Shown here piece after piece: positions 1-35,010 of a stretch of DNA of 35,010 nucleotides. This stretch comes from a virus. Numbering within the stretch: position 1 is the first letter of the stretch; every line of letters begins with the position of its first letter. The position numbers were made by a program, and so were the translations under genes. The stretch lies in IMG/VR virus record IMGVR_UViG_3300049732_000162, positions 1-35,010 of that record; one strand, 5' to 3'. The notes under the pieces are model-generated. The model worked only from the letters and a program-made list of their open reading frames with translations. It made no database searches and was not told the DNA's origin.

Positions 1-93
1 CGCAGTCATTCGGGCTCGATCGCAGCGCTTGAATTGGAAATGCGAGATCTCCAGGATCGCGTCAAGAAATTGGAATATCCGCCCACTTCGTAG
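1..93 (+). CDS. 3' end of small coiled-coil protein gene (second copy of the end of the gene at 34773)
   Basis: This is the terminal-repeat copy of the last part of the gene at 34773-34976, in the same frame and ending with TAG at 91-93. It is not a separate gene: on the circular genome it is the same DNA. The encoded segment ends in a coiled-coil run followed by PPTS. Confidence 0.9.
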   Translation, partial: RSHSGSIAALELEMRDLQDRVKKLEYPPTS

Positions 94-127
94 AAACCAG
101 ACGGCCTGTCTTATCGCCATCACACCT
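1..127. repeat. Terminal direct repeat, left copy
   Basis: Bases 1-127 are identical to 34884-35010. An exact 127-base overlap at both ends is the usual sign that an assembler has closed a circular molecule (127 is a common assembly k-mer), so the left and right ends of this window are adjacent. The unit genome is then about 34,883 bp. A real short terminal redundancy of the virion DNA is the alternative, but the match to a k-mer length makes the assembly explanation more likely. Confidence 0.93.
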
Positions 128-151
128 GATGATTTCGGCATGGTCTGGTCA
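102..151 (+). repeat. Half copy of the dyad element (copy 5)
   Basis: These 50 bases align without gaps to 34217-34266; the first 25 or so are identical. The copy holds the CTTATCGCC core (110-118) and ends in TGGTCA (146-151), 33 bases after the core, as in the other copies. Its TGGTCA overlaps the stop codon of the minus-strand gene at 149-508. It lies between two convergent genes. Unlike 34217-34266 it has no good -10 box and no start codon after it, so it looks like a decayed duplicate. Confidence 0.75.
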
Positions 152-508
152 TAGCTTCGACAGATTCACCAGCTCGACCATGTAGCCCTGGAACTTCCCC
201 TCGGGCGCCGGAATCAGCTTCGTATCGCCCGCGTGCACCTTGCCCGTCGTATTCGCCTCGGCGCAGAGCTGCACCGTGCCCGACGTACCGGGACCGTGAG
301 TACGCACATGCGCCCACTTGAAATCGGCGATCGTATTCGACGCCGGATTGTAGACCGGATGCCCGAGATTCGCGCTCAGCGCGGCGTTCAGGTCCTCAAG
401 CAGCGGGTACAGTTCCTCGAGCGGCCAGCGCGATTCGCCGGCGCCCAGGTCGGGAAAGATCTTCTCGAGCGATGCGTCGCTCATTTCAACGGGTAGCGGA
501 TCGAGCAT
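149..508 (-). CDS. Hypothetical protein, late-region
   Basis: The product is 119 residues and I do not recognise its family. The ATG at 508 is well supported: GAGGTGA lies six bases upstream, overlapping the end of the membrane-protein gene at 513-653. The C-terminal half is rich in Gly, Thr and beta-prone residues with no charged helices, while the N-terminal half looks helical. It is the last gene of the leftward set that includes the proline-rich protein and the small membrane protein. This position after the tail-fibre-like proline-rich gene would fit a virion accessory or host-interaction protein, but that is only context. Confidence 0.7.
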   Translation of the reverse strand: MLDPLPVEMSDASLEKIFPDLGAGESRWPLEELYPLLEDLNAALSANLGHPVYNPASNTIADFKWAHVRTHGPGTSGTVQLCAEANTTGKVHAGDTKLIPAPEGKFQGYMVELVNLSKL

Positions 509-512
509 GAAA

Positions 513-653
513 TCACCTCACGAGTAACGTCAACATCCATGCGGCCAGACCGAGCGCGACCAGATTAACGCGCGGTACCGCGACGCCGAATGCGCCGAGA
601 ACGAAGCACACGAAAGCGAGAATCAGCATCACGAAATTAAACGCGGGCGCCAT
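513..653 (-). CDS. Small two-helix membrane protein, holin candidate
   Basis: The product is 46 residues. Two hydrophobic stretches, roughly residues 6-24 and 29-45, are split by a short polar turn containing PRVN. The ATG at 653 follows GAGG at a good distance and starts one base after the stop of the preceding gene; its own TGA overlaps the ribosome-binding site of the next gene, so the three are tightly coupled. Size and topology fit a small class of phage membrane proteins; I recall similar proteins with a conserved NLVALGLA segment in many phages, usually unannotated. A holin role is possible, but no endolysin gene is seen next to it. Confidence 0.75.
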   Translation of the reverse strand: MAPAFNFVMLILAFVCFVLGAFGVAVPRVNLVALGLAAWMLTLLVR

Positions 654-654
654 A

Positions 655-1047
655 TCAACCTCGAGTCTCTTCCTCGGAACCGTCCGGCCCCTCGGCTTCG
701 TCTTCCTTCGCCACGCGGATCAGCCGCGCAATGCCGTCGGCGATCAACTCTCGCGCCAGCTTCGCGTCGACCGCGGCGTACTCGCCTTCCTTGCGATGGC
801 GGCCGCCCGGCTCGGTGTACGCCTGGTTGAAGATGACGATTACGTCAGGCATTGACCAGACCTGGCCGGATTCATCCGCGCAAACGCCGGCGTCACTGTA
901 CACCGGCGTCATGCGCGGCTCAACGCGAGCATATTCGCCCTGGCTTGCGATAGCAATCTGATTCGGACGGTTATGCCCGCGCGAAACTATTTTTTCGGTC
1001 CAGCCGTCGGCGGTTCCGGCGGAATATCGACCAGCGCCGCATGCCAT
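655..1047 (-). CDS. Hypothetical acidic protein
   Basis: The open frame is up to 130 residues with a charged, Glu-rich C-terminus and no known domain that I recognise. The start is uncertain. The ATG at 1047 would overlap the end of the proline-rich gene by about 60 bases and has a poor ribosome-binding site. The next ATG is at 912 and gives 86 residues, but the sequence between the two looks protein-like. The gene sits between the proline-rich protein and the small membrane protein and ends one base before the latter. No function can be given. Confidence 0.6.
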   Translation of the reverse strand: MACGAGRYSAGTADGWTEKIVSRGHNRPNQIAIASQGEYARVEPRMTPVYSDAGVCADESGQVWSMPDVIVIFNQAYTEPGGRHRKEGEYAAVDAKLARELIADGIARLIRVAKEDEAEGPDGSEEETRG

Positions 1048-1397
1048 CCGCTGCGCGCGGTATAGACGGCGACAAACGCCTTGTTGACCGGGATCGTCCC
1101 GCCGCCGCCCGGCGGATTCGGCCAGATGCCCGGCGGATAATAAATCGGCGGCGTCGCGATTCCCGCCGGCGGGCCAGGCAGCGCGATCGGCGGCATGATG
1201 ATCCCGCCGCCCGGGAGATGAATCGGCGGCGTCACTTCGTTCGGCGGCTTGGGCGGACCAGGCCAGATTTCAGGCGGAAGCGCGATCGGCAGCGCCGGAC
1301 TCCCGCCGCCTGGCGGATGCGGCCAGACGCCGGGCGGGTACTGGATCGGCGGCGTTGCTTCGCCGCCCGATTGAATCGGCACGATGTATGCGAGCAT
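987..1397 (-). CDS. Proline-rich repeat protein, probable virion accessory protein
   Basis: The product is 136 residues. The ATG at 1397 follows AAAGGAG at a good distance. Residues about 10-100 are degenerate repeats built on the motif PPIxxPPGxWPxPPGGG, seen four or more times with Tyr, His or Leu in the variable places. The last 35 residues are a different, folded-looking segment containing KAFVAVY and GWHAALVDIP. Phages often carry such Pro/Gly/Trp-rich proteins near their fibre and lysis genes; the role is unknown, though extended, surface-exposed parts of the virion are likely. The gene lies downstream of the 5-nt repeat array at 1468-1597, which would be in its leader if transcription comes from the right. 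Confidence 0.8.
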   Translation of the reverse strand: MLAYIVPIQSGGEATPPIQYPPGVWPHPPGGGSPALPIALPPEIWPGPPKPPNEVTPPIHLPGGGIIMPPIALPGPPAGIATPPIYYPPGIWPNPPGGGGTIPVNKAFVAVYTARSGWHAALVDIPPEPPTAGPKK

Positions 1398-1467
1398 TGA
1401 TTTCTCCTTTGAAGGAATTCTGAATTGCGGAGTTTTAATTGCGGATGAATGCAGGACTACAGACTGA

Positions 1468-1597
1468 ATACCTTGCCTTGCCCCACCGAACCGGGCCGCG
1501 CCGCGCCAAGCCCCACCCAACCAGGCCGAACCAAACGACGCCTAACCGCCCCAATCCAAACCACGGCCCGCCCCACCATACGGAGCCACACGGTGCC
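1468..1597 (-). repeat. Pentanucleotide-period array 1 (GGYNN units)
   Basis: Twenty-six consecutive 5-base units with no insertion or deletion. On the minus (coding) strand nearly every unit is GG(C/T)NN; on the plus strand NN(G/A)CC. The two N positions vary freely, so this is a periodic pattern rather than copies of one word. It begins five bases after the stop codon of the HNH gene (TAA, 1603-1601) and runs to 1468. A second array in the same orientation (2492-2601) precedes the partner gene, so the two arrays bracket the gene pair. Confidence 0.9.
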
Positions 1598-1600
1598 GCG

Positions 1601-1921
1601 TTATCCCTCCCAAACCAACTCGCGCCAGTTCGGAGGAATTACTCCATCACGCAACGCCGACGCAATCATGCCCGCGTGCCGATGATCGGCACGCAGAACA
1701 TGACAACGACGGCACAGCGTGCGAAGATTCTTAAACTTGTTGGTTGCCAACTTACCGCTGTGGATATGATCGATCTCCGCGGCTTCCAACGTCACCGGAT
1801 TCTTGCAATGAACACAACGCCGCTTATCGCGTTTCCAGATCGCAGGTCTAAGATTCGCGAACCATACCTCACGAGGCGGACGTTTCTTCGGCACCGTTTT
1901 GCTCTGCGAACCCGACAACAT
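1601..1921 (-). CDS. HNH endonuclease
   Basis: The product is 106 residues from the ATG at 1921; a TTG at 1939 is an alternative. It is a compact HNH nuclease: Cys36-x2-Cys39, then Asp51-His52 (first metal/catalytic His), Asn65 and Cys70-x2-Cys73-His74, which matches the zinc-stapled beta-beta-alpha-metal fold. The basic N-terminus (KKRPPR) would bind nucleic acid. The gene overlaps the end of the RAMP-like gene by 53 bases in another frame, so the two are co-transcribed and translationally linked. Its stop is immediately followed by repeat array 1. HNH proteins in phages can be homing, packaging or defence nucleases; here its fixed place in a repeat-bounded pair suggests it works with its neighbour. 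Confidence 0.88.
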   Translation of the reverse strand: MLSGSQSKTVPKKRPPREVWFANLRPAIWKRDKRRCVHCKNPVTLEAAEIDHIHSGKLATNKFKNLRTLCRRCHVLRADHRHAGMIASALRDGVIPPNWRELVWEG

Positions 1922-2486
1922 CAAACCGCCCGTAACCAATCGAGCGCCCGTTACTCAATCCGACCAATCGGCCCGCGTCCTCGACTACCGCCCTCATTTG
2001 ATCGCGTGACACAAGCGTCTTGTCCCACATGATCGAAAAGGAACACTTCCAGCCCGGCGAAACCGCCAGACGATAGCGGACGTTACGCGCTTTCGTCGAT
2101 GGATTTCTGACGCCGCGGACATCGATATAAACGTCCTGCGTTGAATCCGTCGTCGGTGCGCTTCCATGATTCGGCAGAAAGCGATTCAACAGAACGCGAT
2201 CCTCTTGAACCAGCAATGTCGCGGCAACGAGCGGCTGAATGCTACCGCGCCCTTTCTTGGTATGCCTTGCGGCGTCACGCAGCATCGAAAAGAAGTACGT
2301 GCCCGGAATATATAGTTGCCCGTCCGGCATGACCGAACAGGTTCTCTTCCATTCCTCGGGATCGTTCCCGGCTACGCCCGTGCGCTCTTGTTTTTCGAGC
2401 GGCAACGCGTCCGGCCCAAACTGATGCTGCCATAAAGGACGAGTCCCTATGATTTCAACTCTTGCTGTAACGATATTCTTTCTCAT
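1869..2486 (-). CDS. RAMP/Cas7-like protein (RRM-fold, Gly-rich loop), function unknown
   Basis: The product is 205 residues. The N-terminus is a beta strand ending in IIGTRPL (12-18). The C-terminal part has the order strand (148-156), helix (161-176), glycine-rich loop GLSNGRSIGYGRF (176-188) and strand (189-193). This strand-helix-Gly-loop-strand arrangement is the hallmark of RAMP proteins (Cas5/6/7, Csm3, Cmr4), where the loop contacts RNA. No CRISPR array or other cas gene is nearby. I have an impression that close relatives with conserved RTGVAGNDPEEW occur in other phages, unverified. The ATG at 2486 is preceded by GGAGA, which is itself the last in-register unit of repeat array 2. 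The HNH gene follows with overlap. Confidence 0.72.
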   Translation of the reverse strand: MRKNIVTARVEIIGTRPLWQHQFGPDALPLEKQERTGVAGNDPEEWKRTCSVMPDGQLYIPGTYFFSMLRDAARHTKKGRGSIQPLVAATLLVQEDRVLLNRFLPNHGSAPTTDSTQDVYIDVRGVRNPSTKARNVRYRLAVSPGWKCSFSIMWDKTLVSRDQMRAVVEDAGRLVGLSNGRSIGYGRFDVVGFAEQNGAEETSAS

Positions 2487-2491
2487 CTAAG

Positions 2492-2601
2492 TCTCCAAGC
2501 CTTGCGATGCCTTGCCCAGCCATACCCCGCCTAGCCGAGCCAAGCCGTACCCAACCGCGCCACGCCCGGCCGGACAAATCCATGCCGCGCCAGACCGCGC
2601 C
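2492..2601 (-). repeat. Pentanucleotide-period array 2 (GGYNN units)
   Basis: Twenty-two consecutive 5-base units in perfect register; on the minus strand most read GG(C/T)NN. The last unit, GGAGA (2496-2492), is the ribosome-binding site of the RAMP-like gene starting at 2486. The array therefore forms the 5' leader of the RAMP-HNH mRNA, giving an RNA with a G-G doublet every five bases. Upstream, to 2694, lies an A+T-rich stretch that could hold the promoter, although I see no convincing -35/-10 pair. Confidence 0.9.
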
Positions 2602-2694
2602 GAGTTAGTTGCATGAGATTCATAGCAACTGGACATTATCGTAGCTTGGAATGTAGATACTTATGAATAGGTTATGAGTACTATGCAGTAAGTG

Positions 2695-3987
2695 TTAGAT
2701 ACTCAGTACTCGGGCGATTTTTGTAGGTTGTAACATCAAATAAGTCAAACCCCACGTCATTGCATCGGCCCTGTTCGGACTCTTGCTCATGCCCGGCACA
2801 TAGTTAGTTAGCTCATCCTCCAACTGTGGGAAGCCTCCAACCATATGCACTTTGCCTTGCTCGAATAACGCGGCGACGGGCTCCATTCGCGCCACTTTTC
2901 CACGGCTCGCCGTCACCTTCGTATAGCTGATATTTTTGCGCTGCGTGTACAGCAGGCTCGAAATCAGATCGCCGCCCTGGTTCGCTTCGCCGATGATCCG
3001 ATCGGCCGAGAATTCGTCATAGGCGAGCACGGCACGTGTGATCCACTCATCGGGCGACGAACGTCCCGACCTGTCGGACAATACATAGCCGTGCCCGTCC
3101 ACGCCCAAGCCGGTCACGACAATACCGCATTCGTCCGACTCCGGGCCACTCGTCACCGCGGGGTCTATGGCCACCGCAATGCGGACCAATTCCGGTGCCG
3201 CCTTGACGCGTAATTCCTCGATCCGCGCCCGCGTCCACAGCGCGCCCTCAGCTTCCTCGAGCAGTTCGCCTTCAAGCTCCTGCCGCCCGATGCGCGTGCC
3301 GCCGTAGATGCGCTGGTAGTCGGCGAGCGCCGACTGCGCGAGATTCGCCCGGTTATCGAATGTGGATCCGCGCGTCACCAGCGTGCCCGGATCGGCGATC
3401 AGATCGCGCAGGAACTTCGACGGCCGCGGCGTCGTGGTCGCGATGATCCGCGGATTCGCGCCGAGCCGCAGGCCCATCTTGAGGTTGACCCAGAGCGCCT
3501 CGGGATCGGGATACACCGCCAATTCATCGAGCGCCGCAAACGAATGCTGCGGTCCGCGCAGCCGCTCCGGTTCTTCCGCGGAATAGAGCGTCGCCATCGC
3601 GCCGTTGCGGAATTGCACGCGGCGCTTCGACGGCATGTACTCGGGCCGCTCTTCTTTCGGAAAGATGCTGAGCAGACCCGATTCGCCCTGAATCATGACA
3701 TCGCGGCAATCGGCGGAAGTGGGCGCGATGATCGCGATACGGGCATTCGGATCGCTCATCGCGACCTCGCGCACCGCCTCGGCCGATGAGCGCGTCTTTC
3801 CCCAACCGCGCCCGCTGAGCACGAGCCATACGCGCCAGTCACCATCGGGCATGACCTGTTCCCGCCGCGCCCAGAAGCGCCAGTCATACAGCAGTTGCTC
3901 GGCGTCCGCTTCGTCGAGCGCGAGCGCGCAGGCGCGGACTTCGGCGGGCGTGAGGTTGCGGGTTGCGAAGGATTCAGCGGTGAGCAT
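2695..3987 (-). CDS. terL: Terminase large subunit
   Basis: The product is 430 residues and powers DNA packaging into the prohead. Walker A is SGRGWGKT at 58-65; the Walker B/catalytic pair is LDE at 153-155; the coupling motif IIATTTPRPS follows near 190. The nuclease half has the RNase H-like acidic residues in VAIDPA (about 274), GEANQGG (about 331) and NRADAMTWG near the C-terminus. Length and motifs fit a complete enzyme. The ATG at 3987 directly follows the stop of the gene at 3988-4209 (TGAATG), and both codons are formed by the GCTGANN repeat, so the first residues MLTAES come from repeat sequence. The same MLTAES opens the unrelated gene at 30753-31052. No classical small subunit is next to it. 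Confidence 0.96.
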   Translation of the reverse strand: MLTAESFATRNLTPAEVRACALALDEADAEQLLYDWRFWARREQVMPDGDWRVWLVLSGRGWGKTRSSAEAVREVAMSDPNARIAIIAPTSADCRDVMIQGESGLLSIFPKEERPEYMPSKRRVQFRNGAMATLYSAEEPERLRGPQHSFAALDELAVYPDPEALWVNLKMGLRLGANPRIIATTTPRPSKFLRDLIADPGTLVTRGSTFDNRANLAQSALADYQRIYGGTRIGRQELEGELLEEAEGALWTRARIEELRVKAAPELVRIAVAIDPAVTSGPESDECGIVVTGLGVDGHGYVLSDRSGRSSPDEWITRAVLAYDEFSADRIIGEANQGGDLISSLLYTQRKNISYTKVTASRGKVARMEPVAALFEQGKVHMVGGFPQLEDELTNYVPGMSKSPNRADAMTWGLTYLMLQPTKIARVLSI

Positions 3988-4006
3988 TCAGCTTTCGGCG
4001 GTGAGC
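3973..4006. repeat. GCTGANN heptamer repeat cluster at the terL start
   Basis: Units related to TCAGCNN/GCTGANN in tandem. They encode the end of the upstream gene (LTAES-stop) and the start of terL (MLTAES); the TGA and the ATG are both made from repeat units. Confidence 0.7.
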
Positions 4007-4209
4007 TTATGGACTTCCTCAAGCTTGCGCTCAAGCTTTTCGAAACGGTCCATGAACTCTTGCGATACTTGCGAATACAACAAGTGAATCTCAACATCGG
4101 ACAATTGCGCGAGTTGTCCGCCGAACCCCTCGCACGCGCATTCGGCCAGCCAATCAAGGCGGTCATCCCTGCTGTAGTCCGTTTGATTCGATACGGTTTC
4201 GGATTGCAT
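3988..4209 (-). CDS. Hypothetical coiled-coil protein
   Basis: The product is 73 residues from the ATG at 4209; a TTG at 4227 would add six. The C-terminal half is strongly helical and charged (FEKLERKLEEVHKL), a likely short coiled coil. It lies immediately upstream of terL in the same operon, the place where a small terminase subunit is often found, but it shows no DNA-binding motif, so I do not call it that. It overlaps the preceding gene by 47 bases. Confidence 0.6.
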   Translation of the reverse strand: MQSETVSNQTDYSRDDRLDWLAECACEGFGGQLAQLSDVEIHLLYSQVSQEFMDRFEKLERKLEEVHKLTAES

Positions 4210-4357
4210 CGCTCCAGTACAGCACAATCAACTCCTCGATCAGATAATCGTTCGCGCCGAGCATGCAATACTCGCGCTCGCGCTCGGCTGCCGCGTTCCG
4301 CGCATCGTCGGCGGCGCGGCGCTGCTCGGATCGCAGGCGGTCGATTTCGGCGGTCAT
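4163..4357 (-). CDS. Hypothetical small protein
   Basis: The product is 64 residues, with an Arg/Glu/Ala-rich helix over roughly residues 1-30, then a more hydrophobic C-terminal half (ANDYLIEELIVLYWSDAIRN). The ATG at 4357 overlaps the stop of the preceding gene as ATGA, which supports it as a translated gene. No family recognised. Confidence 0.6.
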   Translation of the reverse strand: MTAEIDRLRSEQRRAADDARNAAAEREREYCMLGANDYLIEELIVLYWSDAIRNRIESNGLQQG

Positions 4358-4710
4358 GCGTTGACTTCGCGGATGATCTCGAGCAATTCCTCGAACGTAA
4401 AATCTTCGCGGCTCGATTCGCCAATCATTTTGATGATCCCTTCCGTATCGGGTACGGCCAAAAAAGACGCGTCATCGCGCCCGCGCAAATCTTCGGACTG
4501 CGGGAACACGTAACGATCAATATTCGATTGCGTCGCGCCCATCCGATGCCAATGGGCAACCGCTTCGTTGAACAGCGCCGCCAGGCCCGCGCGGCGCTCC
4601 GGCGCGGTCATGACGAAGTACATCTCCCAATGAATACAGGCATACCGCAATTCGAATTCAGTATGGTTGGCTTTATCGACCAACTCGAGAAGGGCGCCGT
4701 AAGCGGGCAT
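4354..4710 (-). CDS. Hypothetical protein
   Basis: The product is 118 residues from the ATG at 4710, five bases after the stop of the zinc-binding gene. It is an all-helical looking, acidic protein with clusters of aromatic residues (YACIHWEMYFVM) in the first third and a Glu-rich C-terminal helix (FTFEELLEIIREVN). I recognise no domain. Its position in the run of small genes before terL suggests the same transcript. Confidence 0.65.
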   Translation of the reverse strand: MPAYGALLELVDKANHTEFELRYACIHWEMYFVMTAPERRAGLAALFNEAVAHWHRMGATQSNIDRYVFPQSEDLRGRDDASFLAVPDTEGIIKMIGESSREDFTFEELLEIIREVNA

Positions 4711-4715
4711 GGGTT

Positions 4716-4949
4716 TTAGTGTGGACCGAACATCTCCTGTTGCTGCACCCGCCGGAACTGCACGCGCTCGCTGCACGTCTGGCGATGATCGCGCCCGTCG
4801 TCATCCTCGGGCTTCATCGTCGTCGACGTCCTGACCCACCAAATATCGCGCCCGCATCCTTTGCACCGGCCCGGATAGCGCGTCACACGCTCGCCGTCGC
4901 GCTCGACCGACTCGGGCCTGCGGTCATCACGGCTCAACTGCCGCGGCAT
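4716..4949 (-). CDS. Small zinc-ribbon-like protein
   Basis: The product is 77 residues. Cys-x2-Cys in RCKGCGRDIWWV (around 29-40), followed by His-x3-Cys in DHRQTC (around 54-59), forms a likely single zinc site. The rest is polar and basic, with no catalytic motif. The ATG at 4949 lies one base from the dyad element at 4950-5017, so its leader is made up of that element; a ribosome-binding site is not obvious. DNA or RNA binding is likely, the target unknown. Confidence 0.7.
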   Translation of the reverse strand: MPRQLSRDDRRPESVERDGERVTRYPGRCKGCGRDIWWVRTSTTMKPEDDDGRDHRQTCSERVQFRRVQQQEMFGPH

Positions 4950-5017
4950 TGACGACACCTGTACGGATGCTGACTTATCCCCTGGGGATAAGAGTGGCGA
5001 ATCATCGGGCCTGGTCA
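4950..5017 (-). repeat. Full dyad element, copy 1
   Basis: A 68-bp element with a perfect 19-bp palindrome at 4974-4992 (CTTATCCCCTGGGGATAAG) and an imperfect inverted terminal match (TGACGA at the left, TGGTCA at 5012-5017). It fills the gap between the stop of the 5020-5502 gene and the start of the gene at 4949. It may be a protein-binding site, or a structured RNA element when transcribed. Confidence 0.8.
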
Positions 5018-5019
5018 AA

Positions 5020-5502
5020 TCACCAGACCCCGGCGGTTGTGCCCGCTTCGATGAGAATCGAAAACGCTGTTGCCGCAAGCGATACCGCCGCCGCGATCCA
5101 ATTGCCACCCGGATTCGTCGCCTGGTGGAAGCAGGCACGGTCTTCCGGTGCGATGTACTTGAAGTCGTGCACCGCGCCGCGTGCATTCGCGATCGTGTGG
5201 ATCTGCGACATGCCGAGCGCCGCGAGCAGACCGCCCGATGAAATCCGCGTCCGGCACGGATGATCATGTATCCAGCTCGGCGCGCTCACGCGCAATTTGT
5301 TATTCGAATCGAGCCACGCCTGACCGCGTTCGATCATCCGCACCGCGTTGCGCATCGAAAGATACGCGACATGATCGTCCGACGATGGATCGGAAGCGAA
5401 TAGTTCGATTTTAGGTCCAGGCGCATAGCCCAATCGCCCTCGCTTCCACATCCGCAACATCGCGCGCGGAGACACCGCAGTCTGTTCATTGGGGGATGAC
5501 AC
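5020..5502 (-). CDS. Hypothetical protein with C-terminal hydrophobic segment
   Basis: The product is 160 residues. The start is GTG at 5502, supported by GGAG about nine bases upstream; ATG codons inside would give shorter forms. The first 85 residues are polar; the C-terminal segment (GGNWIAAAVSLAATAFSILIE) is hydrophobic enough to be a membrane helix. The gene is divergent from the XRE repressor, with about 80 bases between the GTG and the repressor's promoter. A gene divergent from a phage repressor often has an early or lysogeny role, but I do not recognise this one. Confidence 0.65.
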   Translation of the reverse strand: MSSPNEQTAVSPRAMLRMWKRGRLGYAPGPKIELFASDPSSDDHVAYLSMRNAVRMIERGQAWLDSNNKLRVSAPSWIHDHPCRTRISSGGLLAALGMSQIHTIANARGAVHDFKYIAPEDRACFHQATNPGGNWIAAAVSLAATAFSILIEAGTTAGVW

Positions 5503-5582
5503 GATAAGGACTCCAGAATTGGTATTTCAGATGCAAGCGCCCAATAAGCCGTGGCAATTTAATCCGTGGCCACTCACGCTAA

Positions 5583-5611
5583 TTGACACCACAATGAAGA
5601 GGGGTCATGCT
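5583..5611 (+). promoter_or_regulatory. Sigma70-type promoter of the XRE repressor
   Basis: TTGACA (5583-5588, perfect -35), a 17-base spacer, then CATGCT (5606-5611, three of six matches to TATAAT). Transcription would begin around 5617-5619, only about six bases before the repressor ATG at 5624, giving an almost leaderless mRNA, as is known for lambda cI from PRM. Confidence 0.6.
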
Positions 5612-5623
5612 AGACACCGACGA

Positions 5624-5890
5624 ATGGATGTAACCCGGGCGCAATTGCGCCGGGCGTTCGCGTTGACGATTCGCACATTGCGCCGCGAAAAAGGCATCGC
5701 TCAGGAACAACTCGCGCTCGCATCCGGCCTCGACCGGTCGTTTGTCGGGCGAATCGAGCGCGGAATCCATGCGCCGACCATCTGGACGATATACAAACTT
5801 ATGCCAGCGTTCGGCATTTCCTACCGCTGTTTCGCCCGCCGTTTCGAAGAAGCGCTCGCGATCATCATGAGCAGGGATTCGAAACGCTGA
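5624..5890 (+). CDS. XRE-family helix-turn-helix repressor
   Basis: The product is 88 residues from the ATG at 5624; an in-frame ATG at 5594 lies inside the promoter spacer and is less likely. It is one Cro/C1-type HTH domain: helix 2 and recognition helix 3 lie in IAQEQLALASGLDRSFVGRIERG (about 27-49), followed by PTIWTIYKLMPAFGI, typical of the family. There is no peptidase or oligomerisation domain, so it is a small regulator more like a Cro or an SinR-type protein than a full CI. Two copies of the dyad element flank it (4950-5017 and 5888-5953), and its stop codon overlaps the second. It is the best candidate to bind the palindrome, though this is inference. Confidence 0.85.
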   Translation: MDVTRAQLRRAFALTIRTLRREKGIAQEQLALASGLDRSFVGRIERGIHAPTIWTIYKLMPAFGISYRCFARRFEEALAIIMSRDSKR

Positions 5891-5953
5891 CCAGACCCGA
5901 TGGACGCCACTCTTATCGCCAGGGGATAAGTCAGCATCGGACAGATGTGGTCA
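5888..5953 (+). repeat. Full dyad element, copy 2
   Basis: A 66-bp element with ends TGACCA (5888-5893) and TGGTCA (5948-5953), which are inverted repeats, and a near-perfect central palindrome at 5912-5930 (one mismatch: CTTATCGCC against GGGGATAAG). The left end overlaps the TGA stop of the repressor gene. Core-to-TGGTCA spacing is 33 bases, the same as in copies 4 and 5. Confidence 0.8.
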
Positions 5954-6200
5954 GACACACGACTACTACCAGTTACTGCCTATGAAGAGCTAGCATTTTC
6001 TGTCGCTGCTGTGGCGATCAACCGCCTCTTCACTCGCGGCCCGGAACAAAGACAAGTTCCGAATACTTTCTTGGGTGCAGGTATTATGGTCAAGATTTCA
6101 AGACGATGTCAATCGGATTTGCGCGAAGGCAGATGCTCATTCCGCGCAATGCGCACATGACACTAGAAATTTAGTTCGCATATCGCGTATCATCGGGCTT
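5954..6200. other. Low-coding, A+T-richer stretch upstream of the basic protein
   Basis: I see no convincing gene here. A 71-codon plus-strand frame from an ATG at 5945 and an N-terminal extension of the next gene from 6075 are both open, but neither resembles a folded protein. Base composition is closer to 50% GC than its surroundings. A TATCAT box at 6188-6193 lies seven bases before the GTG of the next gene. Being next to the Rep-like gene, an origin is possible; I see no clear iterons. Confidence 0.4.
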
Positions 6201-6527
6201 GTGGAAAAGGAAAAGGACCCTGCGGCGGTCGCGCTCGGCAAGCGGCGCCAGGCGCTGATGACGCCGGAAGAATCGCGGGCGTTCCATCAGGCCGGCGCGA
6301 AGGCCGCGCACATCACGCTCGCCAAGCGATCGCCACTCGAGCGCCGCATGTCCGGCATCCGCGCCTGGCGCACGCGGCGGATGCGGCCGGCGTGGATGGC
6401 GCATCAATCCGCAGGCTCACCGGGCGAGCCACCGGCGCCTCCGACGGACGCATCCGAGCTCGCGCGATTGCTCGACTCGGCGTCTGATGAAGCGCTCGAG
6501 CGGTTGCGGTCGATTGTCGCGAGATAA
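6201..6527 (+). CDS. Small basic protein with (T/S)PEE repeat motif, paralogue of the gene at 12874
   Basis: The product is 108 residues from GTG at 6201; an ATG at 6075 gives 150. Residues 1-45 share a pattern with the product of 12874-13068: AAVALGKxR, then a TPEE motif followed by a Gly-Ala-Lys-Ala-Ala helix, then a second (S/T)PxER motif. The middle is Arg-rich (RAWRTRRMRP) and the end is an acidic helix. Such short basic proteins occur in many bacterial and plasmid genomes without a known function; nucleic acid binding is likely. There is no ribosome-binding site, and the -10-like box ends seven bases before the start. Its last 124 bases overlap the 3' end of the Rep-like gene on the other strand. 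Confidence 0.6.
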   Translation: MEKEKDPAAVALGKRRQALMTPEESRAFHQAGAKAAHITLAKRSPLERRMSGIRAWRTRRMRPAWMAHQSAGSPGEPPAPPTDASELARLLDSASDEALERLRSIVAR

Positions 6528-7753
6528 CGCGCGATCCAGCGGCGCACACTTGCTTCGCCCGGCGGCCATTGTGGCGGATGCCGCGGTTGCTCGAGCAGCC
6601 AGCGCAAAAACGGCGCATCGTTCGTAATTCCGCCCTCAGCGTACAACTCGGCTAATCGCTCAGCGGAACACGGCGGATCAGGCGCACTCGCCGGCGCAGA
6701 TGAACCGCTTGCGGACATGCGCCGCGGTACCGAAACCGGCGGCGATTCGGCTGATTGCTGATCGCTGACCGCTGACCGCTCGATCGGCGCAAGCGGTTGA
6801 ACGATTCGCTTTTCCGGCGGATACGATTCGAGGACGGGGCCGCCCCTCCTGATGTAATCGGCGGCGATGTATCGCCAGCACGCGTCCTGCGATCGGAACA
6901 GGCGCGGCTTGTGATGCTGGTCGACATCGAGCAGGAATGCGCGGATATTCCAGCGGCGCACCAGCATCAAACTCAACAGCCACAGCGTGGTCTGAAACGA
7001 GACGGGGACGCGGAACCAGTTATCGAGAGTTTGCCGCAAATCCTGAACGCGCGAAAGAATCGGTGTTTTTACTGGGCTTTCGGCGGTATCGACGGAATAT
7101 ACGTTATCAACCAATTGCGGCTTGTTGGGCGGGTCTTGCTTCGTTTCACGGATCGGCTCGGGTTCCGTGTCAGTCCGCGGTTTTTGCTCGTCCACAACGG
7201 AAGAAGACTGATATACACCAATATCAACTACAGAAGACTCATCTGGCGGTGACTCTTTTGTCACCGTATCGGTAACGGAACTCTCGGCTGCACAACGATT
7301 TCGAAGATGCTCGTCAAAGAACGGATTGTCCCAGTTGATGCTGATTTCGTTTGTCGTACAACTCCCGTTTTCACGCAATCGCGGACTGACTGTGATCAGG
7401 TAGCGCTCGCGCAAATACTTCGTGTAACGCTTGATCGACCGCTCGCATCTGTGAGCCTTCGCAGCAAGATGCTCGACCGAAAGCGTACAAGAGCCATAAC
7501 CGTGCGCCAGCTCCGCCAGGCGGGCGAGATATGCGCCGATCTTCGCCGGGATCAAACGGCCATCGGGCAGCGGCGTGTCATCAAGAAACCGGCGCAAACC
7601 GATCAGGGGATTTAACGGAGCAGCGGCTAATTCCGGCGGCGGCCCGTAGCGGCGTTGATGACGCCGGCTGCGATGAAAATGCGTGGAAAAACTAGCTTGA
7701 CGCGCGCTCTGCTGTGATATTCTGTTGTTGTCTCTCGTGTTGGTTTTTGGCAC
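6404..7753 (-). CDS. Replication initiator-like protein with winged-helix domain
   Basis: The product is 449 residues from GTG at 7753, preceded by AAGGA. Residues about 60-150 form a winged helix-turn-helix: LIPAKIGAYLARLA, then a recognition region LSVEHLAAKAHRCERSIKRYTKYLRE and a wing YLITVSPRLRENGS. This is the pattern of the N-terminal domain of phage replication protein O and of plasmid initiators (helix_turn_helix in front of a linker). The rest is low-complexity, Ser/Pro-rich, with a helical patch (FRVPVSFQTTLWLLSLMLVRRW) and a copy of the GCTGANN repeat encoding SAVSDQQSAES. No helicase or polymerase motif is seen, so it would recruit host enzymes. The Ser-rich tail overlaps the gene at 6201-6527 antisense. 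Confidence 0.7.
   Translation of the reverse strand: MPKTNTRDNNRISQQSARQASFSTHFHRSRRHQRRYGPPPELAAAPLNPLIGLRRFLDDTPLPDGRLIPAKIGAYLARLAELAHGYGSCTLSVEHLAAKAHRCERSIKRYTKYLRERYLITVSPRLRENGSCTTNEISINWDNPFFDEHLRNRCAAESSVTDTVTKESPPDESSVVDIGVYQSSSVVDEQKPRTDTEPEPIRETKQDPPNKPQLVDNVYSVDTAESPVKTPILSRVQDLRQTLDNWFRVPVSFQTTLWLLSLMLVRRWNIRAFLLDVDQHHKPRLFRSQDACWRYIAADYIRRGGPVLESYPPEKRIVQPLAPIERSAVSDQQSAESPPVSVPRRMSASGSSAPASAPDPPCSAERLAELYAEGGITNDAPFLRWLLEQPRHPPQWPPGEASVRRWIARYLATIDRNRSSASSDAESSNRASSDASVGGAGGSPGEPAD
6750..6780. repeat. GCTGANN heptamer repeat inside the Rep-like gene
   Basis: Four tandem units, GCTGATT, GCTGATC, GCTGACC and GCTGACC, and part of a fifth, in frame with the Rep-like gene, encoding ERSAVSDQQSAES on the minus strand. 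It is the only cluster of this family that is not at a gene end. Confidence 0.75.
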
Positions 7754-7783
7754 GTGGAAGTTCCTTCTGCCAGCACAGAATTG

Positions 7784-7812
7784 AAGGGCGCTGATTTGCG
7801 GTCAGCGCCCTT
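7784..7812 (+). terminator. Stem-loop, possible terminator
   Basis: An 11-bp perfect stem (AAGGGCGCTGA / TCAGCGCCCTT) with a 7-base loop, followed on the plus strand by GCGTTTT. It lies between the endonuclease VII gene and the Rep-like gene, both leftward, so on the minus strand it would separate their transcripts but lacks a clean U-run there. The better U-run faces plus, where no gene is seen to need it. Confidence 0.5.
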
Positions 7813-7880
7813 TGCGTTTTGCTGGTCATGGCAATTACGTTACCACAGAAATCAGCTTAAGCCACTCCCCTGCCCTGCTA

Positions 7881-8612
7881 TCAGGCCTTATGTCGCTCAA
7901 TATACTCAATAGCGCGCCGCAAAACGTCGGGATCTTCCCTCACAAATCCGAGCATCGAATTACACCGCTCGCATAGCATCTCGCGAAGTGCGCCCGTGTT
8001 GTGGCAGTGATCGACAACCAACAATTTATCGGCGCGACGACAAATAGCGCAGGCTTCCGTCCCGGCATGTAAATTGGCGATATCTTGAGCCTTAACCCTA
8101 TAACGGCGTGCCTTCATCAGGGTTGTGCGCCGCTCTCTGTTCACGAGATGTCTCTGCCTCGACCTTTCATTGAAACAATCAAAGCAGATCGACCGCTTGG
8201 CATAGAATTCCGTACCGGGCTTTTTCTGGCCGCACGCGCTACATTGCAATTCGACTTCGACCCTAGTGTTGGTCGTTCGGCGCTTACGCGGCATTCGACG
8301 TCTAAACTCTTTCATTGGCATCACCCGCGAAGAAAGTTCCGCCCATTGTTCATGCGAAAGGGACCTGTAGGCTCGGATCGAAGCTAAAGCATCACCATGG
8401 TATTTCCAACGCTGATAGTGCACCGAGCACCATAATCTCGCATGACGAGGTTTACCACATCCGACTACCGAACACAGTTGGCCTTTATGACTGCCACGAA
8501 CGGGAATCGACGCCAAGGGATCACCGTGATCCCTCCAGCGACGATAATGCAGTTGACAGAATAGCTTGGCGCGATGGGGCCTGGCACAACCAGGAACCGA
8601 GCATAAACTCAT
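7881..8612 (-). CDS. Endonuclease VII-type Holliday-junction resolvase with duplicated zinc-binding N-terminus
   Basis: The product is 243 residues. The C-terminal third has the recombination endonuclease VII signature: CAICRR, then DHCHNTGALREMLCERCN (Asp-His-x-His, Cys-x2-Cys) followed by the helix MLGFVREDPDVLRRAIEYI, as in T4 gp49. The enzyme cuts branched DNA before packaging and in recombination. The N-terminus holds two copies of a Cys-x4-Cys-x9-Cys-x2-His unit (Cys4, Cys9, Cys19, His22; Cys47, Cys52, Cys62, His65), each followed by a YxRW(K/R)xHGD(P/A) sequence, which is not part of the T4 enzyme and may bind DNA. A third CSACG pair precedes the nuclease domain. The upstream region is A+T-rich. 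Confidence 0.88.
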   Translation of the reverse strand: MSLCSVPGCARPHRAKLFCQLHYRRWRDHGDPLASIPVRGSHKGQLCSVVGCGKPRHARLWCSVHYQRWKYHGDALASIRAYRSLSHEQWAELSSRVMPMKEFRRRMPRKRRTTNTRVEVELQCSACGQKKPGTEFYAKRSICFDCFNERSRQRHLVNRERRTTLMKARRYRVKAQDIANLHAGTEACAICRRADKLLVVDHCHNTGALREMLCERCNSMLGFVREDPDVLRRAIEYIERHKA

Positions 8613-8647
8613 AATTCATATTATCTCACACTTATCTATCACTTAGC

Positions 8648-8693
8648 AATGATAACAGAAATTATCATTCTTGATATTTTGCGCACGTGCGCA
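8648..8693. promoter_or_regulatory. Two adjacent inverted repeats upstream of the endonuclease VII gene
   Basis: AATGATAA (8648-8655) and TTATCATT (8662-8669) form an 8-bp inverted repeat with a 6-base spacer. Next to it TGCGCACGTGCGCA (8680-8693) is a perfect 14-bp palindrome that directly follows the stop codon of the excisionase-like gene. Neither has a U-run. Operators for a dimeric regulator are the simplest reading; the excisionase-like protein encoded next door is one candidate. Confidence 0.5.
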
Positions 8694-9149
8694 CTAACGT
8701 AGACAGTCGAGGTTGATGATTCCATCGAAAGTATGCCCTTGAATCTCATCGAGATCCGAGCGCCGCACGCGATAGCGCCCGCCTTCGCGAACACCGACGT
8801 TTAGCGCCCGGAGCTGGCCGCCCGCAATCAGATCACGCAGAAACGCCGCCGGAAGCCCGGAGTACTCGGCGGCTTCGGCGAGCGTGAGCCAGGGGCGACC
8901 GATAGGCGCAACCGGGCGCGGCAAGGGCGGCACAACAGCAACCGCCTTCGGCGTCATTTCGTCTTTGAGCCGCGCGACATCCTCAACGGCAAAGATCGTC
9001 GTTTCCCGCCCGGTAACCGGGTCCGGTCTTTTCGATCGCTCGATCCTCCCGTTCTGTGACAATTCCATGAGCCGCCGGACGCTCATACCAAGCTCTTTTG
9101 CGGCGATGTCCTTTGACAGGTATTGCGCCGGCAAGGGTGTTTTGGGCAT
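8694..9149 (-). CDS. Tandem excisionase/MerR-like DNA-binding protein
   Basis: The product is 151 residues from the ATG at 9149. It has two winged-helix units of the excisionase/MerR type: one over about residues 10-65 (YLSKDIAAKELGMSVRRLMEL with wing up to the VEDVARLK helix) and one over about 87-140 (WLTLAEAAEYSGLPAAFLRD, then RYRVRRSDLDEI). The second closely follows the pattern of the helix_turn_helix_17 family. A Pro-rich linker joins them. With no integrase in the genome, a role as transcriptional regulator or replication/partition accessory is more likely than excision. It is divergent from the gene at 9354; the start lacks a clear ribosome-binding site. Confidence 0.8.
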   Translation of the reverse strand: MPKTPLPAQYLSKDIAAKELGMSVRRLMELSQNGRIERSKRPDPVTGRETTIFAVEDVARLKDEMTPKAVAVVPPLPRPVAPIGRPWLTLAEAAEYSGLPAAFLRDLIAGGQLRALNVGVREGGRYRVRRSDLDEIQGHTFDGIINLDCLR

Positions 9150-9228
9150 GGGGACGATTCTAGCACCGCGCGGCTCGAAGCGGCGAACGGGCGGAGGTTG
9201 CGCCGCGTCGCCGCTACGTAAAACGCCA

Positions 9229-9256
9229 TTGCAAAACACAGGCTCAGGCGTAGAAT
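9229..9256 (+). promoter_or_regulatory. Candidate rightward promoter for the gene at 9354
   Basis: TTGCAA (9229-9234), a 16-base spacer, and TAGAAT (9251-9256, five of six matches to TATAAT). It lies between the divergent excisionase-like gene and the gene at 9354, about 100 bases ahead of the latter. The transcript leader would contain the inverted heptamer repeat region. Confidence 0.5.
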
Positions 9257-9285
9257 AGGTAAAACGGGCGTGGAAACCCGTGGAT

Positions 9286-9347
9286 ACAGCGGTCAGCGGT
9301 CAGCAAGTCAGCAAGGCGGGCTGAAAGCTGATCGCTGAAAGCTGAAT
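9286..9347. repeat. Inverted arrays of the heptamer repeat in the 9354 leader
   Basis: TCAGCNN units (9286 to about 9312) are followed by four GCTGANN units in register (9320-9347: GCTGAAA, GCTGATC, GCTGAAA, GCTGAAT). The two halves are complementary and can fold into a long hairpin in the mRNA just before the ATG at 9354. Confidence 0.75.
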
Positions 9348-9353
9348 GGTTCA

Positions 9354-9902
9354 ATGGAACAGCAAGCCCTGATACCGGATATCCTGGTCGAGCGCGAAGA
9401 GCGCCCGAAGCCCAACGGCGGCAACGGTCGCCCGCCTGGCGCGACGAATCTTCGCCGCCGGGCGCTCGAGCGGGCCGCGCAATCAGAAGCCCTGCCGATC
9501 ATTCTGAAGCTGATCGATCTCGCGAAGCAAGGCGATACGCTCGCCGCCCGGATCATCCTCGACCGCATCTGGCCCCGACCGAAGACCGCGCCCATTACCG
9601 TCGACCTGCCCAAAACCGGAACACCTTCGGAAATCCGCGCCGCGATGCATGACCTGCTGCACAAGATCGCAACCGGCGAAATCCCGACCGATGACGGCCA
9701 ACTCCTGATGGCGACGATGCGCGATGTCCTGGACGCGCACCGGATACAAACCATCGACCTGACGCCATCGCTTGCCGCGCCCCAATCGGACGCCAGAACG
9801 GCGCTTGCCGAGCGGCTCGAGCGGATCATCGAAGCGAGAGAGCAATCCGCGGTCAGTGATCAGCAGTCAGCCGAAGACGCAAGGCTGAACGCTGAAAGCT
9901 GA
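9354..9902 (+). CDS. DUF5681/small-terminase-like protein
   Basis: The product is 182 residues. Residues about 20-85 (KPNGGNGRPPGATNLRR..., then ALPIILKLIDLAKQGDTLAARIILDRIWPRPK) follow the pattern of DUF5681 and related small-terminase-like proteins: a basic GRPxGxxN start, a helix pair with a GD-x-x-AA-x-x-x-LDR motif, and a P-rich end. This is one candidate for the small terminase subunit, although it lies on the opposite strand and over 5 kb from terL. The last 20 residues (SAVSDQQSAED...LNAES) are encoded by heptamer repeat units, and its TGA stop is formed by one, which suggests the gene's end has been altered by the repeat. Confidence 0.7.
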   Translation: MEQQALIPDILVEREERPKPNGGNGRPPGATNLRRRALERAAQSEALPIILKLIDLAKQGDTLAARIILDRIWPRPKTAPITVDLPKTGTPSEIRAAMHDLLHKIATGEIPTDDGQLLMATMRDVLDAHRIQTIDLTPSLAAPQSDARTALAERLERIIEAREQSAVSDQQSAEDARLNAES

Positions 9903-9907
9903 ACGCT
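9853..9907. repeat. GCTGANN/TCAGCNN heptamer repeats at the end of the 9354 gene
   Basis: Three TCAG(C/T)-type units (9853-9871) and three GCTGANN units (9884-9904) overlap the 3' end of the gene; the TGA stop (9900-9902) is part of a unit. Confidence 0.7.
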
Positions 9908-9914
9908 CCAGAAA

Positions 9915-9962
9915 CACGAAAGCGGCGACAGGGCGGAATAACCGCCGCGCCGCCGCTTCGTG
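9915..9962. terminator. GC-rich imperfect stem-loop between convergent genes
   Basis: CACGAAAGCGGCG and CGCCGCCGCTTCGTG form an imperfect long stem with an internal GGCGG/CCGCC pairing. It lies between the ends of the convergent genes at 9902 and 9973, as expected for a two-way terminator, but has no U-run on either strand. Confidence 0.4.
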
Positions 9963-9972
9963 ATCTGACCAA

Positions 9973-10551
9973 TCAATTGCAGTTCGAGTGCTCTACGTAA
10001 CGCTTGGAACCGGAAGGCGTGAGGTAATAGCAGCCGCCCTTGGGACCCCACATATACTTCTGTCCGGCAGGTTCGGGTTTTGATTTCGCCGGCGCTACCG
10101 ACGCGGGCTCGGCCTTCGGATGACGGTATTCCCAGGGCGCTACCGGATTCGCCGCCGCCCACAGGCCCTCGCTTGCCGAGCGCGCGGTCTTTTCCGCCGC
10201 TTCATAACGCCCATCCTTGCAATACTCGACAAATCGCCACGCCTGCCCCATTTCAACCATGCTCAGATTGACCAGGCTCCCGTTTACGGTCACTTCGGCG
10301 AGTACACGGCCATACTTGTCGATCCCCTTTTTATCTATCCCAACTGTCTGACCGGATAGCATCACCGAAAGAAAGACCCGCGATTCCTCGCCGCCGGGCT
10401 GCGACAATTCCGGCGCATCGATACAGTGCAGCCGCACCTTCGTGCCGTCGGCGATCTCGAACGTATCGCCGTCCATCACTTTGACTACTTTCGCGAGGGG
10501 CTGAGCCCAGGCAACAACCGCAAACAGAGAGAGAATGACAATTCGCTTCAC
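9973..10551 (-). CDS. Secreted staphylococcal-type (thermonuclease) nuclease
   Basis: The product is 192 residues from GTG at 10551, preceded by AGAGG. Residues 1-16 (MKRIVILSLFAVVAWA) are a classical signal peptide. Residues 20-130 are a complete SNase fold: VMDGDTFEI with the calcium-binding Asp, Arg40 in VRLHCIDAPE, Glu in GGEES, and Arg82 in KYGRVLAEV, which match the catalytic Arg-Glu-Arg trio. The C-terminal 28 residues (GGCYYLTPSGSKRYVEHSNC) form a small two-Cys domain after a Pro/Lys linker. It is the last gene of the leftward early-type operon. A phage-encoded exported nuclease might degrade extracellular or competing DNA; the export signal makes a role in genome metabolism less likely. 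Confidence 0.9.
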   Translation of the reverse strand: MKRIVILSLFAVVAWAQPLAKVVKVMDGDTFEIADGTKVRLHCIDAPELSQPGGEESRVFLSVMLSGQTVGIDKKGIDKYGRVLAEVTVNGSLVNLSMVEMGQAWRFVEYCKDGRYEAAEKTARSASEGLWAAANPVAPWEYRHPKAEPASVAPAKSKPEPAGQKYMWGPKGGCYYLTPSGSKRYVEHSNCN

Positions 10552-10587
10552 ATGAACCTCTAAGATATTGATATTTAGTGGGGTAAC

Positions 10588-10607
10588 GGCGGTCAGGAAT
10601 GACCGCC
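10588..10607. terminator. Short stem-loop with GGAA tetraloop
   Basis: An 8-bp perfect stem (GGCGGTCA / TGACCGCC) closed by the tetraloop GGAA on the plus strand. It lies right after the stop of the gene at 10609 and ahead of the SNase gene. There is no U-run in the leftward direction, so it may be an RNA-processing or attenuation hairpin rather than a full terminator. Confidence 0.45.
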
Positions 10608-10608
10608 G

Positions 10609-10776
10609 CTAAAACTTGGACGCAGCCGGATTGCCCGGCGTTTCTAATTCCTCGATGGCGCGCTCGAGATCCACACGCGCCTTGCACAGCAGCTCGAGCA
10701 CGTCAACCGCATCGCTCATCCGCGCCGCGATAATGTGCATGGCGGCCTGATCGGCGTATTGTTCCCACAATGGCAT
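10609..10776 (-). CDS. Hypothetical small helical protein
   Basis: The product is 55 residues from the ATG at 10776, which shares one base with the stop of the Cas4-like nuclease gene (TGATG). It is a single amphipathic helical protein (AARMSDAVDVLELLCKARVDLERAIEELE), perhaps a short coiled coil. No function can be given; coupling to the nuclease gene suggests a related job. Confidence 0.6.
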   Translation of the reverse strand: MPLWEQYADQAAMHIIAARMSDAVDVLELLCKARVDLERAIEELETPGNPAASKF

Positions 10777-11597
10777 CACGCCGCTACCTTTCCACCAAAT
10801 TCCGCTTCGCACACATTCGCGAACGGACACCACCGGCGGCTACACGTCGACGCCGAACGATTCGGCAGGAACAAACCGCCCGCGATGCCTTCGGCAACCA
10901 GCGGATACAACCGCTCGACCAGTTGCCGCCCGGCGGCGCCCGGCGCATGGTCGATCTGGATTAGCGCGGGTTCCTTCGTACTGACAAGCAAATCGATTCG
11001 CGCTTCGCCCGATGCCCTGGGCATGAGCGCCGTATACGTGGCGAGCTGCAACGCGTGATCCGCCGATACCTCGGAAGCCTTGCGCGATTTGGTCTTGATA
11101 TCGATGACGCGCCCGGAAGTGTCAACGATATCGACGATCCCGCGGACCGGAACGCCAGCGATCACGCCGGTAACCGGAACCTCGACCGCCGCCGGCTCGA
11201 TTGCGGGCGCGGCATCGGACAAATACTTCTGAGTCAATCGCAACCCGCTACCTTTCAGATCGTCGATATCGTCGGTCGCGTTAAACTCCGCGCCCTCGGC
11301 CGCCGCGTCCCAGGCGTGATCCCAGGCGTCGGCGATGCCGGCGGATTCGAGCGTAACGCCGTCGAGCTTTGCGGCCAGATAATAGGCGATCATCGAATGC
11401 ACCGCCTTGCCGCGGACCGCGCCGCCCGATGCCGGATCAGGAAGGCCGGACATGTACTTGAAGAACCATTTCGCCTGACAGCTCAGAAAACACGACGCCT
11501 GCGAAGGCGACAACACTTCGCCCGGTATTGAGGCGGCGGCGGGGCGGATGTTCCGCTCTTCCGCCGCCTTGTCGATCGTGATAACCGCCGTACTCAC
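10776..11597 (-). CDS. PD-(D/E)XK nuclease, Cas4/RecB-like, with Fe-S cysteines
   Basis: The product is 273 residues from GTG at 11597, overlapping the previous stop as GTGA. The start LSPSQASCFLSCQAKWFFKY (29-48) is the usual opening of the RecB/Cas4 nuclease family, with the first cluster Cys among Cys36/Cys40. The catalytic core is VRGIVDIVDTSGRVIDIKTKS (GIxD, then DIKTxS, about 150-171). The C-terminus has Cys252, Cys257 and Cys263, completing a four-Cys iron-sulfur site as in Cas4 and AddB. Such phage enzymes are 5'-3' exonucleases for recombination or DNA end processing. It is the core of the leftward early-type operon and stands alone, without a recognisable annealing protein. Confidence 0.88.
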   Translation of the reverse strand: MSTAVITIDKAAEERNIRPAAASIPGEVLSPSQASCFLSCQAKWFFKYMSGLPDPASGGAVRGKAVHSMIAYYLAAKLDGVTLESAGIADAWDHAWDAAAEGAEFNATDDIDDLKGSGLRLTQKYLSDAAPAIEPAAVEVPVTGVIAGVPVRGIVDIVDTSGRVIDIKTKSRKASEVSADHALQLATYTALMPRASGEARIDLLVSTKEPALIQIDHAPGAAGRQLVERLYPLVAEGIAGGLFLPNRSASTCSRRWCPFANVCEAEFGGKVAA

Positions 11598-11917
11598 GAT
11601 ATCCTCTTCCTTGCGCAGATGAGGATATCGAGTAACATTTCCTCACGAATGCGCTCTTCATTGCTGAGCCGCCCGCGCCTGGTCATGGCGATATCGAGCG
11701 CCTGCTTGAGCAGATCGGCCAGCGCAACCTCTTTCGGCTCGACTGGCGGCTTCGGTTTCCTGCCCGGCTTCTTCCGGTCCTTGACGATCGCGATCGATTG
11801 CGTCAGCGCCTCGCTGATGGCGTCTGGGTGTCCCTCTAGCGCCTTGGCGAGCTTCCGCGCCTGGAAATCGCCCCAGGTCTTGGGCGTCTGTCCGTTTTGT
11901 TCGTTATTAGGCTGCAT
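11594..11917 (-). CDS. Hypothetical protein
   Basis: The product is 107 residues. The ATG at 11917 is chosen because GAGGAAAG lies six bases upstream; a longer form from 11938 has no such signal. It contains a basic linker (DRKKPGRKPKPP, about 48-59) between two helical parts; the C-terminal helix pair is charged (RRGRLSNEERIREEMLLDIL). It overlaps its neighbours at both ends (11 bases upstream, GTGA downstream). It could be a DNA-binding partner of the nuclease, but this is context only. Confidence 0.65.
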   Translation of the reverse strand: MQPNNEQNGQTPKTWGDFQARKLAKALEGHPDAISEALTQSIAIVKDRKKPGRKPKPPVEPKEVALADLLKQALDIAMTRRGRLSNEERIREEMLLDILICARKRIS

Positions 11918-12428
11918 AACTCTTTCCTCCATTCCCATTCCTCTGCTGCTGGCCGATTACGACCGTGGCGAAGATCGACCATACGCGCTCCGGCGTCACG
12001 ACGCCCGAATGCTTTTCGTTCGCATAACGCACCGCCGCCGCGTAGGCGTCGATGAGCGTCATGGTGTAATTGAGCGCCGTCGAATTCTGTGAAGGCGCAG
12101 TTTCCACTACTGCCGGCTTGCGTTCCGGCTCAGGCGCGGCAACCGGAGCTGGCGCGCCAACGGGCTCGACCGACCAGCGAATTCCCTTCCGCCCGTTGCT
12201 CAAGTCCACCGTAGCCTTGAGCACGCGAATCATCCGCCCGGCCTCGATGCCGTGCTTGGTTATCGCGTCGGCGATGATCGCGCCGACCGCGGGCGAGACG
12301 TACAGATCGCCCAGATCGGTCCGGTAACGGATCTGATCAACGCCGAAATTTGACGGCGCGCTTACGCCGTCGGTTGTGAGAAGCCGGCACTCGACCGGCT
12401 TGTCGGTAACGATGCGAAGGGCGGGCAT
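11907..12428 (-). CDS. Hypothetical protein of the early-type operon
   Basis: The product is 173 residues from the ATG at 12428, overlapping the previous stop as TGATG. Residues 1-80 are beta-rich (LRIVTDKPVECRLLTTDG..., LYVSPAVGAIIADAITKHGI), residues 88-120 are a Pro/Ala linker, and the end is helical and polar with an Asn/Gly-rich tip. The layout of a beta-rich domain, a flexible linker and a polar tail is seen in single-strand binding proteins, but I cannot confirm an OB fold. The place beside a recombination-type nuclease fits such a role. Confidence 0.6.
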   Translation of the reverse strand: MPALRIVTDKPVECRLLTTDGVSAPSNFGVDQIRYRTDLGDLYVSPAVGAIIADAITKHGIEAGRMIRVLKATVDLSNGRKGIRWSVEPVGAPAPVAAPEPERKPAVVETAPSQNSTALNYTMTLIDAYAAAVRYANEKHSGVVTPERVWSIFATVVIGQQQRNGNGGKSYAA

Positions 12429-12733
12429 CAGGCAACCCTCCGATCCATCCGCGTATAAACCGCCTTGGCGATCGCCATGTGCATTTTCTTGACGGCATCC
12501 TGCGCCCAGAACAGAGCGCAATCGGGACAGGCTTCCTCGCCGTCGTACATCACGCGATGCGCGGCACAAAACGCCTCATTGCAGCCCGTGCATTCAAAAT
12601 CGGCTTCCTTGCCGCATGCCGAGCATTCGACCGGGCGCGGCTCATCGGCGTCCGGGCCGTGCACGTCGCAATTCAACGCGCTCCACACGTCGGCCGCGAC
12701 CGGCTCGCACGTGCATTCTGGTTCGTAAGTCAT
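12428..12733 (-). CDS. Multi-cysteine zinc-binding protein
   Basis: The product is 101 residues from the ATG at 12733, with AAGGA upstream; a GTG at 12751 is an alternative. Zinc ligands are dense: CTCEP and CDVHG in the first third, then CSACG...CTGC...FCAAH (about 38-60) as a B-box/AN1-like cluster, then CPDC (about 70-73). The C-terminal 30 residues form a basic helix. It is the first gene of the operon expressed from the promoter at 12787-12815. Probably a regulator or adaptor that binds nucleic acid or protein. Confidence 0.7.
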   Translation of the reverse strand: MTYEPECTCEPVAADVWSALNCDVHGPDADEPRPVECSACGKEADFECTGCNEAFCAAHRVMYDGEEACPDCALFWAQDAVKKMHMAIAKAVYTRMDRRVA

Positions 12734-12786
12734 TGATAATTCCTTTGGCACTTTATCGTCTCAGCGACGTTCTCGATTACATGACC

Positions 12787-12828
12787 AGAATAGCTAACTT
12801 GCGTATGATTGTCAATAGCTAACTTGCG
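12787..12828 (-). promoter_or_regulatory. Leftward early promoter with two direct operator-like repeats
   Basis: On the minus strand TTGACA (12815-12810), a 17-base spacer and TATTCT (12792-12787) form a strong sigma70-type promoter. Two identical 15-mers, on the plus strand AATAGCTAACTTGCG at 12789-12803 and 12814-12828, are spaced 25 bases apart; one overlaps the -10 and spacer and the other the -35. A partial inverted copy (CGCAAG) follows at 12842-12847. A regulator bound here would block or reshape transcription of the operon 12733-9973, and may also act on the divergent gene at 12874. Confidence 0.8.
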
Positions 12829-12873
12829 AAAAACTAGCATGCGCAAGCAAACCTGTGGTAACGTTGTGATCGT

Positions 12874-13068
12874 ATGGCAAAGCGGAAGAATCAGGCGGCG
12901 GTTGCGCTCGCGAAGCTCCGAGCCAAGAGTTTGACTCCCGAGCAACGATCGGAGATCGCGAGTAAGGCGGGAAAAGCAGCTCGCGCTGCCCAAACGCCGG
13001 AAGAGCGCCGGGCGCAGGCTAGGAAGGCGGGATTAGCAGGCGGACGCGGGCGGAAGAAAGAACAATAG
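12874..13068 (+). CDS. Small basic (T/S)PEE-repeat protein
   Basis: The product is 64 residues, very rich in Ala, Lys, Arg and Glu: an opening MAKRKNQAAVALAKLR, then LTPEQRSEIASKAGKAA and TPEERRAQARKAGLAGG, two copies of a (L/Q)TPEx-R...KAG unit, and a Gly/Arg/Lys tail. The same opening and first unit occur in the gene at 6201-6527. Nucleic-acid binding is likely, function unknown. There is no ribosome-binding site; an extended -10 (TGGTAACGT) ends nine bases before the ATG, so the mRNA may be almost leaderless. The gene is divergent from the early operon and shares its control region. Confidence 0.75.
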   Translation: MAKRKNQAAVALAKLRAKSLTPEQRSEIASKAGKAARAAQTPEERRAQARKAGLAGGRGRKKEQ

Positions 13069-13069
13069 C

Positions 13070-13303
13070 ATGTGGTATAGAGAGCCGTTTTTTCAAGTTG
13101 CGTTGCCGATCATCATTACGTTTGCCCTGGCGACTTGGCACAACAACAAGCGCCTTGATGAGATCAGCAAACGGATTGATGACCTACGCGCCGATTTGGG
13201 CAAGCGAATCGACGATCTGCGCGCCGATATGATACGGCGCTTCGACGAGGTAAACAAGCGCCTCGACCGCCTGGAAGATCGGGCCGGAATCTTGAAGCCA
13301 TAA
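13070..13303 (+). CDS. Membrane-anchored coiled-coil protein
   Basis: The product is 77 residues, starting one base after the previous stop. Residues 8-23 (FQVALPIIITFALATW) form one membrane helix. The rest is a coiled coil built on repeats: RIDDLRADLGK, RIDDLRADMIR, RFDEVNKRLDRLE. The topology (short N-terminus, one helix, long cytoplasmic coil) is seen in small holin-like and spanin-like proteins, and in host proteins of unknown role. It ends just before the terminator at 13304-13346, which faces the other way. Confidence 0.75.
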   Translation: MWYREPFFQVALPIIITFALATWHNNKRLDEISKRIDDLRADLGKRIDDLRADMIRRFDEVNKRLDRLEDRAGILKP

Positions 13304-13346
13304 ATAAAAAAGGCGGAGACGGGCCACCCTCATAGCCCGCTCCGCC
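13304..13346 (-). terminator. Rho-independent terminator of the leftward structural operon
   Basis: GGCGGAG-A-CGGGC (from 13312) pairs with GCCCG-CTCCGCC (to 13346), a 12-bp stem with one bulge. On the minus strand the stem is followed directly by TTTTTTATTTA. This is a strong intrinsic terminator for leftward transcription and closes the structural operon, whose last gene ends at 13378. Confidence 0.88.
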
Positions 13347-13377
13347 AGTGGAACAAGAATTCGTTAGCCGCGCCTGG

Positions 13378-13665
13378 TCAGATCATCTTATTCACCACCG
13401 TCTCGACCGCCCCCTGCAACGCCGCATCCGTCACCGCCGCGCCGGCCGATTGCACGCCAGGATCCATGACGGTCGGCGGCTGCACCTGCATGGCGACGAG
13501 ATCCGGCTGCATGAACGTATTCTGCGCCCACTTGTAGCGTGAATTATGCGCCGGCACGGTCACGGCCTCGATCATGATGGAACTCGCGTATTTCAGCACC
13601 GCGACCTTGCAGCGGCCGCGAAAGTCCATATCGTTCATCAGTGCTGCTGATTCCTGGTAAGTCAT
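13378..13665 (-). CDS. Conserved phage structural-module protein, function unknown
   Basis: The product is 95 residues with a strong ribosome-binding site (AAGGAA) before the ATG at 13665. The first half is helical (TYQESAALMNDMDFRGRCKVAVLKYASSIM), followed by VPAHNSRYKWAQNT and a conserved-looking end (TVMDPGVQSAGAAVTDAALQGAVETVVNKM). I recall similar proteins of about 95 residues at the end of siphovirus tail modules, usually annotated hypothetical. It is the last gene before the terminator, so it is likely made late with the tail. Confidence 0.75.
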   Translation of the reverse strand: MTYQESAALMNDMDFRGRCKVAVLKYASSIMIEAVTVPAHNSRYKWAQNTFMQPDLVAMQVQPPTVMDPGVQSAGAAVTDAALQGAVETVVNKMI

Positions 13666-13680
13666 GATTTCCTTCCTTAG

Positions 13681-14526
13681 CTAAGCTGCAAACTTCACGG
13701 TGTTGCCGTCCGCCGGATCGTACCAGAGCAGCTTTGTGCCCGCGCCGGGATTCGATGCAGGCAGAAAAGGCAGAGCGATGCCGCCGCTGGCCGTAATCCG
13801 CATCACCTCATAACTCCCGCCGCTATAAGTGCCGAAGGCAAGTCCGGATGCTTGCGATGGGGCATCCTGCGTGTACGATTCGATATACGGGTAAATATCC
13901 GTATTGATAAAGCCAGCCGATGGCCCCAGTCGCAAACGAATGCGATTTCCCGTTGCCGCCGCACCCTGATTCGTAAACGTGACATTCACGCGCCCGCCCG
14001 ATATCGAGCCCGCAACATCGAGCGGACTTTGCGGATTCGATGTACCGATACCGACGCTGCCGACTTGAAATATATGCGCCGATGCCGTGTACCATAACGG
14101 CACATTTACCGTTGCGGCATCATTCAGCGTTTCTAATTGCACAACGCTCCCGGATGTTGAAATCGCCAAATTCTGATTTGCGCCGACCCGCACCTGAAAC
14201 AGCCGGACGGGATTCGTCGTAAACAAACCGATATTGCCGCTCGCCGCCACAATGCGCATGCGCTCCGGGTAGCCAGCGCCGACGCCGAAAACCATATCGG
14301 CGGCACTGCGGAGCAACGGCGTTTCGACGATCGCCGAACCGATCGCCGCCACACCTGTCAGCGTCTTGCCGTTCCCATTGACATTGCCCGGCCACACCGC
14401 TGCCGAATCGCGGATCGCGTTGATATGCGCCGCCTGAATGACCTGATTCGGCACGACGTCCGGCGGAAAGCCCGGCGGCGCGGCGAGCGGCGTTACGCCT
14501 CGCGGCAGTATGAACGGACTAGACAT
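13681..14526 (-). CDS. Tail fibre/appendage protein
   Basis: The product is 281 residues. It has the make-up of phage fibres: a short N-terminal region (QVIQAAHINAIRDS, typical for fibre starts), then beta-rich Gly/Ser/Asn/Thr sequence with two phrases of the type GVGIGTSNPxxxLxV: NIGLFTTNPVRLFQV and SVGIGTSNPQSPLDV, the mark of trimeric beta-structured fibres that often precede a peptidase chaperone. No intramolecular chaperone domain is seen at the C-terminus. It probably takes part in adsorption. It overlaps the end of the upstream gene by 8 bases. Confidence 0.8.
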   Translation of the reverse strand: MSSPFILPRGVTPLAAPPGFPPDVVPNQVIQAAHINAIRDSAAVWPGNVNGNGKTLTGVAAIGSAIVETPLLRSAADMVFGVGAGYPERMRIVAASGNIGLFTTNPVRLFQVRVGANQNLAISTSGSVVQLETLNDAATVNVPLWYTASAHIFQVGSVGIGTSNPQSPLDVAGSISGGRVNVTFTNQGAAATGNRIRLRLGPSAGFINTDIYPYIESYTQDAPSQASGLAFGTYSGGSYEVMRITASGGIALPFLPASNPGAGTKLLWYDPADGNTVKFAA

Positions 14527-14809
14527 GATTCACACCGTTCGCCGACACCGGCGTTTCTGAGATCTCACCGATCAGCCTTGAGCCATCCTCGCTCAGCTCA
14601 TACGGCGCGACCGGCGCGGGCAAGCCTTCGGCTTCCTGGACGAGCGCCAATTGCTGAGAGAGCGCCTGGCGTATGATCTCGCCGCGCAGCTCGTGCTCTT
14701 TCGCAAGCCCGAGAGCAACGAGATACTCGCGACGGATCTCGCCGAGTTGCTGCCGCGCCCGCTGCGCATAGGCGGCGACCGACGGCGATAGCTTATGCTC
14801 GAAACGCAT
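14519..14809 (-). CDS. Hypothetical helical protein between tail hub and fibre
   Basis: The product is 96 residues, mostly helical (SVAAYAQRARQQLGEIRREYLVALGLAKEHELRGEIIRQALSQQ split over two helices), then a short Pro/Ala linker and a polar tail. It could be an assembly factor or fibre-attachment protein. The ATG at 14809 begins 10 bases after the end of the tail-tip gene. No family recognised. Confidence 0.65.
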   Translation of the reverse strand: MRFEHKLSPSVAAYAQRARQQLGEIRREYLVALGLAKEHELRGEIIRQALSQQLALVQEAEGLPAPVAPYELSEDGSRLIGEISETPVSANGVNHV

Positions 14810-14818
14810 GAATTCTCC

Positions 14819-17125
14819 CTATGCAATGCTCGTTATGATTCCGCCGCGTACCGTTACGGTTTTGGGCACGGCATCGGCCGTTATAAAGGTGACCGGACCC
14901 GCTACACCCACATTACCGGCAACCTCGAACCCGCCATCGGCGCGGCATCGCCCGTTGTTGCCGGTCAACTGAATGTATCCGCCGCCTTGCAACACCAGCT
15001 CCGCATGATTTCCCGATGCCCCGCGGACCAGGGCGCCGACTGTTCCGGCAGCCGACGTAATCACCATGCCGCGGGATACATGGTCGGCACGATCCGAGCC
15101 CGTTGCAACGCGCAGATACAGACTTGAATACGTCGAGTCGTACGTTGTGGGCGATACGTTCAACGTGCTGCCTGACGCCGCGTGCGTAATGGTCAGCGCC
15201 GCATCGGTGATATTGAGGTTCCCAGAGAGATCGGCCTTCAACTTCGCATCGAGCGCCCCGGTTCCGCCCACCGCCAAATATTTGAACCAGCCGCCATAGA
15301 CGCCGCCGCCAGCGCTATCGATAATCCCGATCTGACCGACCGTGTTGCCGCTACCGTCCTTCACGTTAAACCGGCCCGGCTTGCCCGATCCGCCGCCGAC
15401 ATCGATTGCGGTTGCGTTCAGTTTGCTCGAATCGATCTCCCCCGCCAGGATCTTCGCCGCCGTCACGGCATTCGCCGCGATCGCCGCCGCATTGACGGCC
15501 GCAACCGCAATCGTGCCCGCCGTGACCGAATCGGCCGCGAGGTTCCCGGCAACCACCGCAAGCGCCGCGATCTTTCCGGCTGTGACGGCGCCGGAAGTGA
15601 TATTGATGGCCTTGACGGCGTTTGCCTGGATGGCCTCGGAATAGACCGCGTTCGCCGCGATCGCGTTCGCCGTGACGGCCGATGCCGCGATCTGCGGTTC
15701 CTGGATCGCGCCCGCCGGGATCTTCGCCGTAACAACCGAGCCGTCAGCCAGGATAGTAGTCGTTACCGAGCCCGGCGCAAGCTGCGTCGTCTGGATCTGG
15801 CCCTCGATATCCGCGGTATCGACGACCGCCGTCCAGTCGTTGCCCGGAATGCGCCTGTATAGCTTCCGGTCCGTCGTATTGAAGAACACGGCATCGGCGG
15901 GATACTGCGCCCACTGAGCCCCGACCGGCTTCGCGTTGACCATGAAGACCGGAGCAAGCCCGGCGGCGAAGTCTTCGGCATCGATTGACCCGGCCGGTAT
16001 TTCGCCCGCCGGCGGCAGTACGGTGCGCTCAGGCGGCTTCCGCTGCATCCGGCGAAGCGTATAGACCATATCGGGCGGGCGAGCGCCCAGAGTCGCGGTA
16101 TACTTCAGCACGTGCCCGGCTACAGGCGATCGTGCCCGGTCCGGCGCCGCGATCGCGATCTCGAGCGAGCGCAAGACCAGCGAGCCGGAAAGCCCGTACT
16201 TCGCCGCCTCGACCGCGACCGTCATGCCGCGGCCGAGCCCAGGCACGATCAGCGACGCCTTGACGGTCGGCTTCGGGAATGACCGCTGCGCAACCTCGGT
16301 TGATGCCCACACCGACGCCGTTTGCGCGTCGGTAATGTTACGGTCGACCAGCGTAACCGAAAGCACGCCATAGACGCCCTGGCTCGTCGAATCGTTCGCC
16401 GTGGCGCGGATCTCGCCGCCCGCTTCAGTCAGACCGCCGAGCACCAGCACGCGGTTTGCCGCATCCGAGAAATCACGCGCGTAATCCTCGAGCGCATACG
16501 GCATCGTAGTCGTACCGTTCGGGACATCGGACAGACCGAAGGGCGCGACAATGGAACCGATCTTGTAGTAGTTCAGCTTGCCGTCATAGCTGACCGCCCA
16601 TTCCGAACCGGTCAGCTCGCACACTTCGTCGAATACATCGCGGATGCGCTGATCTTTGACTTCGATCTCGCCCAGATTCGCGATCTGCGTCACGATCGTA
16701 CCGGCGATGATCTCGGGCACGAGCGCGAGCGCATCGGCGATGATCGTCGAATCCGGCGTACCGTTCGGCCAGGTATGCGTAACCAGCGACCGCTCGAACA
16801 GGATGCCCCAGTCGGAAGCGGCGATCATGTGCCGCAGGAACGGGCCTTCGGTCTTCCGCTGAATCGAGAGGATGAATCCGCCGAACAGCAATTGCCCGGA
16901 ATCCTGATCCCAGACAACCAACTGATCCCATTCCTGCGCCGTGATACCGCCCGCGTAACGGTCGACGTCATAGCGCGCCACGTCGTAGCGGGCGCCGCTG
17001 GTCTTTTCGATCAGCGCCAGCTCGCACGTCGAAATCGCCTCCCGCGAATCCTGGCGAACGTTGAATGATTCGACAAAAACGGTATCGGATACGTCGATGC
17101 CTTCGATTGCGGCTCTTACTCTCAC
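14819..17125 (-). CDS. Tail tip/hub protein with long Ala-Val repeat region
   Basis: The product is 768 residues. The first ~370 residues resemble the hub protein family of siphovirus tails (gp27/Tal-like): beta strands, FGGFILSIQRKTEG, then a region with DQRIRDVFDEVCELTGSEW. Residues about 480-590 are repeats of the type A-I-x-A-N-A-V-x-A/G-x-I-A-A, with many ITSGAVTAGKIA-like units, and the end is a Gly-rich beta region as in fibres. The start is GTG at 17125, with a weak ribosome-binding site, only nine bases after a strong terminator (17134-17174). Some ribosomes may thus reach it only on read-through transcripts. Confidence 0.82.
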   Translation of the reverse strand: MRVRAAIEGIDVSDTVFVESFNVRQDSREAISTCELALIEKTSGARYDVARYDVDRYAGGITAQEWDQLVVWDQDSGQLLFGGFILSIQRKTEGPFLRHMIAASDWGILFERSLVTHTWPNGTPDSTIIADALALVPEIIAGTIVTQIANLGEIEVKDQRIRDVFDEVCELTGSEWAVSYDGKLNYYKIGSIVAPFGLSDVPNGTTTMPYALEDYARDFSDAANRVLVLGGLTEAGGEIRATANDSTSQGVYGVLSVTLVDRNITDAQTASVWASTEVAQRSFPKPTVKASLIVPGLGRGMTVAVEAAKYGLSGSLVLRSLEIAIAAPDRARSPVAGHVLKYTATLGARPPDMVYTLRRMQRKPPERTVLPPAGEIPAGSIDAEDFAAGLAPVFMVNAKPVGAQWAQYPADAVFFNTTDRKLYRRIPGNDWTAVVDTADIEGQIQTTQLAPGSVTTTILADGSVVTAKIPAGAIQEPQIAASAVTANAIAANAVYSEAIQANAVKAINITSGAVTAGKIAALAVVAGNLAADSVTAGTIAVAAVNAAAIAANAVTAAKILAGEIDSSKLNATAIDVGGGSGKPGRFNVKDGSGNTVGQIGIIDSAGGGVYGGWFKYLAVGGTGALDAKLKADLSGNLNITDAALTITHAASGSTLNVSPTTYDSTYSSLYLRVATGSDRADHVSRGMVITSAAGTVGALVRGASGNHAELVLQGGGYIQLTGNNGRCRADGGFEVAGNVGVAGPVTFITADAVPKTVTVRGGIITSIA

Positions 17126-17133
17126 GGCTTCAC

Positions 17134-17174
17134 AAAAAACGGGCGGCGGCCAAGAGGAGAAACCCCGCCGCCCG
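17134..17174 (-). terminator. Intrinsic terminator/attenuator between tape measure and tail tip
   Basis: CGGGCGGCGG (17140-17149) and CCGCCGCCCG (17165-17174) form a 10-bp perfect stem with a 15-base loop. On the minus strand the stem is followed by TTTTTT (17139-17134). By rule this is a strong terminator for leftward RNA, yet the tail tip gene starts nine bases further on. It probably sets a lower level for distal tail genes (attenuation). Confidence 0.82.
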
Positions 17175-17205
17175 GTCTAGACAGGATTGGACCAACAACG
17201 AGAAC

Positions 17206-20200
17206 TCATCCGTTCGCGCCCTGCATCCGCAATTGCTGCGCGACGCGGGCGGCCACAATATCGGGATCGGTTCCGAACAGATTCATCGTCACGGACCGCT
17301 CGGAAGCAACCGCGATCCGTTCGGTCGCGGCCATGATACTCGCCGTATTCGCCGCGATCCCGTTGAGCGCCGGCTTGAAATCGTTTTCCGCGAGCTGCTT
17401 GAAGAAATCGACCTTTTGCGCGGTTCGCGCTAATTGCGGCTCCATCGACTCGACGATCGCGGTTCGGATATCGGCCACGTTCTGATAGCCGGCCCACCAG
17501 TCGCGATGGAAGAAATCATTTGTGTTCGCGAGGATATGCGACAAATGGATCTGCGAATACCTCACTTCCTTTTCGATCGCGTTCAGGGTTCCCTCCTGCC
17601 GCATCGAACCCACGAAGCTAAGTAGATCGCCAGCGAATGAAGCCACCGCGCCCCACGGCCCGCCAGCGAATTTCCCCAGGATATTTCCCCATCCGCCGCC
17701 GCCACCGCCGCCACCGCCGCCACCTATGCCCAAAATATCGCCCATATCGATGCCGCCACCGCCGCCGCCCTTGCCGAAGATCCCGCCGATCGCCGAGCCG
17801 ATACCCTTGATCGAGTCAAGGAGTCCACCGAAGCCCTTGCCGCCGATTAGATCTCCGATCGTGTCCTTGATGAAATCGCCGATCGCCGCAGTTGCCGGTT
17901 TCACAAACGTATCGATCATGCCCTTGATAAGCGAATCGAATAGCTCTTTTCCCTTAGTGATCAAGCCATCCAAAGCGCCCTTTGCGGGATCAACGAATAG
18001 ACTCTTTACCGAGCCGCCGAGCGATTCGAGCAACTTCTTTCCCTTTTCGCCGAATGAGCCCTCGCCCTCCCAAAGCGATCCGGTTATATCCTTTGCAAAT
18101 GATCCAAGCGCCGTACCAACGTTGGTAACCATAGTTCCGACATTCGTACCGATAGTCGTGCAAGCGCCCGTCGCAGCTTCAGCTAGCTTTCCGAAATTAA
18201 TGGTTCCTGCGGTTTCAAGCGTACCGGTTGCCGTCTTCAGTTCATTGACATGGCCTGCAGCTTTCGGCACTTCGGTGCTGATGGTTGTCGTGGCCTTCTT
18301 CGTTTCAGCGTCGAGCGCCTTCGTACTGGCGATTGCGGCATCCAATTCCCCATACATCGGCGGAAGCGCAGCCGTAACGGATTTGACCGACGCCGCGCTT
18401 AGATTTGTATTCGCGGTCAACTTCTCCCATTCCGTGCTCATCTCGAAGCCCGCGGCCGCCGCCTTCTTCGCCGCGATTTCGAGCTGCACGATCTCTTTGA
18501 CGAGCTTGTTATGCTCCTGCTGCGCGATGCGCAATTTCTCGATGATGATCTCGTCGTGAAATTTCTTGACTTCGGTTTTCGCGGCCTTGTGCTTCTTCCC
18601 GGTTTCCTCGACCTCGGCCCCGAGATCCGTGACCGCCTTCTTGCCGGATTCGGCCTTCCCGCCGGTCGCGGCGATCTCGACGCCCAGATTCTTGACTTCG
18701 GTTTTCGTAACCTTGACTGCCGCCGTCTGATCGTTCGCGGCCGCAGTCAAGCTCTCGGTCTTTTTCGCCGTATCGGTTGCCGCCTTGCCGGCATCGTTCC
18801 ATGCGCCCTTGAGCGAATTCCAGATATCGCCCAGAAATTGAACGACCGGGCCAAAGACCTTTTCAGCAAGACCAGTAAACCATTTCCAGACCGCGACCAC
18901 CGCGCCGGTAATCAGATCCCATTCGGCCTTCCAGATTGCCGTTAAAGCCGACCACACTTTAGATAGGAAATTAACGATCGGCTCCCAGTAATCCCCGAAA
19001 AGCCCCTTGAAGGCTCGCCAGACCCCGGTAACAGCATCGACAATCGAATTCCATACCGCCGACCATTTCTGCTCGACGCTATCCCAGATGCCGCTCAGGA
19101 ACGCTACGATCTGATCCCAGTTGCTATAGACCCAGACGCCGAGCGCGACCAGCGCCGCGACTACGGCCGCGATCGCGACTGCCCAACCGGCGAGCGCCGC
19201 GACCGAAACGCCGACCGCGCCAGCGAGCGCCCCCAATACCGGCATCAATGCGGCGATCGCGGTTGCCATTTGCCCGGCAATGAGCAGAATCGGCCCGATT
19301 GCCGCGGCCATCGCGGCAAACGCGATAATCGCCGCCTGCAATGCCGGATCAAGCTGGCCGAATGCCTGGACGGCGGGGAGAATCCAATCGTTGACGAATT
19401 TCGTTCCGACTTCGATCAGCTTCGTCATCAGCGGCAACAGCGACGATCCGAGCGCGATCAGCACGGTATCGAGCGAACCTTTCATCTGCTCCCATGCGCC
19501 CGCAAGCCCGGTATTGAGCGTAGCCGCCATCTGCTTCGCCGCGCCCTCGGAATTCATCATCTGCTCAGTCATCGATGCCCAGGCTGGCCCGGCATTCTTG
19601 GTCAGCGTCGCGGCGGCCGATGCCGAAGCGTTATCGAAGATCGTAAACATAGACGCCGTATCGGCGCCTGATTTTTGCAACTGCAAAAAGATGTTATCGA
19701 GCGGCAGCATTTTGCCCGCCGCATCGGTTGTCGTGATGCCGAGCCGGTTCAGCTCTTCCTGCGCCTTTTTCGACGGATCGACGAGCGAGCCGATCATGCC
19801 GCGCAGCGAAGTGCCGGCCATATCGGCCTTGATTCCGGCGTTACCGAGAAGTGCGGTCGCTGACGCCAGCTCTTCTAGCGAGATACCGGCATTGTTCGCC
19901 GTCGCGCCGGCATACGTCATGGTTTTTGCCATGTCCGCAACCGAAATCGAGGAAGCCGCCGCGCCCTTCGCCATGACATCGGCAACCCGGCCCGCCTGGT
20001 CTGCGCCGAGCGAGAATTGCCCGAGCGTTTCAGTCGTGACCTCGGCCGCCCGCGCAACCGATAATTCGCCGGCGGCGGCGAGATCAAGCACGCCCGGCAT
20101 CGCGGACATGATCTGCTGCGTGTTCATTCCGGCAGCCGCCAGATTGCCCATGCCCTCGGCGGCTTCCTGCGCGCTGTACTTCGTATCAGCGCCGAGCTTC

Positions 20201-20535
20201 ATTGCGAGATTGCGCAACGTGTCAAGCTCCGCGCCGGTCGTGCCGGAAACGGCCGTGATCTTATTGAGCGACGATTCGAAATCGCTGGCCGAACTGATCG
20301 CCGCCGCGCCGATTCCCACAATCGGAACGGTCAGCGCCGCGGTCAGCGTGCCGCCCAGTTGCGTCATCGACTGACCGACTTCGCCTAATTTGTCCCATTT
20401 CTTTTTCTGATCGTCGATCGCGGCGCCAACGTCATCGCCGAATTTCTGCAAGCCCTTAACAGCTTCGTCGACCTTCGCCGCGATTTCGACATAGAGCGTA
20501 CCGAGCGAAAGCCCGGAGCCCGCTATCCCGCCCAC
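17206..20535 (-). CDS. Tail tape measure protein
   Basis: The product is 1109 residues, the longest in the genome, and fixes tail length (about 1.5 A per residue predicts about 165 nm). The N-terminal third matches the TP901-type tape measure core: GQSMTQLGGTLTAALTVPIVG, SDFESSLNKITAVSGTTGAEL, NLAMKLGADTKYSAQEAAEGM. Hydrophobic helices follow at about 400-470, then Trp-rich repeats (WSAVWNSIVDAVTGVWRAFKGLF and similar) and coiled coils. Near residues 985-1020 are runs of six and eleven or more Gly. The start at 20535 abuts the end of the tail chaperone frame. Confidence 0.95.
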   Translation of the reverse strand: MGGIAGSGLSLGTLYVEIAAKVDEAVKGLQKFGDDVGAAIDDQKKKWDKLGEVGQSMTQLGGTLTAALTVPIVGIGAAAISSASDFESSLNKITAVSGTTGAELDTLRNLAMKLGADTKYSAQEAAEGMGNLAAAGMNTQQIMSAMPGVLDLAAAGELSVARAAEVTTETLGQFSLGADQAGRVADVMAKGAAASSISVADMAKTMTYAGATANNAGISLEELASATALLGNAGIKADMAGTSLRGMIGSLVDPSKKAQEELNRLGITTTDAAGKMLPLDNIFLQLQKSGADTASMFTIFDNASASAAATLTKNAGPAWASMTEQMMNSEGAAKQMAATLNTGLAGAWEQMKGSLDTVLIALGSSLLPLMTKLIEVGTKFVNDWILPAVQAFGQLDPALQAAIIAFAAMAAAIGPILLIAGQMATAIAALMPVLGALAGAVGVSVAALAGWAVAIAAVVAALVALGVWVYSNWDQIVAFLSGIWDSVEQKWSAVWNSIVDAVTGVWRAFKGLFGDYWEPIVNFLSKVWSALTAIWKAEWDLITGAVVAVWKWFTGLAEKVFGPVVQFLGDIWNSLKGAWNDAGKAATDTAKKTESLTAAANDQTAAVKVTKTEVKNLGVEIAATGGKAESGKKAVTDLGAEVEETGKKHKAAKTEVKKFHDEIIIEKLRIAQQEHNKLVKEIVQLEIAAKKAAAAGFEMSTEWEKLTANTNLSAASVKSVTAALPPMYGELDAAIASTKALDAETKKATTTISTEVPKAAGHVNELKTATGTLETAGTINFGKLAEAATGACTTIGTNVGTMVTNVGTALGSFAKDITGSLWEGEGSFGEKGKKLLESLGGSVKSLFVDPAKGALDGLITKGKELFDSLIKGMIDTFVKPATAAIGDFIKDTIGDLIGGKGFGGLLDSIKGIGSAIGGIFGKGGGGGGIDMGDILGIGGGGGGGGGGGWGNILGKFAGGPWGAVASFAGDLLSFVGSMRQEGTLNAIEKEVRYSQIHLSHILANTNDFFHRDWWAGYQNVADIRTAIVESMEPQLARTAQKVDFFKQLAENDFKPALNGIAANTASIMAATERIAVASERSVTMNLFGTDPDIVAARVAQQLRMQGANG

Positions 20536-20777
20536 TACGATTTACCTCTCATATCAATAATCGGCACGCCCAACTGCCGGAACCGCTGCAATACTTGCTC
20601 GCCCGTCATCGGCTCGCGCTTCGCCGCCGCCCGCTCAGCCAGACGCTTCCCGTCGATCATGTACTTCCTCGGCTCATACTTGCCGTGCTTGGAATTGACC
20701 GCTACGAGCATGGCGACAATCCGCGCCGTGTACCAGTCGGCGCGGGTTTCGCGGCTATCCCGCGCCTCGATCAACAC
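20535..20777 (-). CDS. Tail assembly chaperone, downstream (-1) reading frame
   Basis: This 80-codon segment is most likely not a separate gene but the end of a frameshifted tail chaperone (lambda G-GT type). Its frame stays open upstream of the ATG at least to about 20970, and there it reads as protein-like sequence, with RWTFDRWLGLWAVLRDGCG and ITAAEFCGLTLREIAVLIEARD, the usual look of the T domain. The frame is exactly -1 relative to the gene at 20795-21268. Both lie directly before the tape measure gene, where this fusion is found in most long-tailed phages. I see no textbook XXXYYYZ slip site, so the exact switch point is open. Confidence 0.75.
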   Translation of the reverse strand: MLIEARDSRETRADWYTARIVAMLVAVNSKHGKYEPRKYMIDGKRLAERAAAKREPMTGEQVLQRFRQLGVPIIDMRGKS

Positions 20778-20794
20778 CGCGATTTCGCGCAGCG

Positions 20795-21268
20795 TCAGAC
20801 CGCAGAACTCTGCTGCTGTAATTCCGCATCCGTCGCGGAGGACGGCCCAGAGCCCGAGCCATCGATCGAACGTCCATCGCGCCGGCGGCTCGGCGCTTTC
20901 GTAGGGCGCGGCTCGGCGCCAGGCGGTGAAACCGGAAGCGTTCCGGTCAGCGCTTTCACGATCGCGGGCATGAGCGCCGGCAAATCGTCGAGCCCGAACA
21001 ACCGCGCCGCATCGTCGCGCGTAATATCCGGCTGCACGTGCAGCAAGCCCGCCCAGAGCACGTCGCGCACCTTGCCGAAGAGCTTGCCAGCGCCCGCGCC
21101 GCCCGCTTTGATCCCTTCGCCGAGCGCCCCCAGATCGCGGATATCCGAGAGCAGATCGCCCTCGGTTTCCTCCGCATACCGGATGAAGGCGAGCGCCTTG
21201 TAGCGCAACACCAGCTCGCGGCCGTCGAGCGTAACGGTAACGGCGGCGTTAACTAGATTCTCGGGCAT
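20795..21268 (-). CDS. Tail assembly chaperone, zero-frame product
   Basis: The product is 157 residues. The first ~105 residues are the tail-chaperone domain: VTVTLDGRELVLRYKALAF, then helical sequence including KVRDVLWAGLLHVQP and ITRDDAARLFGLDDLPALMPAIVKAL. The last ~50 residues are Pro/Ser/Arg-rich, and the -1 frame over the same bases looks more like folded protein, which supports a programmed frameshift producing a longer G-T product. The chaperone pair binds tape measure and tube protein during tail assembly. Confidence 0.8.
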   Translation of the reverse strand: MPENLVNAAVTVTLDGRELVLRYKALAFIRYAEETEGDLLSDIRDLGALGEGIKAGGAGAGKLFGKVRDVLWAGLLHVQPDITRDDAARLFGLDDLPALMPAIVKALTGTLPVSPPGAEPRPTKAPSRRRDGRSIDGSGSGPSSATDAELQQQSSAV

Positions 21269-21729
21269 TATGTCGGCTCAGTGTCGCTCAGCGTGATCGG
21301 CGTCGTGATGCGGAATAGCGGCGTGATGGTCTGCGGATCGTCGGCGTTCAACGCGCCGTACGTCATATCGCGAATGAACGCGCTGAATGTGCCGAACGAT
21401 TCCCCGCCCACCGCCGACGAATTCCAGCGGATGTAGCATTCCCGCACATCCCCGGAAGTGAACAGGCCGACCAAGCCATCGGTCGAGTCGTCATGGCCCG
21501 CTAGCGCCGGATCGAAGATCACGGTTATCTCGCATTCGCCCGGATCTTTGAATCCTTGAATGTAATCGCGGTAGTCGCCGGCGTCGAGCGTTGTTACATC
21601 AACCTCTTCCGCCGTGACGGAGATATCGCCGATTTCTTGCACCTGCCCAACTGCGGTAAACGTGGGAGTTGCCCCGCCACCCTTAACAAAGAAGGAAGCG
21701 CCTTTCCCGGTAAACTTGGCCGTATAGAT
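21268..21729 (-). CDS. Major tail (tube) protein, with apparent non-standard start codon
   Basis: The tube-protein frame is open from 21268 up to an in-frame TAG at 21733-21735. A GTG at 21642 would give 124 residues, but the stretch ahead of it reads TAKFTGKGASFFVKGGG and FTAVGQVQEIGDI, the typical start of siphovirus tube proteins, so the true N-terminus is further upstream. No ATG, GTG or TTG exists in frame between 21735 and that stretch; ATC at 21729-21727 has AAAGG six bases before it. I therefore annotate an AUC start (153 residues). The rest (VDVTTLDAGDYRDYIQGFKDPGECEITVIFDP) fits the tube-protein family. Confidence 0.8.
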   Translation of the reverse strand: MYTAKFTGKGASFFVKGGGATPTFTAVGQVQEIGDISVTAEEVDVTTLDAGDYRDYIQGFKDPGECEITVIFDPALAGHDDSTDGLVGLFTSGDVRECYIRWNSSAVGGESFGTFSAFIRDMTYGALNADDPQTITPLFRITTPITLSDTEPT

Positions 21730-21759
21730 ACCCTACCTTTCGATGTGGAGAATTGGAAT

Positions 21760-22143
21760 TTAACTGAACGTTAAGACCTGAAACCGCAGAATCCCGTGCC
21801 GCGTTTCGCCGTCCGGCTCGCGCAGCGTTTGCGCATACAGCCAGATCGTCGTCACCCACTGAAACCCCGCAGCGGGCAACCGTGCGCGATCGAGCGTGTC
21901 TTTCGCGAGCGTCATCAACTGCTGGCATTCCTGCATGCCCGGCTGCCGCGACCAGACGTGCACCGTAACGTCCAGGTTGACGGCTTGCTCGCCGAGCGTA
22001 TCGTCGTGCCCGCCCACGAATTCACCGATCGTGCAGTACGGGTATTCCTGATTCGGCCCGGCGTGGTCGATCACCGGAACGGGCGCAAGCGCGGGCGTAA
22101 GCGCGTTGAAGATCGCGGCTTGTACTTTCGTCAGTGGGAGCAC
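21760..22143 (-). CDS. Tail terminator/completion protein (DUF3168-like)
   Basis: The product is 127 residues from GTG at 22143. The pattern (helix AIFNALTPAL, then VPVIDHAGPNQEYPYCTIGE, VNLDVTVHVWSRQPGMQECQQLMTLAKDTLD, and a C-terminal strand HGILRFQVLTF) is that of the DUF3168 family, which caps the tail tube or joins it to the head. It lies directly upstream of the tube protein, as usual. The short gene at 22145 ends one base before its start. Confidence 0.82.
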   Translation of the reverse strand: MLPLTKVQAAIFNALTPALAPVPVIDHAGPNQEYPYCTIGEFVGGHDDTLGEQAVNLDVTVHVWSRQPGMQECQQLMTLAKDTLDRARLPAAGFQWVTTIWLYAQTLREPDGETRHGILRFQVLTFS

Positions 22144-22144
22144 G

Positions 22145-22333
22145 TCAAAGAATCATTACGATAGGCTGCCCGGTCGGATCTGCTTCGGCCCACTCCAGAA
22201 ACGCCTGCGTGACGCGCCCCTGTGTAGGAGGGATATCCCGCTCGGTCCATTCCAGGAATATCTGCGTGACGCGCGATTGCGCCGCGCCTGTGTCGGTCGT
22301 CTCGAGGAATGTCTGGGTAACACGTCCTGGCAT
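22145..22333 (-). CDS. Small protein of three RVTQ repeats
   Basis: The product is 62 residues and consists almost wholly of three repeats of about 18-19 residues: RVTQTFLETTDTG, RVTQIFLEWTERD and RVTQAFLEWAEADP. Similar short RVTQ-repeat segments are, from memory, common in phage tail clusters, but I know of no function. The ATG at 22333 directly follows the stop of the LamG-like gene (TAAATG). Confidence 0.72.
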   Translation of the reverse strand: MPGRVTQTFLETTDTGAAQSRVTQIFLEWTERDIPPTQGRVTQAFLEWAEADPTGQPIVMIL

Positions 22334-23335
22334 TTAGCTGACGAGCTGCACGCCAGGCTGCGCATTGTTCAGCTGCGTCTGCGTGAAATCTACGCCCGTG
22401 CCCGGATGCACTTGCCAGACATCCTCGTGAAACGCATAGCTGTCGGCCAGATTTCGCGCAGTGCCTTGATAATTAGCGGGCACTCCGGCATCGTGCAAAA
22501 TCGGCCTCAAGGTTCGGGTTCCGGCATCATCCTTGCGTACCAGCGCCGCGACAGCCACACCGCGGCAAATGCCCGTCAATGTGGGGTTCGGCACGCTATA
22601 ACTATCGATCGCGCCAGCAGTCAGGGTTGCGTTGTACGTTCCGTCGGTATCCGGCGTCGTATCATCCACGTTCTGGTAATTCGCGCCCGCGCTCGGCGTC
22701 CAGGCCGACGATGCGCCAGCCGCATTCGGAATCAAACAATTGACGCGCACATCTCCAAGAATGCCGTTGTAGGGCGCCGGACCGGTGCCGTCACAGATCA
22801 CGATGTCATGGATGAGCGAATTGTCACTCATCCCGATTTTGACCGTATTTGCTGAAGCGTTCGCCGTTTGCTGCGTATCAATTCCGGTCTGAGAAATGAC
22901 GGTCGCGCCATCTTGCCGGACTTCGATTTCACCGGATCCGTTTGAGATGAGAGCCCGGAAAATAACGTGATGCCACGCGCCAACCGTATATACGGAAGAC
23001 CCTGTAGCAAGGGTTCCTCCGCCCCCGTGCTGCACCACCAGACGCGATGAACCGGAGTTATACAAAAGCCTCAATTGAAGCGTGCTGTCATCGTATAGCT
23101 CAACAAGGTTTGTTTGGCCTAAGACGTATGATGCTAGATGAACAATCCAAATCTGCTGGCTGTCAGGGAAAATATGCCCGTAACTAGGCCCCTGGACATA
23201 GGTCGAACCCGGACGCCGGCCCGGCGTCCCGACACTCAGGGCAGCGCCGAGAGGCATGTTCCAGCGCTTCGGCACCCAGGTGTTCGGTGAGGCTGTCAGC
23301 CATGCCCACGACTCAATCTTCCGAAGCGCCATCAT
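22334..23335 (-). CDS. LamG/concanavalin-like structural protein, probable adsorption or decoration protein
   Basis: The product is 333 residues. After a short N-terminal part, residues about 45-200 have the signs of a LamG/concanavalin-type beta sandwich: QIWIVHLASYVLG, LQLRLLYNSGSSRLVVQHGGG, then YTVGAWHHVIFRALI, EIEVRQDGATVIS and IVICDGTGPAPYNGILGDVRV. The C-terminal part has IDSYSVPN and VAALVRKDDAGTRTLRPIL, which I recall in phage virion proteins with the same fold. Carbohydrate or surface binding is likely. It sits among the connector-tail genes rather than with the fibres, which fits a decoration of capsid or tube. Confidence 0.78.
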   Translation of the reverse strand: MMALRKIESWAWLTASPNTWVPKRWNMPLGAALSVGTPGRRPGSTYVQGPSYGHIFPDSQQIWIVHLASYVLGQTNLVELYDDSTLQLRLLYNSGSSRLVVQHGGGGTLATGSSVYTVGAWHHVIFRALISNGSGEIEVRQDGATVISQTGIDTQQTANASANTVKIGMSDNSLIHDIVICDGTGPAPYNGILGDVRVNCLIPNAAGASSAWTPSAGANYQNVDDTTPDTDGTYNATLTAGAIDSYSVPNPTLTGICRGVAVAALVRKDDAGTRTLRPILHDAGVPANYQGTARNLADSYAFHEDVWQVHPGTGVDFTQTQLNNAQPGVQLVS

Positions 23336-23343
23336 TCACCCCA

Positions 23344-23979
23344 TCACGGCGTATGCTCTAAAATCAGCGTCGCGCCAAGATGCGACGGCAGACCAACGGG
23401 CGACGATAAGACCAGCGTCAATTCATCGCCATCCGCGAGCACCACGCCGCCCAGGCTCGTCGTGGCGGCCGTCGTCGTTACCGTGATGACGCCGCCGACG
23501 TTCGCGCCATTGCGTTTCACCTGTACGCCCACCGACGTGCCCGAGCCGAGCTTTGCCCGCAGCCCGACCAGGATCGCCTGCTGCGTTCCGGTCAGCGGCA
23601 CGAACAGCGACGGCAGCACCGTGATCGCCGTCACATCGCCCGCCAGCGCCCAGGTATGCCCGTCGCGGAACGGCTGGCTCGCCGCGGCAATCGTGATGAC
23701 GGTGCGATTGTTCGCCGCATCGTCGGTCGCGGTAACGCCAGCGCCCACGAAGTTGAGCGCATCCCGCGCCGCAAGCGCGACGCCTTCATCCTCGACGACG
23801 CGAGGCAATCCCGCGGCACCCGGCGCTCCAGGCGCTCCAGGCGCGCCATCCGCGCCAGCCGGTCCCGGCGGCCCTTCCGGCCCGGGCGGCCCAGGAATCG
23901 GCACGCCGGCAGCCAGCCGCGCCGTGAAGCGCTGCGGGCTTGAGAGCTTCGCGGATAATTGCTGCGGCGGCGAAATCAT
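23344..23979 (-). CDS. Collagen-like virion protein
   Basis: The product is 212 residues from the ATG at 23979, overlapping the previous stop as ATGA. Residues about 27-58 are Gly-X-Y triplets (GPPGPEGPPGPAGADGAPGA then GAPGAAG), able to form a collagen triple helix. The rest is a beta-rich C-terminal domain (DGHTWALAGDVTAITVLPSLFVPLTGTQQ). Phage collagen-like proteins form fibres, tail stalks or head decorations, and the C-terminal domain would trimerise the stalk. Confidence 0.85.
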   Translation of the reverse strand: MISPPQQLSAKLSSPQRFTARLAAGVPIPGPPGPEGPPGPAGADGAPGAPGAPGAAGLPRVVEDEGVALAARDALNFVGAGVTATDDAANNRTVITIAAASQPFRDGHTWALAGDVTAITVLPSLFVPLTGTQQAILVGLRAKLGSGTSVGVQVKRNGANVGGVITVTTTAATTSLGGVVLADGDELTLVLSSPVGLPSHLGATLILEHTP

Positions 23980-24335
23980 ACCGTTAATTCCGCAAGCGGC
24001 AAAACCGGGCGCGTCACTTCGAGCGTCACCGGCACGCTGCCCGCCATGATCGTCGTGATCTCGCCCGCGGCGTCGGTCAATTGCAGATCCCAGACATAGG
24101 CGCCCGAGAGCGTGCGCGTAATATCGTGATCGAGCGACAGCGTGATCCTGTTCTCGTCTACCGTGAGCGTCAATTCCGCCACGATGACCGGATCGAGATC
24201 GGCAACCTTGCGCCGGATTTGCGCCCGCGGCGTATACGTCGACAAATCCGCCGCCGTGCCGTCGGCGTTCAGCACAGTGACGATTCCCGTGTAATCGTCG
24301 CCCTGGTAAATCTGGAGTGAACCGCGAGTAATCAT
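23976..24335 (-). CDS. Beta-sandwich tail-associated protein (BppU-N-like)
   Basis: The product is 119 residues, almost all beta: QIYQGDDYTGIVTVLNADGT, ADLSTYTPRAQIRRK, then YVWDLQLTDAAGEITTIMAGSVPVTLEVTRPV. This is the pattern of the N-terminal domain of baseplate upper (BppU-type) and related fibre-attachment proteins. It lies directly before the collagen-like gene with an ATGA overlap, so it may link that fibre to the virion. Confidence 0.75.
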   Translation of the reverse strand: MITRGSLQIYQGDDYTGIVTVLNADGTAADLSTYTPRAQIRRKVADLDPVIVAELTLTVDENRITLSLDHDITRTLSGAYVWDLQLTDAAGEITTIMAGSVPVTLEVTRPVLPLAELTV

Positions 24336-24341
24336 GATTCG

Positions 24342-24776
24342 TTAGGCGGCCACGGCGGGCGGGCCGTACAATCGCCCACAGGGAGGTACAGCCCCACTGG
24401 AAGGCTTCGAACCATCCGCATTCGGCCGCTCCATCGCCGCCGCGTATTCCAACCGCAGATCGTGAATCGATATCAGCAAGACCGGCGAATGCACGCGCTT
24501 GATGTGCTCTATCAGCCCTTGCCGGTCGGCCCATTCGACGCGGTTGCGTACAATCAGCAGGTAATCGGCCTTGACCGGCGTCAACTTCAGGCGGGCAATC
24601 TTCCGCACCGTGACGCCCCTTGCGCGCAGCTCGCGAATGATCAGCGCCTTGAATAGCTCGCCATCATCAAACCGCCAGCGATAACCCTTGATCCGCTTCA
24701 CGATGCGATGATTAACCCACCATTGAAGCATCCGCCTGGTGATTCCGGCGGCCCGGCAGAATTCCGCGCTATTCAT
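24342..24776 (-). CDS. MerR-like DNA-binding protein inside the tail cluster
   Basis: The product is 144 residues from the ATG at 24776, overlapping the neck gene's stop as ATGA. Residues 1-75 form a MerR-type winged helix: SAEFCRAAGITRRMLQWWVN, a wing (IKGYRWRFDDGELFKALII), then RELRARGVTVRKIARLKL. The C-terminal half is helical with LLISIHDLRLEYAAAMERP and no metal-binding Cys. It is unusual for a DNA-binding regulator to be embedded in structural genes of the same operon; it would be made only late. It might sense assembly state or shut off early genes. Confidence 0.78.
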   Translation of the reverse strand: MNSAEFCRAAGITRRMLQWWVNHRIVKRIKGYRWRFDDGELFKALIIRELRARGVTVRKIARLKLTPVKADYLLIVRNRVEWADRQGLIEHIKRVHSPVLLISIHDLRLEYAAAMERPNADGSKPSSGAVPPCGRLYGPPAVAA

Positions 24777-25258
24777 GACAGTAACCCTCGCAATCCCAGA
24801 GCGACCAGCTTGCGAATGCGCCCGACGTGATTCCGCGATCCGACCTTGTACGCCGGATACAGGAACGGCCGCTCCGGCGTTCCGCGCTCGGCGATCTTGC
24901 GGGCGATCGGAAACGCGGCGCTCTCGTCGATCCCGCGCGACCGGCACCATTCGCGGATCGGCTCGAGCGGCGGGAAATGCGGGCGCGTGCCGAATTCGAC
25001 GAAGGGCGCATAATGCGCGGTCGAGCCGACGCGCACCGAAAGCCCCTGCGGCGAGATCACGACCTGCATGGACTCGTGCAGATCGCCGGTATCGAAGGCG
25101 TCCAGACGCTTGATGTTGCGTTGCGATTCGTCGCGCACTTCGTACGCCGTTTCGAGATTCGCCGCCGACAGCCACTCGGGGAAGTTGCGCCGCAGGTAAT
25201 CGACGTTCTTTTTGATTTTGTCGGCGCCGGTTATTTTGACGGCGAATGCTTTTGCCAT
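24773..25258 (-). CDS. HK97 gp10-like neck protein
   Basis: The product is 161 residues: a helix (ADKIKKNVDYLRRN), then TGDLHESMQVVISPQG and the family signature VGSTAHYAPFVEFGTRPHFPP, followed by a C-terminal RPFLYPAY motif. This is the HK97 gp10-type head-tail joining (neck) protein. It lies between the head-closure genes and the tail terminator, as expected, and its start overlaps the previous stop (TGATG). Confidence 0.9.
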   Translation of the reverse strand: MAKAFAVKITGADKIKKNVDYLRRNFPEWLSAANLETAYEVRDESQRNIKRLDAFDTGDLHESMQVVISPQGLSVRVGSTAHYAPFVEFGTRPHFPPLEPIREWCRSRGIDESAAFPIARKIAERGTPERPFLYPAYKVGSRNHVGRIRKLVALGLRGLLS

Positions 25259-25440
25259 CAGGCGCTCTTTTGCTTGCGAGTACGGATCTTACTCATAGCG
25301 GCGACTTTCAAATGCCACTCGAACGCGGCGCATAGTTGTTCAAGCTTCAGCAATCGCTTTTCCATTGCCGCCAGCCGCAATTCACACTGATACAGCCTGG
25401 ATCGAATGCTCGGTTGCTTTTTGACGTCCGCCTTCGCCAC
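25258..25440 (-). CDS. Small basic coiled-coil protein
   Basis: The product is 60 residues from GTG at 25440, which shares a base with the previous stop (TAGTG). It is helical and basic (SIRSRLYQCELRLAAMEKRLLKLEQLC) with a Lys/Arg tail. The product is unfamiliar; overlaps on both sides support it as a gene. Confidence 0.6.
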   Translation of the reverse strand: MAKADVKKQPSIRSRLYQCELRLAAMEKRLLKLEQLCAAFEWHLKVAAMSKIRTRKQKSA

Positions 25441-25655
25441 TAAATCTTTTGCTCCGCCTGCAACTCGCGAATCTGAATCACCAGCGCATTCAGGCAACCG
25501 CCGCAAAGGACCTTCGCGCCCTGCAATCTCGACGCCGCGACCCAGATCGTATGTCCGCACGACAGCTCGAGCATGTAACCGATTCCGGCGTCGTCCGGCA
25601 TCGACCGTTTGACGCGCCGCGGCAATAGCAGGCTTTCGTCAAGCGCCGTACTCAC
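25440..25655 (-). CDS. Small zinc-binding protein
   Basis: The product is 71 residues from GTG at 25655, directly after the previous stop. It has Cys-x-His (SCGHTIWV, about 33-39) and Cys-x2-Cys (LCGGCL, about 51-55), a likely zinc site. The rest is short and helical. Unknown function; it lies in the connector cluster. Confidence 0.65.
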   Translation of the reverse strand: MSTALDESLLLPRRVKRSMPDDAGIGYMLELSCGHTIWVAASRLQGAKVLCGGCLNALVIQIRELQAEQKI

Positions 25656-25991
25656 CTATTGCGTTCCCGCTTCCTTCCGCTCGCACGTCAACTCCAACCA
25701 CGTATCGCGGCTATCGAGATTCTTGACGCCCGTAATATCCAACAACTGATCGCGCCACAGCACGCGGTACGCCGTCGTAACGCCCGGCTGATAGCGGATC
25801 GTGACGATGTGTTGCACGCGGTCGGCGAGCTGATCGCCGGATGCGATAAGCCGCGGCGTCGGCGTCCGCACGTTCGCCGGGAGATCCGGCGCAAGGTTCG
25901 CCGGCACGGCCTCGCGCGAGCCGCCCTGGCCGTCGGCGGTCAGCTCCATTTGAAAGAGCGCGATCCATTCGCGAAGATCGGAAGCGGTCAT
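25656..25991 (-). CDS. Head-tail adaptor (gp16/Phage_H_T_join-like)
   Basis: The product is 111 residues. The order (REWIALFQMELTADGQGG, then RVQHIVTIRYQPGVTTAYRVLWRDQLLDITGVKN and WLELTCERKE) is that of the SPP1 gp16/HK97-type head completion family: a beta barrel with the IRYxPGVTxxxRVxWxGxxxxI pattern. It completes the connector under the portal. The ATG at 25991 is preceded by the heptamer repeat cluster. Confidence 0.85.
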   Translation of the reverse strand: MTASDLREWIALFQMELTADGQGGSREAVPANLAPDLPANVRTPTPRLIASGDQLADRVQHIVTIRYQPGVTTAYRVLWRDQLLDITGVKNLDSRDTWLELTCERKEAGTQ

Positions 25992-25996
25992 GAAGA

Positions 25997-26048
25997 GCTT
26001 TCAGCGGTCAGCAATCAGCTTTCAGCGGTCAGCAATCAGCTTTCAGCT
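25997..26048. repeat. TCAGCNN heptamer repeats before the head-tail adaptor gene
   Basis: About seven TCAGCNN-type units, on the minus strand GCTGANN, between the stop of the gene at 26043 and the start of the adaptor gene at 25991. The stop of the 26043 gene lies in a unit. Confidence 0.75.
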
Positions 26049-26216
26049 TTCGTCGCGTTCATCGTCTGCGTCGTCGTCACAGGCATGGAGGCATTCATCA
26101 ACTTCATCCCACCAAGTGTCTTCGCCATCGCAGTAACACGCCTGACCGCAATCGGGACAGTTATGCGCAGCAATAAGCTGACCGCTGACCGCTGACCGCT
26201 GATCGCTATCCCCCAT
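26043..26216 (-). CDS. Small zinc-ribbon, acidic phage protein
   Basis: The product is 57 residues from the ATG at 26216, inside the end of the connector gene (11-base overlap). The first ~16 residues (GDSDQRSAVSGQ) are encoded by heptamer repeats. Then a compact zinc motif follows: CPDCGQACYCDGEDTWWDE, then ECLHAC, and an Asp/Glu-rich tail. Small phage proteins with CPxCxxxCYCDGED are, from memory, widespread and of unknown role. Confidence 0.7.
   Translation of the reverse strand: MGDSDQRSAVSGQLIAAHNCPDCGQACYCDGEDTWWDEVDECLHACDDDADDERDES
26177..26210. repeat. GCTGANN heptamer array at the start of the 26043 gene
   Basis: GCTGACC three times and GCTGATC once, in exact 7-base register, then a broken unit. 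They are read in frame as the N-terminus of the gene at 26043-26216 and lie next to the end of the connector gene. Confidence 0.75.
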
Positions 26217-26778
26217 ATTCGATCTGGAACGGCCGCCAAAGATCCTGGATGCCGCGCGGAAGCGTTCCGCCGCCCGCGCCCGCGGCATACTTCGGCTCAC
26301 GCGCTCCGGTCCGGTCTTCGTAGAGCGTGGTCGCGTATTCCAGGATCCCTTCGCGGATCGGCGCCGGCACGTCCGCGCCCGCCGCGCCGAAGCCCGCCGA
26401 GATATACTCGACCGCCGCGGCGGCCCGCAACGGCGCATCGAGTGTGATGACGTTCCATTGCAGCGTGAATCCCGTTACCGGCTGCCCGTCCGATTCGATC
26501 GAGGTAACCGATTCCACATCGCCCCGCGGCAGCGGCATCGTGAGCGTACAAGCGCAACTCTTGCCGTCCGGCACAAACAGCGCCCGCAAGGTTTGCCGGA
26601 GCAATGAGCGCCGGCAATACAGTTCGGCGCGATATGTCGCGGCGGCGAGCTGCCGGGCAACCAAATCCGGTTCGGTTCCGACCGTCAGCCCGTTCAACCG
26701 CGCATGATCGATGTATTCCTGAACGGTTACGACCTCGCCGGTCGCGGGCGTGATGATCCGCACATCGAGGAATTTCAT
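26206..26778 (-). CDS. Head-tail connector protein (HK97 gp6-like)
   Basis: The product is 190 residues. The N-terminus (VVTVQEYIDHARLNG, a helix from residue ~18), the LYCRRSLLRQTLRALF strand/loop, VESVTSIESDGQPV and a final helix (PAPIREGILEYATTLYEDR) fit the gp6/phiE125 gp8 family of connectors that form the ring beneath the portal. The ATG at 26778 overlaps the stop of the small gene at 26775 (ATGA). Confidence 0.85.
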   Translation of the reverse strand: MKFLDVRIITPATGEVVTVQEYIDHARLNGLTVGTEPDLVARQLAAATYRAELYCRRSLLRQTLRALFVPDGKSCACTLTMPLPRGDVESVTSIESDGQPVTGFTLQWNVITLDAPLRAAAAVEYISAGFGAAGADVPAPIREGILEYATTLYEDRTGAREPKYAAGAGGGTLPRGIQDLWRPFQIEYGG

Positions 26779-26936
26779 TGTCGTTTCCGTATCGGCGGCC
26801 GGAGCGGCTTAACCTTGTTTTCAGGCGACTCGACCAGCTTATTTTGCGGAGACTCGTAAGCCTTATTGACGGGGGTCACTGGAGGTTTACGTTTTTTCCG
26901 CTTCTTAGCCATCATCGCCATGAATCCGGATGCCAT
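26775..26936 (-). CDS. Small very basic protein between capsid and connector
   Basis: The product is 53 residues from the ATG at 26936; ATG codons at 26921 and 26915 give 48 and 46 residues. It is Lys/Arg-rich (KKRKKRKPP), with two similar segments SPQNKL and SPENKV, and a basic tail RPPIRKRQ. Its TGA overlaps the ATG of the connector gene (ATGA), a sign of coupled translation. It is not a known family; the charge suggests DNA binding or interaction with the capsid interior. The dyad element at 26956-27022 is its leader. Confidence 0.65.
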   Translation of the reverse strand: MASGFMAMMAKKRKKRKPPVTPVNKAYESPQNKLVESPENKVKPLRPPIRKRQ

Positions 26937-26955
26937 TCCGGCCGCCGATCAGGTC

Positions 26956-27022
26956 TGACCACATCCGTTGGACGCCCCTCTTATCCCCAGGGGATAAGTC
27001 GGCATCCTGGACACGTGTGGTC
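26956..27022. repeat. Full dyad element, copy 3
   Basis: A 67-bp element: TGACCACA at the left, TGTGGTC at the right (inverted ends), a perfect 19-bp palindrome at 26980-26998 (CTTATCCCCAGGGGATAAG). Its right end overlaps the capsid stop codon (TAG, 27024-27022). It is the only full copy in the structural operon, between capsid and connector genes. Confidence 0.82.
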
Positions 27023-28203
27023 TACGCCGGCGTTGCGCCGTTCGCGAATGCCGCCGGCTGGAAGATCAGCAGTACCAGTCTCTCCTCAACCCTGATCGTC
27101 AGCATGTTTTTCTCGAAATCATCGACGTTCTGCTCCGCGATTTGTACATTCACTTCCTCGCGGTCGAGAATCAGCGAATTGCCCTGGAACGCGCCGACCA
27201 GGAACGTGCCGGCCGCCTGGTGAGTCGACATCACCATTCTGACGCCCCAAATCCGCGGCGCAGTCGTATAGTCGATCGGGTTGGCAAACAGGTAGTTGCC
27301 CTGCGAATTCTTCGCCAGCGCGACCTTGGCCCAGTCGGCGGGATTCAGCACCAGACCATCGGCCATGTAGCCCGCCGATGCCAGCGTAAAGATCACCGTC
27401 CCGATCGAATCCATGAGCGTCGCGGGCAGCGCCGGCGCGGCGACATCGGTCGCGACAGGATTGAAGCCCTTGAGCTGCGGACTCGTGCCGGTGCCGTTCA
27501 GCAATTGGTTGTCTTCCGCCTTTTTCACGCCATAGATCCCGTTGCTTTCGATCTGAGACGCGACCGCCGGCAAATCGTCGTACATCTGCCGCGAGATCTT
27601 GAAAATGTGTGCGATCGTCTCGACGGGCAGCGTTCGCGGATTGAACACTTTATCGGATTTGGGCTTGGCTGCGCCCTCGGCTACCGGCGCGGCGGAGTTC
27701 GTGAAGCTCGTCTCCTCGACAAACTGCACGGCGCCCGACGTCGTGCGGCCTTGCGGCACAAGAGATCGCACGCCGAGCGGCAGGCGCGCAGCCGAGCCGA
27801 CGCCGACAAACTCCGTTATGGCGCGCGAAATGCCCACCATATCTTTCTGCTCGAGCCCGCCGCGGAGCGTCGCAGTGTACTGGCCGTGGCCGCCCTGCTT
27901 CACGAAGGCGAGGAAGCCGGGATCTTCGATGAACCGCTGGCCGATCGATTTCGGCGATTCCGGCACGGCCGGCGCCTGGCGCTGCTTTTCCTCGATCGCA
28001 TCGAGCCGCGCCGTTGCGGCTTCGTGCTTCTTCTGGAAATCCGCCATGCCCTCATCGAGCTTTCCGAGCTTGGTGAGGATTTCGCCCTGCGGCTTGCCTT
28101 GCTTGATCGCTTCGGCAAGCTGCGCGTAGAGCGGTTTGTATTCCGTCAGGCCTTTTTTCAATTCGTCGATTTCGGCCGGAGTCAACGTTCCATTATCAGG
28201 CAT
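27022..28203 (-). CDS. HK97-family major capsid protein
   Basis: The product is 393 residues. Residues 1-90 are a charged coiled coil (the delta scaffold domain: QKKHEAATARLDAIEEKQ), which the protease removes. The mature part starts near KSIGQRF and has the family traits: GGHGQYTATLRGG, the central FVEETSFTNSAAPVAEGA, IFKISRQMYDDLPAVASQI, then LLNGTGTSPQLKGF and ILDREEVNVQIAEQNVDDFEKNM. The ATG at 28203 follows AAAGGAA. Self-scaffolding plus a neighbouring protease give the HK97-type maturation path. Confidence 0.96.
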   Translation of the reverse strand: MPDNGTLTPAEIDELKKGLTEYKPLYAQLAEAIKQGKPQGEILTKLGKLDEGMADFQKKHEAATARLDAIEEKQRQAPAVPESPKSIGQRFIEDPGFLAFVKQGGHGQYTATLRGGLEQKDMVGISRAITEFVGVGSAARLPLGVRSLVPQGRTTSGAVQFVEETSFTNSAAPVAEGAAKPKSDKVFNPRTLPVETIAHIFKISRQMYDDLPAVASQIESNGIYGVKKAEDNQLLNGTGTSPQLKGFNPVATDVAAPALPATLMDSIGTVIFTLASAGYMADGLVLNPADWAKVALAKNSQGNYLFANPIDYTTAPRIWGVRMVMSTHQAAGTFLVGAFQGNSLILDREEVNVQIAEQNVDDFEKNMLTIRVEERLVLLIFQPAAFANGATPA

Positions 28204-28928
28204 GTGAAGGTTCCTTTCGTTTCGTGGTAGAGATCCTGCGTGCGCCTGATTGCGAGCGCTTCCCGCAATCCGCCCAACGCACGCGCCAATTCATCCGCCT
28301 TCGCGTCCCGCTCCGGCTCGGTTTTCGCGTCCCGCTCCAACCGGCAAACAGAAATCAATCGCCGGGCCTGATCGCCCGTCGCGCCTTGCTCGCGCATCCA
28401 TTGCTCGACGTCGCGCACGGTCGCGCAATCGTCAAGCGACTTGACCGCGGTCATTCGCGCCCGCACGTTAGCGGGTACACTCGCAAGGGAAAACTCATAT
28501 ACCGTCAGATTCTTCAGCGTACGCACGCCCGTCGCTTCATCGAAGGTCGCGCCGTTTTCGCCGCGCAGCGCATAGCCGATCGAGAGCCCGAACGGTTGTT
28601 TCAGCTTCGCCGCGTGCCGCGCAACGGCATACGCGTTCCGCCCTTCGTCCGAATCGAGCGTGAATTCGCCCGCGACCTTCAGCCCCTTCGAGTCTTCCTC
28701 TGCGCCGGTCGAGAATCCGACCACGCGCCCGGTATTGTGAGCCATCAGCACCGGCCAGCGCCCGCCCGATTCCTCGATCGATTCGGCGAACGCGCCGCGT
28801 TTGATTTTGTCGCCCTGTAGATCGATATTTCCGAATACCGCGGCGTGCCCTTCGAATTGCCCGGCTTCGGTCAGTTCCTTCGTGAATGCGAAGGAACACG
28901 CGATTACTTTGCGCTCAGTGTCAGGCAT
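28182..28928 (-). CDS. Prohead protease, HK97 (U35) family
   Basis: The product is 248 residues. It has the catalytic His in VLMAHNTGRVVG (about 62) and Ser in PFGLSIGYA (about 114), with GHAAVFGNIDLQGDKIKRGAF at the start. It cleaves the capsid delta domain during maturation. The C-terminal ~70 residues are charged and may be autoprocessed. Its end overlaps the capsid gene by 22 bases. The ATG at 28928 abuts the BrnT promoter region on the other strand. Confidence 0.94.
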   Translation of the reverse strand: MPDTERKVIACSFAFTKELTEAGQFEGHAAVFGNIDLQGDKIKRGAFAESIEESGGRWPVLMAHNTGRVVGFSTGAEEDSKGLKVAGEFTLDSDEGRNAYAVARHAAKLKQPFGLSIGYALRGENGATFDEATGVRTLKNLTVYEFSLASVPANVRARMTAVKSLDDCATVRDVEQWMREQGATGDQARRLISVCRLERDAKTEPERDAKADELARALGGLREALAIRRTQDLYHETKGTFTCLIMER

Positions 28929-28939
28929 GCAGACTCCTG

Positions 28940-28948
28940 TGTTATACT
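28940..28948 (+). promoter_or_regulatory. Extended -10 promoter for BrnT/BrnA
   Basis: TGT-TATACT (TGN followed by a hexamer with five of six matches to TATAAT, 28943-28948). There is no good -35, as is normal for extended -10 promoters. The start site would fall near 28955, just before the BrnT start at 28963. It points away from the protease gene. Confidence 0.55.
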
Positions 28949-28962
28949 ATGTATATACAGCC

Positions 28963-29280
28963 GTGATATACGAGTGGGACGAAAGAAAGAATGACGCGAA
29001 CTTAAGGAAGCACGGCATTCCTTTTGAGATCGCAACACAAGTGTTCGATGATCCGAATTGCATCATCGAGCAAAACTATGACGACCCCGAAACCGGAGAA
29101 CCGCGCTGGCAAGCCATCGGCATTGCGCGAGAGCATCCGGCAATCCTGATGGTGATTCATGTCTACCGTACTGACGAATGGAAAACAATCGAAATCGACG
29201 AAGAGCCGGAAGAAGTCATCCGCATCCTATCCGCACGAGAGGCTGATTCGCGTGAAAGCCGAAGATATCGCAAAGTATAA
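28963..29280 (+). CDS. brnT: BrnT-type toxin (ribonuclease)
   Basis: The product is 105 residues from GTG at 28963; an ATG at 28927 would add 12. The family marks are complete: YEWDERKNDANLRKHGIPFE at the start, QVFDDP, EPRWQAIGIA (GERW-type), and the C-terminal RILSAREADSRESRRY (the RIISARxAxxxERxxY motif). BrnT is a RelE-fold RNase that inhibits translation and is neutralised by BrnA. The gene overlaps brnA by 29 bases. It is on the plus strand, wedged between the prohead protease and the minor head protein genes, so the pair is an inserted cassette (moron) with its own promoter. It might stabilise a plasmid-like prophage or defend against other phages. Confidence 0.88.
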   Translation: MIYEWDERKNDANLRKHGIPFEIATQVFDDPNCIIEQNYDDPETGEPRWQAIGIAREHPAILMVIHVYRTDEWKTIEIDEEPEEVIRILSAREADSRESRRYRKV

Positions 29281-29563
29281 ACTTTCCAAACGCGACCGGG
29301 ACGCGCTCAAGCGTATTGCCGACCAACAGGCCCGCGGTGACGATTCCGGCATCGATTACAGCGACATTCCGCCGCTCACGGACGAACAACTCTCCCGCAT
29401 GATATCGCTGCGCGAATTCCGCAAACGCATTCCGGTCAGCGTACGGATTGATCCGCGCGTGATGGAATGGCTGAAATCGAAAGGGCCAGGACATCTGACC
29501 AGAATCAATGACATCCTGCTCAATTTGATGGAAGCCGAACAACGCCAAACTCCCAGACCGTAA
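29252..29563 (+). CDS. brnA: BrnA-type antitoxin
   Basis: The product is 103 residues from GTG at 29252, inside the end of brnT. The order (DIPPLTDEQLSRMISLRE in the middle, then RIPVSVRIDPRVMEWLKSKGPGHLTRINDILLNLM) is the BrnA family: an N-terminal toxin-binding part and a ribbon-helix-helix DNA-binding C-terminus (strand VSVRID, helices RVMEWLKSK and TRINDILLNLM). BrnA dimers bind the toxin and repress the operon promoter. The stop (29561-29563) abuts the stop of the convergent minor head gene with no spacer. Confidence 0.85.
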   Translation: MKAEDIAKYKLSKRDRDALKRIADQQARGDDSGIDYSDIPPLTDEQLSRMISLREFRKRIPVSVRIDPRVMEWLKSKGPGHLTRINDILLNLMEAEQRQTPRP

Positions 29564-30358
29564 TCACGCCGCTCGCCGCGGCCGCACCGCCCGCTTTACC
29601 TCGAAGCTCAGAACGCAACGGCAATTGACCACAAGGCCCGCCGGCGCTCCCATAGATCCGTCCCCCGGATACTGCAACTGATACCCGCCGACCATAAACG
29701 CGGCGGCGAGCGATCGCCTTTGCCCGCTCGCCGCTCGGTGCGTGTCTCTCGCGTCCGGCCTTGCAATCCAGAATTTGTACATCGGCACGGCAACGGCTTC
29801 GGCCGCAATGAGCGATCCGAAATTCGCCGCCGCGTGCACCTCGGTCCGGGCGATCGTCATGGCGCGTTCCGGCGTGATCGACCGGCGGTGCTTGGTGATC
29901 CGGTCGGCGATCTGCTGGCGGCTTTCGCCCTTTTGAACGCCGATGCGGATCTGGTTCCCGATCTCATCGCGCGACGTCTGTGTAATGCCCTTGACGCGCT
30001 CCGCGCCGTTCATCCGAAGATGGCTGATCGCGGCCTGCATAAAGGGATCAGGCGGTTTCGCGGCTTTGAGCGGCTCAATCGCATCGCTCATGAACTCGCC
30101 CGCACGCGGAGTAACGGAAAGCCAGACGCGCTCGAGATACCGCGTCCATTCATCCTCCGATACCGCCTCGAGCGCCTCGGCTTCGTATCCCGTTTGCTCG
30201 TATGCCGCCGCCGCGCTCGCGCCTTCCCGTTCCAGGATCACCGCCGCCGGCCGCACCCATCGCGCGATCTCGCTTTCGATGAAGCGCGCGAATTGCGCGC
30301 CGAGGCGGGCGGTGGGCTTCGAGATGTCAGATTCCTGCTTGTCGGCTACGGCGATCAT
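29564..30358 (-). CDS. Phage head morphogenesis/minor head protein (SPP1 gp7/Mu F-like)
   Basis: The product is 264 residues. The C-terminal signature is complete: RTEVHAAANFGSLIAAEA, KFWIARPDARDTHRAASGQ, and a PGDGSMGAPAGLVVNCRCVLSFEV end. This family is attached to the portal and needed for head assembly and DNA delivery. It lies on the leftward transcript after the methyltransferase gene, with an ATGA overlap. The convergent brnA gene ends against it with zero spacing. Confidence 0.92.
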   Translation of the reverse strand: MIAVADKQESDISKPTARLGAQFARFIESEIARWVRPAAVILEREGASAAAAYEQTGYEAEALEAVSEDEWTRYLERVWLSVTPRAGEFMSDAIEPLKAAKPPDPFMQAAISHLRMNGAERVKGITQTSRDEIGNQIRIGVQKGESRQQIADRITKHRRSITPERAMTIARTEVHAAANFGSLIAAEAVAVPMYKFWIARPDARDTHRAASGQRRSLAAAFMVGGYQLQYPGDGSMGAPAGLVVNCRCVLSFEVKRAVRPRRAA

Positions 30359-30744
30359 GCGTTATTGAAAACCACAATCATGCTAGGGAAAGGCGCGGAA
30401 TTCTGATGGCCGCCAAACTTGAGCCGCCCGCGAATGAACCGGATCTCCGTTGCCTTCGGCAAGATGATTTCATGAAACCATCGGGTATCGGTGCGGGAAG
30501 GTATCAGATAGACGGCACAATCCGCTTCAGCGGCTCGCCTCAACCACGGCGCTATATCGTCATACGGCGGATTACAAAAAACGCGCTTGCCTTCCCATAC
30601 CGAAAACAGTGGCCCAAGTCCGTCAATCGTTCCATCAATCGGGCAAGGATCAAAGTCAAACTGAAATTCACGATTTAACCCGGCGTAGATTTCGGTCGGC
30701 GTAGTCCATTCAACCGACTTACGCGACCAGACAACACGATTCAT
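30355..30744 (-). CDS. Phage DNA N6-adenine methyltransferase (PF05869-like)
   Basis: The product is 129 residues. The family pattern is clear: EWTTPTEIYAGLNREFQFDFDPCP near the start, GLGPLFSVWEGKRVFCNPPY with the catalytic (N/D)PPY motif at about 57-61, AVYLIPSRTDTRWFHEII, and RFIRGRLKFGG. Short phage Dam enzymes of this size often protect phage DNA from restriction. Its location inside the head cluster, between a minor head gene and small genes, is atypical; early expression would be expected for protection. The stop overlaps the next start (ATGA). Confidence 0.9.
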   Translation of the reverse strand: MNRVVWSRKSVEWTTPTEIYAGLNREFQFDFDPCPIDGTIDGLGPLFSVWEGKRVFCNPPYDDIAPWLRRAAEADCAVYLIPSRTDTRWFHEIILPKATEIRFIRGRLKFGGHQNSAPFPSMIVVFNNA

Positions 30745-30752
30745 CGCGCGTT

Positions 30753-31052
30753 TTACTGCATCACCGCCTGCCCGACAACCTCGAACGTGAGCGCCTGACG
30801 CGACCGGTCGAACCAGTCGCCGCCGATTTCGAGCGCGAAGAACGTCAGCTCGTCGTGATCGGTCGGCCGATAGCTCACGAGCGCCACGCGTGTAACGCCC
30901 ATATCGCGGAGATCCTGAACGTCGTCGAATTCGAGCAGATCGGGCATTTCGTCAATCGAGCGGATATCCTCGATGCGTCCCACGCAGACGCCGGGCGGGC
31001 CGGATATGCGGACGCGAGTGAACAGGCGGAGATTGCTTTCAGCGGTCAGCAT
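30753..31052 (-). CDS. Hypothetical protein starting with repeat-encoded MLTAES
   Basis: The product is 99 residues, beta-rich (RIEDIRSIDEMPDLLEFD, VTRVALVSYRP, ELTFFALEIGGDWFDRSRQALTFEVVG), fitting a small sandwich or barrel fold, but not recognised. The first six residues, MLTAES, are identical to those of the terminase, because both start codons come from the heptamer repeat. It overlaps the previous gene by 7 bases. Confidence 0.65.
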   Translation of the reverse strand: MLTAESNLRLFTRVRISGPPGVCVGRIEDIRSIDEMPDLLEFDDVQDLRDMGVTRVALVSYRPTDHDELTFFALEIGGDWFDRSRQALTFEVVGQAVMQ

Positions 31053-31057
31053 TCAGC
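31037..31057. repeat. TCAGCNN heptamer units at the 30753/31046 gene junction
   Basis: Three TCAGC units (TTTCAGCGGTCAGCATTCAGC on the plus strand is the visible core in two parts). They carry the start codon of the 30753 gene and sit beside the stop of the 31046 gene. Confidence 0.65.
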
Positions 31058-31258
31058 TTCCTCGTCTTGCGGTTGGATCTGAACCGAGGGATCTTGGAAG
31101 ACCTTGAGCAATCGTTCGTCGGCGAGCGTCTCGAAATACAACACGGTTACATCCGGGTTGATATCGATCACGATTCGTTGACAGTTCGGCGGCACAAGCT
31201 CACGCTTGACGAGCGCTTCAATAAAATCCTTTGAGTGCTTGATGGGATACTTTGTCAT
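31046..31258 (-). CDS. Hypothetical protein
   Basis: The product is 70 residues from the ATG at 31258 (ATGA overlap with the previous stop). It has a short basic start (TKYPIKHSKDFIEALVK), then strands IVIDINPDVTVLYFETL, and an acidic C-terminus. The end lies in the heptamer repeat. No family recognised. Confidence 0.6.
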   Translation of the reverse strand: MTKYPIKHSKDFIEALVKRELVPPNCQRIVIDINPDVTVLYFETLADERLLKVFQDPSVQIQPQDEEAEC

Positions 31259-31353
31259 CGGAACGCTCCGCAAGCACGCGCGATAATCGCCGCCGCGATA
31301 ATCGCGCCGAGCGTCGCGATGTAGAGCCAGAACATGCGCGAGGCGTTGGTCAT
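31255..31353 (-). CDS. Tiny membrane protein
   Basis: The product is 32 residues: MTNASRMFWLYIATLGAI, then IAAAIIARACGAFR. One hydrophobic helix spans residues about 8-26. The ATG at 31353 overlaps the previous stop as ATGA and its own TGA overlaps the next ATG (ATGA), so it is part of the coupled chain. It might be a holin-like, spanin-like or superinfection peptide. Confidence 0.6.
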   Translation of the reverse strand: MTNASRMFWLYIATLGAIIAAAIIARACGAFR

Positions 31354-31616
31354 GCGTCCACCGGGAGGATCGTTATGGTCGCTTTGACTCTCCCGCTCCC
31401 ATCGCAAGTCGAGCAAGGCTTCCCACGCGCGTTCTCGCCCCATTCGCAACGTCGCCGCGAACGTCGCCGCGAGATTCCGAAGGATAGCGCTCCACAGCCG
31501 GATTCTCTGGCATTCTTGCGATACCACGCGCACCAGCCGCATAATTCATGGCATTCCGGGCAATCCAGTGATACGATCCGCTCGTTTAGCTGACCGCTGA
31601 TCGCTGACAGCTTCAT
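31350..31616 (-). CDS. Zinc-finger protein with DnaJ-like CxxCxGxG motif
   Basis: The product is 88 residues from the ATG at 31616, whose first residues (KLSAISGQ) are encoded by heptamer repeats. It has CPECHELCGWC (about 19-29) and, near the end, GKPCSTCDGSGRV (about 65-77), a DnaJ-type CxxCxGxG repeat. The two pairs could bind one or two zinc ions. Chaperone or assembly function is possible. It lies directly after the portal gene with an ATGA-type overlap. Confidence 0.7.
   Translation of the reverse strand: MKLSAISGQLNERIVSLDCPECHELCGWCAWYRKNARESGCGALSFGISRRRSRRRCEWGENARGKPCSTCDGSGRVKATITILPVDA
31588..31612. repeat. GCTGANN heptamer units at the portal/31350 gene junction
   Basis: Three units of GCTGANN (GCTGACC, GCTGATC, GCTGACA) at 31589-31609. 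They code for the N-terminus of the gene at 31350-31616 and lie next to the portal stop codon. Confidence 0.7.
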
Positions 31617-32872
31617 TGCGGCTCCGCCTCACTCCCCTGCAACGGCAGGAAATTCGCGGGCGCATAGAAGGTATCGCCGCCCGCGACCGGATCGTATTCG
31701 AGATCCCGCCGCGCTTCGTTTTGCGTGATCAGCCCCGACGTCCAGAGCTTATGCACGCGCTCGGTCGCTTCCGCCCGCGCCGTCGCGATGGCATCGAAGG
31801 AATCCTTGTCGAACAGAAGCGGCGATTCGTTGTAGCCGGGCCGCTCGGTTTGCCCCAACGGCAGCGCGATGGCGCGGTTCCAGTCGGTGCGGAAGTGCTC
31901 GAGCAGCGGCACGACCGCTTCCATGTAGAGCGCCTTCCGTGCCTCTTGATAATTTGAATAAGTGGAAGCGGAGGTATCGCCGATCAACTGCGACGGCACG
32001 TGGAACACGCTCGCGATATCGCGTTTCGACATCGTTTGCTGCGATGTGAAATCGGCATCCTTCGGGCTGAATCCGATCTCGTGCCACTTCGCCGATTGCA
32101 GGAACAGCGCCTCGCCGCCATCGCGCGACCGCCGTAGCCGTTCTTTCAACTGCGCGATCTGCGTGTCGCTCCATTCCGACTCATCCGCCGCCTCGATCCA
32201 GCCGGGCGTGAAGCCCGATTGCATCGTGCGTTTCATGAGCGTCGCGGATTCGTTCTGGGCGTCGATATCGAGCAGCGCGGCCTCGAGCGGGCTCATGCCG
32301 TAGATCGGATCGAGCGGATTGAACAGTCGCGAGTGCAGCATGTCTGAAGGCGCGACCGGATACGGATTACCGCGCGCGTCGCGTACTTTCCACATCGTGA
32401 CCTGCGGGCGCCGCGTGTCGGCGACGTCCGACTGGTTCACGTTCGTCATCGCCGTCACGCGATCGGGCGACAGCAGATAAACGGAAACGGGTTTGCCCGC
32501 GCCGTTGCGCCCGATTTCGATGTAGGCGTTGCCCGAGAGCAGCAGGAACGACAGCCAGTACTCGATGAATTCCGGCCCGCCGCCTTTGACGAGCAGCCCG
32601 ACGGATTCCTTCGATACCGAGCCGGGTTCCAGATCCCACTTCACCTGCTTGCCCGCGCCCGCGATCAGCGACACGCACGCATAAACGTCCGAGTTCGTCT
32701 GGTATCCGGTTCGCGCGAAGCCCGAGTAGTCGCGCGATGTCCAGATCGGAGCGCCGGGCGTGACGTAGCGGACCGTGATGCTCGGGCGGTTGCCCATGCC
32801 GTCGTTGATGATCGGCACGTCGGCTTGCTTGCGGCGGAAGATGTTGCGGAATTTATCGAGCACGAGGGGCAT
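31613..32872 (-). CDS. HK97-type portal protein
   Basis: The product is 419 residues. The portal signature is clear: an N-terminal NSDVYACVSLIAGAGKQVKW, WLSFLLLSGNAYIEIGRN, VYLLSPDRVTAM, HSRLFNPLDPIYGMSPLEAAL, GFSPKDADFTSQQTMSKRDIA, FHVPSQLIGD and a C-terminal ITQNEARRDLEYDPVAGGDT. It forms the dodecameric DNA channel. A short unknown gene (32891) and a DUF3102-like gene lie upstream on the same strand. Confidence 0.95.
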   Translation of the reverse strand: MPLVLDKFRNIFRRKQADVPIINDGMGNRPSITVRYVTPGAPIWTSRDYSGFARTGYQTNSDVYACVSLIAGAGKQVKWDLEPGSVSKESVGLLVKGGGPEFIEYWLSFLLLSGNAYIEIGRNGAGKPVSVYLLSPDRVTAMTNVNQSDVADTRRPQVTMWKVRDARGNPYPVAPSDMLHSRLFNPLDPIYGMSPLEAALLDIDAQNESATLMKRTMQSGFTPGWIEAADESEWSDTQIAQLKERLRRSRDGGEALFLQSAKWHEIGFSPKDADFTSQQTMSKRDIASVFHVPSQLIGDTSASTYSNYQEARKALYMEAVVPLLEHFRTDWNRAIALPLGQTERPGYNESPLLFDKDSFDAIATARAEATERVHKLWTSGLITQNEARRDLEYDPVAGGDTFYAPANFLPLQGSEAEPQ

Positions 32873-32890
32873 GAAACAGGCGAGATTACT

Positions 32891-33478
32891 CTACTTCTTA
32901 GCCTTGCGGGCCTTCAAAATCTTTACAGCCTTGGGTACCGTTAGGCTCTTATCCAACTCCATGATTTCGAGCACTTCTAACGCCTGCGGCAACGTGACAT
33001 CGGGATGCGGCTCCATGACGGGCTTCACCCTTTGTATCGCTTCCTGGTTCGCATCGTCGGCGATTTCCACGCGCTTCCGTTTCTGTGCGGATATGTCACC
33101 GAAGGATTGCACGGTCGCCCACTTGGCATGATCGGAACGCTTGAAGACTTTAACGCCATCATGCGTCATGCACGGTAGATACTCAGCGAACGTGTACACG
33201 CCACCACCTTCTAATTCGAGTGTCAATTGCCCGGTAGGATGTGGACCCTTCCCTTTTAGAATGCGTTTGGCTGAGTCAAAAAAAGCATGCAGCAGCAGAT
33301 CATCCTTGAGAACGTCTGCCCGATCGGCGTTCAGCTTATAACAGGCGAGTGCAACCTGGCCCGGTTCCAAATTATCATCAGGATTGCACTTGTCGATATA
33401 TTCGCGCATCAATGCATCCACGGTTCGGCGTGGTTTAGCATTACGCTTTGGTTCAGGCATTGGCGCAGCGGCTGCCAT
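32891..33478 (-). CDS. Hypothetical protein upstream of portal
   Basis: The product is 195 residues. The ATG at 33478 has AAAGGAA upstream. It has a charged opening (PKRNAKPRRTVDALMREYIDKCN), a beta-like middle (TGQLTLELEGGGVYTFAEYLPC), then charged helices and a C-terminal helix LTVPKAVKILKARKAKK. I do not recognise the family; the order after the DUF3102 gene hints at a regulatory or replication role rather than structure. Confidence 0.6.
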   Translation of the reverse strand: MAAAAPMPEPKRNAKPRRTVDALMREYIDKCNPDDNLEPGQVALACYKLNADRADVLKDDLLLHAFFDSAKRILKGKGPHPTGQLTLELEGGGVYTFAEYLPCMTHDGVKVFKRSDHAKWATVQSFGDISAQKRKRVEIADDANQEAIQRVKPVMEPHPDVTLPQALEVLEIMELDKSLTVPKAVKILKARKAKK

Positions 33479-34235
33479 AACGAATATTCCTTTCTCGTTC
33501 GAATTCGACTAACCAATCGATAGCCGATTGCAAACTCATGGCGCGGAGATCTTCACTCCAGCCGTACTTCTCAAATGTCGTGATCAAATCCGATGGGCGA
33601 AATCGCAGCATTTCGGATTGTGTCAGCTTGCGCATAGACGAGATGAGAGATAACGATTCATTCCGCCGCACTTGCTGTTCGGTGATAACACGGTCATCCG
33701 TTGCGGGTGCGCGTGAATCATCCTGCTGCGCTTGTTTCGCCACTTCCAGGATTTGCCGCATCCCCACATCGGGCGGTAGACTTCCTGTCGCTTTGTAATG
33801 GTCAATTGCGGCAATCGCTTTTTTCCTAGTGATTGCCTCGCCAGCTTCAGCCCGCCGTAATAGTTCTTGCCGCGCAGGTTCCGGAGTCTTGGGAGCCGCG
33901 ATGAGATACAGTGCGGAAATATCGATTTCCAGACCTTCCAGACTTCCAAAATTTGGAAGTTGTACCTTCTCGAATACGTTGATGAACATGTACGCACTCG
34001 ACTTCTTCCATCCGAATTCCCAGTCGATCCATTGCAGAAATCGGCCTTCCTCCTTTAACCGCTTGCGAGCTTCCGATAGATGAAGACCCATCAGATGAAT
34101 GCTCATCGCGGTGTTGCGTCCGAGATCACGTATGCTCTTCGCGTGGATTCGCAGATATCCCGCAGTATCAGGATCGAGCGACTCATAGTCGAACCCCGTC
34201 TGCTTAGAAACCTCAACGGCCTGTCTTATCGCCAT
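33453..34235 (-). CDS. DUF3102-like protein
   Basis: The product is 260 residues from the ATG at 34235. Longer frames reach 34436 but run into sequence used by the plus-strand gene at 34266. The core IHAKSIRDLGRNTAMSIHLMGLHLSEARKRL..., FLQWIDWEFGWKKSSAYMFINVFEKVQ fits DUF3102: a helical domain resembling a bent HTH, often on plasmids and phages near replication or partition genes. The second half has two helices (ARQELLRRAEAGEAITRKKAIAAI) and a polar C-terminus. Its first codons, ATGGCGATAAG, are the CTTATCGCC core of dyad copy 4 read on the minus strand. Confidence 0.72.
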   Translation of the reverse strand: MAIRQAVEVSKQTGFDYESLDPDTAGYLRIHAKSIRDLGRNTAMSIHLMGLHLSEARKRLKEEGRFLQWIDWEFGWKKSSAYMFINVFEKVQLPNFGSLEGLEIDISALYLIAAPKTPEPARQELLRRAEAGEAITRKKAIAAIDHYKATGSLPPDVGMRQILEVAKQAQQDDSRAPATDDRVITEQQVRRNESLSLISSMRKLTQSEMLRFRPSDLITTFEKYGWSEDLRAMSLQSAIDWLVEFERERNIRYGSRCANA

Positions 34236-34266
34236 CACACCCGATGAGTCCGGTATAGTGTGGTCA
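34217..34266 (+). repeat. Half copy of the dyad element (copy 4), includes a promoter
   Basis: Fifty bases that align without gaps to 102-151. The CTTATCGCC core (34225-34233) overlaps the first codons of the DUF3102 gene on the minus strand; TGGTCA (34261-34266) ends at the ATG of the gene at 34266. A TATAGT -10 box lies at 34253-34258. The element is thus the shared control region of two divergent genes. Confidence 0.75.
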
Positions 34267-34574
34267 TGACCCGCCGCACGCTCATCGCCCTGCCGCTCGC
34301 GGCGTTGATACCCGCGAAAGATCCGCACATGGAGTTTTACGACCGAATGGAACGCGACCTCGCCGAATGGAAAGAATACTGCCGCATCGAAAACGAAAAG
34401 GACCGGGCCACGTTGCGCGAATGGCAGCGCGAACAAGACGAATGGGACGCCGAAATAGAGCGCGACTTCGCGCCGGGTGGCCCAGGTGAAGCATGGCTCG
34501 AAAGAATGATGGCGGACATGCGGGCCGGAAAGTTCACCGAGTGGGAGCAGGCGAAACGGGAACTGGGCATCTGA
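34266..34574 (+). CDS. Exported or membrane-anchored acidic coiled-coil protein
   Basis: The product is 102 residues. The start MTRRTLIALPLAALIPAKDP looks like a short signal peptide with a twin-Arg pair; no lipobox Cys. The rest is acidic and helical (YDRMERDLAEWKEYCRIE, REQDEWDAEIERDFAP), likely a coiled coil. A GTG two codons upstream (34260) is an alternative start. The TATAGT box ends seven bases before the ATG, so the mRNA should be leaderless; no ribosome-binding site is seen. Unknown function; a surface-exclusion or spanin-like role is possible. Confidence 0.65.
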   Translation: MTRRTLIALPLAALIPAKDPHMEFYDRMERDLAEWKEYCRIENEKDRATLREWQREQDEWDAEIERDFAPGGPGEAWLERMMADMRAGKFTEWEQAKRELGI

Positions 34575-34728
34575 TCGCCATAGAAACCCCGACCGCTCCT
34601 CTTATCGCCGGTTCCCCCGATGATTCCTCGCCTGGCCTGGTCATCACCCACATCGCGAACAGCGCGAAGGCGACGGCGAGGATGAGAACGACCATACGAA
34701 CGGGATCCGCCTGCGGCTTATCGATCAT
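34534..34728 (-). CDS. Possible small membrane protein
   Basis: A 64-residue frame on the minus strand from the ATG at 34728; another ATG at 34746 adds six. Residues 13-30 (MVVLILAVAFALFAMWVM) form one clear membrane helix, followed by a polar Ser/Pro tail. It lies antisense between two plus-strand genes and overlaps the end of the first by 41 bases. A weak ribosome-binding site makes it uncertain. Confidence 0.4.
   Translation of the reverse strand: MIDKPQADPVRMVVLILAVAFALFAMWVMTRPGEESSGEPAIRGAVGVSMAIRCPVPVSPAPTR
34595..34643 (+). repeat. Half copy of the dyad element (copy 6)
   Basis: CTTATCGCC (34601-34609) and TGGTCA (34638-34643), 34 bases after the core, with a short match in between (CCCGATGATTCC). 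It is the least conserved copy and lies between the gene at 34266 and the one at 34773. Confidence 0.55.
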
Positions 34729-34772
34729 GCGGTGCTGGCTTGGCATGCCACTTGCTAGACTAATACCGAACT

Positions 34773-34976
34773 ATGCCACTGACCGACGACGATAAACGAT
34801 GGATCGACGAGCGCCTGGAACGCCTGGAAACCAAGCTGTTGACGGCGTTCCACAAATGGTCATCGCCCACCGATATGCGCCTGCGCAGTCATTCGGGCTC
34901 GATCGCAGCGCTTGAATTGGAAATGCGAGATCTCCAGGATCGCGTCAAGAAATTGGAATATCCGCCCACTTCGTAG
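34773..34976 (+). CDS. Small coiled-coil protein
   Basis: The product is 67 residues: MPLTDDDKRWIDERLERLET, then KLLTAFHKWSSPTDMRLRSHSGSIAALELEMRD split by a turn, and a final LQDRVKKLEYPP. It is helical with heptad-like Leu spacing. I have seen similar short proteins (with FHKW and RSH motifs) in Acidobacteria genomes from memory, unverified. TAATAC (34761-34766) lies six bases before the ATG, so the mRNA is probably leaderless. Its last 93 bases are repeated at the window start. Confidence 0.7.
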   Translation: MPLTDDDKRWIDERLERLETKLLTAFHKWSSPTDMRLRSHSGSIAALELEMRDLQDRVKKLEYPPTS

Positions 34977-35010
34977 AAACCAGACGGCCTGTCTTATCGC
35001 CATCACACCT
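34884..35010. repeat. Terminal direct repeat, right copy
   Basis: Identical to bases 1-127. See the left copy; the two mark the join of a circular genome. Confidence 0.93.

Follow-up and report, generated by a model that had tools for sequence, protein, structure and literature searches.

Introduction

The closest described system is VIPR (Viral Interference Programmable Repeat), presented in a preprint of April-June 2026 (PMC13142463). According to that text, VIPR combines a phage-borne RAMP protein with vrRNAs made of tandem GGY/NN units, reads DNA in an NN-skip-NN-skip fashion and carries an accessory vap gene. In type II, Vipr and vrRNA alone repress, types III-V carry enzymes, and the nuclease types III and V are located in host defence islands; the preprint also associates nuclease VIPR types with target destruction. 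It describes the vrRNA of the SUSP1 clade as having 9-16 units and an invariant structured 3' tail, and it also reports hammerhead-separated and other array architectures (PMC13142463).

Here, we report a cassette in the order array 2, vipr, HNH, array 1 in an HK97-type tailed phage. It very probably represents a VIPR of an HNH-nuclease kind, acting by the mechanism proposed below. The window, which is the whole stretch of 35,010 nucleotides analysed here (positions 1 to 35,010 of IMG/VR virus record IMGVR_UViG_3300049732_000162), holds terminase, portal, prohead protease, HK97-type capsid and tape-measure genes. The features on which the analysis rests are the following.

1468..1597, minus strand: array 1, 26 GGYNN units (log-odds scan 75.5), starting 3 nt past the HNH stop
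1601..1939, minus strand: HNH endonuclease gene, a vap-like accessory overlapping vipr (PF01844, E 4.6e-7)
1869..2486, minus strand: vipr, encoding a RAMP/Cas7-fold protein of 205 aa with G-loop at 176-188 (PDB 36pp, Foldseek, phrog_4652)
2492..2496, minus strand: GGAGA, the last unit of array 2 and the vipr ribosome-binding site (vipr ATG at 2486)
2492..2601, minus strand: array 2, 22 GGYNN units (log-odds 68.1), a vrRNA-like guide RNA lying in the 5' leader of vipr
2695..3987, minus strand: terminase large subunit (PF03237, E 1.8e-18), directly upstream of the cassette
27022..28203, minus strand: gene for the major capsid protein of the phage itself, HK97-type (PF05065, E 8e-41)
27614-27690: site in the own capsid gene homologous to the array 1 target (APVAEGAAKPKSDKVFNPRTLPVETI), 31/52 NN positions matching

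With VIPR type II of Escherichia phage SUSP1 (PDB 36pp) this locus shares the Vipr family, a phage-encoded setting, the 1-nt skip code and GGY/NN arrays on both sides of a two-gene operon. It differs in having an HNH accessory instead of vap1, in the low sequence similarity of its Vipr, and in its arrays of 22 and 26 units as against 9-16, with no structured tail found. Since related loci carry arrays of up to 40 units and the preprint describes other architectures, the mismatch in unit number and tail is a difference at the level of type and not a criterion for the family. A nuclease-type accessory is shared with the nuclease types among III-V, as are the hammerheads between arrays of one relative; according to the preprint, types III and V sit in host defence islands, whereas the present cassette is phage-borne and lies beside a terminase gene. 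The RRM/RAMP fold and the glycine-rich loop are held in common with Csm3/Cas7 of Class 1 CRISPR-Cas, from which the locus is set apart by a 5-nt rather than 6-nt period, by gapped rather than nearly continuous pairing, and by the lack of visible CRISPR repeats or cas operon neighbours. The preliminary description had proposed a new system, a claim overtaken by the 2026 preprint (PMC13142463): VIPR is already known, and what is new is the phage HNH-type cassette, the long guides, the ribosome-binding site inside array 2 and a capsid target that can be decoded.

Results

Vipr and its HNH partner

The 1869-2486 protein is, judged by its sequence and predicted structure, a Vipr with an RRM/RAMP fold and a G-loop. 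Its sole sequence match in the PDB was SUSP1 Vipr 36pp (phmmer, E 1.5e-4); a profile built from 12 sequences matched 36pp at E 2.2e-8, and a profile of the same family also matched the Vipr taken from the SUSP1 phage genome. Pfam gave a sub-threshold RAMP match only, and among PHROGs the protein falls in the unnamed family phrog_4652. An AlphaFold model (pLDDT 77.8) had Csm3/Cas7 subunits as its top Foldseek matches (E 6e-8), so that the RAMP/Cas7-like assignment, for which a structure search had been suggested as a test, was borne out by the fold. In the G-loop at 176-188 (GLSNGRSIGYGRF), residues G176, R181, G184, G186 and R187 were invariant among 12 aligned sequences.

The overlapping gene, whose HNH character had been noticed from the sequence, matches the HNH family and is a conserved companion of the RAMP gene, present in 61 of 77 related loci. 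The longest ORF opens with TTG at 1939, the ATG at 1921 being the more likely start; the protein is 112 aa long. D57, H58, N67, C76, H80 and H88 were invariant in 61/61 loci. A profile of the HNH protein did not match SUSP1 vap1, and a structure model from its single sequence was too poor in quality for use. The remaining neighbours of the cassette, besides terminase, are phage genes without an assigned function. Elsewhere in the window, heptamer repeats of the GCTGACC / AGCTTTC type occur at 9287-9346, 9884-9907, 25996-26051, 26177-26207 and 31589-31612.

The GGYNN arrays

Both arrays lie where the preliminary description had placed them, in register and without slip, and their log-odds scores far exceed the maximum of 20.0 obtained when the window was mononucleotide-shuffled 30 times. 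Tandem Repeats Finder reported neither of them because the GGYNN unit is degenerate. The variable pairs of array 2 run GC CT GC AT TT CC CG GT GC TG AC TT TC TA GG AT TG AA AT AA TT GA, and the last unit, GGAGA, stands 5 nt ahead of the vipr ATG, a normal Shine-Dalgarno spacing in keeping with its earlier recognition as the ribosome-binding site. Units 1-23 of array 1 can be read as a guide to an HK97-type major capsid gene, and units 24-26 (AA AA AT) look like the common 3' end of the arrays of relatives. Units with AA (GGCAAGG) are enriched at the 3' ends of these related arrays, and likewise in the window; such AA-rich ends may be a constant 3' cap rather than guide. A search for a structured 3' tail after array 1 gave nothing above shuffles, and array 2 continues into the start of vipr. 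An Rfam scan of the cassette returned no match, and promoter and terminator scans stayed at chance level.

Related loci

Relatives of vipr were collected from scans of IMG/VR and GTDB genomes, giving 77 distinct loci once duplicates were removed. Besides viral contigs, the genomes that carry them belong to Bryobacterales, Bacillales, Desulfosporosinus, Chloroflexales, Nostocales, Chlamydiae and other groups. A strong GGYNN array lies inside 3 kb of vipr in 56 of the 77, as expected if the linkage of gene and array proposed from the single locus is general. Array count and placement differ among loci, from one to many and often downstream only. As a positive control the detector was applied to SUSP1, where it recovered all four published arrays, one of them upstream of vipr and the other three downstream.

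Several loci show elements of their own between or beyond the arrays. The GGYNN arrays at L021 6866-7722 are interspersed with seven type II hammerhead ribozymes (RF02276), and cores like CTGATGAG...CGAAAC, similar to those hammerheads, are seen in L002, L028, L049 and L026. Minihelices resembling tRNA lie between arrays in L072 (6816-6856, 6957-6995 and 7112-7150) and L080 (about 3540-3583); they consist of an acceptor stem and a T arm with a 7-nt loop, without an anticodon arm, and neither ARAGORN nor Rfam made a call on them. A possible role is the recruitment of RNase P or Z to release vrRNA, as an alternative to the hammerheads of L021. L003, L006, L051, L052, L056 and L057 carry additional GGYNN arrays 1.3-4 kb upstream of vipr, on the other strand, so that some loci have remote guides. 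The L021 guide at 7470-7529 fits the beginning of the vipr gene in its own locus (L021 5964) with a score of 16, the shuffle maximum at that skip being 14, which could reflect autoregulation or chance. The Bryobacterales MAG that is the nearest host relative has a second vipr copy (L046), which is partial and broken by an in-frame TAA.

A code with one skipped base

The code was tested INDEPENDENTLY. If one base is skipped between NN pairs the reading has a period of 3, and the NN pairs of a gene-targeting guide then all share one codon register. The coherence of this register was scored over 122 arrays and compared with guides simulated from coding DNA. The observed score was 42. Simulated guides scored about 27-30 at skip 1, and at skips 0, 2 and 3 they fell to about -10 to -6; shuffling the letters within guides brought the score to about 2, and 0/300 shuffles reached the observed value. 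In the HNH-bearing subset the observed score was 31 (skip 1, 20; other skips, -9 to -7), and shuffles per position in that subset gave 25. The signal is thus partly one of position-specific composition, and the register test is therefore to be read as support and not proof. Together with the behaviour of array 1 on the capsid gene, where skip 1 alone beats shuffles, this clade-wide register supports the 1-nt skip code for this locus.

A probable capsid target of array 1

Read at skip 1, array 1 corresponds to an antisense stretch of the HK97-type major capsid gene (PEGAAKPQSDKTYAKKTPPIETV), with the skips on wobble positions; its reverse complement decodes to [IM][FL][FL]P[DE]GAA[KN]P[HQ][SR][DE][KN]TYA[KN][KN]TPP[IM][DE]TV. 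A 9-unit seed, picked before the decoded peptide was known, matched four viral contigs, all of them antisense, wobble-aligned and in major capsid genes with the motif EGAAKPQSD (Pfam confirmation on one of the four). When the decoded peptide was compared by tblastn with 50,697 phages, four matches were obtained at E up to 10; these had E about 7, came from two phages, covered the full 25 residues and were all annotated as major capsid or head. The sense reading gave a single weak unannotated match among phages, and the decoded peptides found nothing significant in PHROGs or Pfam.

In the phage's own capsid gene, the 31/52 site is the best place for the guide, and the best of 300 shuffled guides scored 28. 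With the last three units dropped, skip 1 gave 30/46 against a shuffle mean of 22.8, a value reached by 0/300, and skips 0, 2 and 3 gave background. One other site equalled the own-capsid match in a scan of the whole window. The best-fitting capsid genes reached 37/52 (L100/L101), a value that is not counted as independent since these genes were located with a pattern drawn from the array 1 guide; neither a perfect nor a near-perfect target was found. A local-score target search in 0.83 Mb of related loci stayed at background.

Other candidate sites of array 1 were set aside. An earlier seed matched an HNH gene (L082/83/85/86) over 11 units, with the skips off wobble positions, and had a short match in L084, both judged to be chance. 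One 3-mismatch match among 257 genomes of the order to which the Bryobacterales MAG, the nearest host relative, belongs had no extension.

A second guide points to the same region. The L060 guide (3074-3203, 26 units), from another phage, had its best match in an all-against-all comparison in this part of the capsid gene and decodes to [DE][CW][FL]T[KN]T[HQ][KN]AAPVA[DE][KN]AT[KN]PTSTY[DE][FL]V. On the capsid site it scored 30-32/46 at skip 1 (30/46 on the gene of the window), reached by 0/300 shuffles, and was not significant at skips 0, 2 and 3, where the lowest count was 32/300 at skip 0. When 122 guides were compared with a capsid panel, array 1 and L060 alone stood out (z 11.3 and 6.3; next 2.5), although the panel includes genes selected with the array 1 guide, so that for array 1 the fair comparison is that with the phage's own capsid gene. 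A further guide, from L049, seeds solely into a terminase-like gene on two contigs, in the sense strand. As guides lie on both strands, sense in L049 and antisense in array 1, the substrate would be DNA and not mRNA. The fit of array 1 to one gene over about 23 units suggests that an array of this length can function as a single long guide. Array 1 probably encodes a target in the capsid gene of related phages, which are probably competitors, in line with one option that had been raised for the locus, anti-phage competition.

Array 2

No convincing target of array 2 was found in the window or the other sets searched, and the 257 genomes of the Bryobacterales order likewise yielded none. Its seed search, in which about one match is estimated to be expected by chance, gave one 9-unit match, antisense and wobble-aligned, in a phage class II ribonucleotide reductase gene (L087; 29/44). 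An unselected comparison with five phage RNR genes reached 26/44, a weak result equalled by 8/500 shuffles. Seed matches in L096/L097 were rejected as not wobble-aligned.

Discussion

The interpretation of the cassette as an HNH-type VIPR draws on sequence-level results: Vipr belongs to its family by sequence and predicted fold, the arrays are present, HNH is a conserved partner, the NN pairs follow the skip-1 code and array 1 fits capsid genes. In the mechanism that we propose, both arrays would be transcribed and processed into vrRNAs, and Vipr subunits would line the vrRNA with one subunit per GGY/NN unit. The NN pairs would base-pair with double-stranded DNA, one base being skipped between pairs, and the ribonucleoprotein would come to rest on the gene for the major capsid protein in related phages, whether these enter the same host or already reside there. 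HNH would then cut or nick the target, or Vipr binding by itself would silence the gene. The carrier's own capsid gene would be spared through mismatches, since it differs at 21/52 positions and self-targeting should be avoided. The suggestion that the RAMP protein has a nucleic-acid partner with a 5-nt period is supported. The GGYNN arrays have the properties of guide RNAs, the target being specified by their variable NN pairs. The system is probably used between phages. That it amounts to a nuclease-armed weapon of phage against phage, with guides of up to 23-26 units (about 70-78 bp) directed at the most conserved capsid codons (terminase in a relative), and with one guide reaching many rivals through wobble skipping and choice of motif, is a tentative proposal to which we give almost an even chance.

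The alternative with an appreciable, if minor, probability is a VIPR acting by binding and transcriptional repression only, in which HNH is dispensable or has another job such as guide processing or cutting in guide acquisition. Type II Vipr and vrRNA do repress unaided according to the preprint (PMC13142463). However, HNH adjoins vipr in most related loci with its catalytic residues invariant, and the preprint ties nuclease types to target destruction (PMC13142463). It is improbable that the arrays regulate the phage's own genes, through vipr autoregulation or the timing of its own capsid, instead of attacking rivals. Array 2 is indeed the vipr leader, ribosome-binding site included, and array 1 resembles the own capsid gene; but that gene is mismatched as noted, other capsids fit equally well or better (to 37/52, selected), and array 2 lacks a convincing match inside the window. 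The idea that the arrays are mainly autoregulatory, which had been considered at the outset, is thus disfavoured, the NN pairs encoding targets.

The position of the arrays, which bracket both genes in one orientation, had also suggested the recombination ends of a mobile cassette, and ordinary simple repeats could be imagined in their place. This reading is largely refuted and very improbable: array number and position vary among loci, the NN letters are hypervariable and codon-coherent, and a conserved protein motif emerges when array 1 is decoded. A remnant of CRISPR-Cas, in the form of a stray Cas7 with an HNH protein, might be suspected from the Csm3/Cas7 fold and from a weak Csm4 match (E 0.028) in a PADLOC scan of the two cassette proteins alone. 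It is hardly to be expected when the nearest sequence relative is a Vipr and not a Cas7, and when GGYNN arrays are present and a tandem CRISPR array was not found in the window.

As an HNH-type VIPR, the cassette provides independent backing for the VIPR code, obtained from sequence alone in another branch of the system, and it offers a concrete natural target, probably the capsid gene, for a phage-borne and nuclease-linked VIPR. A small RAMP protein and a 112-aa HNH protein, with long gapped guides tolerant of synonymous changes, would make up a programmable DNA-targeting pair of natural origin. These features also bear on the origin of CRISPR effectors from viral systems.

Follow-up and report, generated by a model that had tools for sequence, protein, structure and literature searches.

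An array of 26 five-base units in the genome of an uncultivated phage is almost certainly a vrRNA gene of a VIPR (Viral Interference Programmable Repeat) system, which appears to carry guides against the major capsid gene (array 1) and, in a second array nearby, the terminase large-subunit gene (array 2) of related, competing phages. VIPR was described in a 2026 preprint (PMC13142463; bioRxiv 2026.04.26.720920) as a phage RAMP protein, Vipr, together with vrRNAs of alternating GGY and NN; GGY serves as the scaffold, each NN base-pairs with the DNA of the target, one base, usually at the wobble position, is skipped per dinucleotide, and the system silences competing phages (PMC13142463). Vipr is a minimal RAMP protein with an RRM core and a glycine-rich loop, and the vrRNAs are intergenic, tandem YNNGG repeats of 9-16 units that flank vipr and possess an invariable, structured 3' tail (PMC13142463). 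Seven VIPR types have been distinguished, some with predicted nucleases, and accessory genes vap1-6 are recognized (PMC13142463). The system is a new member of this known kind; unusual here are its being phage-borne with an HNH gene, its apparent insertion at the end of the terminase gene, and guides directed against the terminase and capsid genes of relatives.

Arrays and layout of the locus

The window, i.e., the whole stretch of 35,010 nt that was analysed, carries a 127-bp direct repeat at its two ends, and a second contig of the same phage (L188, 99.98-100% identity) spans the join; because of this, the window most likely represents the entire genome (~34.9 kb) in circularly permuted form. 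L188 begins inside array 1, and its portion of the array is identical, without variation. A BLAST search of the region against annotated phages returned no match. On the minus strand, the order is terminase large subunit, array 2, vipr, HNH gene, array 1, and a gene for a Pro-rich protein. The features are as follows:

1457..1471, minus strand: remnant of the ancestral terminase 3' end, GTATTCAGTCTGTAG (= ..VFSL*), from comparison with the relative L005 (GGGTCGCGTATTCAGTTTGTAG); directly abuts array 1
1468..1487, minus strand: last four units of array 1 (GGTGG GGCAA GGCAA GGTAT), no target match
1488..1597, minus strand: guide part of array 1, 22 units, whose NN spell part of the major capsid gene in related phages
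1601..1939, minus strand: open reading frame of the HNH endonuclease gene, 112 aa (Pfam HNH, E=4.6e-7)
1869..2486, minus strand: vipr, predicted 205-aa RAMP protein, phrog_4652
2492..2521, minus strand: 3' part of array 2 (GGCTG GGCAA GGCAT CGCAA GGCTT GGAGA), presumed tail
2492-2601, minus strand: array 2, 22 units, on the same strand as array 1
2522..2601, minus strand: guide part of array 2, 16 units, which decode to the terminase large-subunit motif IPYEKVHATRGKIARA
2695..3987, minus strand: terminase large-subunit gene of the carrier
2885..2932, plus strand: the carrier's own array-2 target site (antisense), altered (ISYTKVTASRGKVARM)
27022..28203, minus strand: major capsid gene of the carrier (Phage_capsid)

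As the original prediction held, array 1 (minus strand, 1597->1468) consists of 26 five-base units spanning 130 nt with zero indels. GG begins 22 of the 26 units, the exceptions being CGTGT, CGTAT, GCCGT, and CGTTT, and strict GGY is found in 20; on the 3' side, GG is perfect in 13 consecutive units. All six units that deviate from GGY fall in the 5' half, a distribution that was counted against the VIPR reading. The expected lag-5 autocorrelation was borne out, with identities of 0.50-0.56 at lags 5, 10, 15, and 20 relative to ~0.34 expected (z ~3-4) and no raised identity at other lags. When the entire window was scanned for periods of 2-15, the period-5 arrays at 1471-1575 and 2496-2600 ranked near the top, and array 2 gave the strongest signal of all. 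As had also been claimed, the array is neither a microsatellite nor coding.

A segment common to the two arrays, G-GGCAA-GGCA (GGCAAGGCA), is located where target matching ends and presumably marks the start of a vrRNA tail. In array 2, the 3' part extends into the ribosome-binding region of vipr. Beside the two window arrays, neither a conserved structured tail nor a terminator was recognized, a promoter/terminator scan gave no signal exceeding shuffles, and an Rfam search yielded no significant match. Several vipr relatives possess cGAAAC plus a hairpin or terminator near their arrays. Specifically, the arrays of seven loci with vipr and HNH genes (L284 at 5990-6120, L304 at 2919-3040, L313, L308, L303, L301, and L283) end in cGAAAC and a hairpin, or in a hairpin with a T run that resembles an intrinsic terminator, and these ends are likely the conserved vrRNA tail of the vipr-HNH clade.

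Comparison with relatives bears on the origin of the locus. The terminase of L005 terminates in ..GGGTCGCGTATTCAGTTTGTAG, with the Pro-rich gene following within ~120 bp. The window's terminase has an end of its own, a different sequence of lower GC that is unlike the remnant GTATTCAGTCTGTAG, and the 3' third of the gene (~3087-2695) is more divergent from relatives, with a GC content of 0.42-0.59 versus ~0.67. Because the remnant follows the last unit of array 1 while the terminase ends differently, the segment reaching from the 3' end of the terminase to array 1 is read, from sequence comparison, as an insertion or replacement.

Two further observations concern the surrounding genome. The Pro-rich protein (window 987-1397, minus strand) contains repeated PPIxxPPGxWPxPP motifs, its DNA is 89% identical to that of L005, and it lies near the terminase region in several relatives. 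In addition, the carrier phage and its relatives possess intergenic heptanucleotide arrays, GCTGANN (TCAGCNN), with five constant and two variable bases in a layout like that of GGYNN; these are located at window positions 25996-26047, 26177-26207, 9884-9907, and 31589-31612, and after the terminase in L003 and L005.

The Vipr protein and its HNH partner

A search of viral contigs for ten strict GGYNN units recovered at least 120 contigs, with diverse NN fill, GC contents of 0.39 to 0.73, and arrays almost always on one strand. Clustering of the flanking genes, with no prior expectation, yielded one dominant family of ~200 aa that includes the protein encoded at window 1869-2486. This family was present at 54 loci at first pass, and an HMM found it in 85 of 120 array pieces among the matches listed. 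All 54 aligned members match phrog_4652, a family of unknown function, and a profile of these 54 array-neighbouring relatives matched PDB entry 36pp ("SUSP1 Vipr protein") with E=6.3e-46, the next match, Csm5, being far weaker. An AlphaFold2 model of the window protein (pLDDT 88.6) was most similar in Foldseek to Csm3/Cas7 subunits (E ~4e-9), and a glycine-rich loop, G[LI].(D/N)GR-SIGYGRF, is conserved in the family. Homology and predicted fold together identify the protein between the arrays as a Vipr. A search with this protein found no match in annotated phages. Relatives of vipr occur in bacterial genomes (Bryobacterales, Paenibacillus, Bacillus, Chloroflexales, and Nostoc), the nearest, at 69% identity, residing in a metagenome-assembled genome of Bryobacterales (Acidobacteriota), which hints at Acidobacteriota as the host phylum.

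The exact five-base spacing had been taken as a sign of a periodically binding protein, and a neighbouring gene fits that suggestion, for it encodes a RAMP/Cas7-like Vipr, which binds GGY/NN RNA (PMC13142463). Array 1 most likely acts as RNA rather than as a DNA binding site.

The same scan revealed some variation among arrays. In L110, L122, L150, and L170, blocks of ~7-11 GGYNN units are joined through a constant shift of four bases (cgca or ggca), with many blocks per locus, and these probably correspond to the vrRNA arrays that PMC13142463 mentions as staggered or overlapping. Two other families that recur beside GGYNN arrays (L085, L090, L119, L133, L140, and others), one of ~166 aa (18 loci) and one of ~160 aa, are candidates for further accessory genes. 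Finally, the matches L182, L189, and L190 are plain pentanucleotide microsatellites (GGCAA, GGCAC, and GGTCT) and not guides.

Directly downstream of vipr lies the HNH gene. Among bacterial genome records, 31 of 31 vipr relatives have the same gene at this position, as do 8 of 13 relatives in viruses; it is absent from this position in all 85 viprs that the first array scan yielded (among the matches listed). Its conservation directly after vipr in relatives indicates that it is a clade-specific accessory and not a chance neighbour. The window protein is 75%, 66%, and 56% identical to its counterparts in L282, L287, and L284, respectively. Since the relatives begin with M-P-[KR]-K-R-P-P, translation likely starts at the GTG at 1894, giving a protein of 97 aa (about 1601-1894). 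It is likely a Vap-like accessory protein of vipr.

Targets decoded from the two arrays

Decoding joined the NN of each unit with one wildcard base (skip = 1). Read in this manner, the first 17 units of array 2 match up to 29 of 34 NN bases (L002, L011, and L012) in the terminase genes of many relatives, in antisense and at one homologous place; with skips of 0, 2, and 3, the 22-26 matches were scattered over unrelated places, and shuffling the order of the units gave at most 24. In both arrays, the skipped base is the codon wobble position in the true frame. Translated as codons, the array-2 guide spells [IM]PY[DE][KN]V[HQ]ATRG[KN][IM]A[RS]A, and the terminases of relatives possess INVPYEKVHASRGKTARA (L012) and VPVTIVHATRGKNARA (L014) at this place. 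When nine decoded units were searched against 2.9 million viral contigs, both exact matches fell in terminase genes at EKVHATRGK, in homologous codons of distant phages; a control in which the order of the nine units was reversed gave four, all outside terminase genes, such that the raw count of two is not above chance and only the place of the matches is.

For array 1, all 26 units match 37 of 52 NN bases in the antisense of the L204 and L205 capsid genes, at one place in L204-L206, relative to a maximum of 33/52 (mean 30.8) for shuffled units. Over ten consecutive units, the agreement with L204-L206 is 19/20. These three sequences were fetched only after the capsid target had been predicted from weaker matches, namely to the window's own capsid gene and its L012 homologue; they are the closest of the capsid-gene relatives then obtained and gave the best array-1 match overall. 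The decoded peptide is [DE]GAA[KN]P[HQ][RS][DE][KN]TYA..TPP[IM][DE]TV (cf. EGAAKPKSDKVFTPTTQPVET); in short, array 1 spells EGAAKPxSDK...PPIETV, part of the major capsid protein. When 377 arrays were searched against the same DNA, the top rank went to array 2, with array 1 in sixth place. A target matching perfectly over the full length was not found, and exact 10-unit patterns of arrays 1 and 2 gave zero matches.

The carrier's own genes match less well. At the array-2 site, its altered terminase agrees at 21 of 32 bases, which is not above chance, versus 23-28 in the close relatives L002-L014, and array 2 has no match in its own genome that exceeds shuffles. The carrier's copy of the array-1 target (27614-27691) scores 31/52, with 17/20 in the core, and the separation of own from rival gene is weaker for capsid than for terminase; this remaining self-match was counted against the VIPR reading. 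No GGYNN array was present in the fetched DNA of 80 terminase relatives.

One part of the original prediction, that the fourth and fifth positions of each unit vary freely, does not hold: because the NN, read with the one-base-skip rule, spell a segment of the capsid gene of related phages, they carry information and are not free filling. This also bears on the notion that the array is a cis-acting, periodic binding site (for a TRAP-like ring or a filament protein, or as an R-loop- or G-quadruplex-prone tract) that regulates the downstream gene and whose NN hold no message. Array 2 does extend into the start region of vipr, and most arrays share the coding strand of the genes beside them, with 112 of 146 downstream among the matches listed; however, the fit of the decoded NN to two homologous gene segments far exceeds that of shuffled orders and other skips, and the notion is scarcely tenable. 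A TRAP-like ring with a 5-nt period, an R-loop/G-quadruplex tract, and a Shine-Dalgarno-like array were dropped as a group because the NN proved informative.

With the vrRNA reading, array 1 would be transcribed from the minus strand, and Vipr subunits would bind its GGY triplets to form a ribonucleoprotein, presenting the NN for pairing with DNA while one target base is skipped per dinucleotide. Guided by array 1, the complex would reach the major capsid gene of related competitors and, guided by array 2, their terminase large-subunit gene, silencing these phages as a result. Synonymous changes in a target would give no escape, because the skipped base is the codon wobble position. The small HNH nuclease is a likely accessory that may cut the target or help to silence it.

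Both guides correspond to the antisense strand of their target genes, and the best fold matches of Vipr are subunits of type III and VII CRISPR systems, whose complexes target RNA. These features would suit a ribonucleoprotein that binds capsid and terminase mRNA and blocks translation, rather than one that binds DNA. However, VIPR of SUSP1 binds dsDNA, silences from either strand, and has targets on both strands (PMC13142463), and the common orientation of two guides may be chance, one in two; antisense action on RNA thus seems quite improbable, and silencing through DNA is preferred.

It is also tempting to view the vipr-HNH-array cassette as a mobile element that spreads by RNA-guided homing, much like a gene drive. 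The array-2 ribonucleoprotein would guide HNH to cassette-free terminase genes, recognized through a gapped code in which wobble positions do not count, and repair of the cut from the carrier would copy in the cassette along with a guide-resistant terminase 3' end, as in intronless homing. The position of the cassette at the 3' end of array 2's own target gene, ~200 bp from the site, agrees with this, as do the terminase remnant abutting array 1, the divergent, lower-GC 3' third of the terminase (as after co-conversion), the altered target site of the carrier, and the conservation of HNH beside vipr. By contrast, the capsid gene that array 1 targets lies over 8 kb from the cassette on the circular genome and has no cassette of its own, the vipr-HNH cassettes of other phages adjoin tape-measure or tail-fibre genes, no convincing own-locus target was found in other vipr-HNH loci, and cutting by a VIPR-HNH complex is putative. 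Homing is therefore considered unlikely, albeit less so than antisense action, and guided interference with competing phages is the favoured reading; the locus is nonetheless a concrete candidate for RNA-guided homing.

Taken as a whole, the locus serves as an independent test, from a phage that has not been cultivated, of the VIPR code as a predictor of targets: its arrays spell parts of two essential late genes of the carrier's relatives, terminase and major capsid, and can be read even as peptides. It also provides an example of a phage with a nuclease-bearing VIPR and agrees with exclusion between phages.

Comparison with known systems

The locus resembles the VIPR systems of SUSP1 and P. 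fulva type II in its ~200-aa Vipr RAMP protein beside GGY/NN arrays, in the reading of NN with a 1-nt skip at the codon wobble position, and in having targets in competing phages. It differs in that an HNH nuclease replaces vap1 as the accessory gene, the guides target two genes of close relatives, terminase and major capsid, and the locus appears to have been inserted at the terminase 3' end. Relative to the 9-16 units of reported VIPR guides, array 2 has ~16 and array 1 has 22, the greater length of the latter being counted against the assignment. The nuclease-bearing VIPR types III-V likewise combine vipr with a predicted nuclease gene and have relatives in bacterial genomes; types III and V are found mainly in host defence islands (PMC13142463), whereas the window locus is phage-borne.

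Similarities also extend to the Cas7/Csm3 backbone of class 1 CRISPR-Cas systems, which shares the RAMP fold, periodic RNA binding, and interrupted pairing, but here the period is 5 nt rather than 6 nt and two of every five guide bases pair. No CRISPR array or cas operon was found near the locus, which holds only vipr, HNH, and the GGYNN arrays. Finally, as in intronless homing by phage HNH endonucleases, a small HNH gene is inserted beside an altered terminase gene; unlike those endonucleases, the HNH protein described here belongs to a conserved vipr operon with guide arrays.
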